A model generated the notes under the pieces. The model worked only from the letters and a program-made list of their open reading frames with translations, was not told the DNA's origin and did not search any database. Both the position numbers and the translations under genes were made by a program. Source: Stieleria bergensis (lineage in GTDB: Bacteria > Planctomycetota > Planctomycetia > Pirellulales > Pirellulaceae). Taken from it: a DNA stretch of 64,000 nucleotides. Below, one piece after another: positions 1 to 64,000 of the stretch. Numbering within the stretch: position 1 is the stretch's first letter; every line of letters starts with the position of its first letter. The stretch is taken from NCBI GenBank assembly GCA_007745635.1, contig CP036272.1:4269521-4333520 (forward strand), written 5' to 3'.

Positions 1-147
1 TGCTGGTCACCAGTCACTCCCGGACTTGATCGCAGCTCTGGCACGCCCCAGAAAAGTCGGCACCGGATCGGCTTCGCCCCTGTAAGCTCCATCAAGTCAT
101 CACCAGAGAGACCAGCAAGAGCTTTAACAGCTGCTGGGACATCCCCC
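1..147 (-). repeat. Recurrent C-terminal coding module, copy 1
   Basis: Read on the minus strand this begins GGGGATGTCCCA and translates as a short acidic tail (GDVPAAVKALAGLSGDDL, then MELTGAKP). It ends at the shared sequence CTGGTGACCAGCA. The same tail occurs near 1681-1812 (minus), 3829-3970 (plus) and, shortened, 5243-5335 (plus). Conservation in translation suggests these are the ends of formerly coding sequences copied around the genome. The reading frame here is not attached to a recognisable gene. The parent protein is unknown to me. Confidence 0.6.
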
Positions 148-230
148 AAATCGATCGATGGTGTGGAAGCGTCCCCAATAGTGGGTAGCACTGAAAGGTT
201 GCGTCCCCTGGCAATTGTGGTGAAGTGAGG

Positions 231-270
231 AATAAACCACGAAGGACACGAAGAGCACGAAGGAGGAGGA
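231..270 (+). repeat. 'Accacgaaggac' interspersed repeat unit
   Basis: The core ACCACGAAGGACACGAAGAG followed by CACGAAGGAGG recurs at about 817-845 (plus) and, inverted, at about 4566-4600 and 4937-4965. In one frame it reads MNHEGHEEHEG, a motif I recognise as a frequent spurious ORF in environmental bacterial genomes. It is best treated as a non-coding repeat unit, not a gene. Confidence 0.6.
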
Positions 271-355
271 CACAATCATCCTCCCGGAACTGTCGCCGAA
301 TCGTCCATGTGCAGCAGAGAACACTTGCTCTCCGGTCGGTGTGCCCAAACCGCAT

Positions 356-453
356 GTAGAACACCTACGGCGTTCGCAGGTTTGATCGTTCCACTGACCC
401 AAGGTGCGCTTCGCGACCTTGGGCTGTGAAAATGGAACACCTACGGCGTTCGG
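356..453 (+). repeat. Two AACACC-box repeats around a hairpin
   Basis: Two copies of the box AACACCTWCGGCGTTCG (356-376 and 433-453) flank a hairpin at 398-423. The hairpin has the arms CCCAAGGT and ACCTTGGG around GCGCTTCGCG. The same box-hairpin-box layout occurs inside both inverted arms and in the tandem copy, so this looks like a small mobile or REP-like unit. No coding function is supported. Confidence 0.7.
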
Positions 454-869
454 CAGGCCAGGCTGACGTTCCTTCGAAGCACATGATCAGAGAAACGCAC
501 TTCGGTAACCTGCCAAAGCAAAGGCGGTGGCTTTCACAATCGCATCCCGATTTCCGAACGCCGAAGGTGTTCTACCCCATAGCCCAGGGTCGCGCAGCGC
601 ACCCTGGGGACAGGCCCCAGGCACATCGTGTCCGAACGCCGTAGGTGTTCTACAACGGATTCGGGAGAGCCGCTTGGAATGCAAGGAACGCCAAGGCATC
701 TTGCCCAAACCCTTGCACTAGAAAACTGACACCAGCGCCGCTGGCCATGCAAACTCTGAGAATCTGCCGGGGACAGTCCACCGAAACTTGCAATCGTCGC
801 AAAACCGGGAATGAACCACGAAGGACGCGAAGAGCACGAAGGAGGTAATCACAATCATCCTCCGCTGCA

Positions 870-1085
870 AAACCTGTGACGGGCGTGTGCAGTTACATGA
901 AGCCGCTGCTGGAGCTTGGCCAGCGGGCGCTGGATCAGCTTGAACGCTGGCAGGACACCGAACACTGGGAACACTGGCGGCAGGCGGTCGGAGTGGCGAT
1001 TGTGCAAGCGGAAAGCTCGAGCACGCTGATTGAGAGTTTTCAACGCGGGGTGATGGTACTGGATGACCAGTGGCTGAGCCGAGTG
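870..1085 (+). other. Segment unique to inverted arm 1
   Basis: Both sides of this segment align with arm 2, but the segment itself is absent there: arm 2 passes directly from the sequence ending ATTCCATCGTTTG to the ACCTCCTCCTTTGTGCTC block. It is open on the plus strand for about 70 residues (876 onwards), with a hydrophilic helical-looking product containing RALDQLERWQD and HWEHWRQAV. It may be an insertion in arm 1 or a deletion in arm 2. The product is not recognised. Confidence 0.45.
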
Positions 1086-1500
1086 CTCCAAACGATGGAA
1101 TTGCTCGACGAGCTGCGGCCAGCCGACCAGGAGCGGCCACCCCCATGATCAACAACAACGGGGCCACGACTGAAGAGCGAAAAATCGAGCTGGTAAACCT
1201 CGATCCGGCTAGCTCTATGTTTTCAGTGAATCCAAACGCGTTAAAACCAAGCGATTTTCATCCAGCGGGCCAATCAAACGCACTCTTACCGCGTCAACAC
1301 ACCGCCACGGCATCAAACGCACGGCCCTTCTAGCTCAGCCGCCCGTTCAAAAACGCCTTGTACACCCAAGTGAAACCAGGCAACCCATCAACGCTCAACC
1401 TCCGTCCCCACATCAGAACTCGGTTGATGGCCTGTTAAGTCAAGTCCACTGCCTCGAATGCGAATGGAGGCAATTGCTGGAAATGGAGAACGCTAATAAG

Positions 1501-1546
1501 CACTAATAGGCACTCATCGATTAGCCTTGATTAGTGCCTATTAGTG
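1501..1546. repeat. ATTAGTG inverted repeat
   Basis: A perfect 14-bp inverted repeat, CACTAATAGGCACT (1501-1514) and AGTGCCTATTAGTG (1533-1546), is separated by 18 bases. Diverged versions of the same AT-rich element occur in the matching positions of the other copies, near 4100-4160 and 5464-5525. The hairpin is best preserved here. Confidence 0.7.
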
Positions 1547-1812
1547 TTCCCGATTCCAGACATCAAACACTCCATCTCTTGTACGACGAGCGTGAAGCAT
1601 GGGGGCAGCGTGAGCCACTGATCAAAACGGGACACTCCACCGTCCCCCTTGCCCAACGCTAAAAAGAGCTTCCGCAAACTTGCTGGTCACCAGTCACTCT
1701 CGGCCTTGACCACAACTCCGGACGCCCCAGGGGCATCGACACCCCCTGCAAGCTCCATCAAGTCATCACCAGAGAGACCATCAAGAGTTTTAACAACAGA
1801 TGGGACATCCCC

Positions 1813-2440
1813 TTTTCACTACTTCCAAGAGCAAAGTCCAAGACGTGCTTGCGGCCTTGGTCATCGACCCCCAGTGCAACCACAGCGGTTTGTTCTTTGC
1901 TTAGCCGAATCCCGTCGAGCATCAAAGCACACCACGTCGTTGATGCCAGGCCTCTGCTACGCAGTTCCTGCACAAACTTGCTTCCAGCTTCTTGCCACAA
2001 TCGCGACACGTTGGAACGTTTGACGCCGGGAGAAGTTGGCTTGATCTCCTGCATCTCCCGAGTGCTAGCACCCGAAACAATCGCCTGGATAATCTGATGT
2101 TGAAGCTGCTGTGGATCCTTGGCAGCACGATCGCTCGCCAGTTCAACTTCTTGACTCTTTCCGTCGCCAGACTTTTTCCGACGCGCGGGTGAATCACGTC
2201 TTCGCGTTCACCTTCGTCGAGAACGCGACCTGGGCTCGAGCCTGCTCGATAGTAGCTCCCCTCGGCCGGAGCATGCTTGATGCCACAAAGCTCAGTGACT
2301 TCAGAGGCCAGACTTCACAGCTCATCTCCCGCACATGACCACGCAAAAAGTCTCGAAAGACGCGGACGGTTTCCGACGCAGGAACTTGTCCAAGGGATTC
2401 AATAAGATTAACTTCGTTAAGATGGTCTCCCCGTCGGTTG
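1813..2440 (-). pseudogene. IS256-family transposase remnant
   Basis: Translating the minus strand through two corrected frames gives a continuous IS256 (mutator-type) transposase start. It includes VPASETVRVFRDFLRGHVRE, ELCGIKHAPAEGSYYRAGS, EREDVIHPRV, VSRLWQEAGSKFVQELRSR and then CALMLDGIRLSKEQTAVVAL. One base is missing near 2303-2307 (between CEV and SEVTELCG) and another near 2174-2180 (between HPRV and RKKSGDGK). The protein stops after the residues ALGSSE, where the repeat module of arm 1 begins, so more than half of a normal transposase of about 400 residues is lost, including most of the catalytic domain. It cannot be functional. Confidence 0.85.
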
Positions 2441-2500
2441 CAGCCGACGTAAATTGAAAGGTTTCCGGAGGGCAGATTCTGCCCTCCGGGAGACCATCTT
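2419..2500. repeat. Three-stem structured element
   Basis: An outer perfect inverted repeat, AAGATGGTCTCC (2419-2430) with GGAGACCATCTT (2489-2500), encloses two further hairpins. These are CGTCGG/CCGACG (2432-2449) and a 10-bp stem CCGGAGGGCA/TGCCCTCCGG (2465-2489). As single-stranded DNA or RNA this folds as a three-way junction. It sits between the start of the IS256 remnant and the secreted-protein gene at 2542. It may be an insertion-sequence end, a small non-autonomous element or an RNA structure. Confidence 0.6.
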
Positions 2501-2541
2501 TCAAGTTTTAGCAATTCGCGGGACACTTCCATGTGGGGTTG

Positions 2542-3684
2542 ATGATGGTGTTATATTTTCGCGCAAAGCTTAGTGTTCTATTTTTGGCTTCTTGTGCGCT
2601 CGGTTTCGGGCAAGTTACTTCTGCGCAGGAGGAGAGGAAGTCGCCACCTCCTCGAATAGACCCCTCGCGTATCGTTAGGGTTCCCGTCCCGGGACCAGGC
2701 ACGAAAGTGTGGAAGGGGGAGGGCGATGTCCAGGCTAAGAAACGCTACGCTCTTGAGTTCGAGAAAACCCTGAAGCCCTACAAAGATGTTCTTATTCAGA
2801 ACGAGCGTAGAGTTCAAATTGTCGAGCAAAGGATTTTCCAAACTGCAGCAACAGCTTTGAACGAAAGTATTTGGTCGACAGGGTTTGTCGCTCGCGACCC
2901 CAAAAACGCCATTCTTCATGTTGGTTTGGTTAATCTCGTGCCAGGTAAGGGCGTTGTGGGTAGAGCGGATTGCATTTTAAAAAAGGGGGGGGATGGAGAT
3001 GCTGAGAGTGAATCGCCTGCACTTGTTCCATCAGGAATGACTCGCAAATGCGGAGTGGCCTTGGTTATTGCAGGAACCGGCGAAGCGATCTTCGATGGTA
3101 TGAAAGAAAAGGTGACTGGTGGATCGGATTTGCTCAGGTTAATGGTATATATTCCTCCAGAGCTTTATCCTGTCGCGTCCGCATCGGGAATTTTCGTGGG
3201 GCTTCCGAGTGAACGCAAGTACCGCGAATTTCTCGCGAAGCTTCCTGATGAGATTCGTGAATTTGAATCTGGCGAGCGGGAGTTAGTTTATTTCAACACC
3301 AAAACGGGCTTGCATACGAGTCTATATTTGCATGCAAAACATCACATGCCTTTTCGATTGGAGCGTTACGCACTTGGCAAGCCTGTCAGAACTGCCAAGA
3401 TGAGCGAAGAAGAGTTTGCTGAGTTAAGCAAATTCGAGTCTAGGTACATTTTTCAATCGACCGTATCTAGTTGGACGGTGGACCCAAAAACTTCCGCAGT
3501 CGAAATAGTCGACTGCACCCTTTCTCAAAGCATTGAATCAACCGCATTCGGCAACGCTGGGGTTGTTCGCATTAGCAACAAGTTTTTCATGCTCAACAAG
3601 GGTGATTCAAGATTGGAGGCATTTTTCGATCCGGCGATGCACGGCGTCATCCTCCCTCCGATAGCCCAAAGCAAAACGAAGTAG
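2542..3684 (+). CDS. Secreted protein of unknown function
   Basis: The product is about 380 residues. An ATG at 2542 (alternatives: GTG 2533, ATG 2545) gives a classical signal peptide: a basic FRAK stretch, a hydrophobic core SVLFLASCALGF, and a likely cleavage after TSAQ. The mature part begins with a Pro-rich linker (RKSPPPRIDP). It has no transmembrane segment and no motif I recognise. A stretch near residues 130-200 contains a run of Gs in the DNA coding KKGGDGDAES. The gene stands alone between the inverted repeat arms, and its codons look more A/T-rich than those of the housekeeping genes to the right, which suggests acquisition with the island. It may act in the periplasm or outside the cell. 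No function is assigned. Confidence 0.7.
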   Translation: MMVLYFRAKLSVLFLASCALGFGQVTSAQEERKSPPPRIDPSRIVRVPVPGPGTKVWKGEGDVQAKKRYALEFEKTLKPYKDVLIQNERRVQIVEQRIFQTAATALNESIWSTGFVARDPKNAILHVGLVNLVPGKGVVGRADCILKKGGDGDAESESPALVPSGMTRKCGVALVIAGTGEAIFDGMKEKVTGGSDLLRLMVYIPPELYPVASASGIFVGLPSERKYREFLAKLPDEIREFESGERELVYFNTKTGLHTSLYLHAKHHMPFRLERYALGKPVRTAKMSEEEFAELSKFESRYIFQSTVSSWTVDPKTSAVEIVDCTLSQSIESTAFGNAGVVRISNKFFMLNKGDSRLEAFFDPAMHGVILPPIAQSKTK

Positions 3685-3717
3685 GTAATCCAATGTTGAA
3701 TGTTCTAATGTGTTTGG

Positions 3718-3960
3718 GTGTTAACTGCTTTCCTCAATGGGCAAGCTGATGCGATTGAAGGTGATGAACCTATTTCGGTGACAGGTGCAATTGAAGCTGT
3801 TGTCGATAAGGACACTGGTGCAACCACAGGGGATGTCCCATCTGTTCTTAAAACTGCTGATGGCCTGTCTGATGATGACTTAGTGGAGCTTGCAGGGGCG
3901 AAACCGATCAGGTGCCGACGTCCCCGGGACGTCCGGAACTGTGATCCAGGCCGAGAGTGA
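3718..3960 (+). pseudogene. Short ORF ending in the acidic C-terminal module
   Basis: A GTG-started frame of 80 codons runs into the repeat module (GDVPSVLKTADGLSDDDL). Upstream in another frame is MLNVLMCLGV, which would join to LTAFLNGQADA by a one-base change, so a signal peptide disrupted by a frameshift is plausible. The last 25 residues (KPIRCRRPRDVRNCDPGRE) differ from the other copies of the module, indicating a second frame error. It may be the decayed end of an exported protein, or a small gene following the 2542-3684 gene. Confidence 0.4.
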
Positions 3961-4870
3961 CTGGTGACCAGCAAGCTTGCGGAGGCCCTTTTTAGCGTTG
4001 GGCAATGGGGACGGTGGAATGTCGCGTTTCGAAAAGTGGCTCACGCTGCCCCATGCTTCACGCTCGTCGTACAAGAGACGGAATGTTCGACGTCTCGAAT
4101 CGGGAACACCAGTAGGCACTCATTGATTCGTGTTGATAAGTGCTGATTAGCGTTCTCCATTTCCAGCAATTGCCTCCATTCGCATTCGAGGCTGTGGACT
4201 TGACTTAACAGGCCATCAACCGAGTTCTGATGTGGGGACGGATTTTGAGCCCTGATGGGTTGCCTGGTTTCACTTGGGTGTCCAAGGCGTTTTTGGGTTG
4301 GGCGGCTGTGCTAGAAGGGCCGTGCGTTTGACGCTGTGGCGATGTGTTGACGCGGTAAGAGTGCGTTTGCTTGGCCCGGTGGATTGAAATGGCTTGGTTT
4401 TGACGGCTTTGGAGTCAGTAAAGACAAACCGCTAGCCAGATCGAGTTTCATCGGCTCTATTTTTCGCTCATCGGTCGTGGCCCCGTTGTTGTCGATCATG
4501 GTGGTGGTCGCTCCTGGTTGGCCGGCCGCAGTTCGTCGAGCGATTCCATCGTTTGTAGCGACCTCCTCCTTTGTGCTCTTCGCGTCCTTTGTGGTTTATC
4601 CCCGTCTTCGCGGCGATTGCGAGTTTCAGCGGACTGTCCCAGGCAGATTATCAGCGTTTGCATGGCCAGCGGCGCTGGTGTCAGCTTTCTAGTGCAAGGG
4701 TTTGGGCGAGATGCCTTGGCGTTCCTTGTATTCCAAGCGGCTATCCCGAACCCGTTGTAGAACACCTTCGGCGTTCGGAAATCTTGTGCCTGGGGCCTGC
4801 CCCCAGGGTGCGCTGCGCGACCCTGGGCTATGGGGTAGAACACCTTCGGCGTTCAGGCATTCGATCCGGA
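3829..4870 (+). repeat. Composite repeat, inverted arm 2
   Basis: This is the plus-strand counterpart of 540-1812. It contains the acidic module (3829-3970), a 35-codon open frame starting MSRFEKWLTLPHASRSSYKR at 4019-4126, the AATTGCCTCCATTCGC block (about 4167-4560), the ACCTCCTCCTTTGTGCTC unit, and a box-hairpin-box with boxes at 4757-4778 and 4835-4855 and a hairpin at 4802-4827. With arm 1 it forms an inverted repeat of roughly 1 kb around a central segment of about 2 kb. Confidence 0.75.
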
Positions 4871-4924
4871 CTGGCATTCGAGACTGGGGACGGTCCCAGT
4901 CCAATGAGCCGAGATGTCTATCGC

Positions 4925-5225
4925 AACTCCCCCCTTCGTGCTCTTCGTGTCCTTCGTGGTTCATTCCCGGTTTTGCGACGATTGCAAGTTTCAGCGGACT
5001 GTCCCCGACAGATTATGAGCGTTTGCATGGCCAGCGGCGCTGGTGTCAGCTTTCTAGTGCAAGGGTTTGGGCGAGATGCCTTGTACTTGCTTGTGTTCTC
5101 ATGGGCTTAACAGCTCCATTTGTAGAACACCTTCGGCGTTCGGAGACGATGTGTGTGGGGTCTGTCCCCAGGGTGCGCTGCGCGACCCTGGGCTATGGGG
5201 TAGAACACCTTCGGCGTTCGGAAAC
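4925..5225 (+). repeat. Tandem copy of the repeat's distal part
   Basis: This segment repeats 4566-4857 in the same orientation: the CCTTCGTGCTCTTCG unit, a block containing CATGGCCAGCGGCGCTGG, a box (5122-5143), the hairpin CCCAGGGT/ACCCTGGG (5167-5192) and a second box (5200-5221). It diverges just before the first box, where the other copy has CATTCCAAGCGG-type sequence. A direct duplication inside the island is the simplest explanation. Confidence 0.7.
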
Positions 5226-5242
5226 TTCGGTGTGATGACTTT

Positions 5243-5420
5243 GTTGATCTTACTGGGGCGAAGACGATCAGGTGCCGACTTCCCTGAGACGTGCCAGTGC
5301 CTTGATAAAAGCCCGTAGTTTCTGGTGACCAACTAGTTTATGTAAGCTCTTTTTAGCGTCGGGCAATGGGGACGGTGGGATGTCTCGTTTCGATCAGTGG
5401 CTCACGCTGCCCCATGCTAT
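5243..5420 (+). repeat. Degenerate third copy of module and SRFD piece
   Basis: GATCTTACTGGGGCGAAGAC aligns with the end of the acidic module, but the frame closes soon after in TGA. After the shared TTTTTAGCGTCGGGCAATGG comes ATG TCT CGT TTC GAT CAG TGG (5379 onwards), the N-terminal piece MSRFDQWLTLPHA seen in arm 2. The copy then loses similarity. The boundary between the two pieces is the same in every copy. Confidence 0.6.
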
Positions 5421-5787
5421 GCTGGTCGTACAAAAGACGCAATGTTCGACGTGCCGAGTCAGGAACACTCATAGGCACTAATCAACGCTAATTGATGAGT
5501 GCGGATGAGTGCTTATTAGCGTTCTGCATTTCCTGCGACTGCCTCCATTCCCGCTCGAGGCTGTCCAACCAGCATGCAGGACCAACGAGTGCTACATTTG
5601 GTTTTTGGGGGACAGTGGTTCTACCGAATGCGAACATGTTCAAAGCAGTGGTGCGTGCAAGTACGGCACCCGACAAGACTGGGCATTTATTGCAGCGCCC
5701 AACGAAAACAATCCTAGAACGCTCCCAACAGTCTACAGCCCCGTTGTATCGACCATCCCAACTGGATCCCCTTGCAAATAGGTGTCA
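5421..5787. other. Intergenic end of the repeat island
   Basis: This holds a diverged ATTAGTG element (about 5464-5525) and, on the minus strand, a tail reading LDSLEREWRQSQEMQNANKH that resembles the same tail within the larger arms. Beyond about 5600 I see no repeat or gene before the end of recG. Confidence 0.5.
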
Positions 5788-7932
5788 TTACGTGACGTCT
5801 CCAACGTTGAGGGTCGATGCATATCGGCGCATCATTTGTTTTCGTAGCGATTGGTAGGATTCTGATTCCAACTTGGGATCTTGATCAATGATGTCCTGTG
5901 CGATTTGCCGGGCAACTTGTAGCACATCGATGTCTTCGACGATGTCTGCGATGCGCATCGCTGGCATTCCGCTTTGCCGCCAACCCAAGACATCCCCTGG
6001 TCCTCGCAGCTTGAAATCGGCCTCGGCCAGTTCGAATCCATCATGAACTGTTTCAAACGTTTTCAGACGCTCAATCTCGTCGGGGTTTTGCTCACCACTG
6101 GTGAACACACAGACATGTCCGGTGTGTGAGCTTCGTGAGATACGACCGCGCAGCTGGTGCAACTGGGCCAACCCGAAACGCTCAGCGCTCATGATCGTCA
6201 TCACGGTGGCGTTGGGAACGTCAATGCCAACCTCGATCACGGTGGTCGTGACCAGCAGATCGATTTCGCCATCGGCGAATGATTCCATGACGCGTTGCTT
6301 TTCATCATTCGGCATTTTGCCGTGCAACAAGGCGACGCTGTAGTCGGCGAACTGTTTCTGGGAAAGCTCCTTGAACACCGTCAGCACCGACGAGACATCT
6401 TCGTCTTCGTCGCTGTCACTGGACGAAGCGACGCGTGGAGCCACGACATAGGCTTGTCGCCCTTCATCCAAACGTTGCTTGACAAAGCCCCACCAACGCT
6501 GTGTCCATTGTCCGCGTCCCAGATAAGTCTTCACCGTGCCTCGCCCCGGCGGCTTTTCGCGCAGGGTCGTCAATTCAGTATCGCCAAACACAGTCATCGC
6601 AACCGAACGTGGAATCGGCGTCGCACTCATGACGAGGTAATGCGGATCGACACCGCCGCTGCGAAAAGAACCACGTTGGCCCACGCCGAACTTGTGCTGT
6701 TCGTCAATCACACAGAGTCCCAGATTGGCGAACTCGATGCCATGCAAAAGCGATTGAGTGCCAACAATCAGATCAACCTCTCCACCGGCCACTGCAGCCA
6801 AGGTGTCGCGGCGTTCCTTTGCCGACAAAGATCCGCATAACAGTCCGATCGTCACACGACTATCGGCCAACATTCGCGTCAAGGTTTCATAATGCTGTCG
6901 CGCAAGCACTTCCGTGGGCGCCATCAACGCCGCTTGCTGCTTGTTACCAACCGCTAGCATCATTCCATAGATTGCAACCACGGTTTTGCCGCTGCCAACG
7001 TCGCCTTGTAACAGGCGATTCATGGGATACTTTCGCGACATGTCTTCACTGATCTGCCGCATCGCGCTGCGTTGATCATCGGTCAGTTCAAAGGGAAACC
7101 GATTGATGATCCGCGTGTCTAGCAGATTGGAGGTTTCCATCGAAACGGATTGCATGCTGTCCTGGAGTGATTTTCGGCGTGTTGCCAGCGCCAACTGCAT
7201 CACCAACAACTCTTGGAATACAAAACGCATCCGCGCGGCCTTCAAATGATCCTTATCGTCAGGCCAGTGGATCTGCTTGATTGCCTGGTTGATCTCCAGC
7301 AACGGCAGCTGCAACGAGAATTCAGCGGCGCGGAGCCGCTGGGTGGCTAAGTCACGCAATTCAGTAGGCAGGACCTCCGGCAGATCGTCCGCCAGCGGTT
7401 CGATAACCAACTGGATGATGCGGCGAATCTCATGCTGCTTCATCCCTTCGGTCAATGGATAGATGGGCAGAATGCGTGGCGTTTCGATCTCGCCGTCGGT
7501 TTTATCTAGGTACGTAATCTTTGGATGGGACATTTGCAGCCCCATCCCGCTGACCTTTGGTGTGCCTTGGATCATCAGCTTACGCCCGTAGGTCAGCTGC
7601 TCGGCACGAAAGGGTTGATTGAAGAAAACGATCCGAATGGCGCCGGTCTCGTTTTCGAGCACCGCACCCAAGATCGATCGGGTCGGTGAAGACGAACGCA
7701 GTTCCACATCAGCGATCGTTCCAATTAAGGACGCCTCGACCCCCTCCTTGAGCTGATCGATTCGGCACGGTGGCGCTGGGAACTCATAATCCCGTGGAAA
7801 GAAAAACAGCATGTCTCCCGCCGTCCGCAGATTCAATCGCTGCAATAACTGAGCGCGGAGATTGCCGATGCCGGCAATGCTTGCCGCAGGGCTGCCGAGA
7901 GTGATCGACGGTTCGGATTTGCTATCTTCCAT
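5788..7932 (-). CDS. recG: ATP-dependent DNA helicase RecG
   Basis: The 714 residues match the usual RecG length. An N-terminal wedge/OB region (about 20-160) precedes a superfamily 2 helicase core with Walker A GDVGSGKT (310-317), the RecG-type DEQH box (410-413) followed by KFGVGQR, motif III VMSATPIPRS, and a C-terminal motor with TTVIEVGIDVPNA and QLRGRISRS. RecG remodels stalled replication forks and branched DNA in the cytoplasm. The ATG at 7932 is preceded by a purine-poor region without a clear ribosome-binding site. The gene stands alone, transcribed towards the repeat island. All key helicase motifs are intact. Confidence 0.97.
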   Translation of the reverse strand: MEDSKSEPSITLGSPAASIAGIGNLRAQLLQRLNLRTAGDMLFFFPRDYEFPAPPCRIDQLKEGVEASLIGTIADVELRSSSPTRSILGAVLENETGAIRIVFFNQPFRAEQLTYGRKLMIQGTPKVSGMGLQMSHPKITYLDKTDGEIETPRILPIYPLTEGMKQHEIRRIIQLVIEPLADDLPEVLPTELRDLATQRLRAAEFSLQLPLLEINQAIKQIHWPDDKDHLKAARMRFVFQELLVMQLALATRRKSLQDSMQSVSMETSNLLDTRIINRFPFELTDDQRSAMRQISEDMSRKYPMNRLLQGDVGSGKTVVAIYGMMLAVGNKQQAALMAPTEVLARQHYETLTRMLADSRVTIGLLCGSLSAKERRDTLAAVAGGEVDLIVGTQSLLHGIEFANLGLCVIDEQHKFGVGQRGSFRSGGVDPHYLVMSATPIPRSVAMTVFGDTELTTLREKPPGRGTVKTYLGRGQWTQRWWGFVKQRLDEGRQAYVVAPRVASSSDSDEDEDVSSVLTVFKELSQKQFADYSVALLHGKMPNDEKQRVMESFADGEIDLLVTTTVIEVGIDVPNATVMTIMSAERFGLAQLHQLRGRISRSSHTGHVCVFTSGEQNPDEIERLKTFETVHDGFELAEADFKLRGPGDVLGWRQSGMPAMRIADIVEDIDVLQVARQIAQDIIDQDPKLESESYQSLRKQMMRRYASTLNVGDVT

Positions 7933-8296
7933 TAAATGCTAGCAAGACCAGAGGGAGAAACTTCTAACCAATCCAACGAAGTGAAGTGCCACTTTAACGG
8001 CCATTCTACAAAATACCACCGGTGCCACCGACGACTCACTTCGCGGCGACAAATTTGGGTGCAGGCACTCTGGACACTCGCCATTGCGGCGTCAATCTGA
8101 GCGTCAGCCACAGAACACCCCGCGTCAGCTGAGCAACCGCCGCCCAGACCGTCCTCGCGCCCCCTGTTCAGCAACTGGACGAATGAGATAATTGTTTGGC
8201 GACCTAAATTGGACGGTCAGATCATTGGCCGGTGAAATCATTCGTCAGGGCGCTTCGCTACGTTGCCCTGGACGATCCCTGCTCGGACAGAGTTTC

Positions 8297-9883
8297 ATGA
8301 CGACGCTAAAATTTTGCGGTGCCGTTGGTACCGTCACCGGTTCTTGCTCTTTGTTGAACACAGCTGGCCTCAAGTTCTTGGTTGACTGTGGCATGTTCCA
8401 GGGCAGCAAGACGACTCAAGAACTGAATTACGGCGAGTTCCCGTTCGACCCGGCGTCGCTGGATTTTCTGTTGCTTACACACGCTCACATTGACCACTCT
8501 GGGTTATTGCCCAAACTGGTCAAGCAAGGCTTTCAGGGCAAAATCTATGCCACAGAAGCGACCTGTGATTTACTGAACTTCATGCTTGCCGATTCAGCCT
8601 ACATTCAAGAATCGGGTGTCAAGCGGTACAATCGCAATCTTCGTCGTCGCGGGTTGCCTGCTGTGCAACCGATCTACACGCTTCAAGACGCCGAGAACAC
8701 GTTAAAGCTCCTGTCTCGGCAGCCTTATGAGACTTGGTTCAGTCCCCAGGATGGCATTCAAGCTCGGTTTTGGAACGCCGGACATTTACTAGGCTCTGCT
8801 TCGGTAGAACTGAAGGTCAAGGAAAAGCCATCATCGGAACCTCTGTCACTTTTATTCTCTGGCGACCTCGGCCCGGAAGAGAAAGCCTTTCACCCGGAGC
8901 CGGACGCGCCCGTTGGATTTGATTACATCGTCTGCGAATCCACTTATGGCAACCGCGAACGTGACGATTACACACTGGAGAATCGTCGCGAAGCTCTGCG
9001 AGAAGAGTTGACCGAAGCTCTGGCGCGGGGCGGCAACGTGGTGATTCCCTCGTTTGCTGTCGAGCGAAGCCAGGAGCTCTTGCACGACATTGGATTCCTG
9101 CTTCGCGAGGGACAAATTCCTCAAGCCGACGTGTACTTGGATTCACCGATGGCCCGGCGAGCGACCGAAGTGTTCATCAAGTACGCCGGTGAGCTTCACG
9201 ATGTGGAGATGGACGAGAGTGAACTGTTTCGCAACAAACGCTTTCACCTGGTCCAGTCTCTAGATGAAAGCAAAGCCATTAACCGGATCACTCGTGGGGC
9301 CATCATCATTTCAGCCAGCGGCATGTGTACCGCAGGGCGAATCAAACACCATTTGGCAAACAATCTTTACCGCCCCGAGGCGACGATCCTGTTTGTCGGT
9401 TATCAAGCCCCTGGAAGCCTGGGGCGGATCATCGTCGATGGGGCCTCAGAAGTCCGCATTCACGGCAAGTCGTACAAAGTTGCCGCCAAGGTTCGTCAGC
9501 TGGGAAACTATTCAGCCCATGCCGATCGAAGCGAACTGCTGCAGTGGATTTTGGACCGCTGCCCGATCACTGGCGGACTGTTTCTGAATCATGGCGAAGA
9601 CGAGGCCCGCCAGGGATTGCGTCAAAACCTGGCCGAAAAGGGCCTCGACGAAACCAGGATCTACTTGCCAGAATTTGATGAGACCTTTGAACTGCGTCCA
9701 GGCACCGGCCCGCTCTCCCAAGGCAACGCCCAGCCGAGACTGGACGTGACCGTCGCAGGACATGACTGGCACAACGATTACGCAGAATTCATGCTCGGTT
9801 TATCCGCGACGCTAGAAAAGAACACCGACGCACAGCGTTATCAACTGCTTAAAGAATTGAAACAGGTTCTTGGGAACCGTTAG
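8297..9883 (+). CDS. Beta-CASP metallo-beta-lactamase RNA-processing protein
   Basis: Starting at the ATG at 8297 gives 528 residues and begins TLKFCGAVGTVTGS, the normal family start. The frame is open 35 codons further upstream but that part has no family similarity. Metal ligands appear in HAHIDH (62-67), and the beta-CASP region carries SASGMCTAGRIKHH, GYQAPGSLGR and SAHADRSE. Proteins of this type (CPSF73/YSH1-like) are zinc-dependent RNA exo- or endonucleases. No KH or other RNA-binding tail is obvious. The next gene starts 7 bases downstream, suggesting one operon with the deoxyhypusine synthase-like and patatin genes. Confidence 0.9.
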   Translation: MTTLKFCGAVGTVTGSCSLLNTAGLKFLVDCGMFQGSKTTQELNYGEFPFDPASLDFLLLTHAHIDHSGLLPKLVKQGFQGKIYATEATCDLLNFMLADSAYIQESGVKRYNRNLRRRGLPAVQPIYTLQDAENTLKLLSRQPYETWFSPQDGIQARFWNAGHLLGSASVELKVKEKPSSEPLSLLFSGDLGPEEKAFHPEPDAPVGFDYIVCESTYGNRERDDYTLENRREALREELTEALARGGNVVIPSFAVERSQELLHDIGFLLREGQIPQADVYLDSPMARRATEVFIKYAGELHDVEMDESELFRNKRFHLVQSLDESKAINRITRGAIIISASGMCTAGRIKHHLANNLYRPEATILFVGYQAPGSLGRIIVDGASEVRIHGKSYKVAAKVRQLGNYSAHADRSELLQWILDRCPITGGLFLNHGEDEARQGLRQNLAEKGLDETRIYLPEFDETFELRPGTGPLSQGNAQPRLDVTVAGHDWHNDYAEFMLGLSATLEKNTDAQRYQLLKELKQVLGNR

Positions 9884-9889
9884 CACGCC

Positions 9890-10933
9890 TTGACAACGCA
9901 GCTCAGTGCCAGCGCGCACCGGCTTCTGCACCACCATGCTGTCCAAATTTTGTTGACCGGAGAATCAAGATTGAACGTTAGCGAGTTTTTAGAACGTCAC
10001 TTTCGTCACTTCAACGCCCGAGAAACCTTGGCCGCTGCCAAGGCTTACCGCGAATTGCTGGCACAAGATGGAAAGATGATGGTCACGCTTGCCGGGGCGA
10101 TGAGCACCGGTGAACTCGGACTGTCCTTGGCGGAAATGATTCGCCAAGACAAGGTCCATGCAATCACCTGTACGGCTGCAAACCTGGAAGAAGATGTCTT
10201 TAACTTAGTCGCCCACGATGAATACCAATTGATCGAAAACTGGCGCGCGCTTTCCGCCGAAGACGAATGCAAACTTCTTGAACAAGGCTTTAACCGAGTC
10301 ACTGACACGTGCATCCCGGAGACAGTGATGCGGCACATTGAAGGCCGCTTGCTGAAACTGTGGCAACAGGCGGATCAAGACAAAGCTCCCAAAACGCCGG
10401 CTGAGTTCTTCTTTGAATTACTGGATGATCCAGACCTGCCGCAACACTTCCAGGTTCCGCGGGAGAACAGCTGGCTAGCGGCAGCGAAGGACAAGAACAT
10501 TCCCGTGATCGTGCCTGGCGTCGAAGACAGCACGCTGGGAAACATCTTTGCCGCCCGAGTGATGGACGGCTCGATCGGTGATCACAACGCGATGCGAAGC
10601 GGCACTTATCAAATGCAGCAACTGGCACAGTGGTACCAGGCAACAACCGCCCAGTCGCCCGTCGGGTTCTTTCAAATCGGCGGTGGCATCGCGGGTGATT
10701 TCCCCATCTGTGTCGTGCCAATGATGCGGCAAGACCTCAAGCTGGACGTTCCCCTGTGGAGTTATTTCTGCCAGATCAGCGACGCGGTGACCAGCTACGG
10801 GGGCTACAGCGGAGCCGTTCCGAATGAAAAAATCACCTGGGAAAAGTTGTCGCTGGAAACACCAAAGTTCATGATCCAAAGCGACGCTTCGATTGTTGCC
10901 CCTTTGATCTTCGCCTACGTTTTGGAATGGTGA
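9890..10933 (+). CDS. Deoxyhypusine synthase-like protein
   Basis: The 347 residues show the DHS fold signatures. These are the NAD-site segment KMMVTLAGAMSTGELG near residues 63-78, CTAANLEEDVF, ACIPE-like DTCIPE, IFFQIGGG-like GFFQIGGGIAGD, and near the end GAVPNEKITWEKL with QSDASIVAPLIFAYV. Lys319 in WEK aligns with the catalytic lysine of eukaryotic DHS (WGK). A TTG at 9890 is the only plausible start after the upstream stop. Bacterial members usually act on polyamines (homospermidine- or agmatine-type chemistry) instead of eIF5A, so the substrate here is uncertain. The gene overlaps the next gene's start at TGATG. Confidence 0.85.
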   Translation: MTTQLSASAHRLLHHHAVQILLTGESRLNVSEFLERHFRHFNARETLAAAKAYRELLAQDGKMMVTLAGAMSTGELGLSLAEMIRQDKVHAITCTAANLEEDVFNLVAHDEYQLIENWRALSAEDECKLLEQGFNRVTDTCIPETVMRHIEGRLLKLWQQADQDKAPKTPAEFFFELLDDPDLPQHFQVPRENSWLAAAKDKNIPVIVPGVEDSTLGNIFAARVMDGSIGDHNAMRSGTYQMQQLAQWYQATTAQSPVGFFQIGGGIAGDFPICVVPMMRQDLKLDVPLWSYFCQISDAVTSYGGYSGAVPNEKITWEKLSLETPKFMIQSDASIVAPLIFAYVLEW

Positions 10934-12744
10934 TGAGCGACGAAACGCTGAAACAGCTCCGGCAACTAGACCTGACCGCCGGGATGAACGAGCATGCCCT
11001 GCAATCGCTGGCTGGCGATTGCAGCATGCAACGTTTCCAGATCGACGAGGCGATCATCGAAGCGGGCCGTCGCGACAATGACGTCTTTCTGATCGCCTCC
11101 GGTCGCGTTCGAAGCTGCTTGCCTGACAGCGCTGAACCGCTGGACTACCGCGGCGCAGGCGCAGCGATCGGGTTCTTGCCCTTTCTGCAAAACACTGCCA
11201 GCAAGGTCAACGTTTTTGCTGACCGCGAATTGGTCGCGTTCAGGCTAGACGCACGCCAACTGCCAACCGTTTTGCAGCGACATCCAATCTTGATGCGCAA
11301 CCTGCTGCGTTGCGTTGGCTTAACCAAGACCGATACACTGGTCCGCCAGCGTCTTAAACCGATCGCCAAGCGAGTCGCCTTCTTGCACACCGGCGAAAGC
11401 ACGCGTCACACCTCCGTTCAGCTTGTCAATCGCTTGCACCAGTTGGATGAGTCCATCGTGTGTGTCAGCGATCAACCCGACAGCAAACTTCCCCGTGCAA
11501 GACCTGTCAAACTTGCGCAACAAACCTCTGTGCCACAAACGTTCCCCGTCGTTGAAACAGAGGGCGAACCTGCGGATCGGATCGTTTACGATTTTTCATT
11601 CAGCACGCTGATGGATTCGCCAGCCGCGATCTCCTGGCTGGTCGAACAGATGGATCAATTCTATCTGTTACTGACACCGGACTGCCATCAAACGCTAGCG
11701 CCGTTGATCAGCAAACTGATCGACCGACTGAATGAGCAACAGCGCCACATCGACTTTATCTGGCAACTGGCCACCAACACACAAGTTGCCCCAAAGACTG
11801 AATTGCAGTTTCGCCGTGACTTCAAAGTCCATTGCGATGAGAGCGTTAGCTTGGAACGCGTGATTCATGCCCTGCGAAACGTTAGCATCGGGATCGCGAT
11901 GGGCGGAGGCGCCGCGCGAGGGATGTCTCACTTTGGAGTTCTGCGAACCCTTGAAAATGCCGGCATCGTGATCGATCGCATGGCGGGCACCAGTGTCGGA
12001 GCGATGGTGGGAGTGATCTATTGCTGCGGTCACAGTGTTGATTACGGCATTGATCACTTTACACAGTCACTGAAACTGCCTTGGCCGTACACGAAACTGC
12101 CTAACGGCGGGCGGTTGTTCCTGCTGCGCAAGTTCCGTAAACGCTCGTGGGAGTCCATGTTACGCGAACACTTAAACGACTGGACACTGGCTCAAGCGCA
12201 GATCCCGATCAGCACCGTGTGCGTGGATTTGATCACAGGGAAACAACTGGTTCGCCAGGACGGGGATGCCGTTCATGCGATCCTGGAAAGCATCAACCTG
12301 CCCTTCATGGCCGTGCCGATTTGCCGGGATGGAAAAGTCATGGTCGATGGCGGGCTGACCAACGTCGTGCCCACCGATGTGCTGATTAACCAAGGTTGTG
12401 ACTACGTGATTGCAGTCAACCTTTCCAATCGCCTGTCACGCAACTTCGAAGGCAACACCTCACAGACGCCAACCGACGACATGAAGCCGCCAAACCTGGG
12501 GCAGGTTTGGGGCCGCGTTTTGGATGTTCACACCTGCAACATCAGCCAACATTCGGTTCAGCAAGCCGATCTGTGCATCAATCCAAACGTTGCCGAGATC
12601 GACATCACCAACTTTGGTGCCACCCGACGCATTGCCGAAATTGGCCGTCACGCGTGTGAGCCAGTGATCCCGGACCTCAAACAGGCCCTGCACCAGCTTG
12701 ACGCCAAGTTATTTCCGTTGCCCGAAACGTCAACGAGCGTTTAG
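10933..12744 (+). CDS. Cyclic-nucleotide-binding patatin-like phospholipase
   Basis: The ATG at 10933 overlaps the stop of the upstream gene (TGATG); an ATG at 10927 is the alternative. An N-terminal cNMP-binding-like domain (about residues 10-140) is followed by a linker region (about 180-310) and a patatin domain. The patatin domain has the oxyanion loop GGGAARG (about 324-330), the nucleophile elbow GTSVG (Ser about 354) and the second catalytic residue in VDGGLTN (Asp about 472). This layout matches the neuropathy-target-esterase/Rv2565 group of serine lysophospholipases. It is probably associated with the inner membrane although no transmembrane helix is evident. All catalytic residues are present. 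Tight coupling to the DHS-like gene suggests co-expression. Confidence 0.9.
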   Translation: MSDETLKQLRQLDLTAGMNEHALQSLAGDCSMQRFQIDEAIIEAGRRDNDVFLIASGRVRSCLPDSAEPLDYRGAGAAIGFLPFLQNTASKVNVFADRELVAFRLDARQLPTVLQRHPILMRNLLRCVGLTKTDTLVRQRLKPIAKRVAFLHTGESTRHTSVQLVNRLHQLDESIVCVSDQPDSKLPRARPVKLAQQTSVPQTFPVVETEGEPADRIVYDFSFSTLMDSPAAISWLVEQMDQFYLLLTPDCHQTLAPLISKLIDRLNEQQRHIDFIWQLATNTQVAPKTELQFRRDFKVHCDESVSLERVIHALRNVSIGIAMGGGAARGMSHFGVLRTLENAGIVIDRMAGTSVGAMVGVIYCCGHSVDYGIDHFTQSLKLPWPYTKLPNGGRLFLLRKFRKRSWESMLREHLNDWTLAQAQIPISTVCVDLITGKQLVRQDGDAVHAILESINLPFMAVPICRDGKVMVDGGLTNVVPTDVLINQGCDYVIAVNLSNRLSRNFEGNTSQTPTDDMKPPNLGQVWGRVLDVHTCNISQHSVQQADLCINPNVAEIDITNFGATRRIAEIGRHACEPVIPDLKQALHQLDAKLFPLPETSTSV

Positions 12745-12786
12745 CGCGTTGCGTGTTGCCAGCCAGTAAGTGGCAGGGCGCGGATT

Positions 12787-14253
12787 CTACTTGCGTTTTT
12801 TCGGTTTAAATTGAGGACCGTTGTCGGCCGGCATGGACTCATGCCACTTCAGGAGTTGCGTTTTCAACTGCTGAGCGACCTCTGGATTATCGGCGGCCAA
12901 ATTCTGCGATTCACCGGGATCGCTAACGACATCATACAGTTCAATCCGATCGCCGTCGTAGTCGCAGAGCAGTTTCCACTGGCGGTGCCGAACAGCCAAA
13001 TCGGGCAAATGGTTGTACTGTTGAAAACGCTTGCGATCAGGAGGACGGCGGAAGAAAATCGGCTTGGACCGTGATTCGTTGGACTGACCGAGCAATACCT
13101 TGCTGAGTGGTTCGCCGTCGAATTCCACTCCAGCGGGACACTCCGTCCCCGTTAAATCGAGCAGCGAAGGCACCAGGTCAATCGCGCTAAACACGGATTC
13201 ATCATTGGTTGTTCCCGCCTGGGATGGATCGATCAGACCGGGAGCCCAAACAATCAGCGGTGAACGAATCCCGCCTTCGAAGAGCGTCGCCTTCATGCCT
13301 CGGAATGGCCCCGCCGAACCAGCCTGGACGTCAGGTCCGTTATCACTGCAGACGACGATAATGGTGTTGTCTCGCAAGCGCGGCGACTGACGGACATGGT
13401 CGAACAGGACGCCCAATTGTTCATCCATGGTATCCAGCACGGCATGATACAAGTCGCGGCGCAGGTTGGTTCCTCGGCGGGCGCGAGGTGGAAAATACGG
13501 GCTATGAACGTCGTCCGGCCACAGGTTGACGTAGAACGGTTGGTCCCGTTTATCTGCCCACTTGATGAACTCGACGGCGGCTTCGCAAAAGGTTTCGGTA
13601 ATGGTTGAACGGTCTTCCCAGGTAATTGGGCCGCGGCCAAGGTTATCGCTTCCCAAGCCGTGCTTTTGTGGCGGTTTGCCATCATAGGCATCTTTCAACG
13701 GCAACACACGTGGCCCGAGGCCTTCAAAGTTGGTCAATGATTCATCAAAGCCATACTCGCTGATCAACGGAGCTTCCCCGACATCGCGCTGGCCGCCCAG
13801 GTGCCATTTTCCAAAGTGGCCCGTTGCATAGCCGGATTCATGCAGTGAACGCACCAACATTGGCGCCGACAGGTCCAGCCACTGGGCCATGCCACGATCA
13901 TCATTGGCCCGACGGTTACTGAGATACGACGTGATTTGCCAGCGTTGTGGATACTGGCCAGTGGAGATCGCGGCCCGCGACGGGGAACAGATCGGTGAGT
14001 TCACATAGAACTGTTCAAAGCGAAGGCCTTCTTTTGCCAAACGGTCAATGTGTTGCGTCTGAACAGCTTGGCCACCAAAGGAGGAAAAATCGCCCCAGCC
14101 CATGTCGTCAATGAACACCAAGATCACATTCGGTCGCTTTGTTTGTTTCGTTTCAGCATTCACCTTTGGCCCCGTTGGCAATCCAACGACCACCAGAGAG
14201 AAACTCAGTAAGGCAAGAAACACTTGTCTAAAAGAAAGTCGAACGAAAGCCAT
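12787..14253 (-). CDS. Secreted type I sulfatase
   Basis: The 488 residues begin with a signal peptide (hydrophobic VFLALLSFSLVVVGL). The sulfatase core has metal ligands in FIDDMGWGD (49-50), the formylglycine motif CSPSR with Cys89, GKWHLGG, and SDNGPD with a downstream metal site. It should hydrolyse sulfate esters, typically from algal polysaccharides, in the periplasm or outside, once a formylglycine-generating enzyme has modified Cys89. No such enzyme gene lies in the window. It is convergent with the patatin gene, 42 bases apart, and divergent from the membrane protein at 14390. The tail is Lys-rich (KPKKRK). Confidence 0.95.
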   Translation of the reverse strand: MAFVRLSFRQVFLALLSFSLVVVGLPTGPKVNAETKQTKRPNVILVFIDDMGWGDFSSFGGQAVQTQHIDRLAKEGLRFEQFYVNSPICSPSRAAISTGQYPQRWQITSYLSNRRANDDRGMAQWLDLSAPMLVRSLHESGYATGHFGKWHLGGQRDVGEAPLISEYGFDESLTNFEGLGPRVLPLKDAYDGKPPQKHGLGSDNLGRGPITWEDRSTITETFCEAAVEFIKWADKRDQPFYVNLWPDDVHSPYFPPRARRGTNLRRDLYHAVLDTMDEQLGVLFDHVRQSPRLRDNTIIVVCSDNGPDVQAGSAGPFRGMKATLFEGGIRSPLIVWAPGLIDPSQAGTTNDESVFSAIDLVPSLLDLTGTECPAGVEFDGEPLSKVLLGQSNESRSKPIFFRRPPDRKRFQQYNHLPDLAVRHRQWKLLCDYDGDRIELYDVVSDPGESQNLAADNPEVAQQLKTQLLKWHESMPADNGPQFKPKKRK

Positions 14254-14297
14254 GGTTAAGTTTTGGTAAGGATTGAAGCGTCATGGGAACAAACAGG

Positions 14298-14312
14298 GGA
14301 ACAACATGTTCC
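14298..14312. promoter_or_regulatory. Palindrome in a divergent promoter region
   Basis: GGAACA-ACA-TGTTCC is a perfect 6-bp inverted repeat with a 3-base spacer. It lies between the divergent sulfatase (starting 14253) and membrane-protein (starting 14390) genes. The position fits an operator for either gene. The binding protein is unknown. Confidence 0.35.
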
Positions 14313-14389
14313 GCATGGACCAATGGAGGCGTTATGATTTTTACCATCAGCGCAATTCAATGGTCGCCGCTATTGTAGCCGGAGCTTGA

Positions 14390-15217
14390 ATGGATTGTTT
14401 GCCAGACCAGTCTGTGAGCACCCATTTAGAGATGCAACTTGAAAACCCTTACCGTAGTCCTGAGACCGTTCTTGAGGCGCCCCCTGAATCACTTGATCAA
14501 AACCAAGGAAACGTCACGGCGGCTCAGATCGTGATGGCACGACAGGGGCTGAGCGGCGTGATTGTTTGCGTCGCCCTGGCAACCGCAGTCATGCTGTCCA
14601 CTTTGTTCGGCTTGCTTTTTCAAAATGGGACGGCTGACAATCAACGGTCCGTCCTCACGCATGTTTTGAGAATGATCGGCGGCTGGGGAATCCTGCCCTA
14701 CTTGGTGGTCCTGCTGCTTGCAATCTTCCTTCCATTCAGTTGCCTGCGAGTTGCTCAAGCGGTTAGCAAACATCGCCAGTTATCACTGTTAGCAATTGTC
14801 CTGTATTACGTCGCCGGCATCTTGGTACTGGTCGGTGTCATGCAAGTCCACCGCATCGGGGCTTTGATCGGATTGACTCCGCTGTTCCTGGCGTCGGCAT
14901 ATTCCACGTTTCTGATCGCCGTGGCATTGATGCTGCTAACACAGCGCGAGCTGGCCAAGATGTGCCACGATGCTGTGCCGGTAAAGCTGACGGGATTGGC
15001 GATCTTTTGCTTCGCCGTCTCTGGGGTTGCCACCACGACACTGGCAATGGCCCGTGAGTTGCGATTTGGGTTTCAGTTTGCCAGCGAGCCAGTTGCCAGC
15101 GGTCTCAGTGTGGCGGTGCTGTCTGTTGTGCTGGGATTCATGCTCTGGTTGGCCATCGGTTGCCGGTTACGATTCCGCTCGCTCATCCAATTGACGGCCA
15201 CAGAGGAAAAGGCCTAA
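14390..15217 (+). CDS. Six-helix membrane protein, planctomycete type
   Basis: The product is 275 residues. A soluble N-terminus carrying ENPYRSPE, a motif common at the start of planctomycete membrane proteins, precedes about six hydrophobic segments (near residues 52-76, 100-122, 133-153, 158-185, 203-222 and 232-255). An internal ATG at 14432 just before QLENPYRSP is an equally good start. No catalytic motif is visible. It stands alone with no operon partner. Function unknown. Confidence 0.75.
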   Translation: MDCLPDQSVSTHLEMQLENPYRSPETVLEAPPESLDQNQGNVTAAQIVMARQGLSGVIVCVALATAVMLSTLFGLLFQNGTADNQRSVLTHVLRMIGGWGILPYLVVLLLAIFLPFSCLRVAQAVSKHRQLSLLAIVLYYVAGILVLVGVMQVHRIGALIGLTPLFLASAYSTFLIAVALMLLTQRELAKMCHDAVPVKLTGLAIFCFAVSGVATTTLAMARELRFGFQFASEPVASGLSVAVLSVVLGFMLWLAIGCRLRFRSLIQLTATEEKA

Positions 15218-15587
15218 GACACTGGCCCGTGTTTTTGGGATCGTGATTTTGGGATCGTGTTTGCCATCAGGCTGCGGCAATTTGCCATGCATCGAGCGAG
15301 AAGCAATCGGTGTTGGCAGGCACACCCCCGCAGAGGACTCAAAACTGGCAAGTTTTAGCGTCGAGCCGCAGGAAATACCATTTTCATGGGTCTGCCCACG
15401 GTGACCATTTGGCAGCGATGGGTTAAATTCTGGACTCACAGCACGTCATCACAGTGAGTCATTGCCCCCTCTGCGGACATCCTGCAACCCACACGCTCTC
15501 TGGATGCCTGTGGTTGGCGGTTGACGTCACGCCGACTGCTGTTGATTGTTGAAACGATAGGAAATTTCGAGCTAGGAAATCCGGTTC
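15218..15587. other. Intergenic region before pyc
   Basis: This holds a short direct repeat TTTTGGGATCGTG (about 15232-15260) just after the membrane-protein stop. The rest shows no gene, hairpin or recognised RNA. It presumably carries the pyc promoter. Confidence 0.4.
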
Positions 15588-18500
15588 ATGACAATTCGTC
15601 CCTTCAAAAAACTTCTTGTTGCCAACCGCAGCGAAATTGCGACTCGAGTCTTCCGCAGTGCCTCGGAATTGGGCATTCGCACGGTAGCGATTTATTCGCA
15701 TGAAGATCGCTATGCGTTGCATCGTTTCAAGGCGGACGAAGCGTACCAGATTGGTCAGCCGGGCGAGCCGATTCGATCGTACTTGAACGTTGAAGCAATC
15801 GTTGCGCTCTGCAAAAAGCACGACATCGATGCGGTGCACCCTGGCTATGGCTTTTTATCCGAACGATCAGCCTTTGCCCAAGCCTTGGAAGAGGCCGGCA
15901 TCACCTTTGTTGGGCCCAGCGTCAATTCGCTCAATCAACTTGGCGACAAGATGTCGGCGCGGATTCTGGCCCAGAAAGCCGATGTACCGGTCTTGGGCGG
16001 AGAAAACAAGCCACTGACGGATCCCGATGAAGCTGTCGCACTAGCGGAAAACATGGGTTTTCCCGTGATGTTGAAAGCCGCCCACGGTGGCGGTGGGCGT
16101 GGGATGCGCGTGGTGCAATCCGCTGATGAATTGCCCGCACAACTGGAAGCCGCTCGACGCGAATCGCAAACCGCCTTCGGTAGCGACGAAGTCTTCCTGG
16201 AGAAATTTGTCCAGCGAGCCCGTCACATTGAAGTTCAGATCGTTGGTGATGGTGACAATCTGGTGCACCTGTATGAACGTGATTGCAGTGTTCAGCGCCG
16301 CCACCAGAAGGTCGTTGAACTCGCACCGGCGCCCAACCTTGATGCCGATGTTCGAGACGCGCTATGCGAAGCCGCGCTGCGGATCGGTCATGCTGTCGGC
16401 ACGGAAACCGGTTGCTATGAAAACGCCGGAACCGTTGAGTTCTTGCTAGACACCGAGACCAACAAATTTTACTTCATCGAAGTCAATCCACGGATCCAAG
16501 TCGAACACACGGTGACCGAAGAAGTCACTGGGATCGACATCGTCCGCACGCAAATTTTGATTGCTCAAGGCCACAAACTGAGCGACACAGTCGTCGGCGT
16601 CCCGGCACAAAAAGACATCCACACCACCGGCTTTGCCATGCAATGCCGCGTGACCACCGAAGACCCCAGCAGCCAGTTCCGTCCCGATTACGGACGGATC
16701 AGCCACTATCGATCGGCGGCCGGCCTAGGCATTCGCCTGGATGCTGGCACCGCATTCAGTGGTGCGGTGGTCAACCCGTTCTACGATTCGATGCTGGTCA
16801 AAGTCACCGCGCGGGCTTCCTCGCTGGCGGCAGCTGCCTCGCGGATGGATCGGTGTCTCCAAGAATTCCGAATTCGCGGCGTCAAAACGAACATTCCGTT
16901 TTTGATGAAACTGATCAGCCACCCGACCTTCTTGGCTGGCGAAGCAACGACGCGAATGATCGACAACACGCCAGAGCTGTTTGAACTTCCTAAGCGACGT
17001 GACCGCGCAACCAAGCTGTTGACGTACATTGGGGAAACCATCGTCAACTCGAATTCGCTGGTTGTCGGTCGCCCTGAAGCGACGCGACGTGTGCCTGCAC
17101 CGCTGCCTGAAACGAACCCACTGGCCCCCTTGCCCAAGGGCACCAAGGATATCTTCCGTGAATCAGGTGTCGAAGGACTGGTCAAGTGGATCAACCAGCA
17201 AAAGGGTCTGCTGCTGACCGATACCACGATGCGAGACGCGCACCAGTCTTTGCTGGCCACTCGTGTCCGAACCTACGACATGTTGCAAATTGCCCCCGCG
17301 TACGCTCAGCATGCCTCGCAATTATTTTCTTTAGAAATGTGGGGCGGTGCCACCTTTGACACCAGCATGCGATTCTTGAAAGAATCCCCCTGGCAGCGTC
17401 TGGCCGATTTGCGTCAAGCGATTCCCAATGTTCTGACCCAAATGTTGCTGCGTGCCAGCAACGCCGTGGGCTACACAAACTATCCCGATAACGTCGTGCG
17501 TTTGTTTGTGCGTGAAGCGGTCCAGGCCGGCATGGATGTCTTCCGCGTTTTTGATGCCCTGAACTGGCAAGACAACATGCGTGTCGCAATGGAAGCGGTG
17601 ATCGAAGAAGGCGGCATCTGCGAAGCCTCGATCTGCTACACCGGCGATTTACAGAACCCAGGCCGTACCAAGTATGACATGCAGTACTATGTCGACTTGG
17701 CCAAGAACCTGGAAAAGATGGGTGCTCACCTGTTGGCCATTAAAGACATGGCAGGGTTGCTCAAGCCCAAGGCAGCGACCGAGTTAGTCAAAACGCTCAA
17801 GCAAGAAATTGGCATTCCGATTCACTTGCACACGCACGACACAGCGGGCATCCAAGCATCAACCATTTTGGCAGCTGCTGACGAAGGCTTGCAGATCGCC
17901 GATGCTGCCCTGGCACCGATGTCTGGCGGCACCAGCCAAGTGAACCTCAATGCGATCGTTGAAGCACTGCGTGACACGCCGCGTGAAAGTGATTTGTCCA
18001 CCGAAGCGTTGACTCAGCTGGCCACTTACTGGCAGGCCGCACGCGAGTTCTATCGTCCCTTTGAAAGCGACGTCTTGCCCGCAACCGGTGACTTGTATGA
18101 ACACGAAATGCCCGGTGGCCAGTACACGAACTTGTTTCAACAAGCTCGTGCATTGGGACTGGCCGATCAGTGGGCCAATGTCTGCAAAGCGTATGCACAA
18201 GTCAATCAGTTGTTCGGCGACATCGTCAAAGTGACTCCGACCAGTAAAGCCGTTGGCGACATGGCACTGTTCCTGGTTGCCAACGAAATGTCCGCTCAGG
18301 AAGTCTTGACCAGTGACAAAGCGCTGGCCTACCCGACCAGCGTTCTGGACTTGATCGGCGGTCGCATGGGACAGCCACCAGGCGGATTCCCACAACCGGT
18401 AATGGACAAAATCCTTGGCGATCAGGCACCTGTGCTGACGCGTCCCGGTGAATCGATGCCGGATGCTGATGTCGGCGAGTCCAGCAAACAGGCTGCGGAA

Positions 18501-19049
18501 CTGATTGGTGAAACAGAGTCCGATCAGCTGGCCGTGACGAACTTGCTGTACCCCAAGGTGTTCGCCGACTTCGCCGCACATGTGCAGTCCTTTGGCGACG
18601 TTTCCAAAATGCCGACACCAAACTTCTTCTATGGTATGACTCCAGGAGAAGAGATCGCAGTCGACATCGAAGAAGGCAAACGCTTGATCATCAAGTTCCT
18701 GACCGTTGGCCAGCCACACCCCGACGGAACCCGCACAGTCTTCTTTGAACTCAACGGCCAGCCTCGCGAAGTCTCCGTCCTGGACAAATCCTTGGAACCA
18801 GAGACCAAAGCCGCTGTCAAAGCTGATGCTGCCAACGAAAACCACGTCGCAGCCAGTATGCCAGGCATGGTGATCACTGTGGCCGGTGCCGAAGGCGACA
18901 AGGTCAAGGAAGGTCAGAAGTTAATGGTCCTGGAAGCGATGAAGATGGAAACCACCATCAACGCCCCCAAGACCGGAACGATCAAGACCATCCAAGCACC
19001 TGCGGGAACCCAAGTCGAAGCTGGCGATCTGCTGGTGATTTTGGAGTAA
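15588..19049 (+). CDS. pyc: Pyruvate carboxylase
   Basis: At 1153 residues this is a full single-chain pyruvate carboxylase. The domains in order are: biotin carboxylase (about 1-460, with KAAHGGGGRGMR, HIEVQIVGD and EVNPRIQVEHTVTE), carboxyltransferase (about 530-840, with DTTMRDAHQSLLATR, HLHTHDTAG and DALNWQDNM), and a C-terminal biotinyl domain with EAMKMET, whose Lys is about residue 1119. It converts pyruvate, bicarbonate and ATP to oxaloacetate, refilling the TCA cycle in the cytoplasm. The ATG at 15588 gives the family N-terminus (PFKKLLVANRSEIA). A separate biotin ligase is needed and is not in this window. Confidence 0.98.
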   Translation: MTIRPFKKLLVANRSEIATRVFRSASELGIRTVAIYSHEDRYALHRFKADEAYQIGQPGEPIRSYLNVEAIVALCKKHDIDAVHPGYGFLSERSAFAQALEEAGITFVGPSVNSLNQLGDKMSARILAQKADVPVLGGENKPLTDPDEAVALAENMGFPVMLKAAHGGGGRGMRVVQSADELPAQLEAARRESQTAFGSDEVFLEKFVQRARHIEVQIVGDGDNLVHLYERDCSVQRRHQKVVELAPAPNLDADVRDALCEAALRIGHAVGTETGCYENAGTVEFLLDTETNKFYFIEVNPRIQVEHTVTEEVTGIDIVRTQILIAQGHKLSDTVVGVPAQKDIHTTGFAMQCRVTTEDPSSQFRPDYGRISHYRSAAGLGIRLDAGTAFSGAVVNPFYDSMLVKVTARASSLAAAASRMDRCLQEFRIRGVKTNIPFLMKLISHPTFLAGEATTRMIDNTPELFELPKRRDRATKLLTYIGETIVNSNSLVVGRPEATRRVPAPLPETNPLAPLPKGTKDIFRESGVEGLVKWINQQKGLLLTDTTMRDAHQSLLATRVRTYDMLQIAPAYAQHASQLFSLEMWGGATFDTSMRFLKESPWQRLADLRQAIPNVLTQMLLRASNAVGYTNYPDNVVRLFVREAVQAGMDVFRVFDALNWQDNMRVAMEAVIEEGGICEASICYTGDLQNPGRTKYDMQYYVDLAKNLEKMGAHLLAIKDMAGLLKPKAATELVKTLKQEIGIPIHLHTHDTAGIQASTILAAADEGLQIADAALAPMSGGTSQVNLNAIVEALRDTPRESDLSTEALTQLATYWQAAREFYRPFESDVLPATGDLYEHEMPGGQYTNLFQQARALGLADQWANVCKAYAQVNQLFGDIVKVTPTSKAVGDMALFLVANEMSAQEVLTSDKALAYPTSVLDLIGGRMGQPPGGFPQPVMDKILGDQAPVLTRPGESMPDADVGESSKQAAELIGETESDQLAVTNLLYPKVFADFAAHVQSFGDVSKMPTPNFFYGMTPGEEIAVDIEEGKRLIIKFLTVGQPHPDGTRTVFFELNGQPREVSVLDKSLEPETKAAVKADAANENHVAASMPGMVITVAGAEGDKVKEGQKLMVLEAMKMETTINAPKTGTIKTIQAPAGTQVEAGDLLVILE

Positions 19050-19058
19050 ACTAGCGGC

Positions 19059-19586
19059 ATGCTTCACTCGCCGCCGCGCAATCGTTGGTTCCTTGACAAC
19101 TGCAACCCGGCAACGCTGCGCCGGTTCGCCGTCTCCGCCACGCTGATCGGCGTGGCTTGCCTGGCGATCCCATCGACCAGCGATGCCCAGCAGGCAACCG
19201 CCTCGCAGCAGGCTGAACCAACCAAACCCGACCAACAGCTCCGGCCGGTGGAGTCGGTCGATTCGCTCACGCGATCGATGTGGCTGATTCAGGGAACGGT
19301 CCATGATGCCCTGACCGGAAAACCGATTCCCCAGGTGACCATGATCCCCGGATCATTGTCACGGGACCAAAGCGGAAAAACGGTGGTCCGCTGGCGAGAG
19401 AACCTGAAACGCAACATGCGTGACCAATTGAAATGGCCGCGCACCAGTGGCTACAGTGTCATGCGATTCAAACTGATCGCCGAAGGATACCAGCCCATCA
19501 TCACGCAGCGCGTGTACCGAGGCGGACCGCACATTCGATTGCGAGTCAAAATGCATCCCGCAGTGGCATCGGATGCCGTCAAATAA
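19059..19586 (+). CDS. Secreted protein with carboxypeptidase-regulatory-like segment
   Basis: The 175 residues begin with an N-terminal signal sequence (hydrophobic FAVSATLIGVACLAIP, likely cut before QQATAS). The segment IQGTVHDALTGKPIPQVT resembles the start of a carboxypeptidase regulatory-like beta-sandwich, and the RGGPHIRLRVKM stretch resembles its end. It begins 9 bases after pyc, so it could share its transcript. It ends 11 bases from the convergent ubiA-like gene. No enzymatic motif. Function unknown. Confidence 0.7.
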   Translation: MLHSPPRNRWFLDNCNPATLRRFAVSATLIGVACLAIPSTSDAQQATASQQAEPTKPDQQLRPVESVDSLTRSMWLIQGTVHDALTGKPIPQVTMIPGSLSRDQSGKTVVRWRENLKRNMRDQLKWPRTSGYSVMRFKLIAEGYQPIITQRVYRGGPHIRLRVKMHPAVASDAVK

Positions 19587-19597
19587 GCTTCTGGCAA

Positions 19598-20608
19598 CTA
19601 CAACCACAAACTGTCAACGCTGCCAGCGACTAATAACAGCACGCTGATGGCGACATTGGCGTGGAAGAAGGCTTCGTTGACGCGATCGAGTTCGCCCGGC
19701 CGGACCAGCCAATGCTGACGCAAGATCAATCCGGCGATGGCGATCAAAGCGATCGAATACACCCATCCAAACCCTAGTTGCGGTGCAACGAACGGCAGGG
19801 CAACAAGCGACACGAACATCAGAGCGTGGAATCCCGCCGCGATCCGAAACGCCCCCTGCTGACCAAACTTGGCCGGCACGCTGTGCAGATTGGATTGGCG
19901 ATCATAATCAGCATCCTGACAAGCATAGACGATATCAAACCCGGCAACCCACATGGCCACCGCAAAGGCAATCATCACCGGTGCCAACAGGTCTCCGGGC
20001 AGCGCCGTCCAGGCTCCGCCAGCATCCTGCAGCGAGGCGGGACCACGTATGGCAACCCAAGCACAAATCGGGGACAGGCTGAGCGCAATCCCCAACCAGA
20101 GGTGCGCTGCACTGGTCAAACGCTTGGCAAGTGAATAACTGAGCAAGAACACCAGCACGGGAACCGCACCGGCAAGCGGAAGCCAGTTGGGCAAAAACAA
20201 CGCAGTGCTGCCAACAAACCCGGCCGAACACATCAGTGTGAACAGCGTCACAGCGCGACGCGAAAGGATTCCTGCAGGGAGGTGGCGTTTCATGGTACGT
20301 GGATTTTCGGCATCGATCCGATGATCGACCAACCGATTGAACGCCATCGCGGCACTGCGGGCAGTCACCATGCACAACAATAACGCCAAGACGTCCAGCC
20401 AACCCGGGCGTGCGAGGCTGCCATCGGGAAGCGGGGTTGCAATGGCCAGCACAGTGGCCAGAGCTGCAAACGGCAACGCAAACAGCGTGTGACTAAAACG
20501 TATCAAGCCCAACCAGTCAGACAAGCTGGCGCGTCGCTTGCTCTCAGGACCGGCGTCAAGTTCGCGGGGAATCGTTTCCGAATGCTGATCGGCCATGTTG
20601 TTTCTCAA
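19598..20608 (-). CDS. UbiA-family prenyltransferase (menaquinone synthesis)
   Basis: The 336 residues carry about eight transmembrane segments and both aspartate-rich prenyl-diphosphate motifs: NRLVDHRIDAENPRT near residue 95 and YACQDADYDRQSN near 225. It should attach a polyprenyl chain to an aromatic acid in the membrane. It lies directly after ubiX and downstream of ubiE in one transcript. That trio fits menaquinone synthesis through the futalosine route (MqnP/MqnM-type enzymes) or a ubiquinone-like pathway. The former is likelier in planctomycetes, but this is inference. The UbiD-type decarboxylase partner is not in the window. Confidence 0.88.
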   Translation of the reverse strand: MRNNMADQHSETIPRELDAGPESKRRASLSDWLGLIRFSHTLFALPFAALATVLAIATPLPDGSLARPGWLDVLALLLCMVTARSAAMAFNRLVDHRIDAENPRTMKRHLPAGILSRRAVTLFTLMCSAGFVGSTALFLPNWLPLAGAVPVLVFLLSYSLAKRLTSAAHLWLGIALSLSPICAWVAIRGPASLQDAGGAWTALPGDLLAPVMIAFAVAMWVAGFDIVYACQDADYDRQSNLHSVPAKFGQQGAFRIAAGFHALMFVSLVALPFVAPQLGFGWVYSIALIAIAGLILRQHWLVRPGELDRVNEAFFHANVAISVLLLVAGSVDSLWL

Positions 20609-20609
20609 T

Positions 20610-21320
20610 TCAGTGTTCCGCTGATCGCTGAACGGGCTTGATGGGTGGCTCTCCCCAGCGATTGATTAAGTCATTGCGAATCTGAAGCTGATCCAAGATT
20701 CGCGAGACCACAAAATTGATCAAGCAATCCAATGACTGAACGTCATGATACCAACCCGGCATCGCCGGCAGCATGGTCACACCGACGCTGGAGAGTCGGT
20801 GCATGTTTTCCAGCTGCAAGGTACTGACAGGCGTTTCCCGAGGCACCATCACCAGGGGACGTTTCTCCTTCAAGTGCACTTCGGCCGCCCGCTGAATCAG
20901 ATTGCTTGCCGCCGCTCGTGCGACGCCACTTAACGTGCTGCCGCTGCACGGACAGATCACCATCGCTCGCGTGCGAAAGGATCCACTGGCGATTGGCGTC
21001 ATAAAGTCATTGTACGCGTGCGCGACAAACCGCTTGCGCCAGTCGGACGCGGCGACCAAGTCTCGGATGCGGCTCGCTTGCTGGTCGTCCGTCCAGGGCG
21101 GGATGAACTCCAGCAAACGCTGCACGTCTGGAGCAAGCGGATCGATGTCCAGCTTCAGTTCCTGACGGATCACTGCGGCGCCACTTGGGCTAACGGCCAG
21201 ATGAACGGGGATCGAATCTGTTGCCAGAACTTGCATCAGACGAACCGCGAAAAATGCACCACTGGCGCCGGTGATCCCTAACACCAACGGCTCGCTAGAG
21301 TCTGCTGATCGCTCGTCCAT
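20610..21320 (-). CDS. ubiX: UbiX-type flavin prenyltransferase
   Basis: The frame opens at 21380, but the ATG at 21320 has AAAGGGG at good spacing and starts MDERS, just ahead of the family core LGITGASGAFFAVRLM. This gives about 236 residues. Other family signs are SGAAVIRQEL, the SGSFRTRAMVICPCSGSTL stretch, NLIQRAAEV-HLKEKRPLV and VPRETPVSTLQLENM. UbiX makes prenylated FMN, the cofactor for UbiD decarboxylases. The gene follows ubiE closely and precedes the ubiA-like gene by one base, so the three are co-transcribed. Confidence 0.92.
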   Translation of the reverse strand: MDERSADSSEPLVLGITGASGAFFAVRLMQVLATDSIPVHLAVSPSGAAVIRQELKLDIDPLAPDVQRLLEFIPPWTDDQQASRIRDLVAASDWRKRFVAHAYNDFMTPIASGSFRTRAMVICPCSGSTLSGVARAAASNLIQRAAEVHLKEKRPLVMVPRETPVSTLQLENMHRLSSVGVTMLPAMPGWYHDVQSLDCLINFVVSRILDQLQIRNDLINRWGEPPIKPVQRSAEH

Positions 21321-21340
21321 CTCCATCCCCTTTGTTACGC

Positions 21341-22153
21341 TCAATTTGCTTCGGGCTTGACACCGATATAGATCGTGCAAACACCAAAGGTTAATGGCTT
21401 GAACGTTACGTCCGTCAAACCAGCTGCCTGCATCCGGTCGGCAAGCTCTTGTCCGTCTGGAAAGTGGCTGACCGATTCAGGCAGGTACTTGTAGGCCGCC
21501 TTATTGTTTCGCGCGAACCATTGTCCGATGCGTGGCAGCACGTGCTTAAAGTAGGCGTTGTATGCTTGACGCAAGCCGAGCACATTGGGCTTGGAGAACT
21601 CTAGCACCAAAACCTGTCCCCCAGGACGGCAAACGCGCGTCATCTCGGCCAGCCCTTGATCGGTGTCGGCAATATTTCGCAATCCGAAGGCAACACTCAC
21701 GCACTGGAATTGATTGTCGGGGTACGGCAAGCACTGCGAATCGGCCTCAATGAATTCGAGCTGATTCTTGTACTCCTTGGCGACTTGTTTCTTCTTGGCA
21801 AACTCCAGCATCGCAAAGCAAAAGTCGCTGCCGATGACATCGACGCCAGCGGGAGCGGCCTCGGACATCGCAAAGGCCAAGTCGCCGGTTCCGGTGCAAA
21901 TGTCCAGCACGGGAACATTGGGCACAAACTTCATTCGACGCACGGCCTGTTTCCGCCACAACTTGTCAATGTTCAACGACAACAGATGGTTCATCAAGTC
22001 ATACCGAGGCGCGATCTGGCGAAACATCTCTTGAACGCGCTGGTTGCTTTTGTCCAACGATTGTGGCTTAGCCGAATCGGTGGCTGGCTCCGCACCGGCC
22101 GCGGGCAGCCCGGACGAATCCTCGACGGTTGGGGGGGAAGCATTTTCAGTCAT
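21341..22153 (-). CDS. ubiE: Demethylmenaquinone methyltransferase
   Basis: The 270 residues form a class I SAM methyltransferase. The SAM-binding motif is [13 protein letters not shown], followed by [18 protein letters not shown] and [16 protein letters not shown], both typical of UbiE/MenG. The N-terminal part [17 protein letters not shown] is also diagnostic, and the first 40 residues are a disordered-looking extension. It methylates demethylmenaquinone in the last step of menaquinone synthesis. It is the first gene of the ubiE-ubiX-ubiA operon. Confidence 0.95.
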
Positions 22154-22622
22154 TCTGTCTACCGCTCTCGTTCGGGTACCTGCCTGATCGCCGCCGGCTT
22201 CGGTGACCAGTTTCAGTCCAGAGTATCGCCACTAACTTGAATTGCCACAAGTTACGCAGCCGTCACAATCTTGCCTGTTCAGAGAACCCGCCGCCTTGCA
22301 ATTGGAGCCCCGACAAGACTGGCGACTAAAATTGGCGAACAAGGGTGATTGGAAGACCGTTCCAGGCGGTTCGTCAAAGCGCCTCCTAAAGTTCTTGGTC
22401 CGCATTCGTTGGGGCGTCATAACAGGCTGGCAGGGTTAGCGAAGGAAGAAACCAACCCGTGGGGCTAAAAAAGCTGCTTGCACGGCATTTGGTGGCAAAT
22501 TCCGACCTTGACGATCCTCCCAACCAGACCTCTCAACCGGGCCTCCAGAAAGCGGCCACCGACCACGATAGTTTTCCGTTGACGGCTATAACTCTGATTG
22601 TTGCTGTGTTAGGATAACCGCC
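22154..22622. other. Divergent intergenic region
   Basis: This separates ubiE (minus) from the HAD gene (plus). Short frames exist in both directions, but none has a ribosome-binding site or recognisable protein. No strong hairpin or repeat is visible. Confidence 0.4.
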
Positions 22623-23303
22623 ATGCGAACTCTCCTGTTTGACATTGATGGCACGCTTCTAATCACGCGTCGAGCTGGCGGACAGGCTCTGGCGAAAGCA
22701 ATGCGTGTGGAGTTTCAGGTTCAGTCCTTTTCGACAGAGGGAATCTCCTTTGCTGGACGAACGGATCGCGACTTAACCGCGGAACTATTAAAACTGGCCA
22801 ACCTAGAGCCATCAATCCAAAATGTGGGGCGGCTACGTCGTCGGTACAGCCAAATTTTGCGCTCCGCCATCACGACCATTCCCGGCCAAGTTCTGCCCGG
22901 CGTGACGGAATTACTGCAGCAATTGAGCGGAAAGCCCCAGCTTGCCTTGGCTGTGATGACCGGTAACTTCCCCGAGACAGCTCGCATCAAACTTGAAACG
23001 TACGGTTTGATGGACTATTTCCCCTGGCTGATGGGCGGCGATCTGGATCCGGTTCGCTGCGACATGGCTCGGCGGACCAAACGCCACATTGAAAGCAAAC
23101 ACGGCGTTCAGGCCTCCCAAGACATCATCGTGATCGGGGACACAACCAATGATGTCAAGTGCGCTCGCTCCATCGAAGCCCGCTGCCTCGCCGTGTGCAC
23201 TGGTTCGGATGACCGCCAAGCCTTGCAGGCTGCAGGGGCCGATTGCGTGGTTCAGGATTTAACCGACCCGCAAGCTTTGCAATACTTAACCGAATCAATC
23301 TGA
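22623..23303 (+). CDS. HAD-superfamily phosphatase
   Basis: The 226 residues contain HAD motif I DIDGTLLIT (nucleophile Asp and general acid Asp), motif II in MTGNFPETAR, and motif IV IVIGDTTNDVKCA near residue 170. The helical cap follows motif I (about 20-90), as in phosphoglycolate-phosphatase relatives. It should dephosphorylate a small metabolite in the cytoplasm. The substrate cannot be read from the sequence. It lies 31 bases upstream of purE and may be co-transcribed with it. Confidence 0.88.
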   Translation: MRTLLFDIDGTLLITRRAGGQALAKAMRVEFQVQSFSTEGISFAGRTDRDLTAELLKLANLEPSIQNVGRLRRRYSQILRSAITTIPGQVLPGVTELLQQLSGKPQLALAVMTGNFPETARIKLETYGLMDYFPWLMGGDLDPVRCDMARRTKRHIESKHGVQASQDIIVIGDTTNDVKCARSIEARCLAVCTGSDDRQALQAAGADCVVQDLTDPQALQYLTESI

Positions 23304-23334
23304 AATCAACTTTTGAACGCAACCGGACAAACGA

Positions 23335-23871
23335 ATGTCTGATTCAAATCAACAGGGAACCGAGTTCCCGCCCACCGACGCCTTGGTAGGCGTGATCATG
23401 GGCAGCAAGAATGACTGGGAAACCATGCGGCCTGCCTGTGACGTTTTGCAGTCACTGGGCATTCCACATGAGCGAACCGTGGTCAGCGCGCACCGCACCC
23501 CCGCACGCATGGTGGCCTATGCTCAATCGGCTTCCGAGCGAGGCATCAAAGTCATCATCGCAGGGGCTGGCGGTGCAGCACACCTGCCCGGCATGGTTGC
23601 CTCGGAAACCCTGCTGCCAGTGATTGGCGTTCCCGTGCAAAGCCGCGCCTTGCAAGGTCTGGACTCATTGCTCTCCATCGTCCAAATGCCCGGTGGCATT
23701 CCAGTGGCCACCATGTCCATCGGAACCAGTGGCGCCAAAAACGCCGGTTTGATGGCGGCAAGAATTTTGGCCACTGCAAACCAGGACATCGCGGCCAACT
23801 TAGATGAGTTTGTTCAAGCTCAAACACAAGCTGTTTTAGACAACACGGAATTGGAGTCACACCAAGCGTGA
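23335..23871 (+). CDS. purE: 5-(carboxyamino)imidazole ribonucleotide mutase
   Basis: The 178 residues have the class I PurE signature: [23 protein letters not shown] and [12 protein letters not shown]. The enzyme converts N5-CAIR to CAIR in purine synthesis. The stop overlaps the GTG start of purK by four bases (GTGA), the usual purE-purK coupling. The first 15 residues are an extension compared with shorter bacterial forms. Confidence 0.97.
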
Positions 23872-25076
23872 GCCAACAAGCAAGTGAGGGCGACGCTCCG
23901 TCGACCAGCAACACCAGATTCGAAGACACAAACATCGTGTTACCAGGCGGCACCATTGGCATGGTCGGTGGCGGCCAACTGGGACGGATGTTTGCCATCG
24001 CCGCGATGCAAATGGGCTATGACGTTGTCGTCTATTGTGACTCAGCAGATGCCCCGGGCGCTCAAGTGGCCACACGCTGCGTGATCGGTGACTTGAACGA
24101 TCATCAACAGCTGACCGCGTTCGCCGAACAGTGTGATGTGATCTCATTGGAATTTGAAAACATTCCTGCCCAAGCCATTGCCTGTTGTGGCCAACAGGCG
24201 CCGACGTTCCCCTCGCATCATGTCCTGGCCACCGCACAGGATCGGCTGATCGAAAAACAAACGTTTCGAGACGCGGGACTGGCAGTGACCCCGTTTTTGC
24301 AAGTCTCCAGTGCAGCCGACGTCGCCGCCTTTGCAGAGCGACATGCGTGGCCGGTGATCGTGAAAACGGCTCGCAGTGGTTACGATGGCAAGGGTCAATA
24401 TCGATTGCAAGACGCGGAACAAGCCGCCCAAGTGCCATGGGCGGAACATGATGCTTGGATTGCCGAACAATTCATTCCCTTTCAACGCGAAGCCTCCGTC
24501 GTCGTCGCTCGCAGCCGCAACGGATCCGTGCGTTGTTTTCCTCCCTTTGAAAACGAGCATCACAATCACATCCTAGACGTTAGCTTTTGCCCCTCGACGC
24601 TGACGCAGTCCCAGATTGCCAATGCCACTGAAATGGCCAGCAAGGCTGCAGAGGTCTTGGACTTGGTTGGCCTGCTCTGTGTTGAATTCTTCGTGCAAGA
24701 GGACGGCAGACTGCTGATCAACGAAGTGGCACCTCGCCCCCACAACAGTGGGCACTTAACAATCGAAGGCAACCACACCAGTCAATTCCAGCAACACGTG
24801 CGTGCGATCTGCGGCCTGCCTTTGGGCGACCCCAATCTGCGTTGCTCGGGCGCAGCGATGGCGAACCTATTGGGCGATTTGTGGCAGGCAGCTGGCGGAA
24901 ACCCACCCTGGAACCAAGCGTTTTCGGTTCCAAATGTGTCCTTGCACTTATATGGCAAGCGAGACGCCAAGGAAGGACGTAAAATGGGCCATTTGACGGC
25001 CACCGCGGATTCGCCCGAACAAGCGGCTCAGAATGTGCGCGACGCTCGCCAGCGACTATCATGCGATTCAAAATGA
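23868..25076 (+). CDS. purK: 5-(carboxyamino)imidazole ribonucleotide synthase
   Basis: The 402 residues form an ATP-grasp enzyme: [16 protein letters not shown] (about 25-40), [15 protein letters not shown], and the C-terminal [12 protein letters not shown] with the metal and phosphate ligands. It makes N5-CAIR from AIR, ATP and bicarbonate, directly feeding PurE. A GTG start overlaps the purE stop. An in-frame ATG deeper inside would cut off the Rossmann loop, so the GTG is preferred. Confidence 0.96.
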
Positions 25077-25206
25077 CGACGTCGTCGACTTGAGAGCGAA
25101 TGATGAAGCCCAATTCGCGCTGGCAAACCTCCATGCGTTTATGCGTTTGCTTGGGTGACCTTGATTGAACCTCGCCAGGACCGGCTTAACTCCGTAGCGA
25201 TCACCC

Positions 25207-25842
25207 ATGTCTTCCAGTGACGTCCGCGATATCGAATCTCTTGAACGCTTGCATCGAGCGATGCTGCGATTGAGCGAAGAATGGCAATCCGCGTTGCAAG
25301 AGATTCGCATGTCCGTTGCTCGCGCAGAAGAATACTTCACCCGCCGCGTCCCCGTCTATTGGGCGACGGAAATGAAGCTTGCCGAACGAGAACACACCGA
25401 AGCACTTGATTCGCTGCAACGTCAACAGTCGGCCGCACGAGCCAGCGATCGACGCTCGGCCCTGGAGGCTCAAAAACGAGTCAAGCGAGCCAAGGATCGA
25501 GTGAAGCTCTGCCTGGAAAAGCAAAAACTGGCCAAAACGATGATGCTGCAGATTCGCCAAACCTGCGAAGACGTGCTGGGACCGTTGGCAGACATGGTCG
25601 ATCAAAGCGAGAACGCTTTGCCGCAAGGCGCTCGCCAGCTAGCAGAACTGTTACGCATCTTGCATGAGTATGCTGAACAGCAAACAATGCCCCCTTCCAG
25701 CAATCAGGCTGCGACAGGCGGCTCGATCGACAAGCCACTGGACGGCAAAGCCCTTGCCGCCCCGTCCAACGAAGCATCGCCAGAGAACGATGCCGCTCAT
25801 TCCACGGATCTCCAAGCACCAACAGACGATGCCGACTCCTGA
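25207..25842 (+). CDS. Coiled-coil protein of unknown function
   Basis: The product is 211 residues. Residues about 10-150 are highly charged and helical with heptad spacing (RLSEEWQSALQEIR, AALDSLQRQQ-type stretches, RVKRAKDRVKLCLEKQ). The last 50 residues are a Pro/Ala/Asp-rich tail. It has no signal peptide or membrane helix, so it is probably cytoplasmic. It precedes another conserved hypothetical by 90 bases. I recognise no family. Confidence 0.65.
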   Translation: MSSSDVRDIESLERLHRAMLRLSEEWQSALQEIRMSVARAEEYFTRRVPVYWATEMKLAEREHTEALDSLQRQQSAARASDRRSALEAQKRVKRAKDRVKLCLEKQKLAKTMMLQIRQTCEDVLGPLADMVDQSENALPQGARQLAELLRILHEYAEQQTMPPSSNQAATGGSIDKPLDGKALAAPSNEASPENDAAHSTDLQAPTDDADS

Positions 25843-25933
25843 TCTCGTTGACTGGGCGAACGATCTCATTCCTTCCTAATGCACGGGGCTCCGCCTCGGC
25901 CCCCACACTCCTTCCAAAACCGCTCTAAAACAA

Positions 25934-27130
25934 ATGTCTTCAGCTATCTCGCCCGAACTCTTCGAAGCTTTAAATCGTCATGACCAGCAACCGGTGGCGA
26001 TGCTCGGTGAGTTGATTGAATTCTATCGGCAGAACGAACAACCCATGGAGCTGTTTGAAGCCCAGAAGATGTTGGTACGAGCCGACTTGGGCTTGCCGTT
26101 GCTCGCGGTCGAAAACGAACCGGTCCGTTCGGACGAGATCGAACACAAACTTGAGTCCGGATTGTTGAAGGCCTGTCGTGAGTCGGGTGAAATGCTGATT
26201 CGCCAAGGACGCGTCTTCGAAGGCTGGACGTACCTGCGTCCGACCGGTGACAACCAACTGATTCGCGAAGCCTTGGCATCGATTGAAATCACCGACGACA
26301 ACTTTGACGAAATGCAGCGTGTTCTGCTTCACGAAGGAGTCGATGTTGGACGCGGCTTTCAGGCAATCTTGGACTTCCAAGGCACCTGCAATAGCATCAC
26401 TTTATTTGACCAGTCGCTGGCACAGAGTAGCAAAGCCGATCGCCAGGCCGCCGGCACTCGCTTGCTGAATCATTTCTATGACGAGCTGACATCACTCGTC
26501 CGCGAAGACATCACCGGACGCGATCAAGCGCCCGCTGAAGACGAAACTCTGTTTGACATGATCGACAAGCGCCCCTGGGTCTTGAAAGATGGTGGCTATC
26601 ACCTAGACACCACGCACTTGTCGTCCACCGTACGCCTTGCCATGCCGCTCACTGATCCAGAGCTCCTGCAGAAGGCCTGGGAATTGACCCAGTATGGCCG
26701 TCAGCTGAACCATCAGTTCCAATACCCGGGCGATGAGCCCTTTGTCGACTTCTATCCCTCCTACGCTGCGTTCTATGGCATCCTGCTGGGCAAAAATGTG
26801 GATGCTGGCTTGAAGTTGTTTGAACGCAAAGCCAAGTCGATTGATACAGATCAGCACGGTAGTGGTGCGATTGAGACCTACGTGGACCTGCTTGATCGCG
26901 TCGGCAGACATCGCGAGGCGATTGAGTTTGCCGTCCAACAAGTCCCCAGTGACGTCCCCAGCCAAGCCGTGATCCCCTTGCTAATGGAAATTGCCAAACG
27001 AGATCAAGAAGCGACGGGGGAACATGCCGAGGGTGAAACGGGATACGACTTGATTGCCAACTTCTGCCGAGATCGAGACGACCCCATCGGATTCGCCGTT
27101 GCCAAATTCACCCGGTCACAATCAGCCTGA
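25934..27130 (+). CDS. Helical-repeat cytoplasmic protein of unknown function
   Basis: The product is 398 residues, acidic, without a signal peptide. The N-terminal half resembles TPR-like helical hairpins (LGELIEFYRQNEQPMELFEA, ESGEMLIRQGRVFEGWTYLR). The middle carries DMIDKRPWVLKDGGYHLDTT, and the C-terminal half again has helical repeats (VDAGLKLFERKAKSID, YVDLLDRVGRHREAIEFAV). It starts at ATG 25934 after an A-rich leader. It may be an interaction scaffold paired with the preceding coiled-coil gene. Function unknown. Confidence 0.7.
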   Translation: MSSAISPELFEALNRHDQQPVAMLGELIEFYRQNEQPMELFEAQKMLVRADLGLPLLAVENEPVRSDEIEHKLESGLLKACRESGEMLIRQGRVFEGWTYLRPTGDNQLIREALASIEITDDNFDEMQRVLLHEGVDVGRGFQAILDFQGTCNSITLFDQSLAQSSKADRQAAGTRLLNHFYDELTSLVREDITGRDQAPAEDETLFDMIDKRPWVLKDGGYHLDTTHLSSTVRLAMPLTDPELLQKAWELTQYGRQLNHQFQYPGDEPFVDFYPSYAAFYGILLGKNVDAGLKLFERKAKSIDTDQHGSGAIETYVDLLDRVGRHREAIEFAVQQVPSDVPSQAVIPLLMEIAKRDQEATGEHAEGETGYDLIANFCRDRDDPIGFAVAKFTRSQSA

Positions 27131-27895
27131 TCAACTCCATTCTCAGCCCCAACGGGGAGGATGGCACAAGCTAACGAGGGCCAGACAAAGAGAGCCAACC
27201 GGTTTGCTGCTGCTCAAACCCCGCAGGCGAGTCAAAAGGGGGGGCATCCCCAGGGCGAGAGGTGGAACAGCTGCGGCGTTCAGGCGATGCCTTGAAGTGT
27301 CCCACTAACGCTTGAAATTTGCATGCGGGTCTTTTGTGGGGCAGGACCTGCGGCAGGCAACCATTGAAATTGACGCCGTTTGGCGACCACAGTCAGAGGC
27401 TCACGGGCAACGAGAATGTTTTACAGGCAACGCGTTTCGGGGTCTTCATTTCTGATTTTGTGTTCCAGGTGGGACGCGTTGCTCCGAACCGCTGAGGGAT
27501 TCTTGCGTCCTTGGCCGCAACTGGGTCCTTGGCCGAATCAGGACAGGGCAATGGAATTGCCGCCGGGCGCTTACGACGCCACAAAACACCTTGCACTTCG
27601 ATGTGGGACTGCAAGCAGCCCTGAGATCGGATTCGGTGAGGAGCGATCGGTGTTTCTCGAACAACCGCTACACTGGGAAGGTTGGGCTTTCCGACACTCT
27701 AGTGTATAGAGTAGCGGGTGAACCGTCCCCGCACGAATCAGTTTGCCTGGAATGACTCGCGATTATCAGGTAGGTTTGCAGCGAGTTGTCGCGAAGCGAT
27801 CTCCGCTGGTGGCAAGCTGCAAGCCGCTTTGGTAAAACACCGCTAAGTGAACGTCGCGACTTGAACGTCGCGACTTGAACGTCGCTAAGTGGATA
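27131..27895. other. Long intergenic region before the secretion operon
   Basis: A degenerate repeat box (GTGGAACAGCTGCGGCGTTC, about 27261-27280) lies outside the main island. Just upstream of the ABC gene (27846-27890) a 14-bp unit GAACGTCGCGACTT is repeated in tandem between two CGCTAAGTG sequences. Frames across the region (for example 27380-27709) lack any recognisable product. Confidence 0.45.
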
Positions 27896-30037
27896 ATGGG
27901 CGAGCCAGAAAATGGAATGAATGCGTCACAGGATGAACCCCAGGAATCGTCGAACTCGATGTCGTTTTCAAATCAAACTCTTCAGCAAGTCGTCGCGGCG
28001 CTTTCGCTGGCGTTGGACCTAAGAACTGACAAACAGCCCCTCTCGGCGGTCTCGATTCCCAGTGAATACGATGACCCGCTGGAGCCGGTTTACATCTACT
28101 GTCAATTGGCAGGGGTCGTGCTTCGTGAAATCGACCCACCATCGGCCAAGATGGCGTTGTCGATGGTCCAGCAGGGATTGCCCTTGGTCGTCGCCGAAGA
28201 CGAAGGCACGTTGCATGTTGTGGAATCCAGCGAGGCTTCCAACTTTGAAGTCAAGACGTTTGGCACCGCGACAAATGCTCAGACGATGTCGCCCAGCGCG
28301 TTTGCCAAACTGATCAGCAACAAAGACCGGTTGCGTGTGTTGACTGCCGAGAAATCATTGCAGTGTGAGACCATGTCAGCACTCGATGGCTCCGGATCGA
28401 CCAAGCCTGCGTCCAAGCGACCGGGACCGTTCACGCGCTGGTTATCGCTGGTCAAGATGGACCGCCGCGATATCGGGCTGGTTTTCCTCTTCGCTGCCGT
28501 CGCCGGCTTTCTCGGTTTAGCGACGCCGCTGTTTGTGGAAACCCTGGTCAATGTCGTCGGTTGGGGGATCTATTTACAACCCTTGATTGTGCTGGCCTTT
28601 CTGTTGCTGATCTGTCTGGGAATCGCGGCGATCTTAGCTGTCTTGCAGACCTGGATCGTGGAAATCATTCAGCGTCGGCAGTTTGTGCGAATCATGTGTG
28701 ATCTCTCACACCGCTTCCCACGCGCCAATCAGAAGGCGCTTGAAGGCAAGTATCCGCGTGAGTTTTCGAATCGTATGTTCGATGTGATGACGATTCAAAA
28801 AGCGACTGCGATCCTGTTACTCGATGGCGTTTCCATCTCGTTGACGACGACGCTGGGATTGGTCTTGCTGGCGTTCTATCACCCCTTGCTGTGTGTGTTC
28901 GGATTGATGCTGGTTTCGACCATGATCAGCGGCACCTGGTTGCTGGGCCGTGGCGGTATTGGATCAGCGATCAAAGAGTCAGGCGCCAAGTATGCCGTGA
29001 TCCACTGGTTGCAGGATGTGATCGCAATGCCAACGGTATTTAAGACCGGTGGCGCGGAACAGTTTGCCGTTCGCCGCGCAAACCAACTGACAACGGAATA
29101 CATCAACGCGCGGAAGCGGAAGTTTGCCGTTGTGATTCGACAAGTGATCTTTGCGTTGTCGCTTCAGGCGATCGCCTCGACTGCATTGCTTGGTTTGGGT
29201 GGCTGGCTGGTGATTGAAGGTGAACTGACCCTGGGACAACTGGTGGCCAGTGAGTTGGTGGTGACCGTCGTGGTCGGTTCGTTCGCCAAAGCTGGCAAAG
29301 CGTTAGAGAAATTCTATGAGTTGATGGCGGGGATCGATAAGGTTGGCTATTTGGTTGACATTCCACCGGACCCGCTCGTCGACGCAGTGCTGCAATTGGA
29401 AAATGAGCTGCCCGTGCGGTGGAGCGATCTGTCGTTCAAAGCCGGCACCATCACAGCCAAGGTGCCAGCAGCGGAAATTGAGCCCGGTGATCGATCTGCG
29501 GTGATCGGTGATGGAAACGAAGCAAAAACGCTGCTCGCCCAAAGCATTGCTGGATTGGTGATTCCCCAAACGGGGACCGTCCAAGTCGAACAGCAAGACG
29601 CCGTCCGCGCCGCGATGGCAATCAGTGGCGGCATTGTTGGCTACGCAGGCCGGCCACAGATTTTCCATGGGACCGTGCGAGAGAACATTGACATCGGCCG
29701 AGATCGAGTCTCGACATTGAATGTCCAGCAAGCGGCAGAAATGGCAGGCTTGGATCGCACGATTCTGCGGCTAGAGGGCGGCATTGAAGCAAGGCTGCAA
29801 ACCGGTGGTGCTCCGCTCTCGGCTCAGCAATGTTCAATGCTGTCGATTGCCAGAGCCATCGCTTGCCACCCCTCGGTGCTAGTGATCGATGGGCTCCTTG
29901 ATGATTTGAGCCCCAGCACTCGCAACAATATCCTGAGCTCGATTACCGATCCTGAACAGAAGTGGACCTTGATTGTGATCACCAGCCTCAATGAGGTTGC
30001 CGATCAATTGAATTCCAAAATCACGATTCGCGCCTAA
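27896..30037 (+). CDS. ABC-type secretion transporter with degraded ATPase
   Basis: The ATG at 27896 gives 713 residues. A TTG at 27875 is also possible. An N-terminal domain (about 30-150) resembles a C39-peptidase-like fold without the catalytic Cys. A transmembrane domain follows (about 180-470, roughly six helices), then a nucleotide-binding domain. Each ATPase motif deviates: Walker A reads GDGNEAKT (538-545; two glycines replaced), the Q-loop Gln is missing (YAGRPQIF), the signature is LSAQQ (641-645), Walker B ends DG instead of DE (665-666) and the H-loop His is Ser697. It lies in an operon with HlyD-like and TolC-like genes. ATP hydrolysis by this protein alone is unlikely. Confidence 0.88.
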   Translation: MGEPENGMNASQDEPQESSNSMSFSNQTLQQVVAALSLALDLRTDKQPLSAVSIPSEYDDPLEPVYIYCQLAGVVLREIDPPSAKMALSMVQQGLPLVVAEDEGTLHVVESSEASNFEVKTFGTATNAQTMSPSAFAKLISNKDRLRVLTAEKSLQCETMSALDGSGSTKPASKRPGPFTRWLSLVKMDRRDIGLVFLFAAVAGFLGLATPLFVETLVNVVGWGIYLQPLIVLAFLLLICLGIAAILAVLQTWIVEIIQRRQFVRIMCDLSHRFPRANQKALEGKYPREFSNRMFDVMTIQKATAILLLDGVSISLTTTLGLVLLAFYHPLLCVFGLMLVSTMISGTWLLGRGGIGSAIKESGAKYAVIHWLQDVIAMPTVFKTGGAEQFAVRRANQLTTEYINARKRKFAVVIRQVIFALSLQAIASTALLGLGGWLVIEGELTLGQLVASELVVTVVVGSFAKAGKALEKFYELMAGIDKVGYLVDIPPDPLVDAVLQLENELPVRWSDLSFKAGTITAKVPAAEIEPGDRSAVIGDGNEAKTLLAQSIAGLVIPQTGTVQVEQQDAVRAAMAISGGIVGYAGRPQIFHGTVRENIDIGRDRVSTLNVQQAAEMAGLDRTILRLEGGIEARLQTGGAPLSAQQCSMLSIARAIACHPSVLVIDGLLDDLSPSTRNNILSSITDPEQKWTLIVITSLNEVADQLNSKITIRA

Positions 30038-30055
30038 CACGGTCACGGAACTTCC

Positions 30056-31414
30056 ATGATTCCCAAAAGCAAATTTGAAGACTTCCCTGCGTACCACATG
30101 GTCCGCACTGGACGGATTGTTCGCTTGATTGGCAGGATCACGTTCCTGCTGTTGATACTGTTTATTGTCGCCATGATCTTTGTCCCCTGGCGGCAAACGG
30201 CGCGCGGTTACGGCATGGTGGTGGCAAAAGATCCGCAGCAACGAGCCCAGGTTGTCGTCAGCCCAGCCAAAGGAGTTGTTAGCTGGGTCAAGGCAGGCAT
30301 CCGTGAAGGCACTTATGTCACGAAGGATACTGAACTGCTGCGTTTGACCCCCATTGCAGCGGACCTGGTTGAACAACAGAACAACCAAATTCGTGTGCTG
30401 AAGGAAAAAGAAGCCTCGGCCATCGACAGCATGAATCGTGCGAAGGAAAACGAGACCAACCAAGTCCAGGCCGGGCGAAACCTATCCACCTCGCTGGACA
30501 AGGAACTGGAGGCCACCAAACAGAAATGGAATAAGGCCAAACAGGATGTCCTTGCTGCCGAAGCGGAACTCAACGATAAGCAAAACCAGTTGGCGGTCGC
30601 CGAGAAGATTTTCCCACAAGGTCTGATCAGCAATCAAGCACTTGTTAGCAAGCAACAGGCAGTGAAAGTCGCCCGCGCCAAATACATGGGACTGGAAGCC
30701 TCCGAACAAGAACAGTACGAAAACTTGCTGGCCAAAGAGGAGGAAATCGAAGCCAAGAAACAAGAGATTTCCATCAAAAACCAAGACGCAAGCATCAAAG
30801 TGTTCGAGGCCATGCAAAAGCTGAACACGGTCGAAAAAGAGCTTCTGGAAATCCAACAGAAACGTGCGGAATTGGATCGTTTGACGGTCAAAGCACCGCG
30901 TTCGGGAGTGATTCTTGAATGGCAGGTGATCGAGGGCAGCGACACATTCAAAGAGGGCGACAAGCTGTTCAAAATTGTTCCGGTGGCCGAGGAAATCGCT
31001 GTGGAAATGGTTGTCAGCGGTAACGACATGCCGCTGCTGAAACCCGGTGAGCGCGTCCGGTTGCAATTCGAAGGCTGGCCTGCGGTCCAGTTCGTTGGCT
31101 GGCCATCAGTCGCCGTCGGGACATTTGGCGGCAAAGTCGACCGAATTTACCCAGCTGATGACGGTTACGGAAACTTTAAGATCTTGGTGATCCCTGATAG
31201 CCATTTTGAACGCGAGGATGGCTGGCCAGATGACGATTATCTAAGACAAGGTGTCCGTGCTAACGGATGGGTTTTGTTAGATGAGGTATCACTGGGATAC
31301 GAGATATGGCGTCAAATGAACGGATTTCCGCCAACAGTTTCGCAAGAGGACAGGAAGGCAAACTCTGGCAAAGATGCCAAAGGTGGGTTCAAGCTGAAAA
31401 TGCCCAAACCCTAA
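30056..31414 (+). CDS. HlyD-like periplasmic adaptor
   Basis: The 452 residues have one transmembrane helix (about 25-43, ITFLLLILFIVAMIF). Next come a lipoyl/barrel half (about 55-105), a long coiled-coil hairpin (about 105-280, dominated by Lys, Glu and Gln) and the second barrel half (about 285-400, APRSGVILEWQVIEGSDTF then VRLQFEGWPAVQF). It should link the inner-membrane ABC protein to the TolC-like channel in the periplasm. It starts 18 bases after the ABC gene. Its 3' end overlaps the next reading frame by about 109 bases. The C-terminus is Lys-rich. Confidence 0.92.
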   Translation: MIPKSKFEDFPAYHMVRTGRIVRLIGRITFLLLILFIVAMIFVPWRQTARGYGMVVAKDPQQRAQVVVSPAKGVVSWVKAGIREGTYVTKDTELLRLTPIAADLVEQQNNQIRVLKEKEASAIDSMNRAKENETNQVQAGRNLSTSLDKELEATKQKWNKAKQDVLAAEAELNDKQNQLAVAEKIFPQGLISNQALVSKQQAVKVARAKYMGLEASEQEQYENLLAKEEEIEAKKQEISIKNQDASIKVFEAMQKLNTVEKELLEIQQKRAELDRLTVKAPRSGVILEWQVIEGSDTFKEGDKLFKIVPVAEEIAVEMVVSGNDMPLLKPGERVRLQFEGWPAVQFVGWPSVAVGTFGGKVDRIYPADDGYGNFKILVIPDSHFEREDGWPDDDYLRQGVRANGWVLLDEVSLGYEIWRQMNGFPPTVSQEDRKANSGKDAKGGFKLKMPKP

Positions 31415-33225
31415 TTGCCAAAGCTTGCCGCAGCGCGAGCCTGAAAATCATTTTAGTCGCCGCCGTGTTGGGCTGGATTGTGCCGTCGCGCGCCGCGCTT
31501 GCTCAGCCACCACAGCCAATCCAGTTGCAGGCTCCTGCCGGTGGCCTGCTAAGCGATCCCCCAGGGGCTGCGGCTCCAGCCGTTCTGCCAGCCCAGCAAC
31601 CGGCTCCAGCCCAGCAACCGGCTCCAGCCCAGCAACCGGCCACACTCGCCGAAATGATCGAGGCTCAGGGCCCTGCGGAATCGAACCGCTCGCCTTCTGC
31701 GGACGCCGCGTTTGCTTGGCGAGAGAGCACGGCAATCATGATGTCGATCGACGACATCACCGAACAGACGTCCACAGCGCTCAGCACCAATGCACCGGAA
31801 CTGGAGAGCCTGGCGCTGGCCGATGTGCTGGCGAGTCTGTATCGCTACTATCCAGAGGTTTTGGCTGCCGAACAGATGCAGCAACAAACCGCTGGTCAAT
31901 TGCGTTCGGCCTGGGGATCTTACGATACCAAAGTCTATGCAGAATCGATGAACCAGCCCACGGGCTACTACCAAACCTACCGCAACGGGCTGGGGGTGGC
32001 ACGTCAGACTTGGTGGGGCGGCTACCTGTCGGCAGGCTATCGCGTCGGCCGCGGCTATTATGAACCTTGGTACAAGGAACGCCAAACTGACGACGCAGGT
32101 GAATTCAAAGCATCCATGACAGTGCCTCTGCTACAAGGCCGTGCGATTGACATGGAACGATTGGCTGTCTTTCAAGCGACCGTCGATCGGCAGATGGTGG
32201 AACCCGTGATTCGCCAAGCAATCCTGGATGCCTCGCTGAACGCGGTCAACCATTACTGGTCCTGGGTGGCTGCCGGAACGGTACTCAACACTCAGCGCAA
32301 TCTACTGAAATTGACCGAGGCACGTCGCAAGCAATTTGAAGCCGGTGTCAAAGCGGGCGCCTTCAAAGAGATCGACATGGTGCTGAACGATCAGCTGATT
32401 GCTGAGCGTAAAACGACCGTGCTCAAGGCCATTCAAAAGTACCGCGAAGCGGGCTTTAAACTTTCGCTCTACTTGCGTGACGAATCGGGAAACCCGATGG
32501 TTCCCGCCGATCACTGGCTTCCCAAAGGCTATCCAGAGATCGACATGCTGGATGGATTTGTCCTTCAAACCGCGCTCTCGGAAGCCTTGGCACGTCGTCC
32601 GGAACTGGACCTGATCATGCTTGACCAGCGACGTGTCTCATTGGACCAACGGCAAGCTCGCAACGAGATGCTGCCCAACCTGGACTTCTTCACACAAGGG
32701 TCACAGGATCTCGGTGCACGCGCTTCGTCATCCAATGACAAAGGCGATTTCGAATTCATCCTTGGCATTCGAAGTGACGTCCCGATCCAGCGACGAAAAG
32801 CCTCTGGCAAAATCATGTCCAATCAAGCCAAGGCCGCACAGATCCAGCAGAAACTACGATTGGCTCGCGACAAAGTTGCCATGGAACTCAGCAATTCGTA
32901 CAACTCACTGCGACTGTCCCAGATGATCGTCGTCCAAAGCGAAAATGCTTTCTACAACGCCTTGGAAACACAGAAACGCTATCGCATCGGATTTGAAGAA
33001 GGCTATAGCGATTTGGTCTATCTGAACCTGATCGAAACGAAGGCCAACGAAACGGAAATCAAACTGATCGAAGCCCAACGTGATTGGTATCAAATCCTCA
33101 GCAAACTGCAACGTGCCTTGGGACTCGATCCCCTGGAACAGGCAATGCGACTCGACTCACTGCCCATGCATCCGATGATCAAGCCCTCGGAAGAAGCAGA
33201 GGAAGCCGACGCCGATGGCGACTGA
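31306..33225 (+). CDS. TolC-like outer-membrane channel protein
   Basis: The frame has 639 residues. A signal peptide lies at about residues 45-68 (SLKIILVAAVLGWIV, cut after ALAQ), preceded by an unusually long 44-residue leader that overlaps the HlyD-like gene by 109 bases. No later good start exists before the signal, so the ATG at 31306 is kept. A Pro/Ala/Gln linker made of three exact 18-bp repeats (31588-31641) follows. The rest is typical of TolC-family channels with two helical repeats (RRPELDLIMLDQRRVSLDQRQ; NSYNSLRLSQMIVVQSE). It is the third part of the type I-like secretion set. Confidence 0.85.
   Translation: MASNERISANSFARGQEGKLWQRCQRWVQAENAQTLIAKACRSASLKIILVAAVLGWIVPSRAALAQPPQPIQLQAPAGGLLSDPPGAAAPAVLPAQQPAPAQQPAPAQQPATLAEMIEAQGPAESNRSPSADAAFAWRESTAIMMSIDDITEQTSTALSTNAPELESLALADVLASLYRYYPEVLAAEQMQQQTAGQLRSAWGSYDTKVYAESMNQPTGYYQTYRNGLGVARQTWWGGYLSAGYRVGRGYYEPWYKERQTDDAGEFKASMTVPLLQGRAIDMERLAVFQATVDRQMVEPVIRQAILDASLNAVNHYWSWVAAGTVLNTQRNLLKLTEARRKQFEAGVKAGAFKEIDMVLNDQLIAERKTTVLKAIQKYREAGFKLSLYLRDESGNPMVPADHWLPKGYPEIDMLDGFVLQTALSEALARRPELDLIMLDQRRVSLDQRQARNEMLPNLDFFTQGSQDLGARASSSNDKGDFEFILGIRSDVPIQRRKASGKIMSNQAKAAQIQQKLRLARDKVAMELSNSYNSLRLSQMIVVQSENAFYNALETQKRYRIGFEEGYSDLVYLNLIETKANETEIKLIEAQRDWYQILSKLQRALGLDPLEQAMRLDSLPMHPMIKPSEEAEEADADGD
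31588..31641 (+). repeat. 18-bp tandem repeat in the TolC-like gene
   Basis: Three head-to-tail copies of CCAGCCCAGCAACCGGCT encode a PAQQPA linker. The first two copies are identical and the third differs in its last base. Length variation would be tolerated, because each unit adds six residues in frame. Confidence 0.85.
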
Positions 33226-33234
33226 GCCCAGGGC

Positions 33235-33330
33235 CAACACTGGCACTCAAATCAACACTGGCACTGAAATCAACACTGGCACTGAAATCAACACTGGCAA
33301 TCCAAACTACACTGGCACTCCAAACTACAC
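33235..33330 (+). repeat. 18-bp tandem repeat after the TolC-like gene
   Basis: About five copies of an 18-bp unit (consensus CAACACTGGCACTGAAAT, the last ones CTGGCACTCCAAACTAC) start 9 bases after the TolC-like stop. In the frame beginning ATG at 33215, which overlaps that stop, the array reads NTGTEI-NTGTEI. I do not claim a gene. Confidence 0.75.
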
Positions 33331-33376
33331 AGAGCGCTACGTTGTGCGGCGCTCGATTCGATCGTCAATTCGGTGT

Positions 33377-34291
33377 CTAGAACCCATTGTCGCTAAGCCA
33401 CGCTTTGCAGAGCGGTAACCAAGCATCTTTCTCTTGATTGCTCTGACGGCCGCCGAATCCATGACCACCGGTTGAAAAGATGTGCAAACTGCTGCGCACT
33501 CCCTTGCGTTTGAGCTCCGAAAACAACTTCACACAGCCCATGCAGGACAGGCCATCGTCATAGGCGTGAGCAAAGAAGATCGGTGGCGTGTTCTCATCAA
33601 CGTCCAGTCCATCGGTCAACGCTTCACCGTCACGCGTGGTGGTCAAGTAAGCTGGATACACTAATACGGCGAAGTCTGGTTTGACCGAGACTGGCTTGCC
33701 ATCGACCCATTCGTCTTTGCGAGCAACATCATAGTGCCGCTGCTTTGCAAACGTGGTTCGGGTCGCGGCATGGCCACCGGCTGAAAAGCCTAAGATGCCA
33801 ACGTGCTGGCACTGCATGGACTTCACTGCACCGGCTCGGATCATGGCAATCGCTCGCTGAACATCTTGAACGGGCGGCAACCATTTCACCGCTTCATTGC
33901 GAGTCGGCACGCGGTACTTCAACACCGCCGCATTGATGCCCTGCTTTTGTAACCACTGCGCAATCTCCGTACCTTCCAAGTCCCAGGCCAAAATCGAAAA
34001 CCCACCACCGGGGCAAACCACAATCGTGGTGTCCGCGTCCTTGGCAGGGTACAGATGCAGTTCAACGTTGCTGACGTTTCCCAATCGGACCACGCCCCGG
34101 CCCGCAACAGTGCGTGAATTCGGTTGACTAGTGTCTCGCTCGGGCTCGGTGGGAGCTTTCCACGTGGGTGTTTCCCCAGGCCAGATCCGAACAACCTCAG
34201 CCGCAGAATCCTGACCACAAGCGACAACGGGCATCACTATCAAAAAACAAACGGGCAACCAACAGGCGACAATGAAACGACCAATGGACAT
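33377..34291 (-). CDS. Secreted alpha/beta-hydrolase (esterase)
   Basis: The 304 residues start with a signal peptide (ACWLPVCFLIVMPVVACG). The hydrolase core has the oxyanion region VVCPGGGFSIL, the nucleophile elbow GFSAGG (Ser about 166), the acid in HAYDDGLS and the catalytic His in TGGHGFGG. The family includes acetyl-xylan and other carbohydrate esterases, so it probably removes ester groups from polysaccharides in the periplasm or outside. It is convergent with the TolC-like gene. Confidence 0.88.
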   Translation of the reverse strand: MSIGRFIVACWLPVCFLIVMPVVACGQDSAAEVVRIWPGETPTWKAPTEPERDTSQPNSRTVAGRGVVRLGNVSNVELHLYPAKDADTTIVVCPGGGFSILAWDLEGTEIAQWLQKQGINAAVLKYRVPTRNEAVKWLPPVQDVQRAIAMIRAGAVKSMQCQHVGILGFSAGGHAATRTTFAKQRHYDVARKDEWVDGKPVSVKPDFAVLVYPAYLTTTRDGEALTDGLDVDENTPPIFFAHAYDDGLSCMGCVKLFSELKRKGVRSSLHIFSTGGHGFGGRQSNQEKDAWLPLCKAWLSDNGF

Positions 34292-34539
34292 CGAAGTCTC
34301 TCAAGAAAGGGGGGGCGGGGAAGTCACAGCGGGCAATCAAGACGGACCATCATAACCGACTCTGGACTTGAAGACACAAGGTGGCAGACGAGTCCCCTCA
34401 ATTCCACAAAAACGATCCATCCGCCGCGGTACGCTCACTCGTTTCCAATTCAAAACCCGGTCACTGAAAACGCACCACACCCAAGTCCGGCCAACACACC
34501 CAGAGTGCATCAGATGCCCCCGCCGGCGAGGCAAAAGAA

Positions 34540-34564
34540 AAGGCCCCGGAAGTTCCGAGGCCTT
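34540..34564 (-). terminator. Rho-independent terminator of the giant surface-protein gene
   Basis: On the minus strand, the stem AAGGCC/GGCCTT, extended by CGGAA/TTCCG, is followed by TTTTCTTTT. It lies 37 bases after the stop of the gene at 34601-38779. The remaining intergenic sequence to 34292 shows no gene. Confidence 0.75.
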
Positions 34565-34600
34565 GAAGATTCATAAAGATCGCACGTTGCGTGAACAGAC

Positions 34601-37600
34601 TTAACCGTTGGAAGCCAAGAAGCGTCGCTTGGACAACTGTGCGGCGAGTTCACCAAAGTTAAAATCGATCGCGTCAGCACCGATGCCCAAATCCAGATCG
34701 ATGAACGCGTTGTCAATCACCGTGGCGGTCGCTCCCGTCCCGGCGGTGGTCTGTCCATCGATGAAATCGGCTGGCTGCACCTGTTCAACGTCGTACGTGC
34801 CGGCTGCCAGCTCAGCGAAGACGTAGTTTCCATCGGCATCGGTGGTGGTGGAAAGATCCACCGCGTCGCCATCATCGCTGGTCCCGGTGACGGTGATCAC
34901 GACTCCTGAGATGCCAACTTCGCCATCGTCCACGATGCCATTGTCGTTGCTGTCCAGATAGACTCGCCCCGAGATCGAACCGGATGCTTCGGTGACCGTG
35001 GTCACTGCGGTCGCGGTGTTGTTGCTGGTGTCGTCTTCGTCCGTCGCTGTGCTGACTGTCACGGAGTTGGTGACCGAGCCCATGGTTGTGTTGTCAACGG
35101 TGACAGTGATGGTAAAGTTATAGGAACTGCCACTGTCGAGGTCACCGCCATCGACGGTCACTGTGCCGCCGGATTCGGTCAGAGCTCCATCGGGCCCCGT
35201 ACCGCTGACGAACGTCACCCCAGCAGGCAGCGTATCAACAGAGATCGCATCGACCGCAGTGGAAGGACCGGCGTTGGTGACGGTAATGCTATAGACCAAC
35301 GTGTCGCCAGCCTCAGCAGACGCTTGGTCAACGGTCTTGGCGATCGACAGATCTGCCTCAGGTGTCGCGGTGATGCTGACCGAATCCGTGTTGTTGGTCG
35401 TATCGGTTTCGCCACTGTCGGCTGTCACACTGGCTGAATTCGTCAAGGTGCCCGAGGCGTTGGCGTCAACGGTCAACACGATCGTCGCGGTCTGGGTCTC
35501 GTTGCTGTCCAACGAGACCGCTGCAAACGTGATGTCAGAACCACTGACCGAACCCGCTTGGCCTTCCAACGTCGCACTGACGAAGGTCATGCCGGTTGGA
35601 ATCACATCCGACAACTCAACAGTTGTGGCTGTACTTGGTCCAGTGTTTGCGATTTCGATGGTGTAGGTGACATCGGTGGTCGGAGCCGGAGTCGTATCGT
35701 CAACCGTTTTATCAATGGTGACATCAAACTGGGGTGTCAATGTTGTGCTGGCGGTCGCAGTGTTATTGCTGGCATCGTCGTCGCCCCCGTCGATCACAAT
35801 GTTGCCGGTGTTATCCAGCGTGCCCGTTGCCTCTTCATTGATGCTGGCCGACACAGTGAACGAGCGGGTTACAGCAAGAGCCACCGAATCGTAGACCACA
35901 GTGACGGTACGCGTTGCCGAATCGTAGTTTGTTGAAGTCGCGTCGGGCGCGGTGATGGTCAAGCCCGTCGTGCCCGCAGGCAGCACATCGGTGAACGTGA
36001 CTTGCCCCGCATCCGTATTGCTGTCTGTGTCGTGAGCAATGGTGAAGCTGTACACCAGACTGTCTTGTCCGGGAACGGCAGTCGCCAGGTCAACGTCCTT
36101 GGTCAAGACTAAATCAAACACACCGGCTGCGAGCGTCACATCAACATCATCGCTGTCGTTGCTGGCATCGGTGTCGTTGTCGCTCGTCGTTACATCAGCC
36201 TGATTATTGATGGTTCCGGACGCCGAGCCAGCAATATCGACCGTGAATTCGAAGGTCAGCGTTTCGTTCACGTCAACTTCGGGCAGGTCAAAAGTCAGAT
36301 CTTGTCCGCTTTGGCTGACCGTCGCGCCGCTGTTGCCAGCGTTGAGACTGACAAACGTGAACTCGCTTGCCAGCGTATCGAGCACTTGGACGCCGCGTGC
36401 GGGACTGGTGCCATCATTGGTCACATCAATGACGAACGTCAACTGGCCGCCGGCAGTTGGCGTGCCGGTGAACGTCTTTGTCACAGACGCGTCGACATCA
36501 CGGCTAACCCCCGTTTGCACGGTGGCGGTGTTGTCGGTTGGATCTGGATCAATATCCGGCGTCATGCTAACGGTGACGGTGTTGTCCAGCGTGTCGGCAA
36601 CATCAACCGCAGAATCGACGACGATTTCGACAACCGCCGATTGAGAGCCATTCAGATCATCAATGTCGATGGTCAACACGCCACTATTGTCTGTGACACT
36701 GCCCGAACCACTGGTGAAACTGCTGCTGACAAAGGACAAACCGGATGGCAGAGTATCCATCGCGACAATGCCAGTCGCAGTGTCAGGCCCATTGTTGACC
36801 ACGGTGATGGTGTACGTCATCTGGTCACCGGCAACAAGCGTACCGGTGACGTCGTCTGTCTTGGTGATCGCCAGGTCTGCATTCAACAGACTGACAATCA
36901 CGGTCGCCGTGTTGTTGCTAGGATCGACGTCGGCTTCGGTTGCATCGACATCAACCGTATTGGTGACGGGGTTTACCAAAGCGACATCGATGTCGGCTGC
37001 AATGCGAATGGTGCCCGCGGCGCCGGCTGCTAGGCTGCCCACGTTGACCGTGATTTCCTGGCCAACAATCACCGGAGTGAAGCCGCCAAAGTCCGAACTG
37101 GCTTGATCCAAGGTCAAACCTGCGGGCAGTGTATCAACCACCGTGACGCCGGTCGCATCAGAGGTGCCGAGGTTCTGATAGGTAATGTCAAAGAAGACCT
37201 CGCCGCCGGCGACTCGGTTGGAGTCATCTTGATCAATGACCTTGGTGACGCTGACATCGACGGCCTGAACCACACCCACATCAAGGGTAAAGTTTGTGTT
37301 GGCGTTCGAGTCACCATCGTTGATCGGCTCGGTCTCGGCAGCCAATGTGATCTCGCCAGTGACAATGCCAGTGCCCGAGACGGACGTGCCATTGTCATCA
37401 TTGTCGACGTCGTCGTCCGGATCTGGCGCGGGATCATTCCCGGTACTTGAAGTCATGCCCTCCAACACCGCACTGCTGCCAAACTCTGATTCAGGCACAA
37501 CAACCAAGTAGTTGCCTGCCAACAGCGTGTCGAAACTGTAATCACCGTTGCTATCGGTGGCCGTCGTCGCGACGGGAGTTTGCGCGTCGGGGTCGATCGC

Positions 37601-38779
37601 TCCGCCGCCATCGGGCTCGGCGTACAGCTCAACCGTCACACCAGCGACACCAATCTCTGCTCCATCCAGAACACCGTTATTGGCGTTTGTTCCGTTGTCG
37701 TTAAAGACCGTCCCGCCAAGCGTCAACAGTTGCTCGTTGGGCAGGTTGCCCGTTTCAATCATCGGGCCGCGAACGTTAAAGGCCTCGAAGGTTTTATCGT
37801 TGTTGGCAGCGATGGAAACTTCGAATTCGATTGCACCGACGTCATTGAAATCAGGAGTGCCAACCAAAGTAAAGTCTGTATTGTATCGCAGGTAGACATC
37901 CGTCTCGCCGCTGCCGAGTTCAGGGATCACAATCCCGGTTGCTTCGGCGTAGTTCGCCCCATCGGTGTAGATTCGAACATCGATGGTGTCGCCAGCGTTC
38001 TCTTGAGTCGCCTGAATCAGCAAACCAGCGTCCGAATCAACAGGATCTCCTGGACTGCCGTCAGCGAGGGACACACCGCCCAGCCCCGTGGGGTCTAGCG
38101 TCGTTGATCCGTCGTTGCCGTCGTACTGGATCAGCAGCGTTCCAGCACCTTGAGTCTGCGAACCGATCGATAGTGTCTCGTCGTTAGGATCCGCTGCAAT
38201 GAACAGAATGCCTTGCGCACTGGTACGCGTGACCTCCAAGTCACGTGCTCCTCCGAGCACTTCGCTGGCAAGGGCAGAGTCTTCATCCGTCGGATCTGAT
38301 CCGTCAGCGATCAAGCTCTGTGCGGTCGCGGAGAAGTCATCGATGGTTTCGAACAGCGAACCGCCCGCGTTGGTCACGTCGATGACAATCGGATCGGGAG
38401 CCACCAAGTCCGCGCCGGCGGACTCTTGCTCGACCAAATACGTGTCAACGGTCAAGCCGCGAAAGAAGTAAAACCCGTCGTTGTCACTGGTCGTCGTGTC
38501 GATCGCCGCACCGTCGTTGGCATCCAAAATGCCATTGTCATCAACGTCGCGATACAGGTTGATCGTCACGCCATCGAGTCGCGGATCGGAAACGTCCAAG
38601 CCATCACCGGTCAAGTCGACGAACGACACACCGGAGATCGCGCCCAAATCGCCGGCCAACAACATCCGGCGATTCAGTGTTTCATGCTGCAGGCGTCGAC
38701 GCATGGCGCGTCGGCGATTCTTGTCGCTCTTCTTTCCGCTTCGACCACGCAAACGTTCAATCACTTGTTGCCAAGCCAT
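34601..38779 (-). CDS. Giant acidic surface protein with SdrD-B and DUF11 repeats
   Basis: The product is 1392 residues. The N-terminus is strongly basic (RRRAMRRRLQ) and carries LNRRMLLAGD, a variant of the planctomycete LEPR-XLL motif, in place of a normal signal peptide. Then come two SdrD-B-like domains (about 45-150 and 350-440), six DUF11 repeats (each starting like DLAITKTDD or DVTIDKTVDD and containing VxDTLPAGLTFVS), and a last SdrD-B domain (about 1270-1350) with SGRVYLDSNDNGIVDDGEVG. The tail reads FGELAAQLSKRRFLASNG. The repeats are Asp-rich with very few Lys or Arg, suggesting calcium-stabilised rods. It probably sits on the cell surface. The route of export is not established. 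Confidence 0.88.
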   Translation of the reverse strand: MAWQQVIERLRGRSGKKSDKNRRRAMRRRLQHETLNRRMLLAGDLGAISGVSFVDLTGDGLDVSDPRLDGVTINLYRDVDDNGILDANDGAAIDTTTSDNDGFYFFRGLTVDTYLVEQESAGADLVAPDPIVIDVTNAGGSLFETIDDFSATAQSLIADGSDPTDEDSALASEVLGGARDLEVTRTSAQGILFIAADPNDETLSIGSQTQGAGTLLIQYDGNDGSTTLDPTGLGGVSLADGSPGDPVDSDAGLLIQATQENAGDTIDVRIYTDGANYAEATGIVIPELGSGETDVYLRYNTDFTLVGTPDFNDVGAIEFEVSIAANNDKTFEAFNVRGPMIETGNLPNEQLLTLGGTVFNDNGTNANNGVLDGAEIGVAGVTVELYAEPDGGGAIDPDAQTPVATTATDSNGDYSFDTLLAGNYLVVVPESEFGSSAVLEGMTSSTGNDPAPDPDDDVDNDDNGTSVSGTGIVTGEITLAAETEPINDGDSNANTNFTLDVGVVQAVDVSVTKVIDQDDSNRVAGGEVFFDITYQNLGTSDATGVTVVDTLPAGLTLDQASSDFGGFTPVIVGQEITVNVGSLAAGAAGTIRIAADIDVALVNPVTNTVDVDATEADVDPSNNTATVIVSLLNADLAITKTDDVTGTLVAGDQMTYTITVVNNGPDTATGIVAMDTLPSGLSFVSSSFTSGSGSVTDNSGVLTIDIDDLNGSQSAVVEIVVDSAVDVADTLDNTVTVSMTPDIDPDPTDNTATVQTGVSRDVDASVTKTFTGTPTAGGQLTFVIDVTNDGTSPARGVQVLDTLASEFTFVSLNAGNSGATVSQSGQDLTFDLPEVDVNETLTFEFTVDIAGSASGTINNQADVTTSDNDTDASNDSDDVDVTLAAGVFDLVLTKDVDLATAVPGQDSLVYSFTIAHDTDSNTDAGQVTFTDVLPAGTTGLTITAPDATSTNYDSATRTVTVVYDSVALAVTRSFTVSASINEEATGTLDNTGNIVIDGGDDDASNNTATASTTLTPQFDVTIDKTVDDTTPAPTTDVTYTIEIANTGPSTATTVELSDVIPTGMTFVSATLEGQAGSVSGSDITFAAVSLDSNETQTATIVLTVDANASGTLTNSASVTADSGETDTTNNTDSVSITATPEADLSIAKTVDQASAEAGDTLVYSITVTNAGPSTAVDAISVDTLPAGVTFVSGTGPDGALTESGGTVTVDGGDLDSGSSYNFTITVTVDNTTMGSVTNSVTVSTATDEDDTSNNTATAVTTVTEASGSISGRVYLDSNDNGIVDDGEVGISGVVITVTGTSDDGDAVDLSTTTDADGNYVFAELAAGTYDVEQVQPADFIDGQTTAGTGATATVIDNAFIDLDLGIGADAIDFNFGELAAQLSKRRFLASNG

Positions 38780-38972
38780 AGGGTTCCCTGCACAGATTGC
38801 ATCATCCAGGTGACTTGCTAACGACCATCATTCAGTCAGTTAGCACCCGCCCCTGTAGGACCAGTTTAGGTAAGAAAGGTTGTTCAATCGCTAGGCTATT
38901 CAAAGCGCAGAGCGTGATCGGTTTATCGACCACGGAATGCGAAAAAGATTAGCGATTCTTAGTGGATGCCGA

Positions 38973-40694
38973 TTACCAGCGGAACTCAAGGCCGTAGTGA
39001 AGCCCCTGAGCCCAATAGTCGGTCGTGTCCCAGGCAAATTCAGGACGTAAGGCACCGTTGGTTGGGATCGGCGGTGGCAACAAATCCGGATTCACATCCA
39101 GCGAAATGTGCTGACCAGGGCGAACCACATTCGACCAGTAAATCCCCGTGTAACCAATGGTTGCTTTCAACCGCTCGGTCAACTGATAACCGAGCGTCAG
39201 GTTGATCTCTGGCACCACGGAAAACTCGTCCTGAGTGTAATTCCCAATGTTGCTGCTCAATGCCAGCAAACCGCCCTGCTCTGTTGTGGTTGCATTGAAC
39301 TGGTCGGTCGAGGTGGTCGAACCATCAATTCGCACTTTCTGCAGCGTGTTGCCAACGCCCAAGCGTACCAAGCCTTCAAAACTCCAAAAGCCACGAATCA
39401 CTCGGTGATGAACCGCTAAGTCCAAGCCGTTGAACTGATTTTCGGTGCGAAACACGTCCAGAGTGGACATCTGTCCCGGTGCAACCGAACTGGTGCTGAC
39501 AATCGAATCTGCGATCGTGATCTGTTCGGCCAGGTCCATGTATCGATAACCAAAGCGGAAATCGGAGCGAGAGCAGAAGTTGTCATAGCGGCCGATCCGG
39601 AAGAATCGTCGTCGCCCCTCTTCACAACCCATCGCCTTGCGGAAGTAGAATCCTCCACCACGCAAAAAGCTTTCCATTTCCACAGACACCTGTCCCGTGA
39701 TCGACAGGTTGGCGTTGTCATCAAACGCTAACAAGTTGGCGTCTTCATTCCCGGTCAAGCTATTGAAAAAGGGGCGAGCTAGAATCGGATTGCCCGTGCT
39801 GGTGAAGGACTCTCGGTGCGAAGCCTCCGACAACCGGAACATGTCCATTCCCATGCCCCAGGTGTGGCAGCGATCAAACCAAAATCCCAAGTCAATCCGG
39901 GCTCCATCAAACCCATTGTCAAACTCTTCGTGATTCCCAACCAGAATGGTCGTCGTTGGCAGCCCCAACACGCCGGCATCAGCTTGTGCCGTTCCGCTCG
40001 GTGAACTGGTGACCAGTGGTGGCATCCCCATGCCATCAACCTTCATCGCCAATCCTTCCAGCTTAAACCAGCCGTCCTGAGGCAGGCTAAAGGTGACTGC
40101 TGGACGCCATGCTCGGCTACTGGGAATTTCACCGCACAGCTTGCAACCACAACCGTCGCCACAACCCATCGAGTCACAGCCGATCGAGTCGCAACCGATC
40201 CCATCACAGCCAAGGGTGTCGCAGCCAATCGCGTCACAGCCGTAACCATAACTGACCGATTCACTGACCACCGTCCCAGGAACAATCGCCTCGGCTGGAA
40301 GCTCCATTGGCACGGGAACTTGCTGCGCGGTCTGCCTGACCTGTGGCTTGACAGGATCCGTCAACGGAATCCGAGTTGCCGCATGCTTGGACACGGCCTG
40401 CTGGCTGGACGCCTGCCTGGTCGTCGCCCGAGTCGGTGCCGCCGATAGCGTGACAGCCCCGGCTTTGGACAATTGATTCGACTTGCTTGCTTGCTGAATT
40501 GCTGGTTGGCTGGCTTGTTGGGGCCTTTTGCGAACCGGCGTCCAGTTGGCTCGCGCCCGATCCACGTCGCCACCTAGCGGCAACTGGGCAAACAGACTCG
40601 TCGGAGAAAGCGTCGTAAGGCTAAAAGCCAGGAAAAGAAACACCGCCAATGTGCGTTTCGATGAGGTGATAGATGTGGGGATCTTCACGTTCAT
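38973..40694 (-). CDS. BBP7-like outer-membrane beta-barrel with GCD repeats
   Basis: The ATG at 40694 starts a normal signal peptide (TLAVFLFLAFSLTTLS, cut after LFAQ). A frame 19 codons longer has none. The protein is about 573 residues. A low-complexity basic region is followed by a Cys-rich array of GCDxxGCDx units (about residues 130-160) ending GCGCKLCGE. Beyond it is a beta-barrel-like domain with DGARIDLGFWFDRCHTWGMG, FRFGYRYMDLAEQ and a terminal aromatic residue (EFRW), as expected for outer-membrane barrels. I assign the BBP7-type planctomycete family from these traits. Role unknown. Confidence 0.8.
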   Translation of the reverse strand: MNVKIPTSITSSKRTLAVFLFLAFSLTTLSPTSLFAQLPLGGDVDRARANWTPVRKRPQQASQPAIQQASKSNQLSKAGAVTLSAAPTRATTRQASSQQAVSKHAATRIPLTDPVKPQVRQTAQQVPVPMELPAEAIVPGTVVSESVSYGYGCDAIGCDTLGCDGIGCDSIGCDSMGCGDGCGCKLCGEIPSSRAWRPAVTFSLPQDGWFKLEGLAMKVDGMGMPPLVTSSPSGTAQADAGVLGLPTTTILVGNHEEFDNGFDGARIDLGFWFDRCHTWGMGMDMFRLSEASHRESFTSTGNPILARPFFNSLTGNEDANLLAFDDNANLSITGQVSVEMESFLRGGGFYFRKAMGCEEGRRRFFRIGRYDNFCSRSDFRFGYRYMDLAEQITIADSIVSTSSVAPGQMSTLDVFRTENQFNGLDLAVHHRVIRGFWSFEGLVRLGVGNTLQKVRIDGSTTSTDQFNATTTEQGGLLALSSNIGNYTQDEFSVVPEINLTLGYQLTERLKATIGYTGIYWSNVVRPGQHISLDVNPDLLPPPIPTNGALRPEFAWDTTDYWAQGLHYGLEFRW

Positions 40695-41119
40695 TACCAA
40701 TCTTTTTGTGGGGAGGTTTTCGCGCCTAACCTGCTTCCGGCAGGAAAACAACGCAATTGGCCGACACGCTCGGTTCAGCGAATGAGCAAAACGCTGTCCG
40801 AGCCCGACCTGTCATGTGAGCTATCGTCGACCTAGAAAACTTCCCTAAAGGAAAAACTGGAAAAATCCGCAGAATCAGCAAACTCTTACCAACCCGTAAA
40901 GTTTACCACCGCACCGCAACAGCCGACTGGGCAACCTAGGGAACCCGGGTGCGATAGGCATATCACTGGCCCGCCAGGTCCAGCGAGACGCCATGGCGTT
41001 CAAAGATCGCCGCGTGTCACAGATCACCGCACCGCGTTGCGCACTGCCCTTGCCGGCCGCAGAGCCGTTGAATCTCAGCTGCATTTCCCACGAATCAGTT
41101 GCGGCAGTCACGCGTCTTT
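40695..41119. other. Intergenic region between BBP7-like and RND genes
   Basis: Both flanking genes are on the minus strand, so this holds the BBP7-like promoter and the end of the RND operon. An 82-codon frame (40875-41123) overlaps the RND stop by four bases, but its composition and lack of domains do not support a gene. No terminator-like hairpin was seen. Confidence 0.4.
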
Positions 41120-44100
41120 TCACTTGTAGACAGATTCGGAACGGCTGGCGGCGATTGCTTCAGCGGCCTGATTCCTGCGCAATTGCGATGGATTCCCAGA
41201 CACGCCAGCGGTCAAACCAAAGTCATTCAGGATCACATACAAGGCTGGGAGCACAAAAAGGATCAACAGCGTTGAAGCCAGCAGGCCGAAACAGATGCTG
41301 ACAGCGATGGGAATCAACACCTGTGCTTGCAGACTTTTCTCCAGCAATAGCGGCATCAGTCCCGCAATCGTGGTTAACGAGGTAATCATCACAGCTCGGA
41401 AACGCACGCGACTGGCTTCCCGAGCCGATGCCTCGACGTCAGCACCTTGCTGACGCTCTGACTTCAGGAACAGCATCAAAAGAATGGAGTCATTGACCAC
41501 GATCCCCGCCAAGGAGGCATAGCCCATCACGCTTGGCAAACTAATGCTGAGCCCAAACAGGAAGTGTCCCCAGATGACACCCACGAAGGCAAACGGAATC
41601 GCCACCATCACCACCAGCGGCTCGAGATAACTTCGAAACTGAAACGAGAGAATCACAAACACGCCCAAGCACCCGATCATCGCTGCGCGCAACATTGATG
41701 TCCCCGTTTCGTCGGCGGCTTCGGCTTGGCCGCGATAGGTGACACTCAGCCCCGGGTATTCGGCTTCCATCGGGGCAATGACATCCCGACGCAGATTCGC
41801 CAGCACGATCATCGTGTTGGTGCGTTTGGCATCGGCATTGGCGATGACGTTTAGTTTGCGCCGTCCATTGAAACGAGAGATGCGCGACCATCCTTGGCGG
41901 GACTCAAGCGTGGCGATCTCGCCAATCGGCACCATTTGTCCGCCCGGCAGCGAGACGCGAAACTCCTTCAAGTCGCTCACGCTGGATCGGTTTTCATCGG
42001 CAAAGCGAACTTCGATATCATAGCCTTCATCACCGACTTGGATTTGATCGCTTTGCAGCCCCTGAAACGAGCCTCGCAATTGCCGCCCCAAGTCGATCGC
42101 CGTGATCCCCAATCCGACCGCTCCGGGTCGCAACTTAACAATCACTTCTTGAGCCCCAAGACGTGTGTCTGTGGTGGCATTGTAAACGCCATCGTAGGTT
42201 TCCAGTTCGCTGATGATGTCTTGCGACAATCGGCTCAGTTCGCTCAATGGCAAACCCATCATTTGAATTTCAATGGCTCGTCCGCCGGGGCCGATGGAGG
42301 GTTCATCAAATGTAATGGTTTGCGCATCGGGAATCTCACCCACTTTTTCGCGCCAGGTGCGTAAAAAGTCCTCGATCCTTGTGGTCCGCAGTTCGTTGGT
42401 CAACAGGTCAGCCGACAGAGTAGCGACGTGAGGTCCGGTCTCTTGAGCGTCACTATTAAAATTGAATCGCACATGAGAAACCTCGACCAAATCGCGTTGG
42501 TCGGGTTGCTGGGGACTGTAGACCGCGTTGGTGGCTGCCAATGCGGCCTCCATTTCCGCGACCACCTGCTGAGTGCGACTGAGTGGAGTCCCGGCACGCA
42601 TCAACAATCGTGCTTCGACCGAATCACCTTCCAGGTCTGGAAAGACTTCTCCTTGAACGCGTCCGCCGACGATCAAGCCGATTGACAACAGGAACAGCAT
42701 CGCGGTCAACCCGGCGGTTAAGTAGCGCCAGCGCACCGTCCAGCCAACCAACGCGCCAACTCGATCACGACCGGCATCAATCAGCCCATCGACGCGCTGC
42801 CGGAACCAACCTTTGCTGTCACCGTTTTCGTGCTGCAGTGAGTGTCCCAGGTGAGCAGGCAAGATCAAATAGGCTTCCACCAAACTGGTCGCCAGGACCA
42901 GCAAGAGAATCATCGGGAGCACTTTTAAGACTCGACCGATGTCACCGGAAAGAAAGATCAGTGGCCCCAACACACTGCACGTGGTCAAGAATGAGGAGAA
43001 AACCCCACCAGCCACCTCTTTGACACCGTTGACCGCAGCCTGCATTGCTGGTTCTCCGGTCGCGCGCCGCCGAGCAATGTTCTCGGCAATCACGATCCCA
43101 TCATCCATCAGCAATCCGATGGCCATCAACAAGCCGACCATGGTCAACATATTGATGGTCAACCCGGCAGCTGGCACCATGGCAAACGCAGCCATGAATG
43201 AGACCGGCAGACTGGCGACCACCCAAAAGGAAAGCCGTGCGTTGAAGAACAACCACATCACAAGAAACACCAAGATACAGCCTTGCCAGCCATTCTTGAT
43301 CAATAGCGAGAGACGTTCACTGACCAACGATGAGCGATCATTGATCGTGGTAAAATCAAGATCGGGCCGGACACTTTGTTCTTGATCCAAAACCGCTTTG
43401 ACTTCAGCGGCCACGGTCAGTGAATCGGATGACTTTGATTTAAGAATTTTCAGGATCGCAGCGCGTTTCCCGTCCGCATCGACGCGGTCCTCTGTAAATT
43501 CGAACTCGCTGACAACTTCACCGAGATCGCCGATGCGAACTTCGGCGTTACCCGCGACGGCTTTGACAACAATCTGCTCAATTTCTTTCGGCGTCGTGCG
43601 CTCTTCCTGAATGCGAATCAAGACCTCTTCGCGCCCTGAGATCGTTCCCGCCGGCAAATCGACGTTCTGAGAACCAACCGCATTGGCAACATCAATGGGG
43701 CTCAACCCCTGAGCCAACAAGCGGTCTCGGGACAACTTGATGCGATAAACAGGCTCGGAGAATCCGGCAATCTGACAGTCCGAGACCCCCTTGAGTGCCA
43801 TCATGCGATCTTTCAACGATTCGCAATAGGCTTTCAAACTGCGATGCGAGCCAAGGTCATCATCAACGGTGGCTTGAACCAGGACTTCCAAAACCTGGTC
43901 CCGCGTATTGAGACGCTTGATAACGGGCGGCTCTGCAAGATCAGGAAAGTCATTGATGGACGTGACAGCGTTTTCAATTTCGTTACGAAAGGCCCCGTAG
44001 TCACCACGGTCGGACATCTCCAACGTGACGGTGCCAACATTGCTAAGCGACTGGCTGCGCATCTCTTTAAGAAACTGCACGCTGTCCAGCTCCTCCTCCA

Positions 44101-44293
44101 GACGCGACACAATCGACTCGTCCACCTCTTCAGGCGTCGCACCAGGAAAGACGACCGTGACCTGGACTTCGGTTGGCAACGAGTCAGGAAAGGTCTCGCG
44201 GCGCAGGCTGCCCAATGACATCAGCCCGGCAGCCAGCATGATCACCATCAGCAAGTTGGCTGCGGTTGGATGTTTGGCAAAAAAATCAATCAT
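41120..44293 (-). CDS. RND-family efflux pump, inner-membrane subunit
   Basis: The 1057 residues have the AcrB/HAE-1-like layout: one N-terminal helix, a large periplasmic loop, a block of helices, a second loop and a final block. The helix-4 proton-relay pair is seen in IGLLMDDGIVIAENI. SIVSRLEEELDSVQFLKEM and QFRSYLEPLVVMVAIPFAFVG are also typical. It exports drugs or other small amphiphiles driven by the proton gradient. It overlaps the adaptor gene by four bases. No outer-membrane channel gene follows, so a channel from elsewhere (perhaps a TolC homologue) is needed. Confidence 0.94.
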   Translation of the reverse strand: MIDFFAKHPTAANLLMVIMLAAGLMSLGSLRRETFPDSLPTEVQVTVVFPGATPEEVDESIVSRLEEELDSVQFLKEMRSQSLSNVGTVTLEMSDRGDYGAFRNEIENAVTSINDFPDLAEPPVIKRLNTRDQVLEVLVQATVDDDLGSHRSLKAYCESLKDRMMALKGVSDCQIAGFSEPVYRIKLSRDRLLAQGLSPIDVANAVGSQNVDLPAGTISGREEVLIRIQEERTTPKEIEQIVVKAVAGNAEVRIGDLGEVVSEFEFTEDRVDADGKRAAILKILKSKSSDSLTVAAEVKAVLDQEQSVRPDLDFTTINDRSSLVSERLSLLIKNGWQGCILVFLVMWLFFNARLSFWVVASLPVSFMAAFAMVPAAGLTINMLTMVGLLMAIGLLMDDGIVIAENIARRRATGEPAMQAAVNGVKEVAGGVFSSFLTTCSVLGPLIFLSGDIGRVLKVLPMILLLVLATSLVEAYLILPAHLGHSLQHENGDSKGWFRQRVDGLIDAGRDRVGALVGWTVRWRYLTAGLTAMLFLLSIGLIVGGRVQGEVFPDLEGDSVEARLLMRAGTPLSRTQQVVAEMEAALAATNAVYSPQQPDQRDLVEVSHVRFNFNSDAQETGPHVATLSADLLTNELRTTRIEDFLRTWREKVGEIPDAQTITFDEPSIGPGGRAIEIQMMGLPLSELSRLSQDIISELETYDGVYNATTDTRLGAQEVIVKLRPGAVGLGITAIDLGRQLRGSFQGLQSDQIQVGDEGYDIEVRFADENRSSVSDLKEFRVSLPGGQMVPIGEIATLESRQGWSRISRFNGRRKLNVIANADAKRTNTMIVLANLRRDVIAPMEAEYPGLSVTYRGQAEAADETGTSMLRAAMIGCLGVFVILSFQFRSYLEPLVVMVAIPFAFVGVIWGHFLFGLSISLPSVMGYASLAGIVVNDSILLMLFLKSERQQGADVEASAREASRVRFRAVMITSLTTIAGLMPLLLEKSLQAQVLIPIAVSICFGLLASTLLILFVLPALYVILNDFGLTAGVSGNPSQLRRNQAAEAIAASRSESVYK

Positions 44294-45774
44294 CGCGCCA
44301 CCTCTTGCTGAGCCGCGCCAACCGATGCCCTGTTGCGAACCGCTTGATCAGACGAAGCATTTTTCAACAACGAAGACGGACTTGATGGGGAAAACACTGC
44401 GGCGTCTGAAAACGTTGGCGCAACCAATTGACGATCCACGAGCGAGGAGGCGGGATCTAAGATCACAATCTCGCCATCACTTAGTCCCGACGTGATCGTC
44501 GTTCTCCCCTGGACCTCAAAACCGATCTGCACCTGACGCCGCTGCACACGGTTCTGATCGGTGATGCAAAACACCATGGAATCCACCAACGCAGCGTTGG
44601 GAACCGAAATCGCCGACGTTGGCTGATTCGATCGCAAACGAACTTCGCAAAATGATCCCGGCCGGAGCTCGGAGGCGTGACTGATCTCCCGCCTGCCTGC
44701 CGCTGTGGCATTGCTGACTCGAACGACCAATCCAAGAGTTCGCGAACGCTCGTCGAGCGACGGTGTGACGCGAACGACTTCGCCTGAGTAACGCATCTCA
44801 GATGCGCCACTACGCGTCACCACCTCGACCTCCACGGCGGGCAATGACTGCACGGCGGGCAATGACTGCATGGCGGGTTGCAAAACGCCTTGCTGGGCGA
44901 ATTCGATGTTGGGTGCAACGCCATCGGGGACAGCGGTTTTCGGACCTCCCACTAAACGTCGCAACTGCGCCAAAGAAATTTGCGTTTCGACTTCCACGCT
45001 GGTCGTTTCAATGATGTCCAACAGTGTTTCTTTGGGCGCGACATACTGGCCTTCTTCGAGAGCAACATTGGCCAATAGGCCATCAAAGTTCGCGACGATG
45101 GTTGTTCGCTCCAGATCGCGTTTGGCTTCCTGGACTCGAGCGGCTGACAAAGCGATCGACGCTTCAGCAGACTCAATTTGTGCCTCATAAGTACTAAGCG
45201 AGTTGAGAAGATTCTGAACCGTTTGTTGTTGCTGCAACTGGCTGAGTTGGACGACGTCCGCTTCGGACCACGACGCCGATTGATTCAAACGCAGTTCTGC
45301 CAGGCGTTTGACGTCGCGATCACGCACCACCAACATTGCCTGCTGAATCTGGAGCGACTTTTCATCCGACGCGCGGGCGAGTTCCAACTGGCGCAGTTGA
45401 GCCTGGGCCTGGCGAAGCTCAGCCTGCCGTTGCTGGAATCGCAATTGATAGTCCGAGTCATCGATTTGCAGCAATGGCTGCCCTTTGGTCACCGAGATCC
45501 CTGGCTTGAGCTGCAGATACGACTTGGCAATCTGTCCCCCGACTTCGGCCACAGCCGTCCAACGTCGATTCGCAGCGGCAGTGCCAAAACCAACCACCTC
45601 AGGGGCCAAAGGTGACACGACAGCATAGATTGCCTTCACTGGCGTGGCTTTCTCGGTGTGTTCAACGCGTTTGATCTCTTTTTTCATAGAAACCAACACT
45701 GCGATCACAGCGAGCCCAACCAAGATCGGCGGCACGATCAGCAATCGCTTTGACCGCAGAAGTCTTTTCAACAT
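44290..45774 (-). CDS. RND efflux adaptor (membrane fusion protein)
   Basis: The 494 residues have one N-terminal membrane helix (LLIVPPILVGLAVIAVLVS), a barrel/lipoyl region (VAEVGGQIAKSYLQLKPGIS), a coiled coil (RQAELRQAQAQLRQLELARA) and a second barrel half (TTIVANFDGLLANVALEEGQ, then SLAQLRR). A repeat-containing insert reads MQSLPAVQSLPAVEVEVV. It bridges the RND pump to an outer-membrane channel. It follows tetR with four bases between stop and start. Confidence 0.92.
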   Translation of the reverse strand: MLKRLLRSKRLLIVPPILVGLAVIAVLVSMKKEIKRVEHTEKATPVKAIYAVVSPLAPEVVGFGTAAANRRWTAVAEVGGQIAKSYLQLKPGISVTKGQPLLQIDDSDYQLRFQQRQAELRQAQAQLRQLELARASDEKSLQIQQAMLVVRDRDVKRLAELRLNQSASWSEADVVQLSQLQQQQTVQNLLNSLSTYEAQIESAEASIALSAARVQEAKRDLERTTIVANFDGLLANVALEEGQYVAPKETLLDIIETTSVEVETQISLAQLRRLVGGPKTAVPDGVAPNIEFAQQGVLQPAMQSLPAVQSLPAVEVEVVTRSGASEMRYSGEVVRVTPSLDERSRTLGLVVRVSNATAAGRREISHASELRPGSFCEVRLRSNQPTSAISVPNAALVDSMVFCITDQNRVQRRQVQIGFEVQGRTTITSGLSDGEIVILDPASSLVDRQLVAPTFSDAAVFSPSSPSSLLKNASSDQAVRNRASVGAAQQEVAR

Positions 45775-45778
45775 GATG

Positions 45779-46405
45779 CTAATTCCCTGTCGCCTCTAAA
45801 CCATACGCAGCCAGAAACATCTTGACCGCCGACTGACAAATCTTCTCTTGCTTGGCCTTTCCCGGCATTGGCTTTCCAGCGCAATCACGAATTGGCTGAA
45901 TACCAACCAACATGCCGATAAAGGCCTCCGCCGCCATGGCGGGATCCTCGCAACACAACCGTCCGGCCAACGTCTCTTGTTTCAAGTAGTTCGTCATGGC
46001 CTTTATCACGCGAGCCGGACCGGCGGCGTAAATCGCCTTGCCGATCTCCGGGTGGTCGATCGTTTCGGAAAGCGCCAAGCGTCGCCAACGCATGGCATCA
46101 CGCGACAATAAACGCGAAAGGAACACGTGGCCGAACTGCAGCAAATCAGCTTCCGTATCCCCGCTCGATTGAAGAGACGTGGAGATCCGCTGCGCATTGC
46201 CTTCGGCGTGCTGCTGCACAATGGCCAGCAACAGCCCATGCTTGGATCCAAAGTGGCTATACACCGTCGGCTTGGTCACACCGGCAACCTTGGCAACATC
46301 ATCCAAGTTGGATTCGCGGTAGCCCTGCTCCAAGAACAACTTGATCGCCGCAGCGAGAATCAGCTCTTGAGTTGGCGGTTTCTTTTGGTTTGCTTTTTTA
46401 GCCAT
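45779..46405 (-). CDS. TetR-family repressor of the efflux operon
   Basis: The ATG at 46405 gives 208 residues; a TTG eight codons upstream is weaker. The helix-turn-helix is at about residues 20-60 (AAAIKLFLEQGYRESNLDDV then KPTVYSHFGSKHGLL). The ligand domain contains a C-terminal TetR-C-like helix set. It is first in the operon with the adaptor and RND genes. A perfect 15-bp palindrome lies 30 bases upstream, so it probably represses its own operon. Confidence 0.93.
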   Translation of the reverse strand: MAKKANQKKPPTQELILAAAIKLFLEQGYRESNLDDVAKVAGVTKPTVYSHFGSKHGLLLAIVQQHAEGNAQRISTSLQSSGDTEADLLQFGHVFLSRLLSRDAMRWRRLALSETIDHPEIGKAIYAAGPARVIKAMTNYLKQETLAGRLCCEDPAMAAEAFIGMLVGIQPIRDCAGKPMPGKAKQEKICQSAVKMFLAAYGLEATGN

Positions 46406-46434
46406 TGACGACACACTCCATCCATCCAAACTTT

Positions 46435-46449
46435 ACTTTACCGTAAAGT
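46435..46449. promoter_or_regulatory. Probable TetR operator
   Basis: ACTTTAC-C-GTAAAGT is a perfect inverted repeat of 7-bp arms around one base, 30 bases before the tetR ATG. This size and symmetry match TetR-type operators. No second copy was found near other genes. Confidence 0.7.
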
Positions 46450-46776
46450 CTACCCCAGCACGCAATCGGGGCAAGTGTTTTTCACACCAGAATTGTCTGG
46501 CGTGTCGCCGCATGCGGTGTCTTGGCAGCGGTCAAGGCGCGCCAACCTGGCGTCCAGCCACCTGGATCGCTGTACCGCCCGGCAGTCTGCCCACAGGACT
46601 ACGCCTGATCCCGACAGCCAGCCGCCACACGCCTTGTGGACCGTCTAACAGTGCTCGCGATTCCACATTGACTGCCTAACGGTTCGAAGCCCCGACTCGA
46701 TCCAGACGCGTCGGACTCTGGCATGATCCGTAGCCACCTCCTGATGGGGCAGAGCGTGCGACAACGCTCGCCCGAA

Positions 46777-46872
46777 GCACCGAGCACCGTGCACCGAGCA
46801 CCGAGCACCGAGCACCGTGCACCGAGCACCGAGCACCGTGCACCGTGCACCGTGCACCGAGCACCGTGCACC
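46777..46872 (+). repeat. Heptamer satellite (GWGCACC)13
   Basis: Thirteen complete tandem units of GAGCACC or GTGCACC run from 46782 to 46872, with a partial unit before. The order of A and T units is irregular. The period of seven means it cannot keep one reading frame. Short frames in all six directions across it are artefacts. The flanking 46450-46776 region and 46873-47018 hold no gene. Confidence 0.9.
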
Positions 46873-47018
46873 ACGACTGGACTCCAAAGCCCATGCTGGC
46901 GTTCGTTCAGGAACCGATTTCAAAAAACGACGGGCAGCGATTGCCACTCCGTAGACTGCGGCATCCTTGACCCCTAGAATAGAGGTGCCCTCGCCATCCC
47001 ACACTTTCTACAACGACA

Positions 47019-48227
47019 ATGCTTCCCTTCGGAAAACCATCCAAAACACAGTTTGCCACTCGGCTCATCCGTGCAATCGCAGAACAGACGGCAATTGAGT
47101 TTGGCTATGATTCAGACGAGAATGAATTGCGCAGGCTGGATGGCGACGGCGTGATCAACATCGCCAATCTGTATTTAGAACACTGCAAGCTAAAGAAACG
47201 AGAACGCGCAGAACACTTGCAGGTGATCGCGGGCGTTTTCGGCCAACGTCCCGAAGCCTTGCCTAGTGAATTCTCAGAAGCCAAGCGCAACCTGCGACCC
47301 AAAATCTGGACGCGGGCCATGTTCGAGTTTCAAAACCTGAAATCACAACTCACCGATGGCAAGTCATTCGACATGCCCAATGTCCCGCTTGGATCCCACT
47401 TGGCCGTGACGCTGGTCTACGATACCGATCATGCGATGCGTTCGGTCTCAGAGGAGGAACTCGCCCACTGGGACGTCAGTTTCGACGCCGCCATGCAGCA
47501 GGCGATTGCCAACTTGGATCAAGACACCACGACGTTTGCAAAGCTTGGCGATGCTCTCGCCTCATCAATGACCGGAGATGCCTACGACTCCTCACGCATC
47601 CTGCTAAACGATCGCCTTCGCAAACTGGGTCTAGAAGGAGACCTGATCGCCCTGGTCCCCACTCGCGACAGCTTCCTGGTCGCCAAGGCAAACGATCGCC
47701 AGGCCCTGGAAATGCTGTATAAGGTGGCCAACCTCACCGACGAGGACGAGCCGGTTGAACGGCCGCTAAGTCCCTTACCCTTGGCCTTTCGGGACGGCCA
47801 ATGGCACGATTGGCAACCGCCCCAAAACCATGCCATCCGTCCTCTGTTCGAGCAGGTCGAACGAGACTTTCTAGGCAGTTTGTACAACGAGCAAAAAGAG
47901 CTACTAGAGGCGTTGTGGGAAAATGATCCAGAGGCTCCCTTCTTGCCGACCTACACGGGCGCCCAACGAGCCAGTGACAACGAGGTGTTCACTTACAGCG
48001 TTTGGAGCCGCGGGGCGAAGAGCCTGCTGCCGAAAACCGACGTCGTGATGCTCTTTGACAGCGATCAAGGAGTCACCATCCCAACGTCGTGGCAACAAAT
48101 GCTGACCGTCCTTGGCGACGCTGTCGTGCTCGATGACTCGATCTACCCTTCAAGGTATTTAGTGGATCAGTTCCCCAGCGAACCACAACTGATCGAGTTG
48201 GCGAACATCGACTTAGATCTGGACTAA
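47019..48227 (+). CDS. DUF1444-like cytoplasmic protein
   Basis: The product is 402 residues, with no signal or membrane helix. The segment HLAVTLVYDTDHAMRSVSEE, followed by ELAHWDVSFDAAMQQAIANL, matches the pattern of the DUF1444 (YtpQ) family (a strand ending in D, then R-x-V-T/S-E-E, W, and an E/A-L-A-x-x-NL helix). The C-terminal part has KTDVVMLFDSDQGVTIPTSW. Function unknown. It is convergent with the Tat-exported oxidoreductase gene, with a terminator hairpin between. Confidence 0.65.
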   Translation: MLPFGKPSKTQFATRLIRAIAEQTAIEFGYDSDENELRRLDGDGVINIANLYLEHCKLKKRERAEHLQVIAGVFGQRPEALPSEFSEAKRNLRPKIWTRAMFEFQNLKSQLTDGKSFDMPNVPLGSHLAVTLVYDTDHAMRSVSEEELAHWDVSFDAAMQQAIANLDQDTTTFAKLGDALASSMTGDAYDSSRILLNDRLRKLGLEGDLIALVPTRDSFLVAKANDRQALEMLYKVANLTDEDEPVERPLSPLPLAFRDGQWHDWQPPQNHAIRPLFEQVERDFLGSLYNEQKELLEALWENDPEAPFLPTYTGAQRASDNEVFTYSVWSRGAKSLLPKTDVVMLFDSDQGVTIPTSWQQMLTVLGDAVVLDDSIYPSRYLVDQFPSEPQLIELANIDLDLD

Positions 48228-48326
48228 GACCTGCGTGCTTTGGCCTTTGGTTCCGCTGCATTTTGGTTGGTCACTGGAAACCTGCCCCACGGCAAAACGA
48301 TCAATCAGATTCCGCAGCCAAAGAAA

Positions 48327-48358
48327 AACTCCGCAGTGCACTGCGGCACTGCGGAGTT
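48327..48358 (-). terminator. Rho-independent terminator of the oxidoreductase gene
   Basis: A 13-bp perfect stem (AACTCCGCAGTGC with GCACTGCGGAGTT, 6-base loop) is followed on the minus strand by TTTTTCTTT. It lies 45 bases after the stop of the gene at 48403. The stem has no T-run on the plus strand. Confidence 0.85.
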
Positions 48359-48402
48359 GGACATTGCGAATTTCGGCGTGGTTAACCGTTTGATCAGTGC
48401 AC

Positions 48403-49737
48403 TTAGATCAGCTTTGTCTTACCAGGGATCGCGAATTCAGGGACGGGGCGTTCGCCGTTGGGGTCCAAGTTCGCTGGGAACAAGTTCAGTTCCGACTTGT
48501 TGGTCAAGAAGTCCCAGGTCACTCGTTGGCCGGTGTAAGCCGCAACGCGTCCCATGACAGCGGTCAACGAGCTGTTAGCGGTTTCCTGAAGCTCGACAAT
48601 CGGGTTGCCAGCACGGATCGAATCGATCAGATCCTTGTGCTCTTGCTCATAGGCGGCACCGATGTTACCAGCCATTTTCCAGACTTCTTTGCCAGCACGA
48701 TCATAGATCGTTGCGCCACGGTTACCACCGTAGATCACAGCCATCCCATCGCTACCATAGATGTGGTTGCTGTTGTCGCCTGCTGAGCCAGGAATTTGGC
48801 GGCACTTGAACGAGATCTGACGATTACCGGAGTAGCCGAAGTCGACTGACATGCTGTCCCACATCTCGCTGTCTTCGGGACGAGTGAATCGTCCACCACT
48901 GGCGTAAGCGGTTTCTGGTGGCCCCTGCATGACCCAGTTCATTACGTCAATGTTGTGCACCGCTTGCTCGGCGATTTGGTCACCGGAGAGCCAGATGAAG
49001 TGCATCCAGTTGTACAATTGGTACTGAGTATCCGACATGCCGGGCTTGCGGCTACGGTACCAAATGCCGGAACTGCAGTAGCGAGCGGTCATATTGATCA
49101 CGTCGCCGATCGCACCTTCATGAATGCGTTTGATCGCTTCCATGTAGTTGGTTTGACGACGGTACTGAGTTCCAGTGACGATGCCCGTTTTGTTTTTCTT
49201 GGCCAACTCGTGCGCCTTGACGCAGGTGTGGTAGCCAGCAACATCAACGCAACTTGGCTTTTCAGCAAAAACGTGCTTGCCAGCTTCAACGGCTTCCAAA
49301 ACGTACTGCGGGCGGAAACCAGGAGGCGTGGTCATCAGCACCAAGTCAACGTTCTTGTTGTCCAGAACGCGCTTGTAAGCATCCAAGCCGACGTGATTGT
49401 CTTCTTCTTTGACATTCACCTTGTCACCGTAGGTCTGCTTCAGACGCTGCAGGACGTTCTTTTTGTTGGGGTCGATGTCTGCGGTGGCAACAATTTCGAT
49501 GTTGTTGTTGATCGTGAGCGTATTGTTCAACGCCCCTGTCCCACGGCCACCCAGACCAACGATCCCAATGCGGATGTTGTCTTCTTTCGAATCAGGCTCG
49601 GCACCACGAACCGGACGAGTCATCGCTGCTGCACCTGCAACACCAGCGGAGATTGCTGAACCGGTACGAAGAAATTGACGGCGGTTCGCAGCTTGCTGAT
49701 CTTGTTGCGTCTTTGATTGTTTTTCCATTGCGGACAT
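48403..49737 (-). CDS. Tat-exported Gfo/Idh/MocA-family oxidoreductase
   Basis: The 444 residues start with a twin-arginine signal (NRRQFLRTGSAISAGVAGAA). A Rossmann NAD(P)-binding domain with IGIVGLGGRGTGALN and the catalytic-site segment VFAEKPSCVDVAGYHTC follows. The C-terminal domain carries GTQYRRQTNYMEAIKRIHEG and VHNIDVMNWVMQGPP. Such proteins oxidise or reduce sugars or sugar derivatives, and planctomycetes carry many exported copies. M4 (49728) is an alternative start. Single gene with its own terminator. Confidence 0.94.
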   Translation of the reverse strand: MSAMEKQSKTQQDQQAANRRQFLRTGSAISAGVAGAAAMTRPVRGAEPDSKEDNIRIGIVGLGGRGTGALNNTLTINNNIEIVATADIDPNKKNVLQRLKQTYGDKVNVKEEDNHVGLDAYKRVLDNKNVDLVLMTTPPGFRPQYVLEAVEAGKHVFAEKPSCVDVAGYHTCVKAHELAKKNKTGIVTGTQYRRQTNYMEAIKRIHEGAIGDVINMTARYCSSGIWYRSRKPGMSDTQYQLYNWMHFIWLSGDQIAEQAVHNIDVMNWVMQGPPETAYASGGRFTRPEDSEMWDSMSVDFGYSGNRQISFKCRQIPGSAGDNSNHIYGSDGMAVIYGGNRGATIYDRAGKEVWKMAGNIGAAYEQEHKDLIDSIRAGNPIVELQETANSSLTAVMGRVAAYTGQRVTWDFLTNKSELNLFPANLDPNGERPVPEFAIPGKTKLI

Positions 49738-50476
49738 GCCTTGAATGAAAGGTGTTGGTGGGGTGATTGACTAAGCGCCATCCAGGAAGTCATTCCGTAG
49801 CGTGCTTCAGCAACTCTGAAGTCACAGAACAACGATCCATTGACGATTCAAACGCAAAGTGGCGGGGGTGGGATGTATCGGAACCGAGTGACACAATGAA
49901 ACACGCGACCGATCGGCGGACGCCCCTCAAACGGGCAAGCCTCCAAGCGGGGTTCAATCTCCAGTCTCCGCATTGACGTCGGCAACCAAGGCGAATGGCC
50001 CCGGTTAAGTCAACGTGCGAAGTCTAACAACGAAACGAAATTCTGCGAGCTTTCGGTGAACATTCCTAGCAGCAAAACGCTCCTTTTGGTGGCTATCCGA
50101 CTCGCTGGCCGACGTAAGTGCGTCACTTTGCCCGCATGCGACGGATGCCACACTTCACCTGAGTTGACCGAGCGACAGCCATGGAACACGGCCGCAGAAG
50201 CACTGCGACTTCAACACGCCGACACTTGCCTTCTGAAAATGGCCTTCTGAAAATCGCCTGCTAAAAATTGCCCTCGTGCATCTGTCCGGCCAATGCGGAC
50301 AAAACAATGCCGTAAGCCGATGCCCCGAAAGGGTCGCTCAGCTGGCAGGCATCCAGAGGGGGGCTGCACCCTGTCATCTTTCCCGATGCCGATAGTTTAA
50401 CCCAATTGCCCTGGGATGTGCGAACAGAATTGCAACTGGCCCCTGACAGAAAGCCCAAAATTGCTAGACTGTGGCC
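49738..50476. other. Intergenic region between oxidoreductase and rsfS
   Basis: A short repeat, CCTTCTGAAAATGG then CCTTCTGAAAATCG, is seen near 50229-50260. Otherwise no gene, box repeat, tRNA or clear hairpin is visible in 740 bases. Both flanking genes read outwards, so two promoters must lie here. Confidence 0.4.
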
Positions 50477-50917
50477 ATGACAAATCAACAACCATCCAAT
50501 TCAGCCGACCCCATGGCCACTCCTTCGCGCTCCGTGCGACCACATGGCGTAGAGGGCAGTCGTAAACTTGCGTCCACCGCCGCACAGGTGGCCTTGGACA
50601 ACAAGTCCACCGATGTCACGGTGATCGACGTATGCGGTCAGTCTTCGGAGTTCGATTTATTCGTGCTAGCGACCGGGCAAAGCCGTCGGCAGCTGCACGC
50701 GATCAGCGACCAAATCGAAGCGGCTCTGAAAAAAGAGCTGGGTGAAACCCGCCTTGGCGTCGAAGGCTACGACGAGAGCCGCTGGATTGTCTTGGACTAC
50801 GGCAACGTGGTCGTTCACCTGTTCGATGAAGAAACACGTGAATACTACGATCTAGAATCTCTGTGGGCCGACGGCACCACCATCGAATTGGCCGATCTCG
50901 GCGTCTCGGCCTCGTAA
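50477..50917 (+). CDS. rsfS: Ribosome silencing factor
   Basis: The ATG at 50477 gives 146 residues. A GTG at 50471 is possible. RsfS/Iojap signatures are present: DVTVIDVCGQSSEFDLFVLA, GQSRRQLHAISDQIE, GVEGYDESRWIVLDYGNVVV and HLFDEETREYYDLESLW. It binds ribosomal protein L14 and blocks subunit joining in slow growth. The first 25 residues are a low-complexity extension. It is 22 bases from argS and probably in one transcript. Confidence 0.93.
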   Translation: MTNQQPSNSADPMATPSRSVRPHGVEGSRKLASTAAQVALDNKSTDVTVIDVCGQSSEFDLFVLATGQSRRQLHAISDQIEAALKKELGETRLGVEGYDESRWIVLDYGNVVVHLFDEETREYYDLESLWADGTTIELADLGVSAS

Positions 50918-50939
50918 GCTATCACGATTAGACCGCCCC

Positions 50940-52937
50940 ATGCATCTTCCCTCGTTGTTTAGCCAGCGTTTCGCCGAAGCGATCGCTCAGTGCTCTTTTG
51001 CATCACAGCTGGAATCGCCGCAGCAGTTTTCCGACATGATTCGCCCGGCTGCGAATCCCAAGTTCGGTGACTATCAGGCCAATTTCGCGATGCCGATCGG
51101 CAAACTTGTCGAGGGACTCAATCCCCGTCAAGTTGCCGAACAGGTGCTCCAACAGATCGACTTGAATGATCGATGCGAAGCGCCCGAAATCGCCGGCCCC
51201 GGGTTCATCAACCTGAAATTGTCGCAGCCGTTTCTTGAGCAAACCATGCAACAAATGATCAGCGATGATCGTTGCTTGGTACAAAAGACGGCCGCGCCGA
51301 AGAAGATTCTGATCGACTACTCGTCGCCGAACGTTGCCAAGCCAATGCACGTCGGGCACATCCGCACGACAGTCATCGGATACTGCTTAGCCCAGACGCT
51401 GCGATTCCTTGGACACGATGTCGTCACCGACAACCACCTTGGCGACTGGGGAACGCAGTTCGGTATCATTATCTACGGCTACAAACACTTTGGTGATGCC
51501 GAAACCGTTGCCCAAGATCCTGTCCCGGAACTGGCCAAGCTGTATCGCATTGTGCATCACTTGATGGGATACCAGAAAGCCAAAGCCAGCTTAGAGACGC
51601 TGGCGGCGGAAATCGAAACGCTGAAAACGCAACACCAGGCGGCCGCAGCAGAAGCCGAAGTCGCCGAAGGAAAGGAAGCGAAGAAAAAACGCAAATCCGC
51701 CGAAGCACTGCGGCGGAAAGTCCAAGCCACCGAGGCTAGCCTGCAGTCCGCCCAAGAATCGATCGCCGCCACCGAAGCCGACCCCGTGATGTCGCAGCGC
51801 GCCGAGCAGCATCCGGACATCGGCACGGCCGTCCTGATGGAAACCTCTAAATTGCACGCGGGCGATGCCAAGAATCAGGAGCTGTGGGAAGAGTTCCTGC
51901 CGCACTGCAAAGACGAAATCAATCGCGTTTACGCGCGGTTAAACGTTGATTTTGATCACACACTCGGTGAATCGTTTTACCATCCGATGCTGGCTGGCTT
52001 GGTCGACGACTTGATCCAGCAAGGACTGGCCACCGAAAGCGATGGCGCCATCTGTGTCTTCTTGGAGCAATTCGATAGCCCCATGATCATCCGCAAACGC
52101 GATGGGGCGTTCCTGTACGCAACGACAGATCTGGCGACTCTGAAATATCGCCAAGACACCTTCCAGCCGGACGAAGTGCTGTACGTGGTTGATGCCAGGC
52201 AAGGCGAACACTTCCAAAAACTGTTCGTCGTCGCCGATACTCTGAAGCTGACCGATGCCAAACTGGTTCACGTCAGTTTTGGCACCGTCCTGGGCGAAGA
52301 CGGCAAGCCCATGAAGACGCGCAGCGGTTCCCTGATTGGACTCGAAAGCCTCATTGATGACGCCGTCGATGCTGCATATCAAGTCGTTTGCGATCCTGAT
52401 CGTGTCGCCAATTTTGATCCACCGATGGAATCGACCGAGCAAAAGGCGATTGCTGAAGCTGTCGGCGTCGGAGCGATTAAGTATGCCGACCTGTCGCATG
52501 ATCGGACCAGCGATTACAAATTCAGCCTGACCAAAATGGTTCAGTTAACCGGCAATACCGCAGCCTACGCACAATACAGCTACGCCAGAGCAAGCAGTAT
52601 TCTCCGTGTCGTCGGAGTGGACGAAGCCGAAGTGCAACAGCGAATTGAATCCAATGGCCTGACAATCACCGAACCGGCCGAACGCGCCCTGGCGATTGAG
52701 TTGCTGCGTTTCGAAGAAGCCTTGCAAAACGTCTACCAAGACTACGCCCCCAACCAACTGGTGGATTACGTCTACAGCACCGCTGAAGCATTCGCCAAGT
52801 TCAACAATCAGTGCCACGTCAAGAACGCCCCATCGCAGGAAATTCAAGACACGCGACTGGGCTTGGTCGTGTTGACCGGACGGGTGCTCAAACAAGCGTT
52901 AACCCTGCTGGGAATCAACGTCGTCCCCCGCATGTAA
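50940..52937 (+). CDS. argS: Arginyl-tRNA synthetase with coiled-coil insert
   Basis: The 665 residues are longer than the usual 550-600. An N-terminal tRNA-binding domain is followed by the catalytic core with HVGH (HIGH motif), GDWGTQFG, DARQGEHFQKL and MKTRSG (the KMSK site), then the helical anticodon domain with QYSYARASSI. Residues about 209-282 are an Ala/Glu/Lys-rich coiled coil placed between ELAKLYRIVHHL and QHPDIGTAVLMETSKLHAGD, where most relatives have a short stretch. It charges tRNA-Arg. The insert is in frame and the core is complete. Confidence 0.94.
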   Translation: MHLPSLFSQRFAEAIAQCSFASQLESPQQFSDMIRPAANPKFGDYQANFAMPIGKLVEGLNPRQVAEQVLQQIDLNDRCEAPEIAGPGFINLKLSQPFLEQTMQQMISDDRCLVQKTAAPKKILIDYSSPNVAKPMHVGHIRTTVIGYCLAQTLRFLGHDVVTDNHLGDWGTQFGIIIYGYKHFGDAETVAQDPVPELAKLYRIVHHLMGYQKAKASLETLAAEIETLKTQHQAAAAEAEVAEGKEAKKKRKSAEALRRKVQATEASLQSAQESIAATEADPVMSQRAEQHPDIGTAVLMETSKLHAGDAKNQELWEEFLPHCKDEINRVYARLNVDFDHTLGESFYHPMLAGLVDDLIQQGLATESDGAICVFLEQFDSPMIIRKRDGAFLYATTDLATLKYRQDTFQPDEVLYVVDARQGEHFQKLFVVADTLKLTDAKLVHVSFGTVLGEDGKPMKTRSGSLIGLESLIDDAVDAAYQVVCDPDRVANFDPPMESTEQKAIAEAVGVGAIKYADLSHDRTSDYKFSLTKMVQLTGNTAAYAQYSYARASSILRVVGVDEAEVQQRIESNGLTITEPAERALAIELLRFEEALQNVYQDYAPNQLVDYVYSTAEAFAKFNNQCHVKNAPSQEIQDTRLGLVVLTGRVLKQALTLLGINVVPRM

Positions 52938-52991
52938 TCGCCCAACGGATGCGCTCAGCTGACCATCCCCGCTGATGCAGGCGACAATGCC

Positions 52992-53219
52992 TTATTGATC
53001 ACGCAGCAACTGATCGACCATCGGATGGTCCGTGTAAAAGGTTGCTGCCGGGTCGATGCCCAGATCCTCATAGCGCTGGTTGCGTTGCCGAACAAGATCT
53101 GTGCCGGCCAACCAAGGCAAGACAAACGTGTAGACCAGTCCCAGCGCAAGGACGATCAACAGCAACTGCAATCGGCCTCGCCAAGGATTCGGCAATGACT
53201 GGCTCGTTGTCTCTAACAT
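52992..53219 (-). CDS. Small single-helix membrane protein
   Basis: Starting at the ATG at 53219 gives 75 residues: a short polar start, one hydrophobic helix (LQLLLIVLALGLVYTFVLPW), and a soluble tail ending in PMVDQLLRDQ. The start overlaps the end of the YeiH-like gene by a few bases, suggesting translational coupling. It may be an accessory subunit of that transporter. Confidence 0.6.
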   Translation of the reverse strand: MLETTSQSLPNPWRGRLQLLLIVLALGLVYTFVLPWLAGTDLVRQRNQRYEDLGIDPAATFYTDHPMVDQLLRDQ

Positions 53220-53223
53220 CACG

Positions 53224-54843
53224 TTAGCCTCCAAAGACAGCCCAGGCCATCAGGAACGTCAACAGAATGTTCAGCGACTGACCACAGATGTACAGCATCA
53301 CGGGTTTGCCATCGCGGAAATGCGGCAACAACTGCTTGAAATTGATTTCCAGCCCGATACTGACAAAGGCCAAACAAAACAGCCAGCCGCGAAGCACTTT
53401 TGATGACTGCTTGATCATCGATGAAATCATCACGTCGCCGCCGGTCAAATTCGAATACAACAACGAGAAGATCACCGAAGCGACCACAAACCCAAAGACA
53501 AACTTGGGAAAGCGATACCAGATTTCAGACAGCCCAATCGATTTCTGGTCTGCTGACGCAGATCGATCGACGTAGCGCACCCAGTACAGCGCAACGAAAA
53601 ACGCCGTCAAGCCAATCAGAATGTTTTGAATCATCTTGATGGTCACCGCAACTTGAACGGCCTCGTCGGTCGCAGCTTTGGCAACCGCGCCGCTGTCGCC
53701 CGTTGGTGGGACCGCGCCACTCTGGGCCCCGCCGATCTGGGCCGCATCGGCAACGGGTTCCAATGCCAACATGTCACCGGCCACGGCAACCGCTCCGGTG
53801 GCATCAATCGTGCCGCCAATCCACGCACCAGCTACTTTCGGTGGCAAATTCATCGAGTTGATCGCAAACGGCATGATCACCATCATGATGACCGTGAACC
53901 CCAACGACAGTCCAATCGCTGATGACAACTCTTCCTTCTTTGCTTTGCAAGCCGCCGCCGTCGCGATCGCTGCGGAAACACCACAGACCGACATGTCGGC
54001 ACTGATCACCATGTTCAAAGAACGTGACTTCATCTTCAACACCTTCTGGCCAAACACATACGTGCTAACCAACACGATTGGCGTGACCACCCAGGCGACC
54101 GCGATTCCCGGAGGCCCCAAGGCGACCAGCTTGGACATTAAAACGCCCGCGCCCATGACCACCAAGCCGGTCTTGATGAAAAACTCCGACTGCGCCGCCG
54201 GTCGCAACCACTTGGGCGTGCCCACGGTGTTGGAGATCACCAATCCGATCGCTAACGCCCACAACGCGTATTCCAAATTAAACGCTTTCACGGCCGCATG
54301 GCCTGCCAACACATAGGCCAACGTTGCCAACAGGAAGACGACTGGGAAACCCTTTGCAAACCCACCCGCGTCCTTCTTTCGCAGCCACATGGCCACGGTA
54401 AACAACACCCAGATCAGGACACCAGCCCCCAGCACACCGACGATCGGCGTCGACGCGGGCGCGTCACCCGACGCTGGCTGATAGAACGCGGCGATCGGAT
54501 TGTTGCTCTGAACTTGGAAGGCTTCTTGCTGCACATCCTTGGGCTTCTGACCCCATTTCCCTGGCTTTGCCAAGTATGGCTTCAACAGCGAATCGATCTT
54601 GGCAGACTGACCACTCTCCTTGGCGTCTGCAACCCGCTGGCTCCAGTCCGCCGGTTTGGCAAACCAGATCGCGGCAAAGGCCACCGCCAGAATGAATCCG
54701 CCACACCAGATGGCAAACCAGTCTTCGCTGGTTCGCATCTGTTTCCAACTCGACTCGGGCTTTTGATAATCCACGGACTGCTGGCCATCAGACGCGGCGT
54801 TTTCGGCAACGGCAGCGTGTTCAGTCTCGTTGGTAGCGTTCAT
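53224..54843 (-). CDS. YeiH/UPF0324-type putative sulfate exporter
   Basis: The 539 residues have about ten transmembrane helices. Characteristic stretches are FFIKTGLVVMGAGVLMSKL, FGQKVLKMKSRSLNMVISAD with SVCGVSAAIATAAACKAKK, and IGLSLGFTVIMMVIMPFAIN. An extra N-terminal part (about 1-130) includes one helix and a soluble region, making it longer than typical 330-350-residue YeiH proteins. A low-complexity Ala/Gly loop with a second polar region occurs near 370-400. The transported anion is inferred from the family name only. Confidence 0.85.
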   Translation of the reverse strand: MNATNETEHAAVAENAASDGQQSVDYQKPESSWKQMRTSEDWFAIWCGGFILAVAFAAIWFAKPADWSQRVADAKESGQSAKIDSLLKPYLAKPGKWGQKPKDVQQEAFQVQSNNPIAAFYQPASGDAPASTPIVGVLGAGVLIWVLFTVAMWLRKKDAGGFAKGFPVVFLLATLAYVLAGHAAVKAFNLEYALWALAIGLVISNTVGTPKWLRPAAQSEFFIKTGLVVMGAGVLMSKLVALGPPGIAVAWVVTPIVLVSTYVFGQKVLKMKSRSLNMVISADMSVCGVSAAIATAAACKAKKEELSSAIGLSLGFTVIMMVIMPFAINSMNLPPKVAGAWIGGTIDATGAVAVAGDMLALEPVADAAQIGGAQSGAVPPTGDSGAVAKAATDEAVQVAVTIKMIQNILIGLTAFFVALYWVRYVDRSASADQKSIGLSEIWYRFPKFVFGFVVASVIFSLLYSNLTGGDVMISSMIKQSSKVLRGWLFCLAFVSIGLEINFKQLLPHFRDGKPVMLYICGQSLNILLTFLMAWAVFGG

Positions 54844-55075
54844 GAGCGTGGTGTGATCTGGCGGGCAAGAACTTGAGAGGAACGATCAGGAAGGGCGCAG
54901 AGTTTACCCCAAAACACGCTCTCGATGGAAGCGACAAGTTGCTCGAGCCAGGATGCGAATCGAAATGACCACCCTATCCCGCATGCGTGCAAGCACGCAG
55001 CAACCTCGCCAGGTGCCGTGCTTTTTCTGGGGGGGTGAGAAGTTTCTAAGCATTGGTGCGTGCGATCACGGCATC

Positions 55076-55885
55076 CTACGTTGCGGCGATCATGTTGTCC
55101 ATGCTTTGCCGCAAGATCTGTTCGGCGCCGAGGGCATAGTCAAAGACTTCAACGCTCACCCAACCGTCGTAGTCAACTTGTTTCAGCGCTTTGAAAATCG
55201 GCTCAAAATCGACTTCTCCCATACCAGGGCCCAACAAGTTCGGATCATTGGCATGAAAGTGAATCATCGCCTCTGCGTTGTCGATGATGATCTGATCGAT
55301 AGGTAAACCTTCGTCGCTCATGGCTTTGACGTCCAGATGCAACTGCACCCATTGGCTGTCAACCATTTCCATCAACTGGCGACCAGCTTGGGCGGTGTTT
55401 AGAAAGTTCCCTTCGCCACGGCCCAACGGTTCGATGGCAATCCGAACCTGATGTTCCTCAAGCGCGGGCACAGCGGCCGCCAAGCAGCGTGCGGCGGACT
55501 CCATCGCCTGTTGTTCGGACTGAGTGTCGGGAAAATTCCGCTGATGCGGCGACCCTAACACCATCAAGTCACCGCCCAGATCGCGGCACAACTTGGCGAG
55601 CTGACCAAGATACTCGCTGGTACGATCAAGCACCTGCGTGTCAAGCGTGGTCAAGTGAAAGCCTTCTGTCTTGGCCAGCAACCAGTGCAAGCCGATGATA
55701 GAAAACCCGGCGTCTTCGACCTGCCGTCGATAATCCAGACGCTGCTGATTAGAAAACGACACGACGTCGTCGGTCAGCATGAAGGGGGCGACTTCCCAGC
55801 CGGTATAGCCGGCATCACGCGCCATCTGCAGCGATTGCTCAAGCGGCAGATCGCCAAACGTTTCATTGCAAATTCCGTACTTCAT
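55076..55885 (-). CDS. Sugar phosphate isomerase/epimerase (TIM barrel)
   Basis: The ATG at 55885 gives 269 residues beginning KYGICNETFGDLPLEQSL, the family start. The frame opens 11 codons earlier. Typical of the xylose-isomerase/AP-endonuclease-2 TIM barrel are GYTGWEVAPFM, GGDLMVLGSPHQRNFP, RIAIEPLGRGEGNFLN, QLHLDVKAMSDEG and MIHFHANDPNLLGPG, with the expected metal-binding Glu, Asp, His and Glu. The substrate is a sugar or inositol derivative. No sugar operon surrounds it. Confidence 0.88.
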   Translation of the reverse strand: MKYGICNETFGDLPLEQSLQMARDAGYTGWEVAPFMLTDDVVSFSNQQRLDYRRQVEDAGFSIIGLHWLLAKTEGFHLTTLDTQVLDRTSEYLGQLAKLCRDLGGDLMVLGSPHQRNFPDTQSEQQAMESAARCLAAAVPALEEHQVRIAIEPLGRGEGNFLNTAQAGRQLMEMVDSQWVQLHLDVKAMSDEGLPIDQIIIDNAEAMIHFHANDPNLLGPGMGEVDFEPIFKALKQVDYDGWVSVEVFDYALGAEQILRQSMDNMIAAT

Positions 55886-55971
55886 TTTCACTGCGTTGTG
55901 CGCGGAAATGGTTGCCAATCAAGAGTGCAACCAATCTAACACAACGCAGTATGATGACGGAAGGTGGCGGA

Positions 55972-57759
55972 TTAAGTGTCGATCAGATCGTCTTCACTTA
56001 GAATCGGCACGTCATTCTCCTCGGTCTCTTGCTTCTCGCGCCAAGGCTTGCCCTTTTGGTAGCTCTCGAGCTCTTCCTTGAGCTGGTCGATCTGTGGATT
56101 TTCGTCCTTCTCGCCCAGTGCAACGGCTCGCTTGCTCCATTCGATCGCCTTCTCAAAGTTACCGGCTTCGGCGTATCCGGCGGCAAGAGTGCTCAAGATG
56201 TGAGCTTCTTTCTCCTCGGTGACTTCGACAGCACGCAGGCCGAATTTGATGGCTTTTTCGGCATCACGCAGATCATCGTTGGGGCTGGTAGCCAGCACCC
56301 AAGCCAAGTTATTCAAGATGTTTGACAGCACGGCGTCCGACTCGTCGTCACCCATCTCTTCGAGAGCGAGTTCGTAATCAGCAATCGCCTGACGATGTTC
56401 TCCGGTGGACAGGTAGGCCCCGGCACGCATTCGCAACGCGGAACCGTTGGTTGGATCACGATCAAGAATCGACGTCAGCAAATCGATGCCTTTTTCGGTC
56501 CGATCGTCTTCTAAGTAAAGGCTGGCCAGTTGCAAGGTTCGGGGCATGCTGCTGGGGTCACGTTGAACCAGTTTTTGCATTTCGTTGATTGCATCGGCCA
56601 TCCGCCCTTCTTGCAAGGCAATGTAGCAGCGAACTTCAATCGCTTGATCGGCAGCGGCAACTCCCGGAGCAATTTTCTCTGCCGCTCGCAAATCACGCTT
56701 GGCAGCCTGAACATCGTCGCGTGAGAGCGCGATGTTGGCACGTTGTAACAATGCCAAGGGGTCCTTAGGCTGCATGGCCAAGGCTTTGTTCAAGTCAGCC
56801 ATCGCCTGGTCGTCTTTTTGCAGCATGCGATAAACGATCGCTCGCATGCGATACAAACCTTCGCTGGGTTTGGCCTCCAACGCCTTGCTCAATAATTTGG
56901 CTGCATCGTCAAGGCGTTCCATTTCCGCAAGCTTCTGAACGACAACTTGAGCGATCTGTTGATTGGTGGGATTCTTTTCAAGAATCTTTTCCATGTCGTC
57001 AACAGCGCCGTCAACGTCGTCAAACTTCAACCGCAATGCCGCTCGAGCTTGGTAGGCTTCCATGTTTGCGGGATCGTCACGGATGGCATCATCCAAGTCG
57101 CCCAAGATCTTGTCGTCTTGAGTCGGATCCCATGTCAGGGCTCTCAGCACGTAGGCCGCACTCCGCTCAACAGGATTGTCTTCCAGTAATTCAATGGCTT
57201 TGGTCGTCGCTTCGGCAACCGCAGTTTTGTCGCCACCGGGCGAAAGATTCAATCGAGCGATCATCAAGTAGGCTTCAACCAATTCGTCATCCGCTTTGAC
57301 AGCACTCTGCAAGACCCGCAAGGCATCGTCACGCAGCTCCAGTTGCCGGGCTCCGCGAGCCTTGGGAATCTCCTGAACGATCAATTGACTTTGCTGCAGC
57401 AAGACGGAACCGAGCATCTTGCGGGCGAACGATTCGTTCTCGCCGCTGACGCCTTTCTTCAAGGCTCCGCGAAGCTTTGATTCGATGTCTTTCAATTGGC
57501 GAACAGACTTCGCATCAAAACGCTGCACCACGGCTTCGTCCAACAACGATTGCCCCGCATCCTCATCCGCTGCATTCAACCCCAGAGGATCATCATCCAC
57601 AGGCTTGGCAGGGGCATCGGATTGAGCGGGTTTGTCGTCTGCCTGTTCTTCTTGAGCAAAGACGCCGGGAGTGCCCCCAGGCACCAGCAGACCGCCAGTC
57701 ACATAAACGGAGAAGGCAACCGCAAAGACGATTTGAGATGAAAGCGTGCTTCGAATCAT
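55972..57759 (-). CDS. Secreted TPR-repeat protein
   Basis: The 595 residues begin with a signal peptide (IVFAVAFSVYVTGGLLV, cut after VFAQ) and an acidic linker rich in Asp and Ala. From about residue 120 to 560, TPR units follow (for example PANMEAYQARAALRLKFDDV, EGLYRMRAIVYRMLQKDDQA, GSALRMRAGAYLSTGEHRQA, AHILSTLAAGYAEAGNFEKA). It is probably a periplasmic scaffold. It shares no operon with neighbours. The tail ENDVPILSEDDLIDT is acidic. Confidence 0.85.
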   Translation of the reverse strand: MIRSTLSSQIVFAVAFSVYVTGGLLVPGGTPGVFAQEEQADDKPAQSDAPAKPVDDDPLGLNAADEDAGQSLLDEAVVQRFDAKSVRQLKDIESKLRGALKKGVSGENESFARKMLGSVLLQQSQLIVQEIPKARGARQLELRDDALRVLQSAVKADDELVEAYLMIARLNLSPGGDKTAVAEATTKAIELLEDNPVERSAAYVLRALTWDPTQDDKILGDLDDAIRDDPANMEAYQARAALRLKFDDVDGAVDDMEKILEKNPTNQQIAQVVVQKLAEMERLDDAAKLLSKALEAKPSEGLYRMRAIVYRMLQKDDQAMADLNKALAMQPKDPLALLQRANIALSRDDVQAAKRDLRAAEKIAPGVAAADQAIEVRCYIALQEGRMADAINEMQKLVQRDPSSMPRTLQLASLYLEDDRTEKGIDLLTSILDRDPTNGSALRMRAGAYLSTGEHRQAIADYELALEEMGDDESDAVLSNILNNLAWVLATSPNDDLRDAEKAIKFGLRAVEVTEEKEAHILSTLAAGYAEAGNFEKAIEWSKRAVALGEKDENPQIDQLKEELESYQKGKPWREKQETEENDVPILSEDDLIDT

Positions 57760-58097
57760 AATCCTAGGCTCAAATGAGGAGAAACAAGTTCAAACCATTA
57801 TGGCGTCTTGTCACTCCTGTGCGAAAGATGAACTCGCTCAGAAACCAAATTCCGTCAAAAACAGCCCCCAATTTAGAGGACAAATCTCGCCCTCGCTCCA
57901 GAAAGTCACCAACGTCCGACTCACAGACACTACGTCAAGCGCTGCGCCGTCGGTGATCAACGCCTAACAATCGATCCAACAGCAGACACCGCCCCTCTTG
58001 AAACATCAGCAGCTCGATTTCAAAAACGTTACACTGAAGGTTGCCGTTGATTTTCGATGCGCACGCATCTCTCGTCACCTTCGGATGCTCTCTTCAA
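57760..58097. other. Divergent promoter region
   Basis: This separates the TPR gene (minus) from the cytochrome/DUF1592 gene (plus). The first codons of a longer frame for the latter (58041) lie here, but the signal-peptide-like sequence starts at 58098. No repeat was recognised. Confidence 0.4.
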
Positions 58098-60752
58098 ATG
58101 CGTTGGATACGAAAACGTTTCTCGCCCGCCCACTGCCAACTGAAACTGTCAGCCTATTTCAAGCTGTGGACGACCGCATGCTTGATCTTGATGGCCAACG
58201 CATTGGCAAGCCCCGGCCACTCACAGCAACCATCGTTGCCCGCCCCAATCGCTGCGTTTTCATTCAGCGAGCGCACGATCAATCAAGCGTCTGGCACCGT
58301 CACCAGCTCTGCCAATTCGTTTGCGTTACAACTCGCCCCGATCGGTGCGGCCAAGCCGGTCTCCGAACCAGCGGTGCTGCTGTTGCGTGGCGACGGTTTT
58401 CTGAGCACCAAACAGCCCGCCGAAAAACTCTCTCGCGCAATCCGCAGCACCGGCGCCGTCACCGTCTCTCTGTGGTGTGAGCCTGGTAAAGTGGATCAAT
58501 CGGGACCCGCGCGGATCGTAACACTCTCTCTAAGCCCCACCGAGCGCAACTTTACCATCGGCCAGGATGGCAATCGCTTTGATGTCCGTTTTCGAACAAC
58601 AAAAACCAGTGCAAACGGCCTCCCCTCTCTGTCCACTCCCAGCGGCACTGCCACGCGCAGCCGCACCCACTTGGTGTTCACCCGTGCAAGCGATGGCCAA
58701 ACCCGGATCTACTTAAACGGCCAACTAGCCGCCAAGGGCAACGCAAACGGTACGCTTGCCAACTGGAACAACAAAGCCAAGTTAGCGCTGGGTAACGAAG
58801 TCACCGGTGGCCGTCCTTGGCAAGGCAAGCTATTGAACGTTTCCATTTACGATCGGCCGATCAGCCAACCCCAGGTCGCAATGCTCTTCCAACAGGGACA
58901 CAACCCCAAGCCGATTTCACCGCAGGAGCTTCGACTCGCCAAGCTTGAACAGCATTTTCGTCAATCCGTTGCCCCAGTTGTCGCCAAGAACTGCCTGCAA
59001 TGCCATGACCCAGCCACGGCGGAAGGTGATTTGATCCTGGACCAAGACAGCGAGAATTTTCGAGAACTGATTGATGTTGACTCGCTCGACGAGAACCCTT
59101 TTTGGCTTTCGATTCTCAATGACGAAATGCCGAAGGATCGACCACCCTTACAAGCCGACGAAAAGCAAGCCATAAAGCGTTGGCTGAAAGACGACGCGGT
59201 CTGGACAGAAGGGCAAATTGATCCAGCCGACTACCAATACAATGCTCAGCAACCGTTCTTTGTCCGGCGGCTGACCACCCCGGAGTACATCCGCAGCGTA
59301 CGAGCCGCCGTCGGGATCGATATCGCCAAGGCTGCGAAAATGAAATTGCCGCAGGATTTGCGAGCCGACGGGTTCCAAAACACCGCCTACAACTTGACGG
59401 TGGACCTGAATCATATCGAGACCTACAACCAGCTGGCCAAACAGATCGTCGCGCAAATGGATGTGGTGGCATTTGTTAAACCGTTCGGCCATCGAGCGCT
59501 CCTGACGGACAACGAGATGCGTGGCCTGATCCAATCCATGGGAACACAGATCCTGAGAGGCCCTCTAAGCGATCAGGAAATCGATTCTTTGCGCGGCATC
59601 TCAACCTCGGTCGCTGCCGCCGGCGGTGACTACGAAGCGGCCTGTCGTGCGACGCTACAAGCCTTGTTACAGTCACCACGGTTTCTCTACCGGATCGAAA
59701 ATCAAGATCGCCGAGGCGCCGCTGCCTTCCTAGACGATTACGAAATTGCCAATCGGCTGAGCTACCTGGTCTGTGGGGCTCCGCCTGATGCACCGCTTTT
59801 AGCGGCGGCAAAACGGGGACAGCTGCGTGATTCGGATAACATTCGGCGTCACGTCCAACGGCTCTTGGCGTCCCCCCAAGCGATCGAGCATTCGGAGGAC
59901 TTTCTTTCGCAATGGCTGAACCTCAAGCACTTGGACTCACTGCAGCCCAACGAGCAACGGTTCCCCAACTGGAGACCACCGCTTGCGGCTGAAATGCAAA
60001 CGGAAACGCTGAAGTTTTTTCGAGCGGTGATTTGGGAGGAAAAGCGTGCCCTGACCGCTCTGTTAAACACTCAATACACGTTCTGTACACCACGCCTTGC
60101 GAAGCATTATGGCTTATCCCCTCAGGCTGACGGTTGGCAGCGCTACGATCTGTCCAAGGTTGCTCATCGCGGCGGCTTGCTGACTCATGGCAGCGTGCTT
60201 TCGATCGGCGGCGACGAAGCATCGATGGTGACTCGCGGCCTGTTTGTGCTTAAAGAACTGCTGCGAGGGACCGTCAACGACCCGCCGCCCTGTGTCGACA
60301 CGTCGCCGGTCGCTGCCACCGCAAACGTCTCGGCTCGCGAGATCAGTGAAAAACGAATCCAGAACCAAGCGTGCGGAGGCTGCCACCAGCGATTCGAACC
60401 CTTGGCCTTTGGGCTGGAAAAGTTCGATGGCCTGGGAAGCTTCATGCAGCGTGATCATCACGGCAACGCATTGCGTGAAGATGGCGACATCCTGATTCCC
60501 GGCACCGCAAAACCACTGCTGTTTTCAACCTCCGCACAATTGATGGACACGTTGGCCAATCATCCCCGCGTGCATCACACGCTGGTTTGGAAACTGTGCC
60601 AGTTCGCCAAGGGTCGCCCACTGACCAGTGAAGATGCCCCCTTCGTCACGCAGATTGCTAAACAAGCCGCCGAAAACGGTGGCACCTATCAAGCCGTCAT
60701 CGAAGCGATGGCTGTCAGTCCACTGATCCTGCCCGGACGAAGGACTCCGTAG
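58098..60752 (+). CDS. Multi-domain PSD1-like cytochrome protein (DUF1587/1592/1588/1585)
   Basis: The ATG at 58098 starts a signal peptide (LWTTACLILMANALA, cut before QQPSL). Then come a LamG/concanavalin-like domain (about 30-230) and a cytochrome-c domain with CLQCH (Cys299, His303). The DUF1587 part has YNLTVDLNHIETYN, the DUF1592 part has LSYLVCGAPPDAPLL and LSQWLNLKHLDSL, and the DUF1588/1585 part has GSVLSIGGDEASMVTRG, a second CGGCH (Cys759, His763) and VWKLCQFAKGRPL. It is an exported haem protein, and the family is widespread in planctomycetes with unresolved function. It precedes a DUF1552 gene as usual. Confidence 0.9.
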   Translation: MRWIRKRFSPAHCQLKLSAYFKLWTTACLILMANALASPGHSQQPSLPAPIAAFSFSERTINQASGTVTSSANSFALQLAPIGAAKPVSEPAVLLLRGDGFLSTKQPAEKLSRAIRSTGAVTVSLWCEPGKVDQSGPARIVTLSLSPTERNFTIGQDGNRFDVRFRTTKTSANGLPSLSTPSGTATRSRTHLVFTRASDGQTRIYLNGQLAAKGNANGTLANWNNKAKLALGNEVTGGRPWQGKLLNVSIYDRPISQPQVAMLFQQGHNPKPISPQELRLAKLEQHFRQSVAPVVAKNCLQCHDPATAEGDLILDQDSENFRELIDVDSLDENPFWLSILNDEMPKDRPPLQADEKQAIKRWLKDDAVWTEGQIDPADYQYNAQQPFFVRRLTTPEYIRSVRAAVGIDIAKAAKMKLPQDLRADGFQNTAYNLTVDLNHIETYNQLAKQIVAQMDVVAFVKPFGHRALLTDNEMRGLIQSMGTQILRGPLSDQEIDSLRGISTSVAAAGGDYEAACRATLQALLQSPRFLYRIENQDRRGAAAFLDDYEIANRLSYLVCGAPPDAPLLAAAKRGQLRDSDNIRRHVQRLLASPQAIEHSEDFLSQWLNLKHLDSLQPNEQRFPNWRPPLAAEMQTETLKFFRAVIWEEKRALTALLNTQYTFCTPRLAKHYGLSPQADGWQRYDLSKVAHRGGLLTHGSVLSIGGDEASMVTRGLFVLKELLRGTVNDPPPCVDTSPVAATANVSAREISEKRIQNQACGGCHQRFEPLAFGLEKFDGLGSFMQRDHHGNALREDGDILIPGTAKPLLFSTSAQLMDTLANHPRVHHTLVWKLCQFAKGRPLTSEDAPFVTQIAKQAAENGGTYQAVIEAMAVSPLILPGRRTP

Positions 60753-60830
60753 TACAAGTTGCCAACAGCGCTCACCAAGCTGTTGATTCACGTCTCAATC
60801 CGACATCATTCCTATCCAGAACGAAATCAG

Positions 60831-62234
60831 ATGAAGCTTCATCGTCGAACCATGTTACGCGGTGCCGGTTCTGTCTTAATCGGCTTGCCCTTGCTAGAGG
60901 AAATGCAAGGCAAGCAGGCCTTCGCCGCAGACGCCCAGGCAGTTCCCGAACGTGCCTTCAATGTTTTCTTTGGCCTTGGTATCCCAGCGCCGCTGCAAGA
61001 AGAAGGCTTTGATGGCGTGCTAGAACCGCTCAAACCGCTGGCCGACAAACTGTTGATCATGCGTGGTGTGGACCATGTTCGCTGCGATGAATCGGGTATC
61101 AATGCACACTTCGACGGTGCCTCCGCTTCGTTCACCGCCACCCCGCCCGACGGTGAAGCCAAAGCCGGTGGTGCGTCGATCGATCAAGTGATTCGCAAAC
61201 AGTTTCACCCGAATGGGTTGCCACAAGGCGTCGTCCCAACGGTGGTTGCGGGAACCTTCTTTCGTCGCAGCCGAGTCAGCCGGTTCGTTCATAGCTATAA
61301 CGAAGACGGCACCGTCGCCGCCACCATGCAAGAACACCCGCGCAACCTCTTTGAACGCGTTTTTGGACGCATTGACGTTGCCACCGATGATGCCAGCAAA
61401 CGGATCGACCGCAGTGTGCTCGACAGCGTGATTCAGCAGTACAAATTCTACTCGGGCAACCGATCCCCTCTCGGCGGCGCGTCGCGCACTCGCATCGCCG
61501 ATCACCTGGATCGGGTTCGCGAATACGAACGACGTGCTTACCAACAGATCGAGGTTGACCCGCGAGCGCCCCAGTTGCCCGACGCAAGTTCCCTGGCCCA
61601 CGGCGGTGCCGCAGATCCAGGCGGCGAAGGCCTGGACATGCACCTCGACGACCTGGTCCGCGAATGGCGTTTGATGGCGGAGTTGTACGCCGTCGCGATT
61701 GAGCTGGATCGGGTTCGCTTCGGCTCCGTCACCTTTCTTGCCGCTGGCGAACGATTGCGAATGAAGGGCGATTATCGATACGACAATCGACTGGTCTACT
61801 CATTCAACGACGCACAGGAACTGGGCAAAAGCGGTAGTGGCGGATGCAGCCATGAATGGTGGCATCGATTCCAACCGCAACGAGACAATCAACAGCTGCG
61901 TGCCCACGCGCACATGAAGATGCGTGAGGTCGGGTATTTCCTAACCCTGCTGGATCAAATCCAAGATGCCAATGGACGCAGTGCATTGGAAAACAGTTGC
62001 CTGACCGTCAGCACCGAATCTGGCGATGGCAGACACAATGATGTCAAGCGTGAGCTGTCAGGAGTCTTTCACGCCATGAGTTCGGCGAAAGGCCGAGTGC
62101 GCACCGGACAGCAAATCGCCGTCAACGCAGAAGGGATCGACGTTTACAACACCGTGCTAGAGAGCATTGGCTGCGAAAAGAAGCTGGGCCCCCAAGACAG
62201 GCCCTTCAACCGAGTGGAAAAGATATTGGCATAG
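60831..62234 (+). CDS. DUF1552 protein with Tat signal
   Basis: The ATG at 60831 gives 467 residues starting KLHRRTMLRGAGSVLIGLPL, a twin-arginine-like signal. The frame is open 24 codons further up. DUF1552 traits are FFGLGIPAPLQEEGFDG, HFDGASASFTATPPDGEAKA, GGASIDQVIRKQF, and SCLTVSTESGDGRHNDVKRE. It is always found with DUF1592-type partners in planctomycetes. Here they are 78 bases apart, so the two are one operon. The role is unknown but likely acts on a secreted substrate with the haem protein. Confidence 0.88.
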   Translation: MKLHRRTMLRGAGSVLIGLPLLEEMQGKQAFAADAQAVPERAFNVFFGLGIPAPLQEEGFDGVLEPLKPLADKLLIMRGVDHVRCDESGINAHFDGASASFTATPPDGEAKAGGASIDQVIRKQFHPNGLPQGVVPTVVAGTFFRRSRVSRFVHSYNEDGTVAATMQEHPRNLFERVFGRIDVATDDASKRIDRSVLDSVIQQYKFYSGNRSPLGGASRTRIADHLDRVREYERRAYQQIEVDPRAPQLPDASSLAHGGAADPGGEGLDMHLDDLVREWRLMAELYAVAIELDRVRFGSVTFLAAGERLRMKGDYRYDNRLVYSFNDAQELGKSGSGGCSHEWWHRFQPQRDNQQLRAHAHMKMREVGYFLTLLDQIQDANGRSALENSCLTVSTESGDGRHNDVKRELSGVFHAMSSAKGRVRTGQQIAVNAEGIDVYNTVLESIGCEKKLGPQDRPFNRVEKILA

Positions 62235-62381
62235 GTCGATCTGGGACCGCTCTGGCCCCATTCCTCGCAGGCCGTTCGGCCCGTTTTATTGCAGATGCCG
62301 ATGTCGTTTCGTTGACTGCACTCTCCCGCTGGCGGAAGGGTGTTGCTGAAAGCAACCGTGGCAGTGGAAAGGGCGATTGGA

Positions 62382-62747
62382 TTAGGGGGGGACGCAGAGT
62401 TCGATCCAGTGGCCATCGGGATCTTGGACAAAGGTCTGCTGGGCGCCATCGGGACGGACGCGGCGTGGCAACCGCGTGGCTGCTTGAGCGTCAAGATGCT
62501 GTTCCCAGGCGTCCAGATCTTCGGTGAACAGCGCAAAGTGAGTGCCGCGATGCGCTGAATGCACAGGCAAATCACGATCGCCAATCAAATGCAATTCCTG
62601 ATTCACGCCCAGACGAAACCACGCACCGGGAAAATCAAACGCAGGGCGATCCATCATCGGGAATCGCATGACATCACGATAAAATGCAATGCTGGATTCC
62701 ACGTCGGCCACATGCAAGGCGACGTGATTGAGTTCAAAAACCTTCAT
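62382..62747 (-). CDS. VOC-superfamily (glyoxalase-like) protein
   Basis: The 121 residues form two beta-alpha-beta-beta-beta modules. Candidate metal ligands are the His in LNHVALHVADVE, the Glu in NQELHLIGD, the His in HRGTHFALF and the terminal Glu in DPDGHWIELCVPP. It may be a lyase, isomerase or resistance protein. A perfect 16-bp palindrome lies 14 bases before its ATG. Confidence 0.85.
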   Translation of the reverse strand: MKVFELNHVALHVADVESSIAFYRDVMRFPMMDRPAFDFPGAWFRLGVNQELHLIGDRDLPVHSAHRGTHFALFTEDLDAWEQHLDAQAATRLPRRVRPDGAQQTFVQDPDGHWIELCVPP

Positions 62748-62761
62748 GGCTAAGCGTCTCT

Positions 62762-62777
62762 TTCAATCATGATTGAA
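62762..62777. promoter_or_regulatory. Palindrome before the VOC gene
   Basis: TTCAATCATGATTGAA is a perfect 16-bp palindrome between the VOC gene (starting 62747) and the next gene (ending 62822). It could be a repressor site or part of the promoter. No matching regulator is in the window. Confidence 0.4.
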
Positions 62778-62821
62778 CCGTTGATTCACCGACTGGGGCT
62801 CCAGCCGGTGAGCGATGGCAC

Positions 62822-63313
62822 TTAGCCTATCTTGGCAGCAAACTGCTCGGCGTATTCAATCGTCCAAGCATCAATGACCTGCTCGAACTCCACCACATCC
62901 ACTTCACTGATCTGACGGAACAGCGAACGATTGAACAGTTCACGATTCTTAATGGTGCCCTTGCCCTTCAAATCCAAGACCTTTAGGTCAGAGATTGGGC
63001 GAATCACCATTTCGAAGCGACTGTACTGATTGGTGCGACGACCGCTTTCTAAATGCAAGTCGTCTCGGTAACAAGCCGATCCCCAACCCACTTCACCAAA
63101 CATCGCTTCGTGGCGAAACCCGGGAAACGCATCAATGATATCGTTCACTTTCGATTCAATGCGATCGGACAAAGCCAAGCGAAACGAGGTGTGCAACCGC
63201 TTCAATTCCTCTTCGGTCATCTCAGCTTTGCGAGACTGATTCGCAGCCTGCTCGCGGCGATTCTGTCCGCGTTGGATGGCCGATTCAAAACGAGCCTTGA
63301 AATCGTCACTCAT
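62822..63313 (-). CDS. Conserved hypothetical protein
   Basis: The product is 163 residues. A charged N-terminal helix (SAIQRGQNRREQAANQSRKA) and RLHTSFRLALSDRIESKVND precede a mixed region with GFRHEAMFGEVGWGSACYRD, FEMVIRPISDLKVLDLKGKG and an acidic C-terminal helix. No signal or membrane segment. It immediately follows the RGG/Lys-rich gene, so the two are probably co-transcribed. I do not recognise the family. Confidence 0.7.
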   Translation of the reverse strand: MSDDFKARFESAIQRGQNRREQAANQSRKAEMTEEELKRLHTSFRLALSDRIESKVNDIIDAFPGFRHEAMFGEVGWGSACYRDDLHLESGRRTNQYSRFEMVIRPISDLKVLDLKGKGTIKNRELFNRSLFRQISEVDVVEFEQVIDAWTIEYAEQFAAKIG

Positions 63314-64000
63314 CAGGAGTCCTCCGATTTGGCAGCCGCATCCTTGTTGGTGCTTTCAGGGCCGGTATTTTCAGTGCTGGTGTTTTCAGGGCTGGTAGCA
63401 GAGGCCTGTGGAGCGTCAACCGGTTTGGCTTCGGCAGCCTGTGGAGCCACTGGCTGTTCTGGCACTGGCTGCGTTGAGACAGGCTGCTGATCGACAGCCG
63501 GCGTCTGCGGCGCTGCCTCAGGAGCCGGTTGGCTGTCGGCTTGCGGGCCTTTGTCCTTTTTCTTACCGCCTTTCTTGCCGCCCTTTTTGCCACCTTTGTT
63601 GGATTCTGGCTGATCGCCTCCGGAGTAGAACTGCAGAAGGTCACCGAAGGACCTCAAGGGTTCGTCCCCTTTTTGCATCGCATCGGTAATCGGCTTGGCT
63701 TCTGGTTTAGCGACCACGCGATAGGACTCGGGATGTCGCTCTTTGCGATTTCCACCGCGTTGGCGACCATCACGACGCTGACCGGATCGATTGCGATCGC
63801 CGCCGCGGCCATCACCGCCTCGACCGCCACTTTTCCGATCACCACCGCCACCGCCACCGCCAGAACGAGCCTGACCACCACCGGAGCGGCCTTGACCGCC
63901 TTGTCGAGCGTCTGGCTTGCCGCCTTGACGCTGCCCGCCGCGACTTTGACCGCCACGTGCATTGCCGCGCCCACCACGAGAGTTTGACTCTTGCTGGCGA
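63313..64000 (-). CDS. Arg-Gly-rich, Lys-rich protein (5' end beyond window)
   Basis: A GTG at 63717 would give 134 residues, but the same frame stays open upstream to the window edge, so the gene is larger and its start lies outside. The visible upstream part is RGG-type low complexity: repeated SGGRGGDGRGGDRN, ARSGGGGGGG and RGGQSRGGQRQGG. Next comes a conserved-looking patch (PESYRVVAKPEAKPITDAM, PLRSFGDLLQFYSGG), a KGGKKGGKKGGKKKDKG stretch and an Ala/Pro/Glu tail. Such compositions occur in RNA-binding proteins, but the catalytic part, if any, is not visible. Function not assigned. Confidence 0.7.
   Translation of the reverse strand, partial: RQQESNSRGGRGNARGGQSRGGQRQGGKPDARQGGQGRSGGGQARSGGGGGGGDRKSGGRGGDGRGGDRNRSGQRRDGRQRGGNRKERHPESYRVVAKPEAKPITDAMQKGDEPLRSFGDLLQFYSGGDQPESNKGGKKGGKKGGKKKDKGPQADSQPAPEAAPQTPAVDQQPVSTQPVPEQPVAPQAAEAKPVDAPQASATSPENTSTENTGPESTNKDAAAKSEDS

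Follow-up and report, generated by a model that had tools for sequence, protein, structure and literature searches.

The window, a stretch of 64,000 nucleotides of the Stieleria bergensis genome (contig CP036272.1), contains a module of three genes encoding a pseudo-ABC transporter of 713 amino acids (27896..30037, +), a HlyD-type periplasmic adaptor of 452 amino acids (30056..31414, +) and a TolC-type outer-membrane channel (ORF of 639 amino acids, 31306..33225, +). The channel ORF overlaps the adaptor gene, and the true start of the channel probably lies further inside the ORF. By translation, Pfam, an AF2 model and Foldseek, the pseudo-ABC protein (residues counted from the ATG at 27896) was divided into a mixed alpha/beta N-terminal domain (residues 26-165, 27971..28390, +; AF2 secondary structure and Foldseek), a six-helix ABC exporter membrane domain (residues 178-500, 28427..29395, +; family alignment and omega) and a pseudo nucleotide-binding domain (NBD; residues 501-713, 29396..30034, +; Pfam, AF2 and Foldseek) without most catalytic residues. 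A neighbour survey found the adaptor gene directly adjoining in 62 of 65 loci, and adaptor and channel genes both at most three genes away on the same strand in 55. The window also encodes a large DUF11/SdrD_B protein.

A preliminary description of this DNA had reported a full transmembrane domain, a recognisable NBD shape and an adaptor and TolC-like channel downstream, all of which were borne out by Pfam matches above gathering cut-offs (ABC_membrane, 37.5 bits, and ABC_tran, 38.2 bits, in the pseudo-ABC protein; HlyD_D23 and HlyD_3 in the adaptor; OEP, 95.7 bits, in the channel). The best Foldseek match of the predicted pseudo-ABC fold was HlyB, that is, the ABC type of type I secretion systems (T1SS). 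Alignments to HlyB and PCAT1 spanned about 700 columns, with the N-terminal domain in the same place as the C39 or C39-like domain of these two proteins, and a second structural comparison covered mostly residues 174-713, past that domain. Domain composition and predicted fold would thus place the protein among T1SS ABC exporters, and a HlyD-type adaptor and a TolC-type channel in one module are likewise T1SS features. In contrast, its scores were far below the curated NCBIfam cut-offs for T1SS exporters (score/cut-off in bits: TIGR03375 (LssB), 122/693; TIGR01846 (HlyB), 101/726; TIGR01842 (PrtD), 93/510), and the adaptor fell below that of the HlyD subfamily model TIGR01843 (58/209 bits).

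The sequence of the ATPase site was read from the translation and family alignments, and every substitution previously listed was recovered. The degenerate Walker A (GDGNEAKT, residues 538-545, 29507..29530, +) retains the first Gly, Lys544 and Thr545, while the Q-loop region (VGYAGRPQIF, residues 581-590, 29636..29665, +) has no loop Gln, since Gln588 falls after the Q-loop position in the HMMER alignment. The signature (LSAQQ, residues 641-645, 29816..29830, +) has lost both glycines and retained Gln645, Walker B (VLVIDG, residues 661-666, 29876..29893, +) keeps Asp665 and has Gly666 in place of the catalytic Glu, and the H-loop (LIVITS, residues 692-697) has Ser697 for His (Ser codon 29984..29986, +). 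The D-loop Asp669 is still in place. Judged by eye, the A-loop aromatic seems to be missing from the query and its near relatives; a count over the 448 rows of the family alignment was set aside because the columns were badly placed. The statement that all motifs are degraded was therefore slightly too strong: most catalytic residues are lost, but Lys544, Thr545, Asp665, Gln645 and Asp669 remain. The catalytic motifs that are intact in T1SS ABC exporters (HlyB, LssB/LapB, PrtD, PCAT1) are nevertheless lost here.

The same degradation, which the preliminary description had suggested looking for in homologous operons, proved common to a large family. Of 448 aligned rows, 115 were competent by these residues, 210 had Walker A only (the GxxxxGK[ST] form, with Glu and/or His missing) and 123 had no Walker A; in this last class the position of the Lys was occupied by Arg in 66 rows and by Lys in 25, and the SxGQ signature was found in none. 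Motif loss is a family trait and no local accident, and a sequencing error or frameshift is very unlikely because the same losses recur across the family. Homologues with intact motifs, named in the preliminary description as part of a refuting condition, do exist, but most of them group in a separate clade, and relatives of the S. bergensis gene show the same losses as it does. In a membrane-domain tree built without an outgroup, a branch with 100/99 support parted 19 mostly competent rows from 63 representatives, 62 of which lacked the catalytic Glu. Trees rooted on distant ABC exporters had very long outgroup branches, so that the root, nearest to which dead or Walker-A-only rows were placed, is unreliable. 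Repeated independent loss of the catalytic Glu, an idea prompted by one locus (L035) with Asp-Glu and His kept, is not claimed: a check of genus g11 (30 loci, 26 in g11, L142 being L035 again) gave 25 readable g11 rows, with Asp-Gly in 20, Asp-Glu in three (L142-L144), Ala in one and Ser in one, and the Glu of L142-L144 may therefore be a reversal.

Selection was estimated from 15 pairs drawn from six genomes of the same genus. Omega was 0.021-0.071 for the membrane domain, 0.094-0.223 for the dead NBD, 0.022-0.084 for the adaptor and 0.098-0.167 for the channel; purifying selection acts on all module parts, the dead NBD included, in this one genus. As a control, an intact 672-aa exporter of S. 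bergensis and its best-matching relatives, paired by best match, gave 0.013-0.063 for the membrane domain and 0.052-0.105 for the NBD in the same genomes. Membrane-domain omega thus matches that of the intact exporter, and the looseness of the dead NBD is special only in part, because the control NBD is also looser than its membrane domain. Within the family, conservation is highest in the membrane domain, whose identity is steady at 0.69-0.71 over the three motif classes, and the ratio of NBD to membrane-domain identity was 0.93 in competent, 0.79 in Walker-A-only and 0.62 in dead proteins.

Conservation extends to the intracellular loops and to three acidic residues, Glu215, Asp310 and Glu453, in or near hydrophobic helices. 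Residue 215, in TM1 (28538..28540, +; family alignment and tree), is Glu in 319 of the 333 rows outside the competent class and Met in 106 of the 115 competent rows, with Gln in two T1SS-profile relatives, a pattern equal to three changes on the membrane-domain tree. The three residues are candidate coupling residues for ion-driven transport, offered as a lead only.

With slightly better than even confidence, the module is interpreted as a conserved tripartite transporter that derives from a T1SS/PCAT-type ABC exporter and operates without its own subunit hydrolysing ATP. Two pseudo-ABC subunits would form the inner-membrane passage, the dead NBDs being retained as a structural or gating platform, and the HlyD-type adaptor and TolC-type channel would take the substrate through the periplasm and past the outer membrane. 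This passage might be driven by an ion gradient, or might be a gated conduit for a substrate moving down its own gradient, in line with the two options of the preliminary description other than a distant ATPase. By analogy, SbmA is best read as the mechanistically nearest known case; SbmA/BacA are not known to have a HlyD/TolC partner. In an excerpt of PMC13316013, SbmA/BacA (SLiPT) is described as a proton-driven ABC exporter-type membrane domain that operates without ATP, imports peptides by means of a glutamate ladder, has lost NBD and coupling helices and, according to its authors, derived from full ABC transporters. The pseudo-ABC protein differs in its dead NBD and conserved loops, and the SLiPT definition (a membrane domain without NBD and coupling helices) does not fit a protein in which an NBD-type domain is present. 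More tentatively, the family may record a switch from ATP to an ion gradient in a T1SS-type exporter, with the NBD as scaffold, HlyD-TolC as conduit, Glu215, Glu453 and Asp310 as putative coupling residues and extant relatives that represent every stage, from competent through Walker A only to no Walker A.

The retained Lys544 and Thr545, together with purifying selection on the dead NBD, mean that the protein may still bind nucleotide, and binding alone could open the passage or sense the energy state without hydrolysis. Walker A is kept in the 210 rows lacking Glu and/or His, and in other ABC exporters degenerate sites are able to bind ATP, and some hold it for minutes (PMC7756269, excerpt); we nevertheless consider such ATP gating unlikely, given the frequent loss of the Lys and complete loss of SxGQ in rows without Walker A, and the seeming absence of the A-loop aromatic. 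Hydrolysis might instead be provided by an ABC subunit encoded elsewhere, the distant ATPase of the preliminary description. Composite ATP sites require Walker A, Walker B and the H-loop from one subunit and the signature from the other, so that a chain without the Walker A/B/H residues and the signature glycines could form no canonical composite site, even beside an intact partner. Degenerate sites are known from heterodimers such as TmrAB and TM287/288 (PMC7756269, PMC8277102, excerpts). Such heterodimeric exporters with one degenerate site, which match the pseudo-ABC fold in Foldseek, differ in that one composite site stays functional through their intact partner; in TM287/288, TmrAB and TAP, the catalytic Glu is lost and the H-loop changed on one subunit (PMC7756269, excerpt), whereas here a single chain has lost both the signature and the Walker residues, and the loci read yielded no partner. 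HlyB is active as a trimer of dimers (PMC9751043, excerpt). A PF16962 permease gene lies directly or nearly upstream in ten contigs of the own genus (clusters c12 and c1), nine of these loci also carrying an ABC NBD (Pfam confirmation at L045 only), and the upstream NBDs have Walker A and no LSGG string; however, the profile search gave no PF16962 match in the S. bergensis genome, which rules out this exporter as an obligate partner. That genome has 63 ABC_tran and four ABC_membrane (PF00664) matches, leaving three other PF00664 proteins; within the window all such matches belong to the pseudo-ABC protein, confirming that no second intact ATPase adjoins. Whether or not they had the module, 60 of 60 relatives encoded exporters that hit TIGR03375 at E 1e-60 or better, none of them over the cut-off. 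A second NBD was seen in at least 12 of 67 loci, a lower bound because several seed proteins were other than the ABC gene, and among the loci read no ATPase was a recurrent neighbour of the module. A heteromer thus appears rather improbable.

We give very little credence to an ATPase of another kind, such as a secondary SecA, powering the module. Planctomycetes and other bacteria have HlyD-type genes without an ABC protein beside a secondary SecA (Kamneva et al. 2015, PMC4452313, excerpt), and S. bergensis has three SecA_DEAD matches; what the two settings have in common is a planctomycete adaptor of T1SS type that is not paired with a working ABC protein. The published modules, as excerpted, are different ones, with no ABC homologue and with secondary SecA and M50-type proteins adjoining, whereas a SecA match was found at just one of 67 loci here (L184), so that SecA2 was rejected as a regular neighbour. 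That the module is a relic drifting towards loss would agree with the progressive motif decay and with the 84 of 241 family genomes without a match at E 1e-60, but is highly improbable: membrane-domain omega equals that of the intact exporter, adaptor and channel are constrained, and internal stops numbered one among the matches listed for the 241-genome set and none among those listed in two other sets. Unconventional residual hydrolysis, for which Asp665, Lys544 and Thr545 remain, is scarcely credible given the combined loss of Glu, His, Q-loop Gln and signature glycines; in the HlyB NBD, mutating the H-loop His leaves <0.1% activity, and a Walker B Glu mutant is impaired in hydrolysis (PMC9751043, excerpt).

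ATP-driven NBDs are the defining feature of ABC exporters. Known cases so far were degenerate sites for which an intact partner compensates and, as an end point without NBD, SbmA; the family supplies an intermediate on that path, in the context of export, and its graded series of living relatives makes it testable how an ABC exporter outlives its motor. The view that this T1SS-like operon is no textbook type I system is supported, and applies to a whole family that forms an evolutionary gradient. The literature searched, including the excerpted T1SS review PMC8277102, held no description of the family, which is weak evidence of absence as few subscription journals were covered. Such proteins are recorded as 'ABC transporter ATP-binding protein' or 'Alpha-hemolysin translocation ATP-binding protein HlyB', a warning for annotation.

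Across the neighbour clusters of the 65 loci, no gene recurred that might encode a substrate. PEP carboxylase, DabA/DabB and LysR regulators lie near some loci, a context that weakly favours a metabolite or ion over a large protein as cargo. A 'short DabA' subset, picked after the data had been seen, was left unused. Among 60 genomes including S. bergensis, 27 had both DabA and the module, eight the module only, seven DabA only and 18 neither; with the own genus counted once, the sole correction for phylogeny, the numbers were 15, 7, 7 and 18 (p 0.009).

In pseudo-ABC, the 713-aa protein encoded at window 27896..30037 (+), Walker A reads GDGNEAKT (residues 538-545, numbered from the ATG at 27896), LSAQQ stands at the signature, Walker B closes with Asp665-Gly666, the Q-loop lacks Gln and the H-loop His position is Ser697. 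Lys544, Thr545, Asp665, Gln645 and the D-loop Asp669 were kept, so the ATP site is crippled rather than erased, and the preliminary description of all ATPase motifs as degraded holds for these five motifs as altered but went slightly too far for the residues retained. The PF00005 score of pseudo-ABC was 42.1 bits, versus 70-131 bits for 54 of the 63 PF00005 matches of its own genome; in single scanned proteins it fell from 97.6 bits (P0121, competent) through 83.7 (P0326, Walker A kept) to 42.6 (P0072, Rhodopirellula baltica). PF00005 and ABC_membrane matches of the own genome included no second ABC domain in the window, bearing out the claim that no second intact ATPase adjoins. Membership as the ABC component of a type I secretion system (T1SS) failed both on intact ATPase motifs and on curated cut-offs, in agreement with the view that this is not a textbook type I system. 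An adaptor (HlyD-type, 30056..31414, +) and a TolC-like channel (31306..33225, +) follow, as described, and this arrangement was kept in relatives. Out of 67 loci read (one contig entered twice, as L014 and L051), 65 had the anchor gene over threshold (not L173 and L174); the adaptor was the gene directly after the anchor in 62 of the 65, and adaptor and channel lay on the same strand at most three genes off in 55. The reading of this three-gene module as working like a tripartite conduit stands.

The same degradation was looked for in 448 aligned rows from three protein searches (2831, 4559 and 5483 matches, with the top 120 listed in each case) and from loci of relatives, short rows being dropped. 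Motif loss proved to be a family trait, with 333 of the 448 rows outside the competent class: 115 were competent (GxxxxGK[ST], Asp-Glu and His), 210 kept Walker A but lacked Glu, His or both, and 123 had no Walker A, counts that are not population frequencies because sampling went by similarity to selected queries and near-duplicates are included. Among the 123 rows without Walker A, 72 had Asp-Gly at Walker B and 18 had Asn-Gly, the H-loop His persisted in 13 and none had an SxGQ signature; among Walker-A-only rows, His persisted in 25/210 and SxGQ in 18/210. None of the 115 competent rows had Gln in the Q-loop columns and 105 had the signature LSLGQ, which suggests that weakened coupling may predate the loss of catalysis.

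A membrane-domain tree of 82 representatives, without outgroup, contained a branch (support 100/99) parting 19 rows from 63. On the 19-row side 16 rows were fully competent, two lacked Glu and one had an altered signature; on the 63-row side the catalytic Glu was absent in 62, the lone Glu-bearing row, L035, having mostly Asp-Gly relatives around it. The fewest changes required on this unrooted tree were 11 for Walker A, 6 for the signature, 4 for the catalytic Glu and 6 for the H-loop His. In the simplest story on this unrooted topology, Glu would have been lost early, and His and Walker A repeatedly afterwards; trees with distant outgroups, whose root position is unreliable, placed other rows nearest the root.

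A match at E 1e-60 was present in 157 of 241 family genomes, with the motif state read in only part of these. Two listings of relatives' matches had no internal stops, and one (G465) occurred among the matches listed for the 241-genome search. By a Nei-Gojobori script, over 15 non-independent pairs from six same-genus genomes (dS near 1 in some pairs), omega was 0.021-0.071 for the membrane domain, 0.094-0.223 for the dead nucleotide-binding domain (NBD), 0.022-0.084 for the adaptor and 0.098-0.167 for the channel; the N-terminal domain was loosest (0.134-0.491; 14 listed pairs, several repeating the same genomes). An intact exporter of the same genomes, serving as control, gave 0.013-0.063 (membrane domain) and 0.052-0.105 (NBD). 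By these ranges, the pseudo-ABC membrane domain is equally constrained, and constraint on the dead NBD, though weaker than on its control counterpart, persists. At the family level (1500 sampled pairs for each class), the ratio of NBD to membrane-domain identity was 0.93 in competent (111 rows), 0.79 in Walker-A-only (138) and 0.62 in dead rows (150), with membrane-domain identity at 0.69-0.71 across the three classes; in 16 intact control exporters NBD identity (0.73) was close to that of the membrane domain (0.70). The pseudo-ABC module is very probably not a relic, and the tripartite transporter family is real, conserved and apparently ATPase-less.

In an ABC dimer, each site combines Walker A, Walker B and H-loop from one chain with the signature from the opposite chain. 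Because the pseudo-ABC chain lacks both sets of residues, a partner would be no simple rescue of the ATP site. Sections of a study of the HlyB NBD report <0.1% activity upon replacement of the H-loop His, and impaired hydrolysis in a Glu mutant (PMC9751043); pseudo-ABC has neither residue. We lean slightly towards a transporter that works without ATP hydrolysis of its own, whether ion- or gradient-driven or gated; within this reading, specifically ion-driven transport is a tentative and rather doubtful proposal. Portions of a report on SbmA describe an ABC-type membrane domain powered by protons, derived by its authors from ABC transporters minus the NBD and coupling helices (PMC13316013). The column of Glu215, in TM1, held Glu in all 123 rows without Walker A and in 196 of 210 Walker-A-only rows, while 106 of the 115 competent rows had Met; Gln occurred in the T1SS-profile relatives L099 and L100, both below the profile's cut-off. 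As only three changes are needed on the membrane-domain tree, this contrast is suggestive at most. Dead and competent rows were fixed for different residues at 32 positions of the membrane domain; 12 of these lay within 274-300 and 373-409, stretches expected to contact the NBD, and some of the rest in TM1 and TM6.

No other gene cluster recurred throughout the loci read. BLAST comparisons across the 67 loci placed PEP carboxylase near the module in 7, DabA in 6, either in 10 and LysR-type regulators in 9; Pfam confirmed PEP carboxylase in L058, L141, L187, L189 and L205, DabA in L188, L190 and L203, and LysR in L057 and L195. Both DabA and PEP carboxylase precede the module in L141 and L205, and PEP carboxylase and/or DabA-DabB genes were seen near it in several genera (L141, L187, L188, L189, L190, L191, L203, L205, L058, L196). 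Across 60 genomes, own included, 27 had both module and DabA, 8 the module only, 7 DabA only and 18 neither (p 0.0002; p 0.009 with the own genus counted as one). This context hints, as a lead, at inorganic-carbon or organic-acid physiology. One genome (G049) had two pseudo-ABC matches (C10 and C15), each ~6 kb from a DabA match on the same contig.

In the own genus, genes for a PF16962 permease and an ABC NBD often lie upstream of the module, and PF16962 had no match in the own genome. Upstream in the window are purE and purK (23335-25076, +); in L060 a purK homologue is directly upstream. Short direct repeats (aacgtcgcgacttg-like; 27846-27893, +), spotted by eye, abut the pseudo-ABC start codon on its 5' side. 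Also near the module is a large surface-type protein (34601-38779, -) that carries DUF11 and SdrD_B domains and, at its N terminus, a weak Planc_extracel motif, and a separate RND efflux set (41120-46429, -) comprises a TetR regulator, a HlyD-type adaptor and an AcrB-type pump. Secondary SecA proteins of planctomycetes are described in part of PMC4452313, and the own genome had three SecA_DEAD matches (G000:C1, at 2078437, 1764691 and 6070322).
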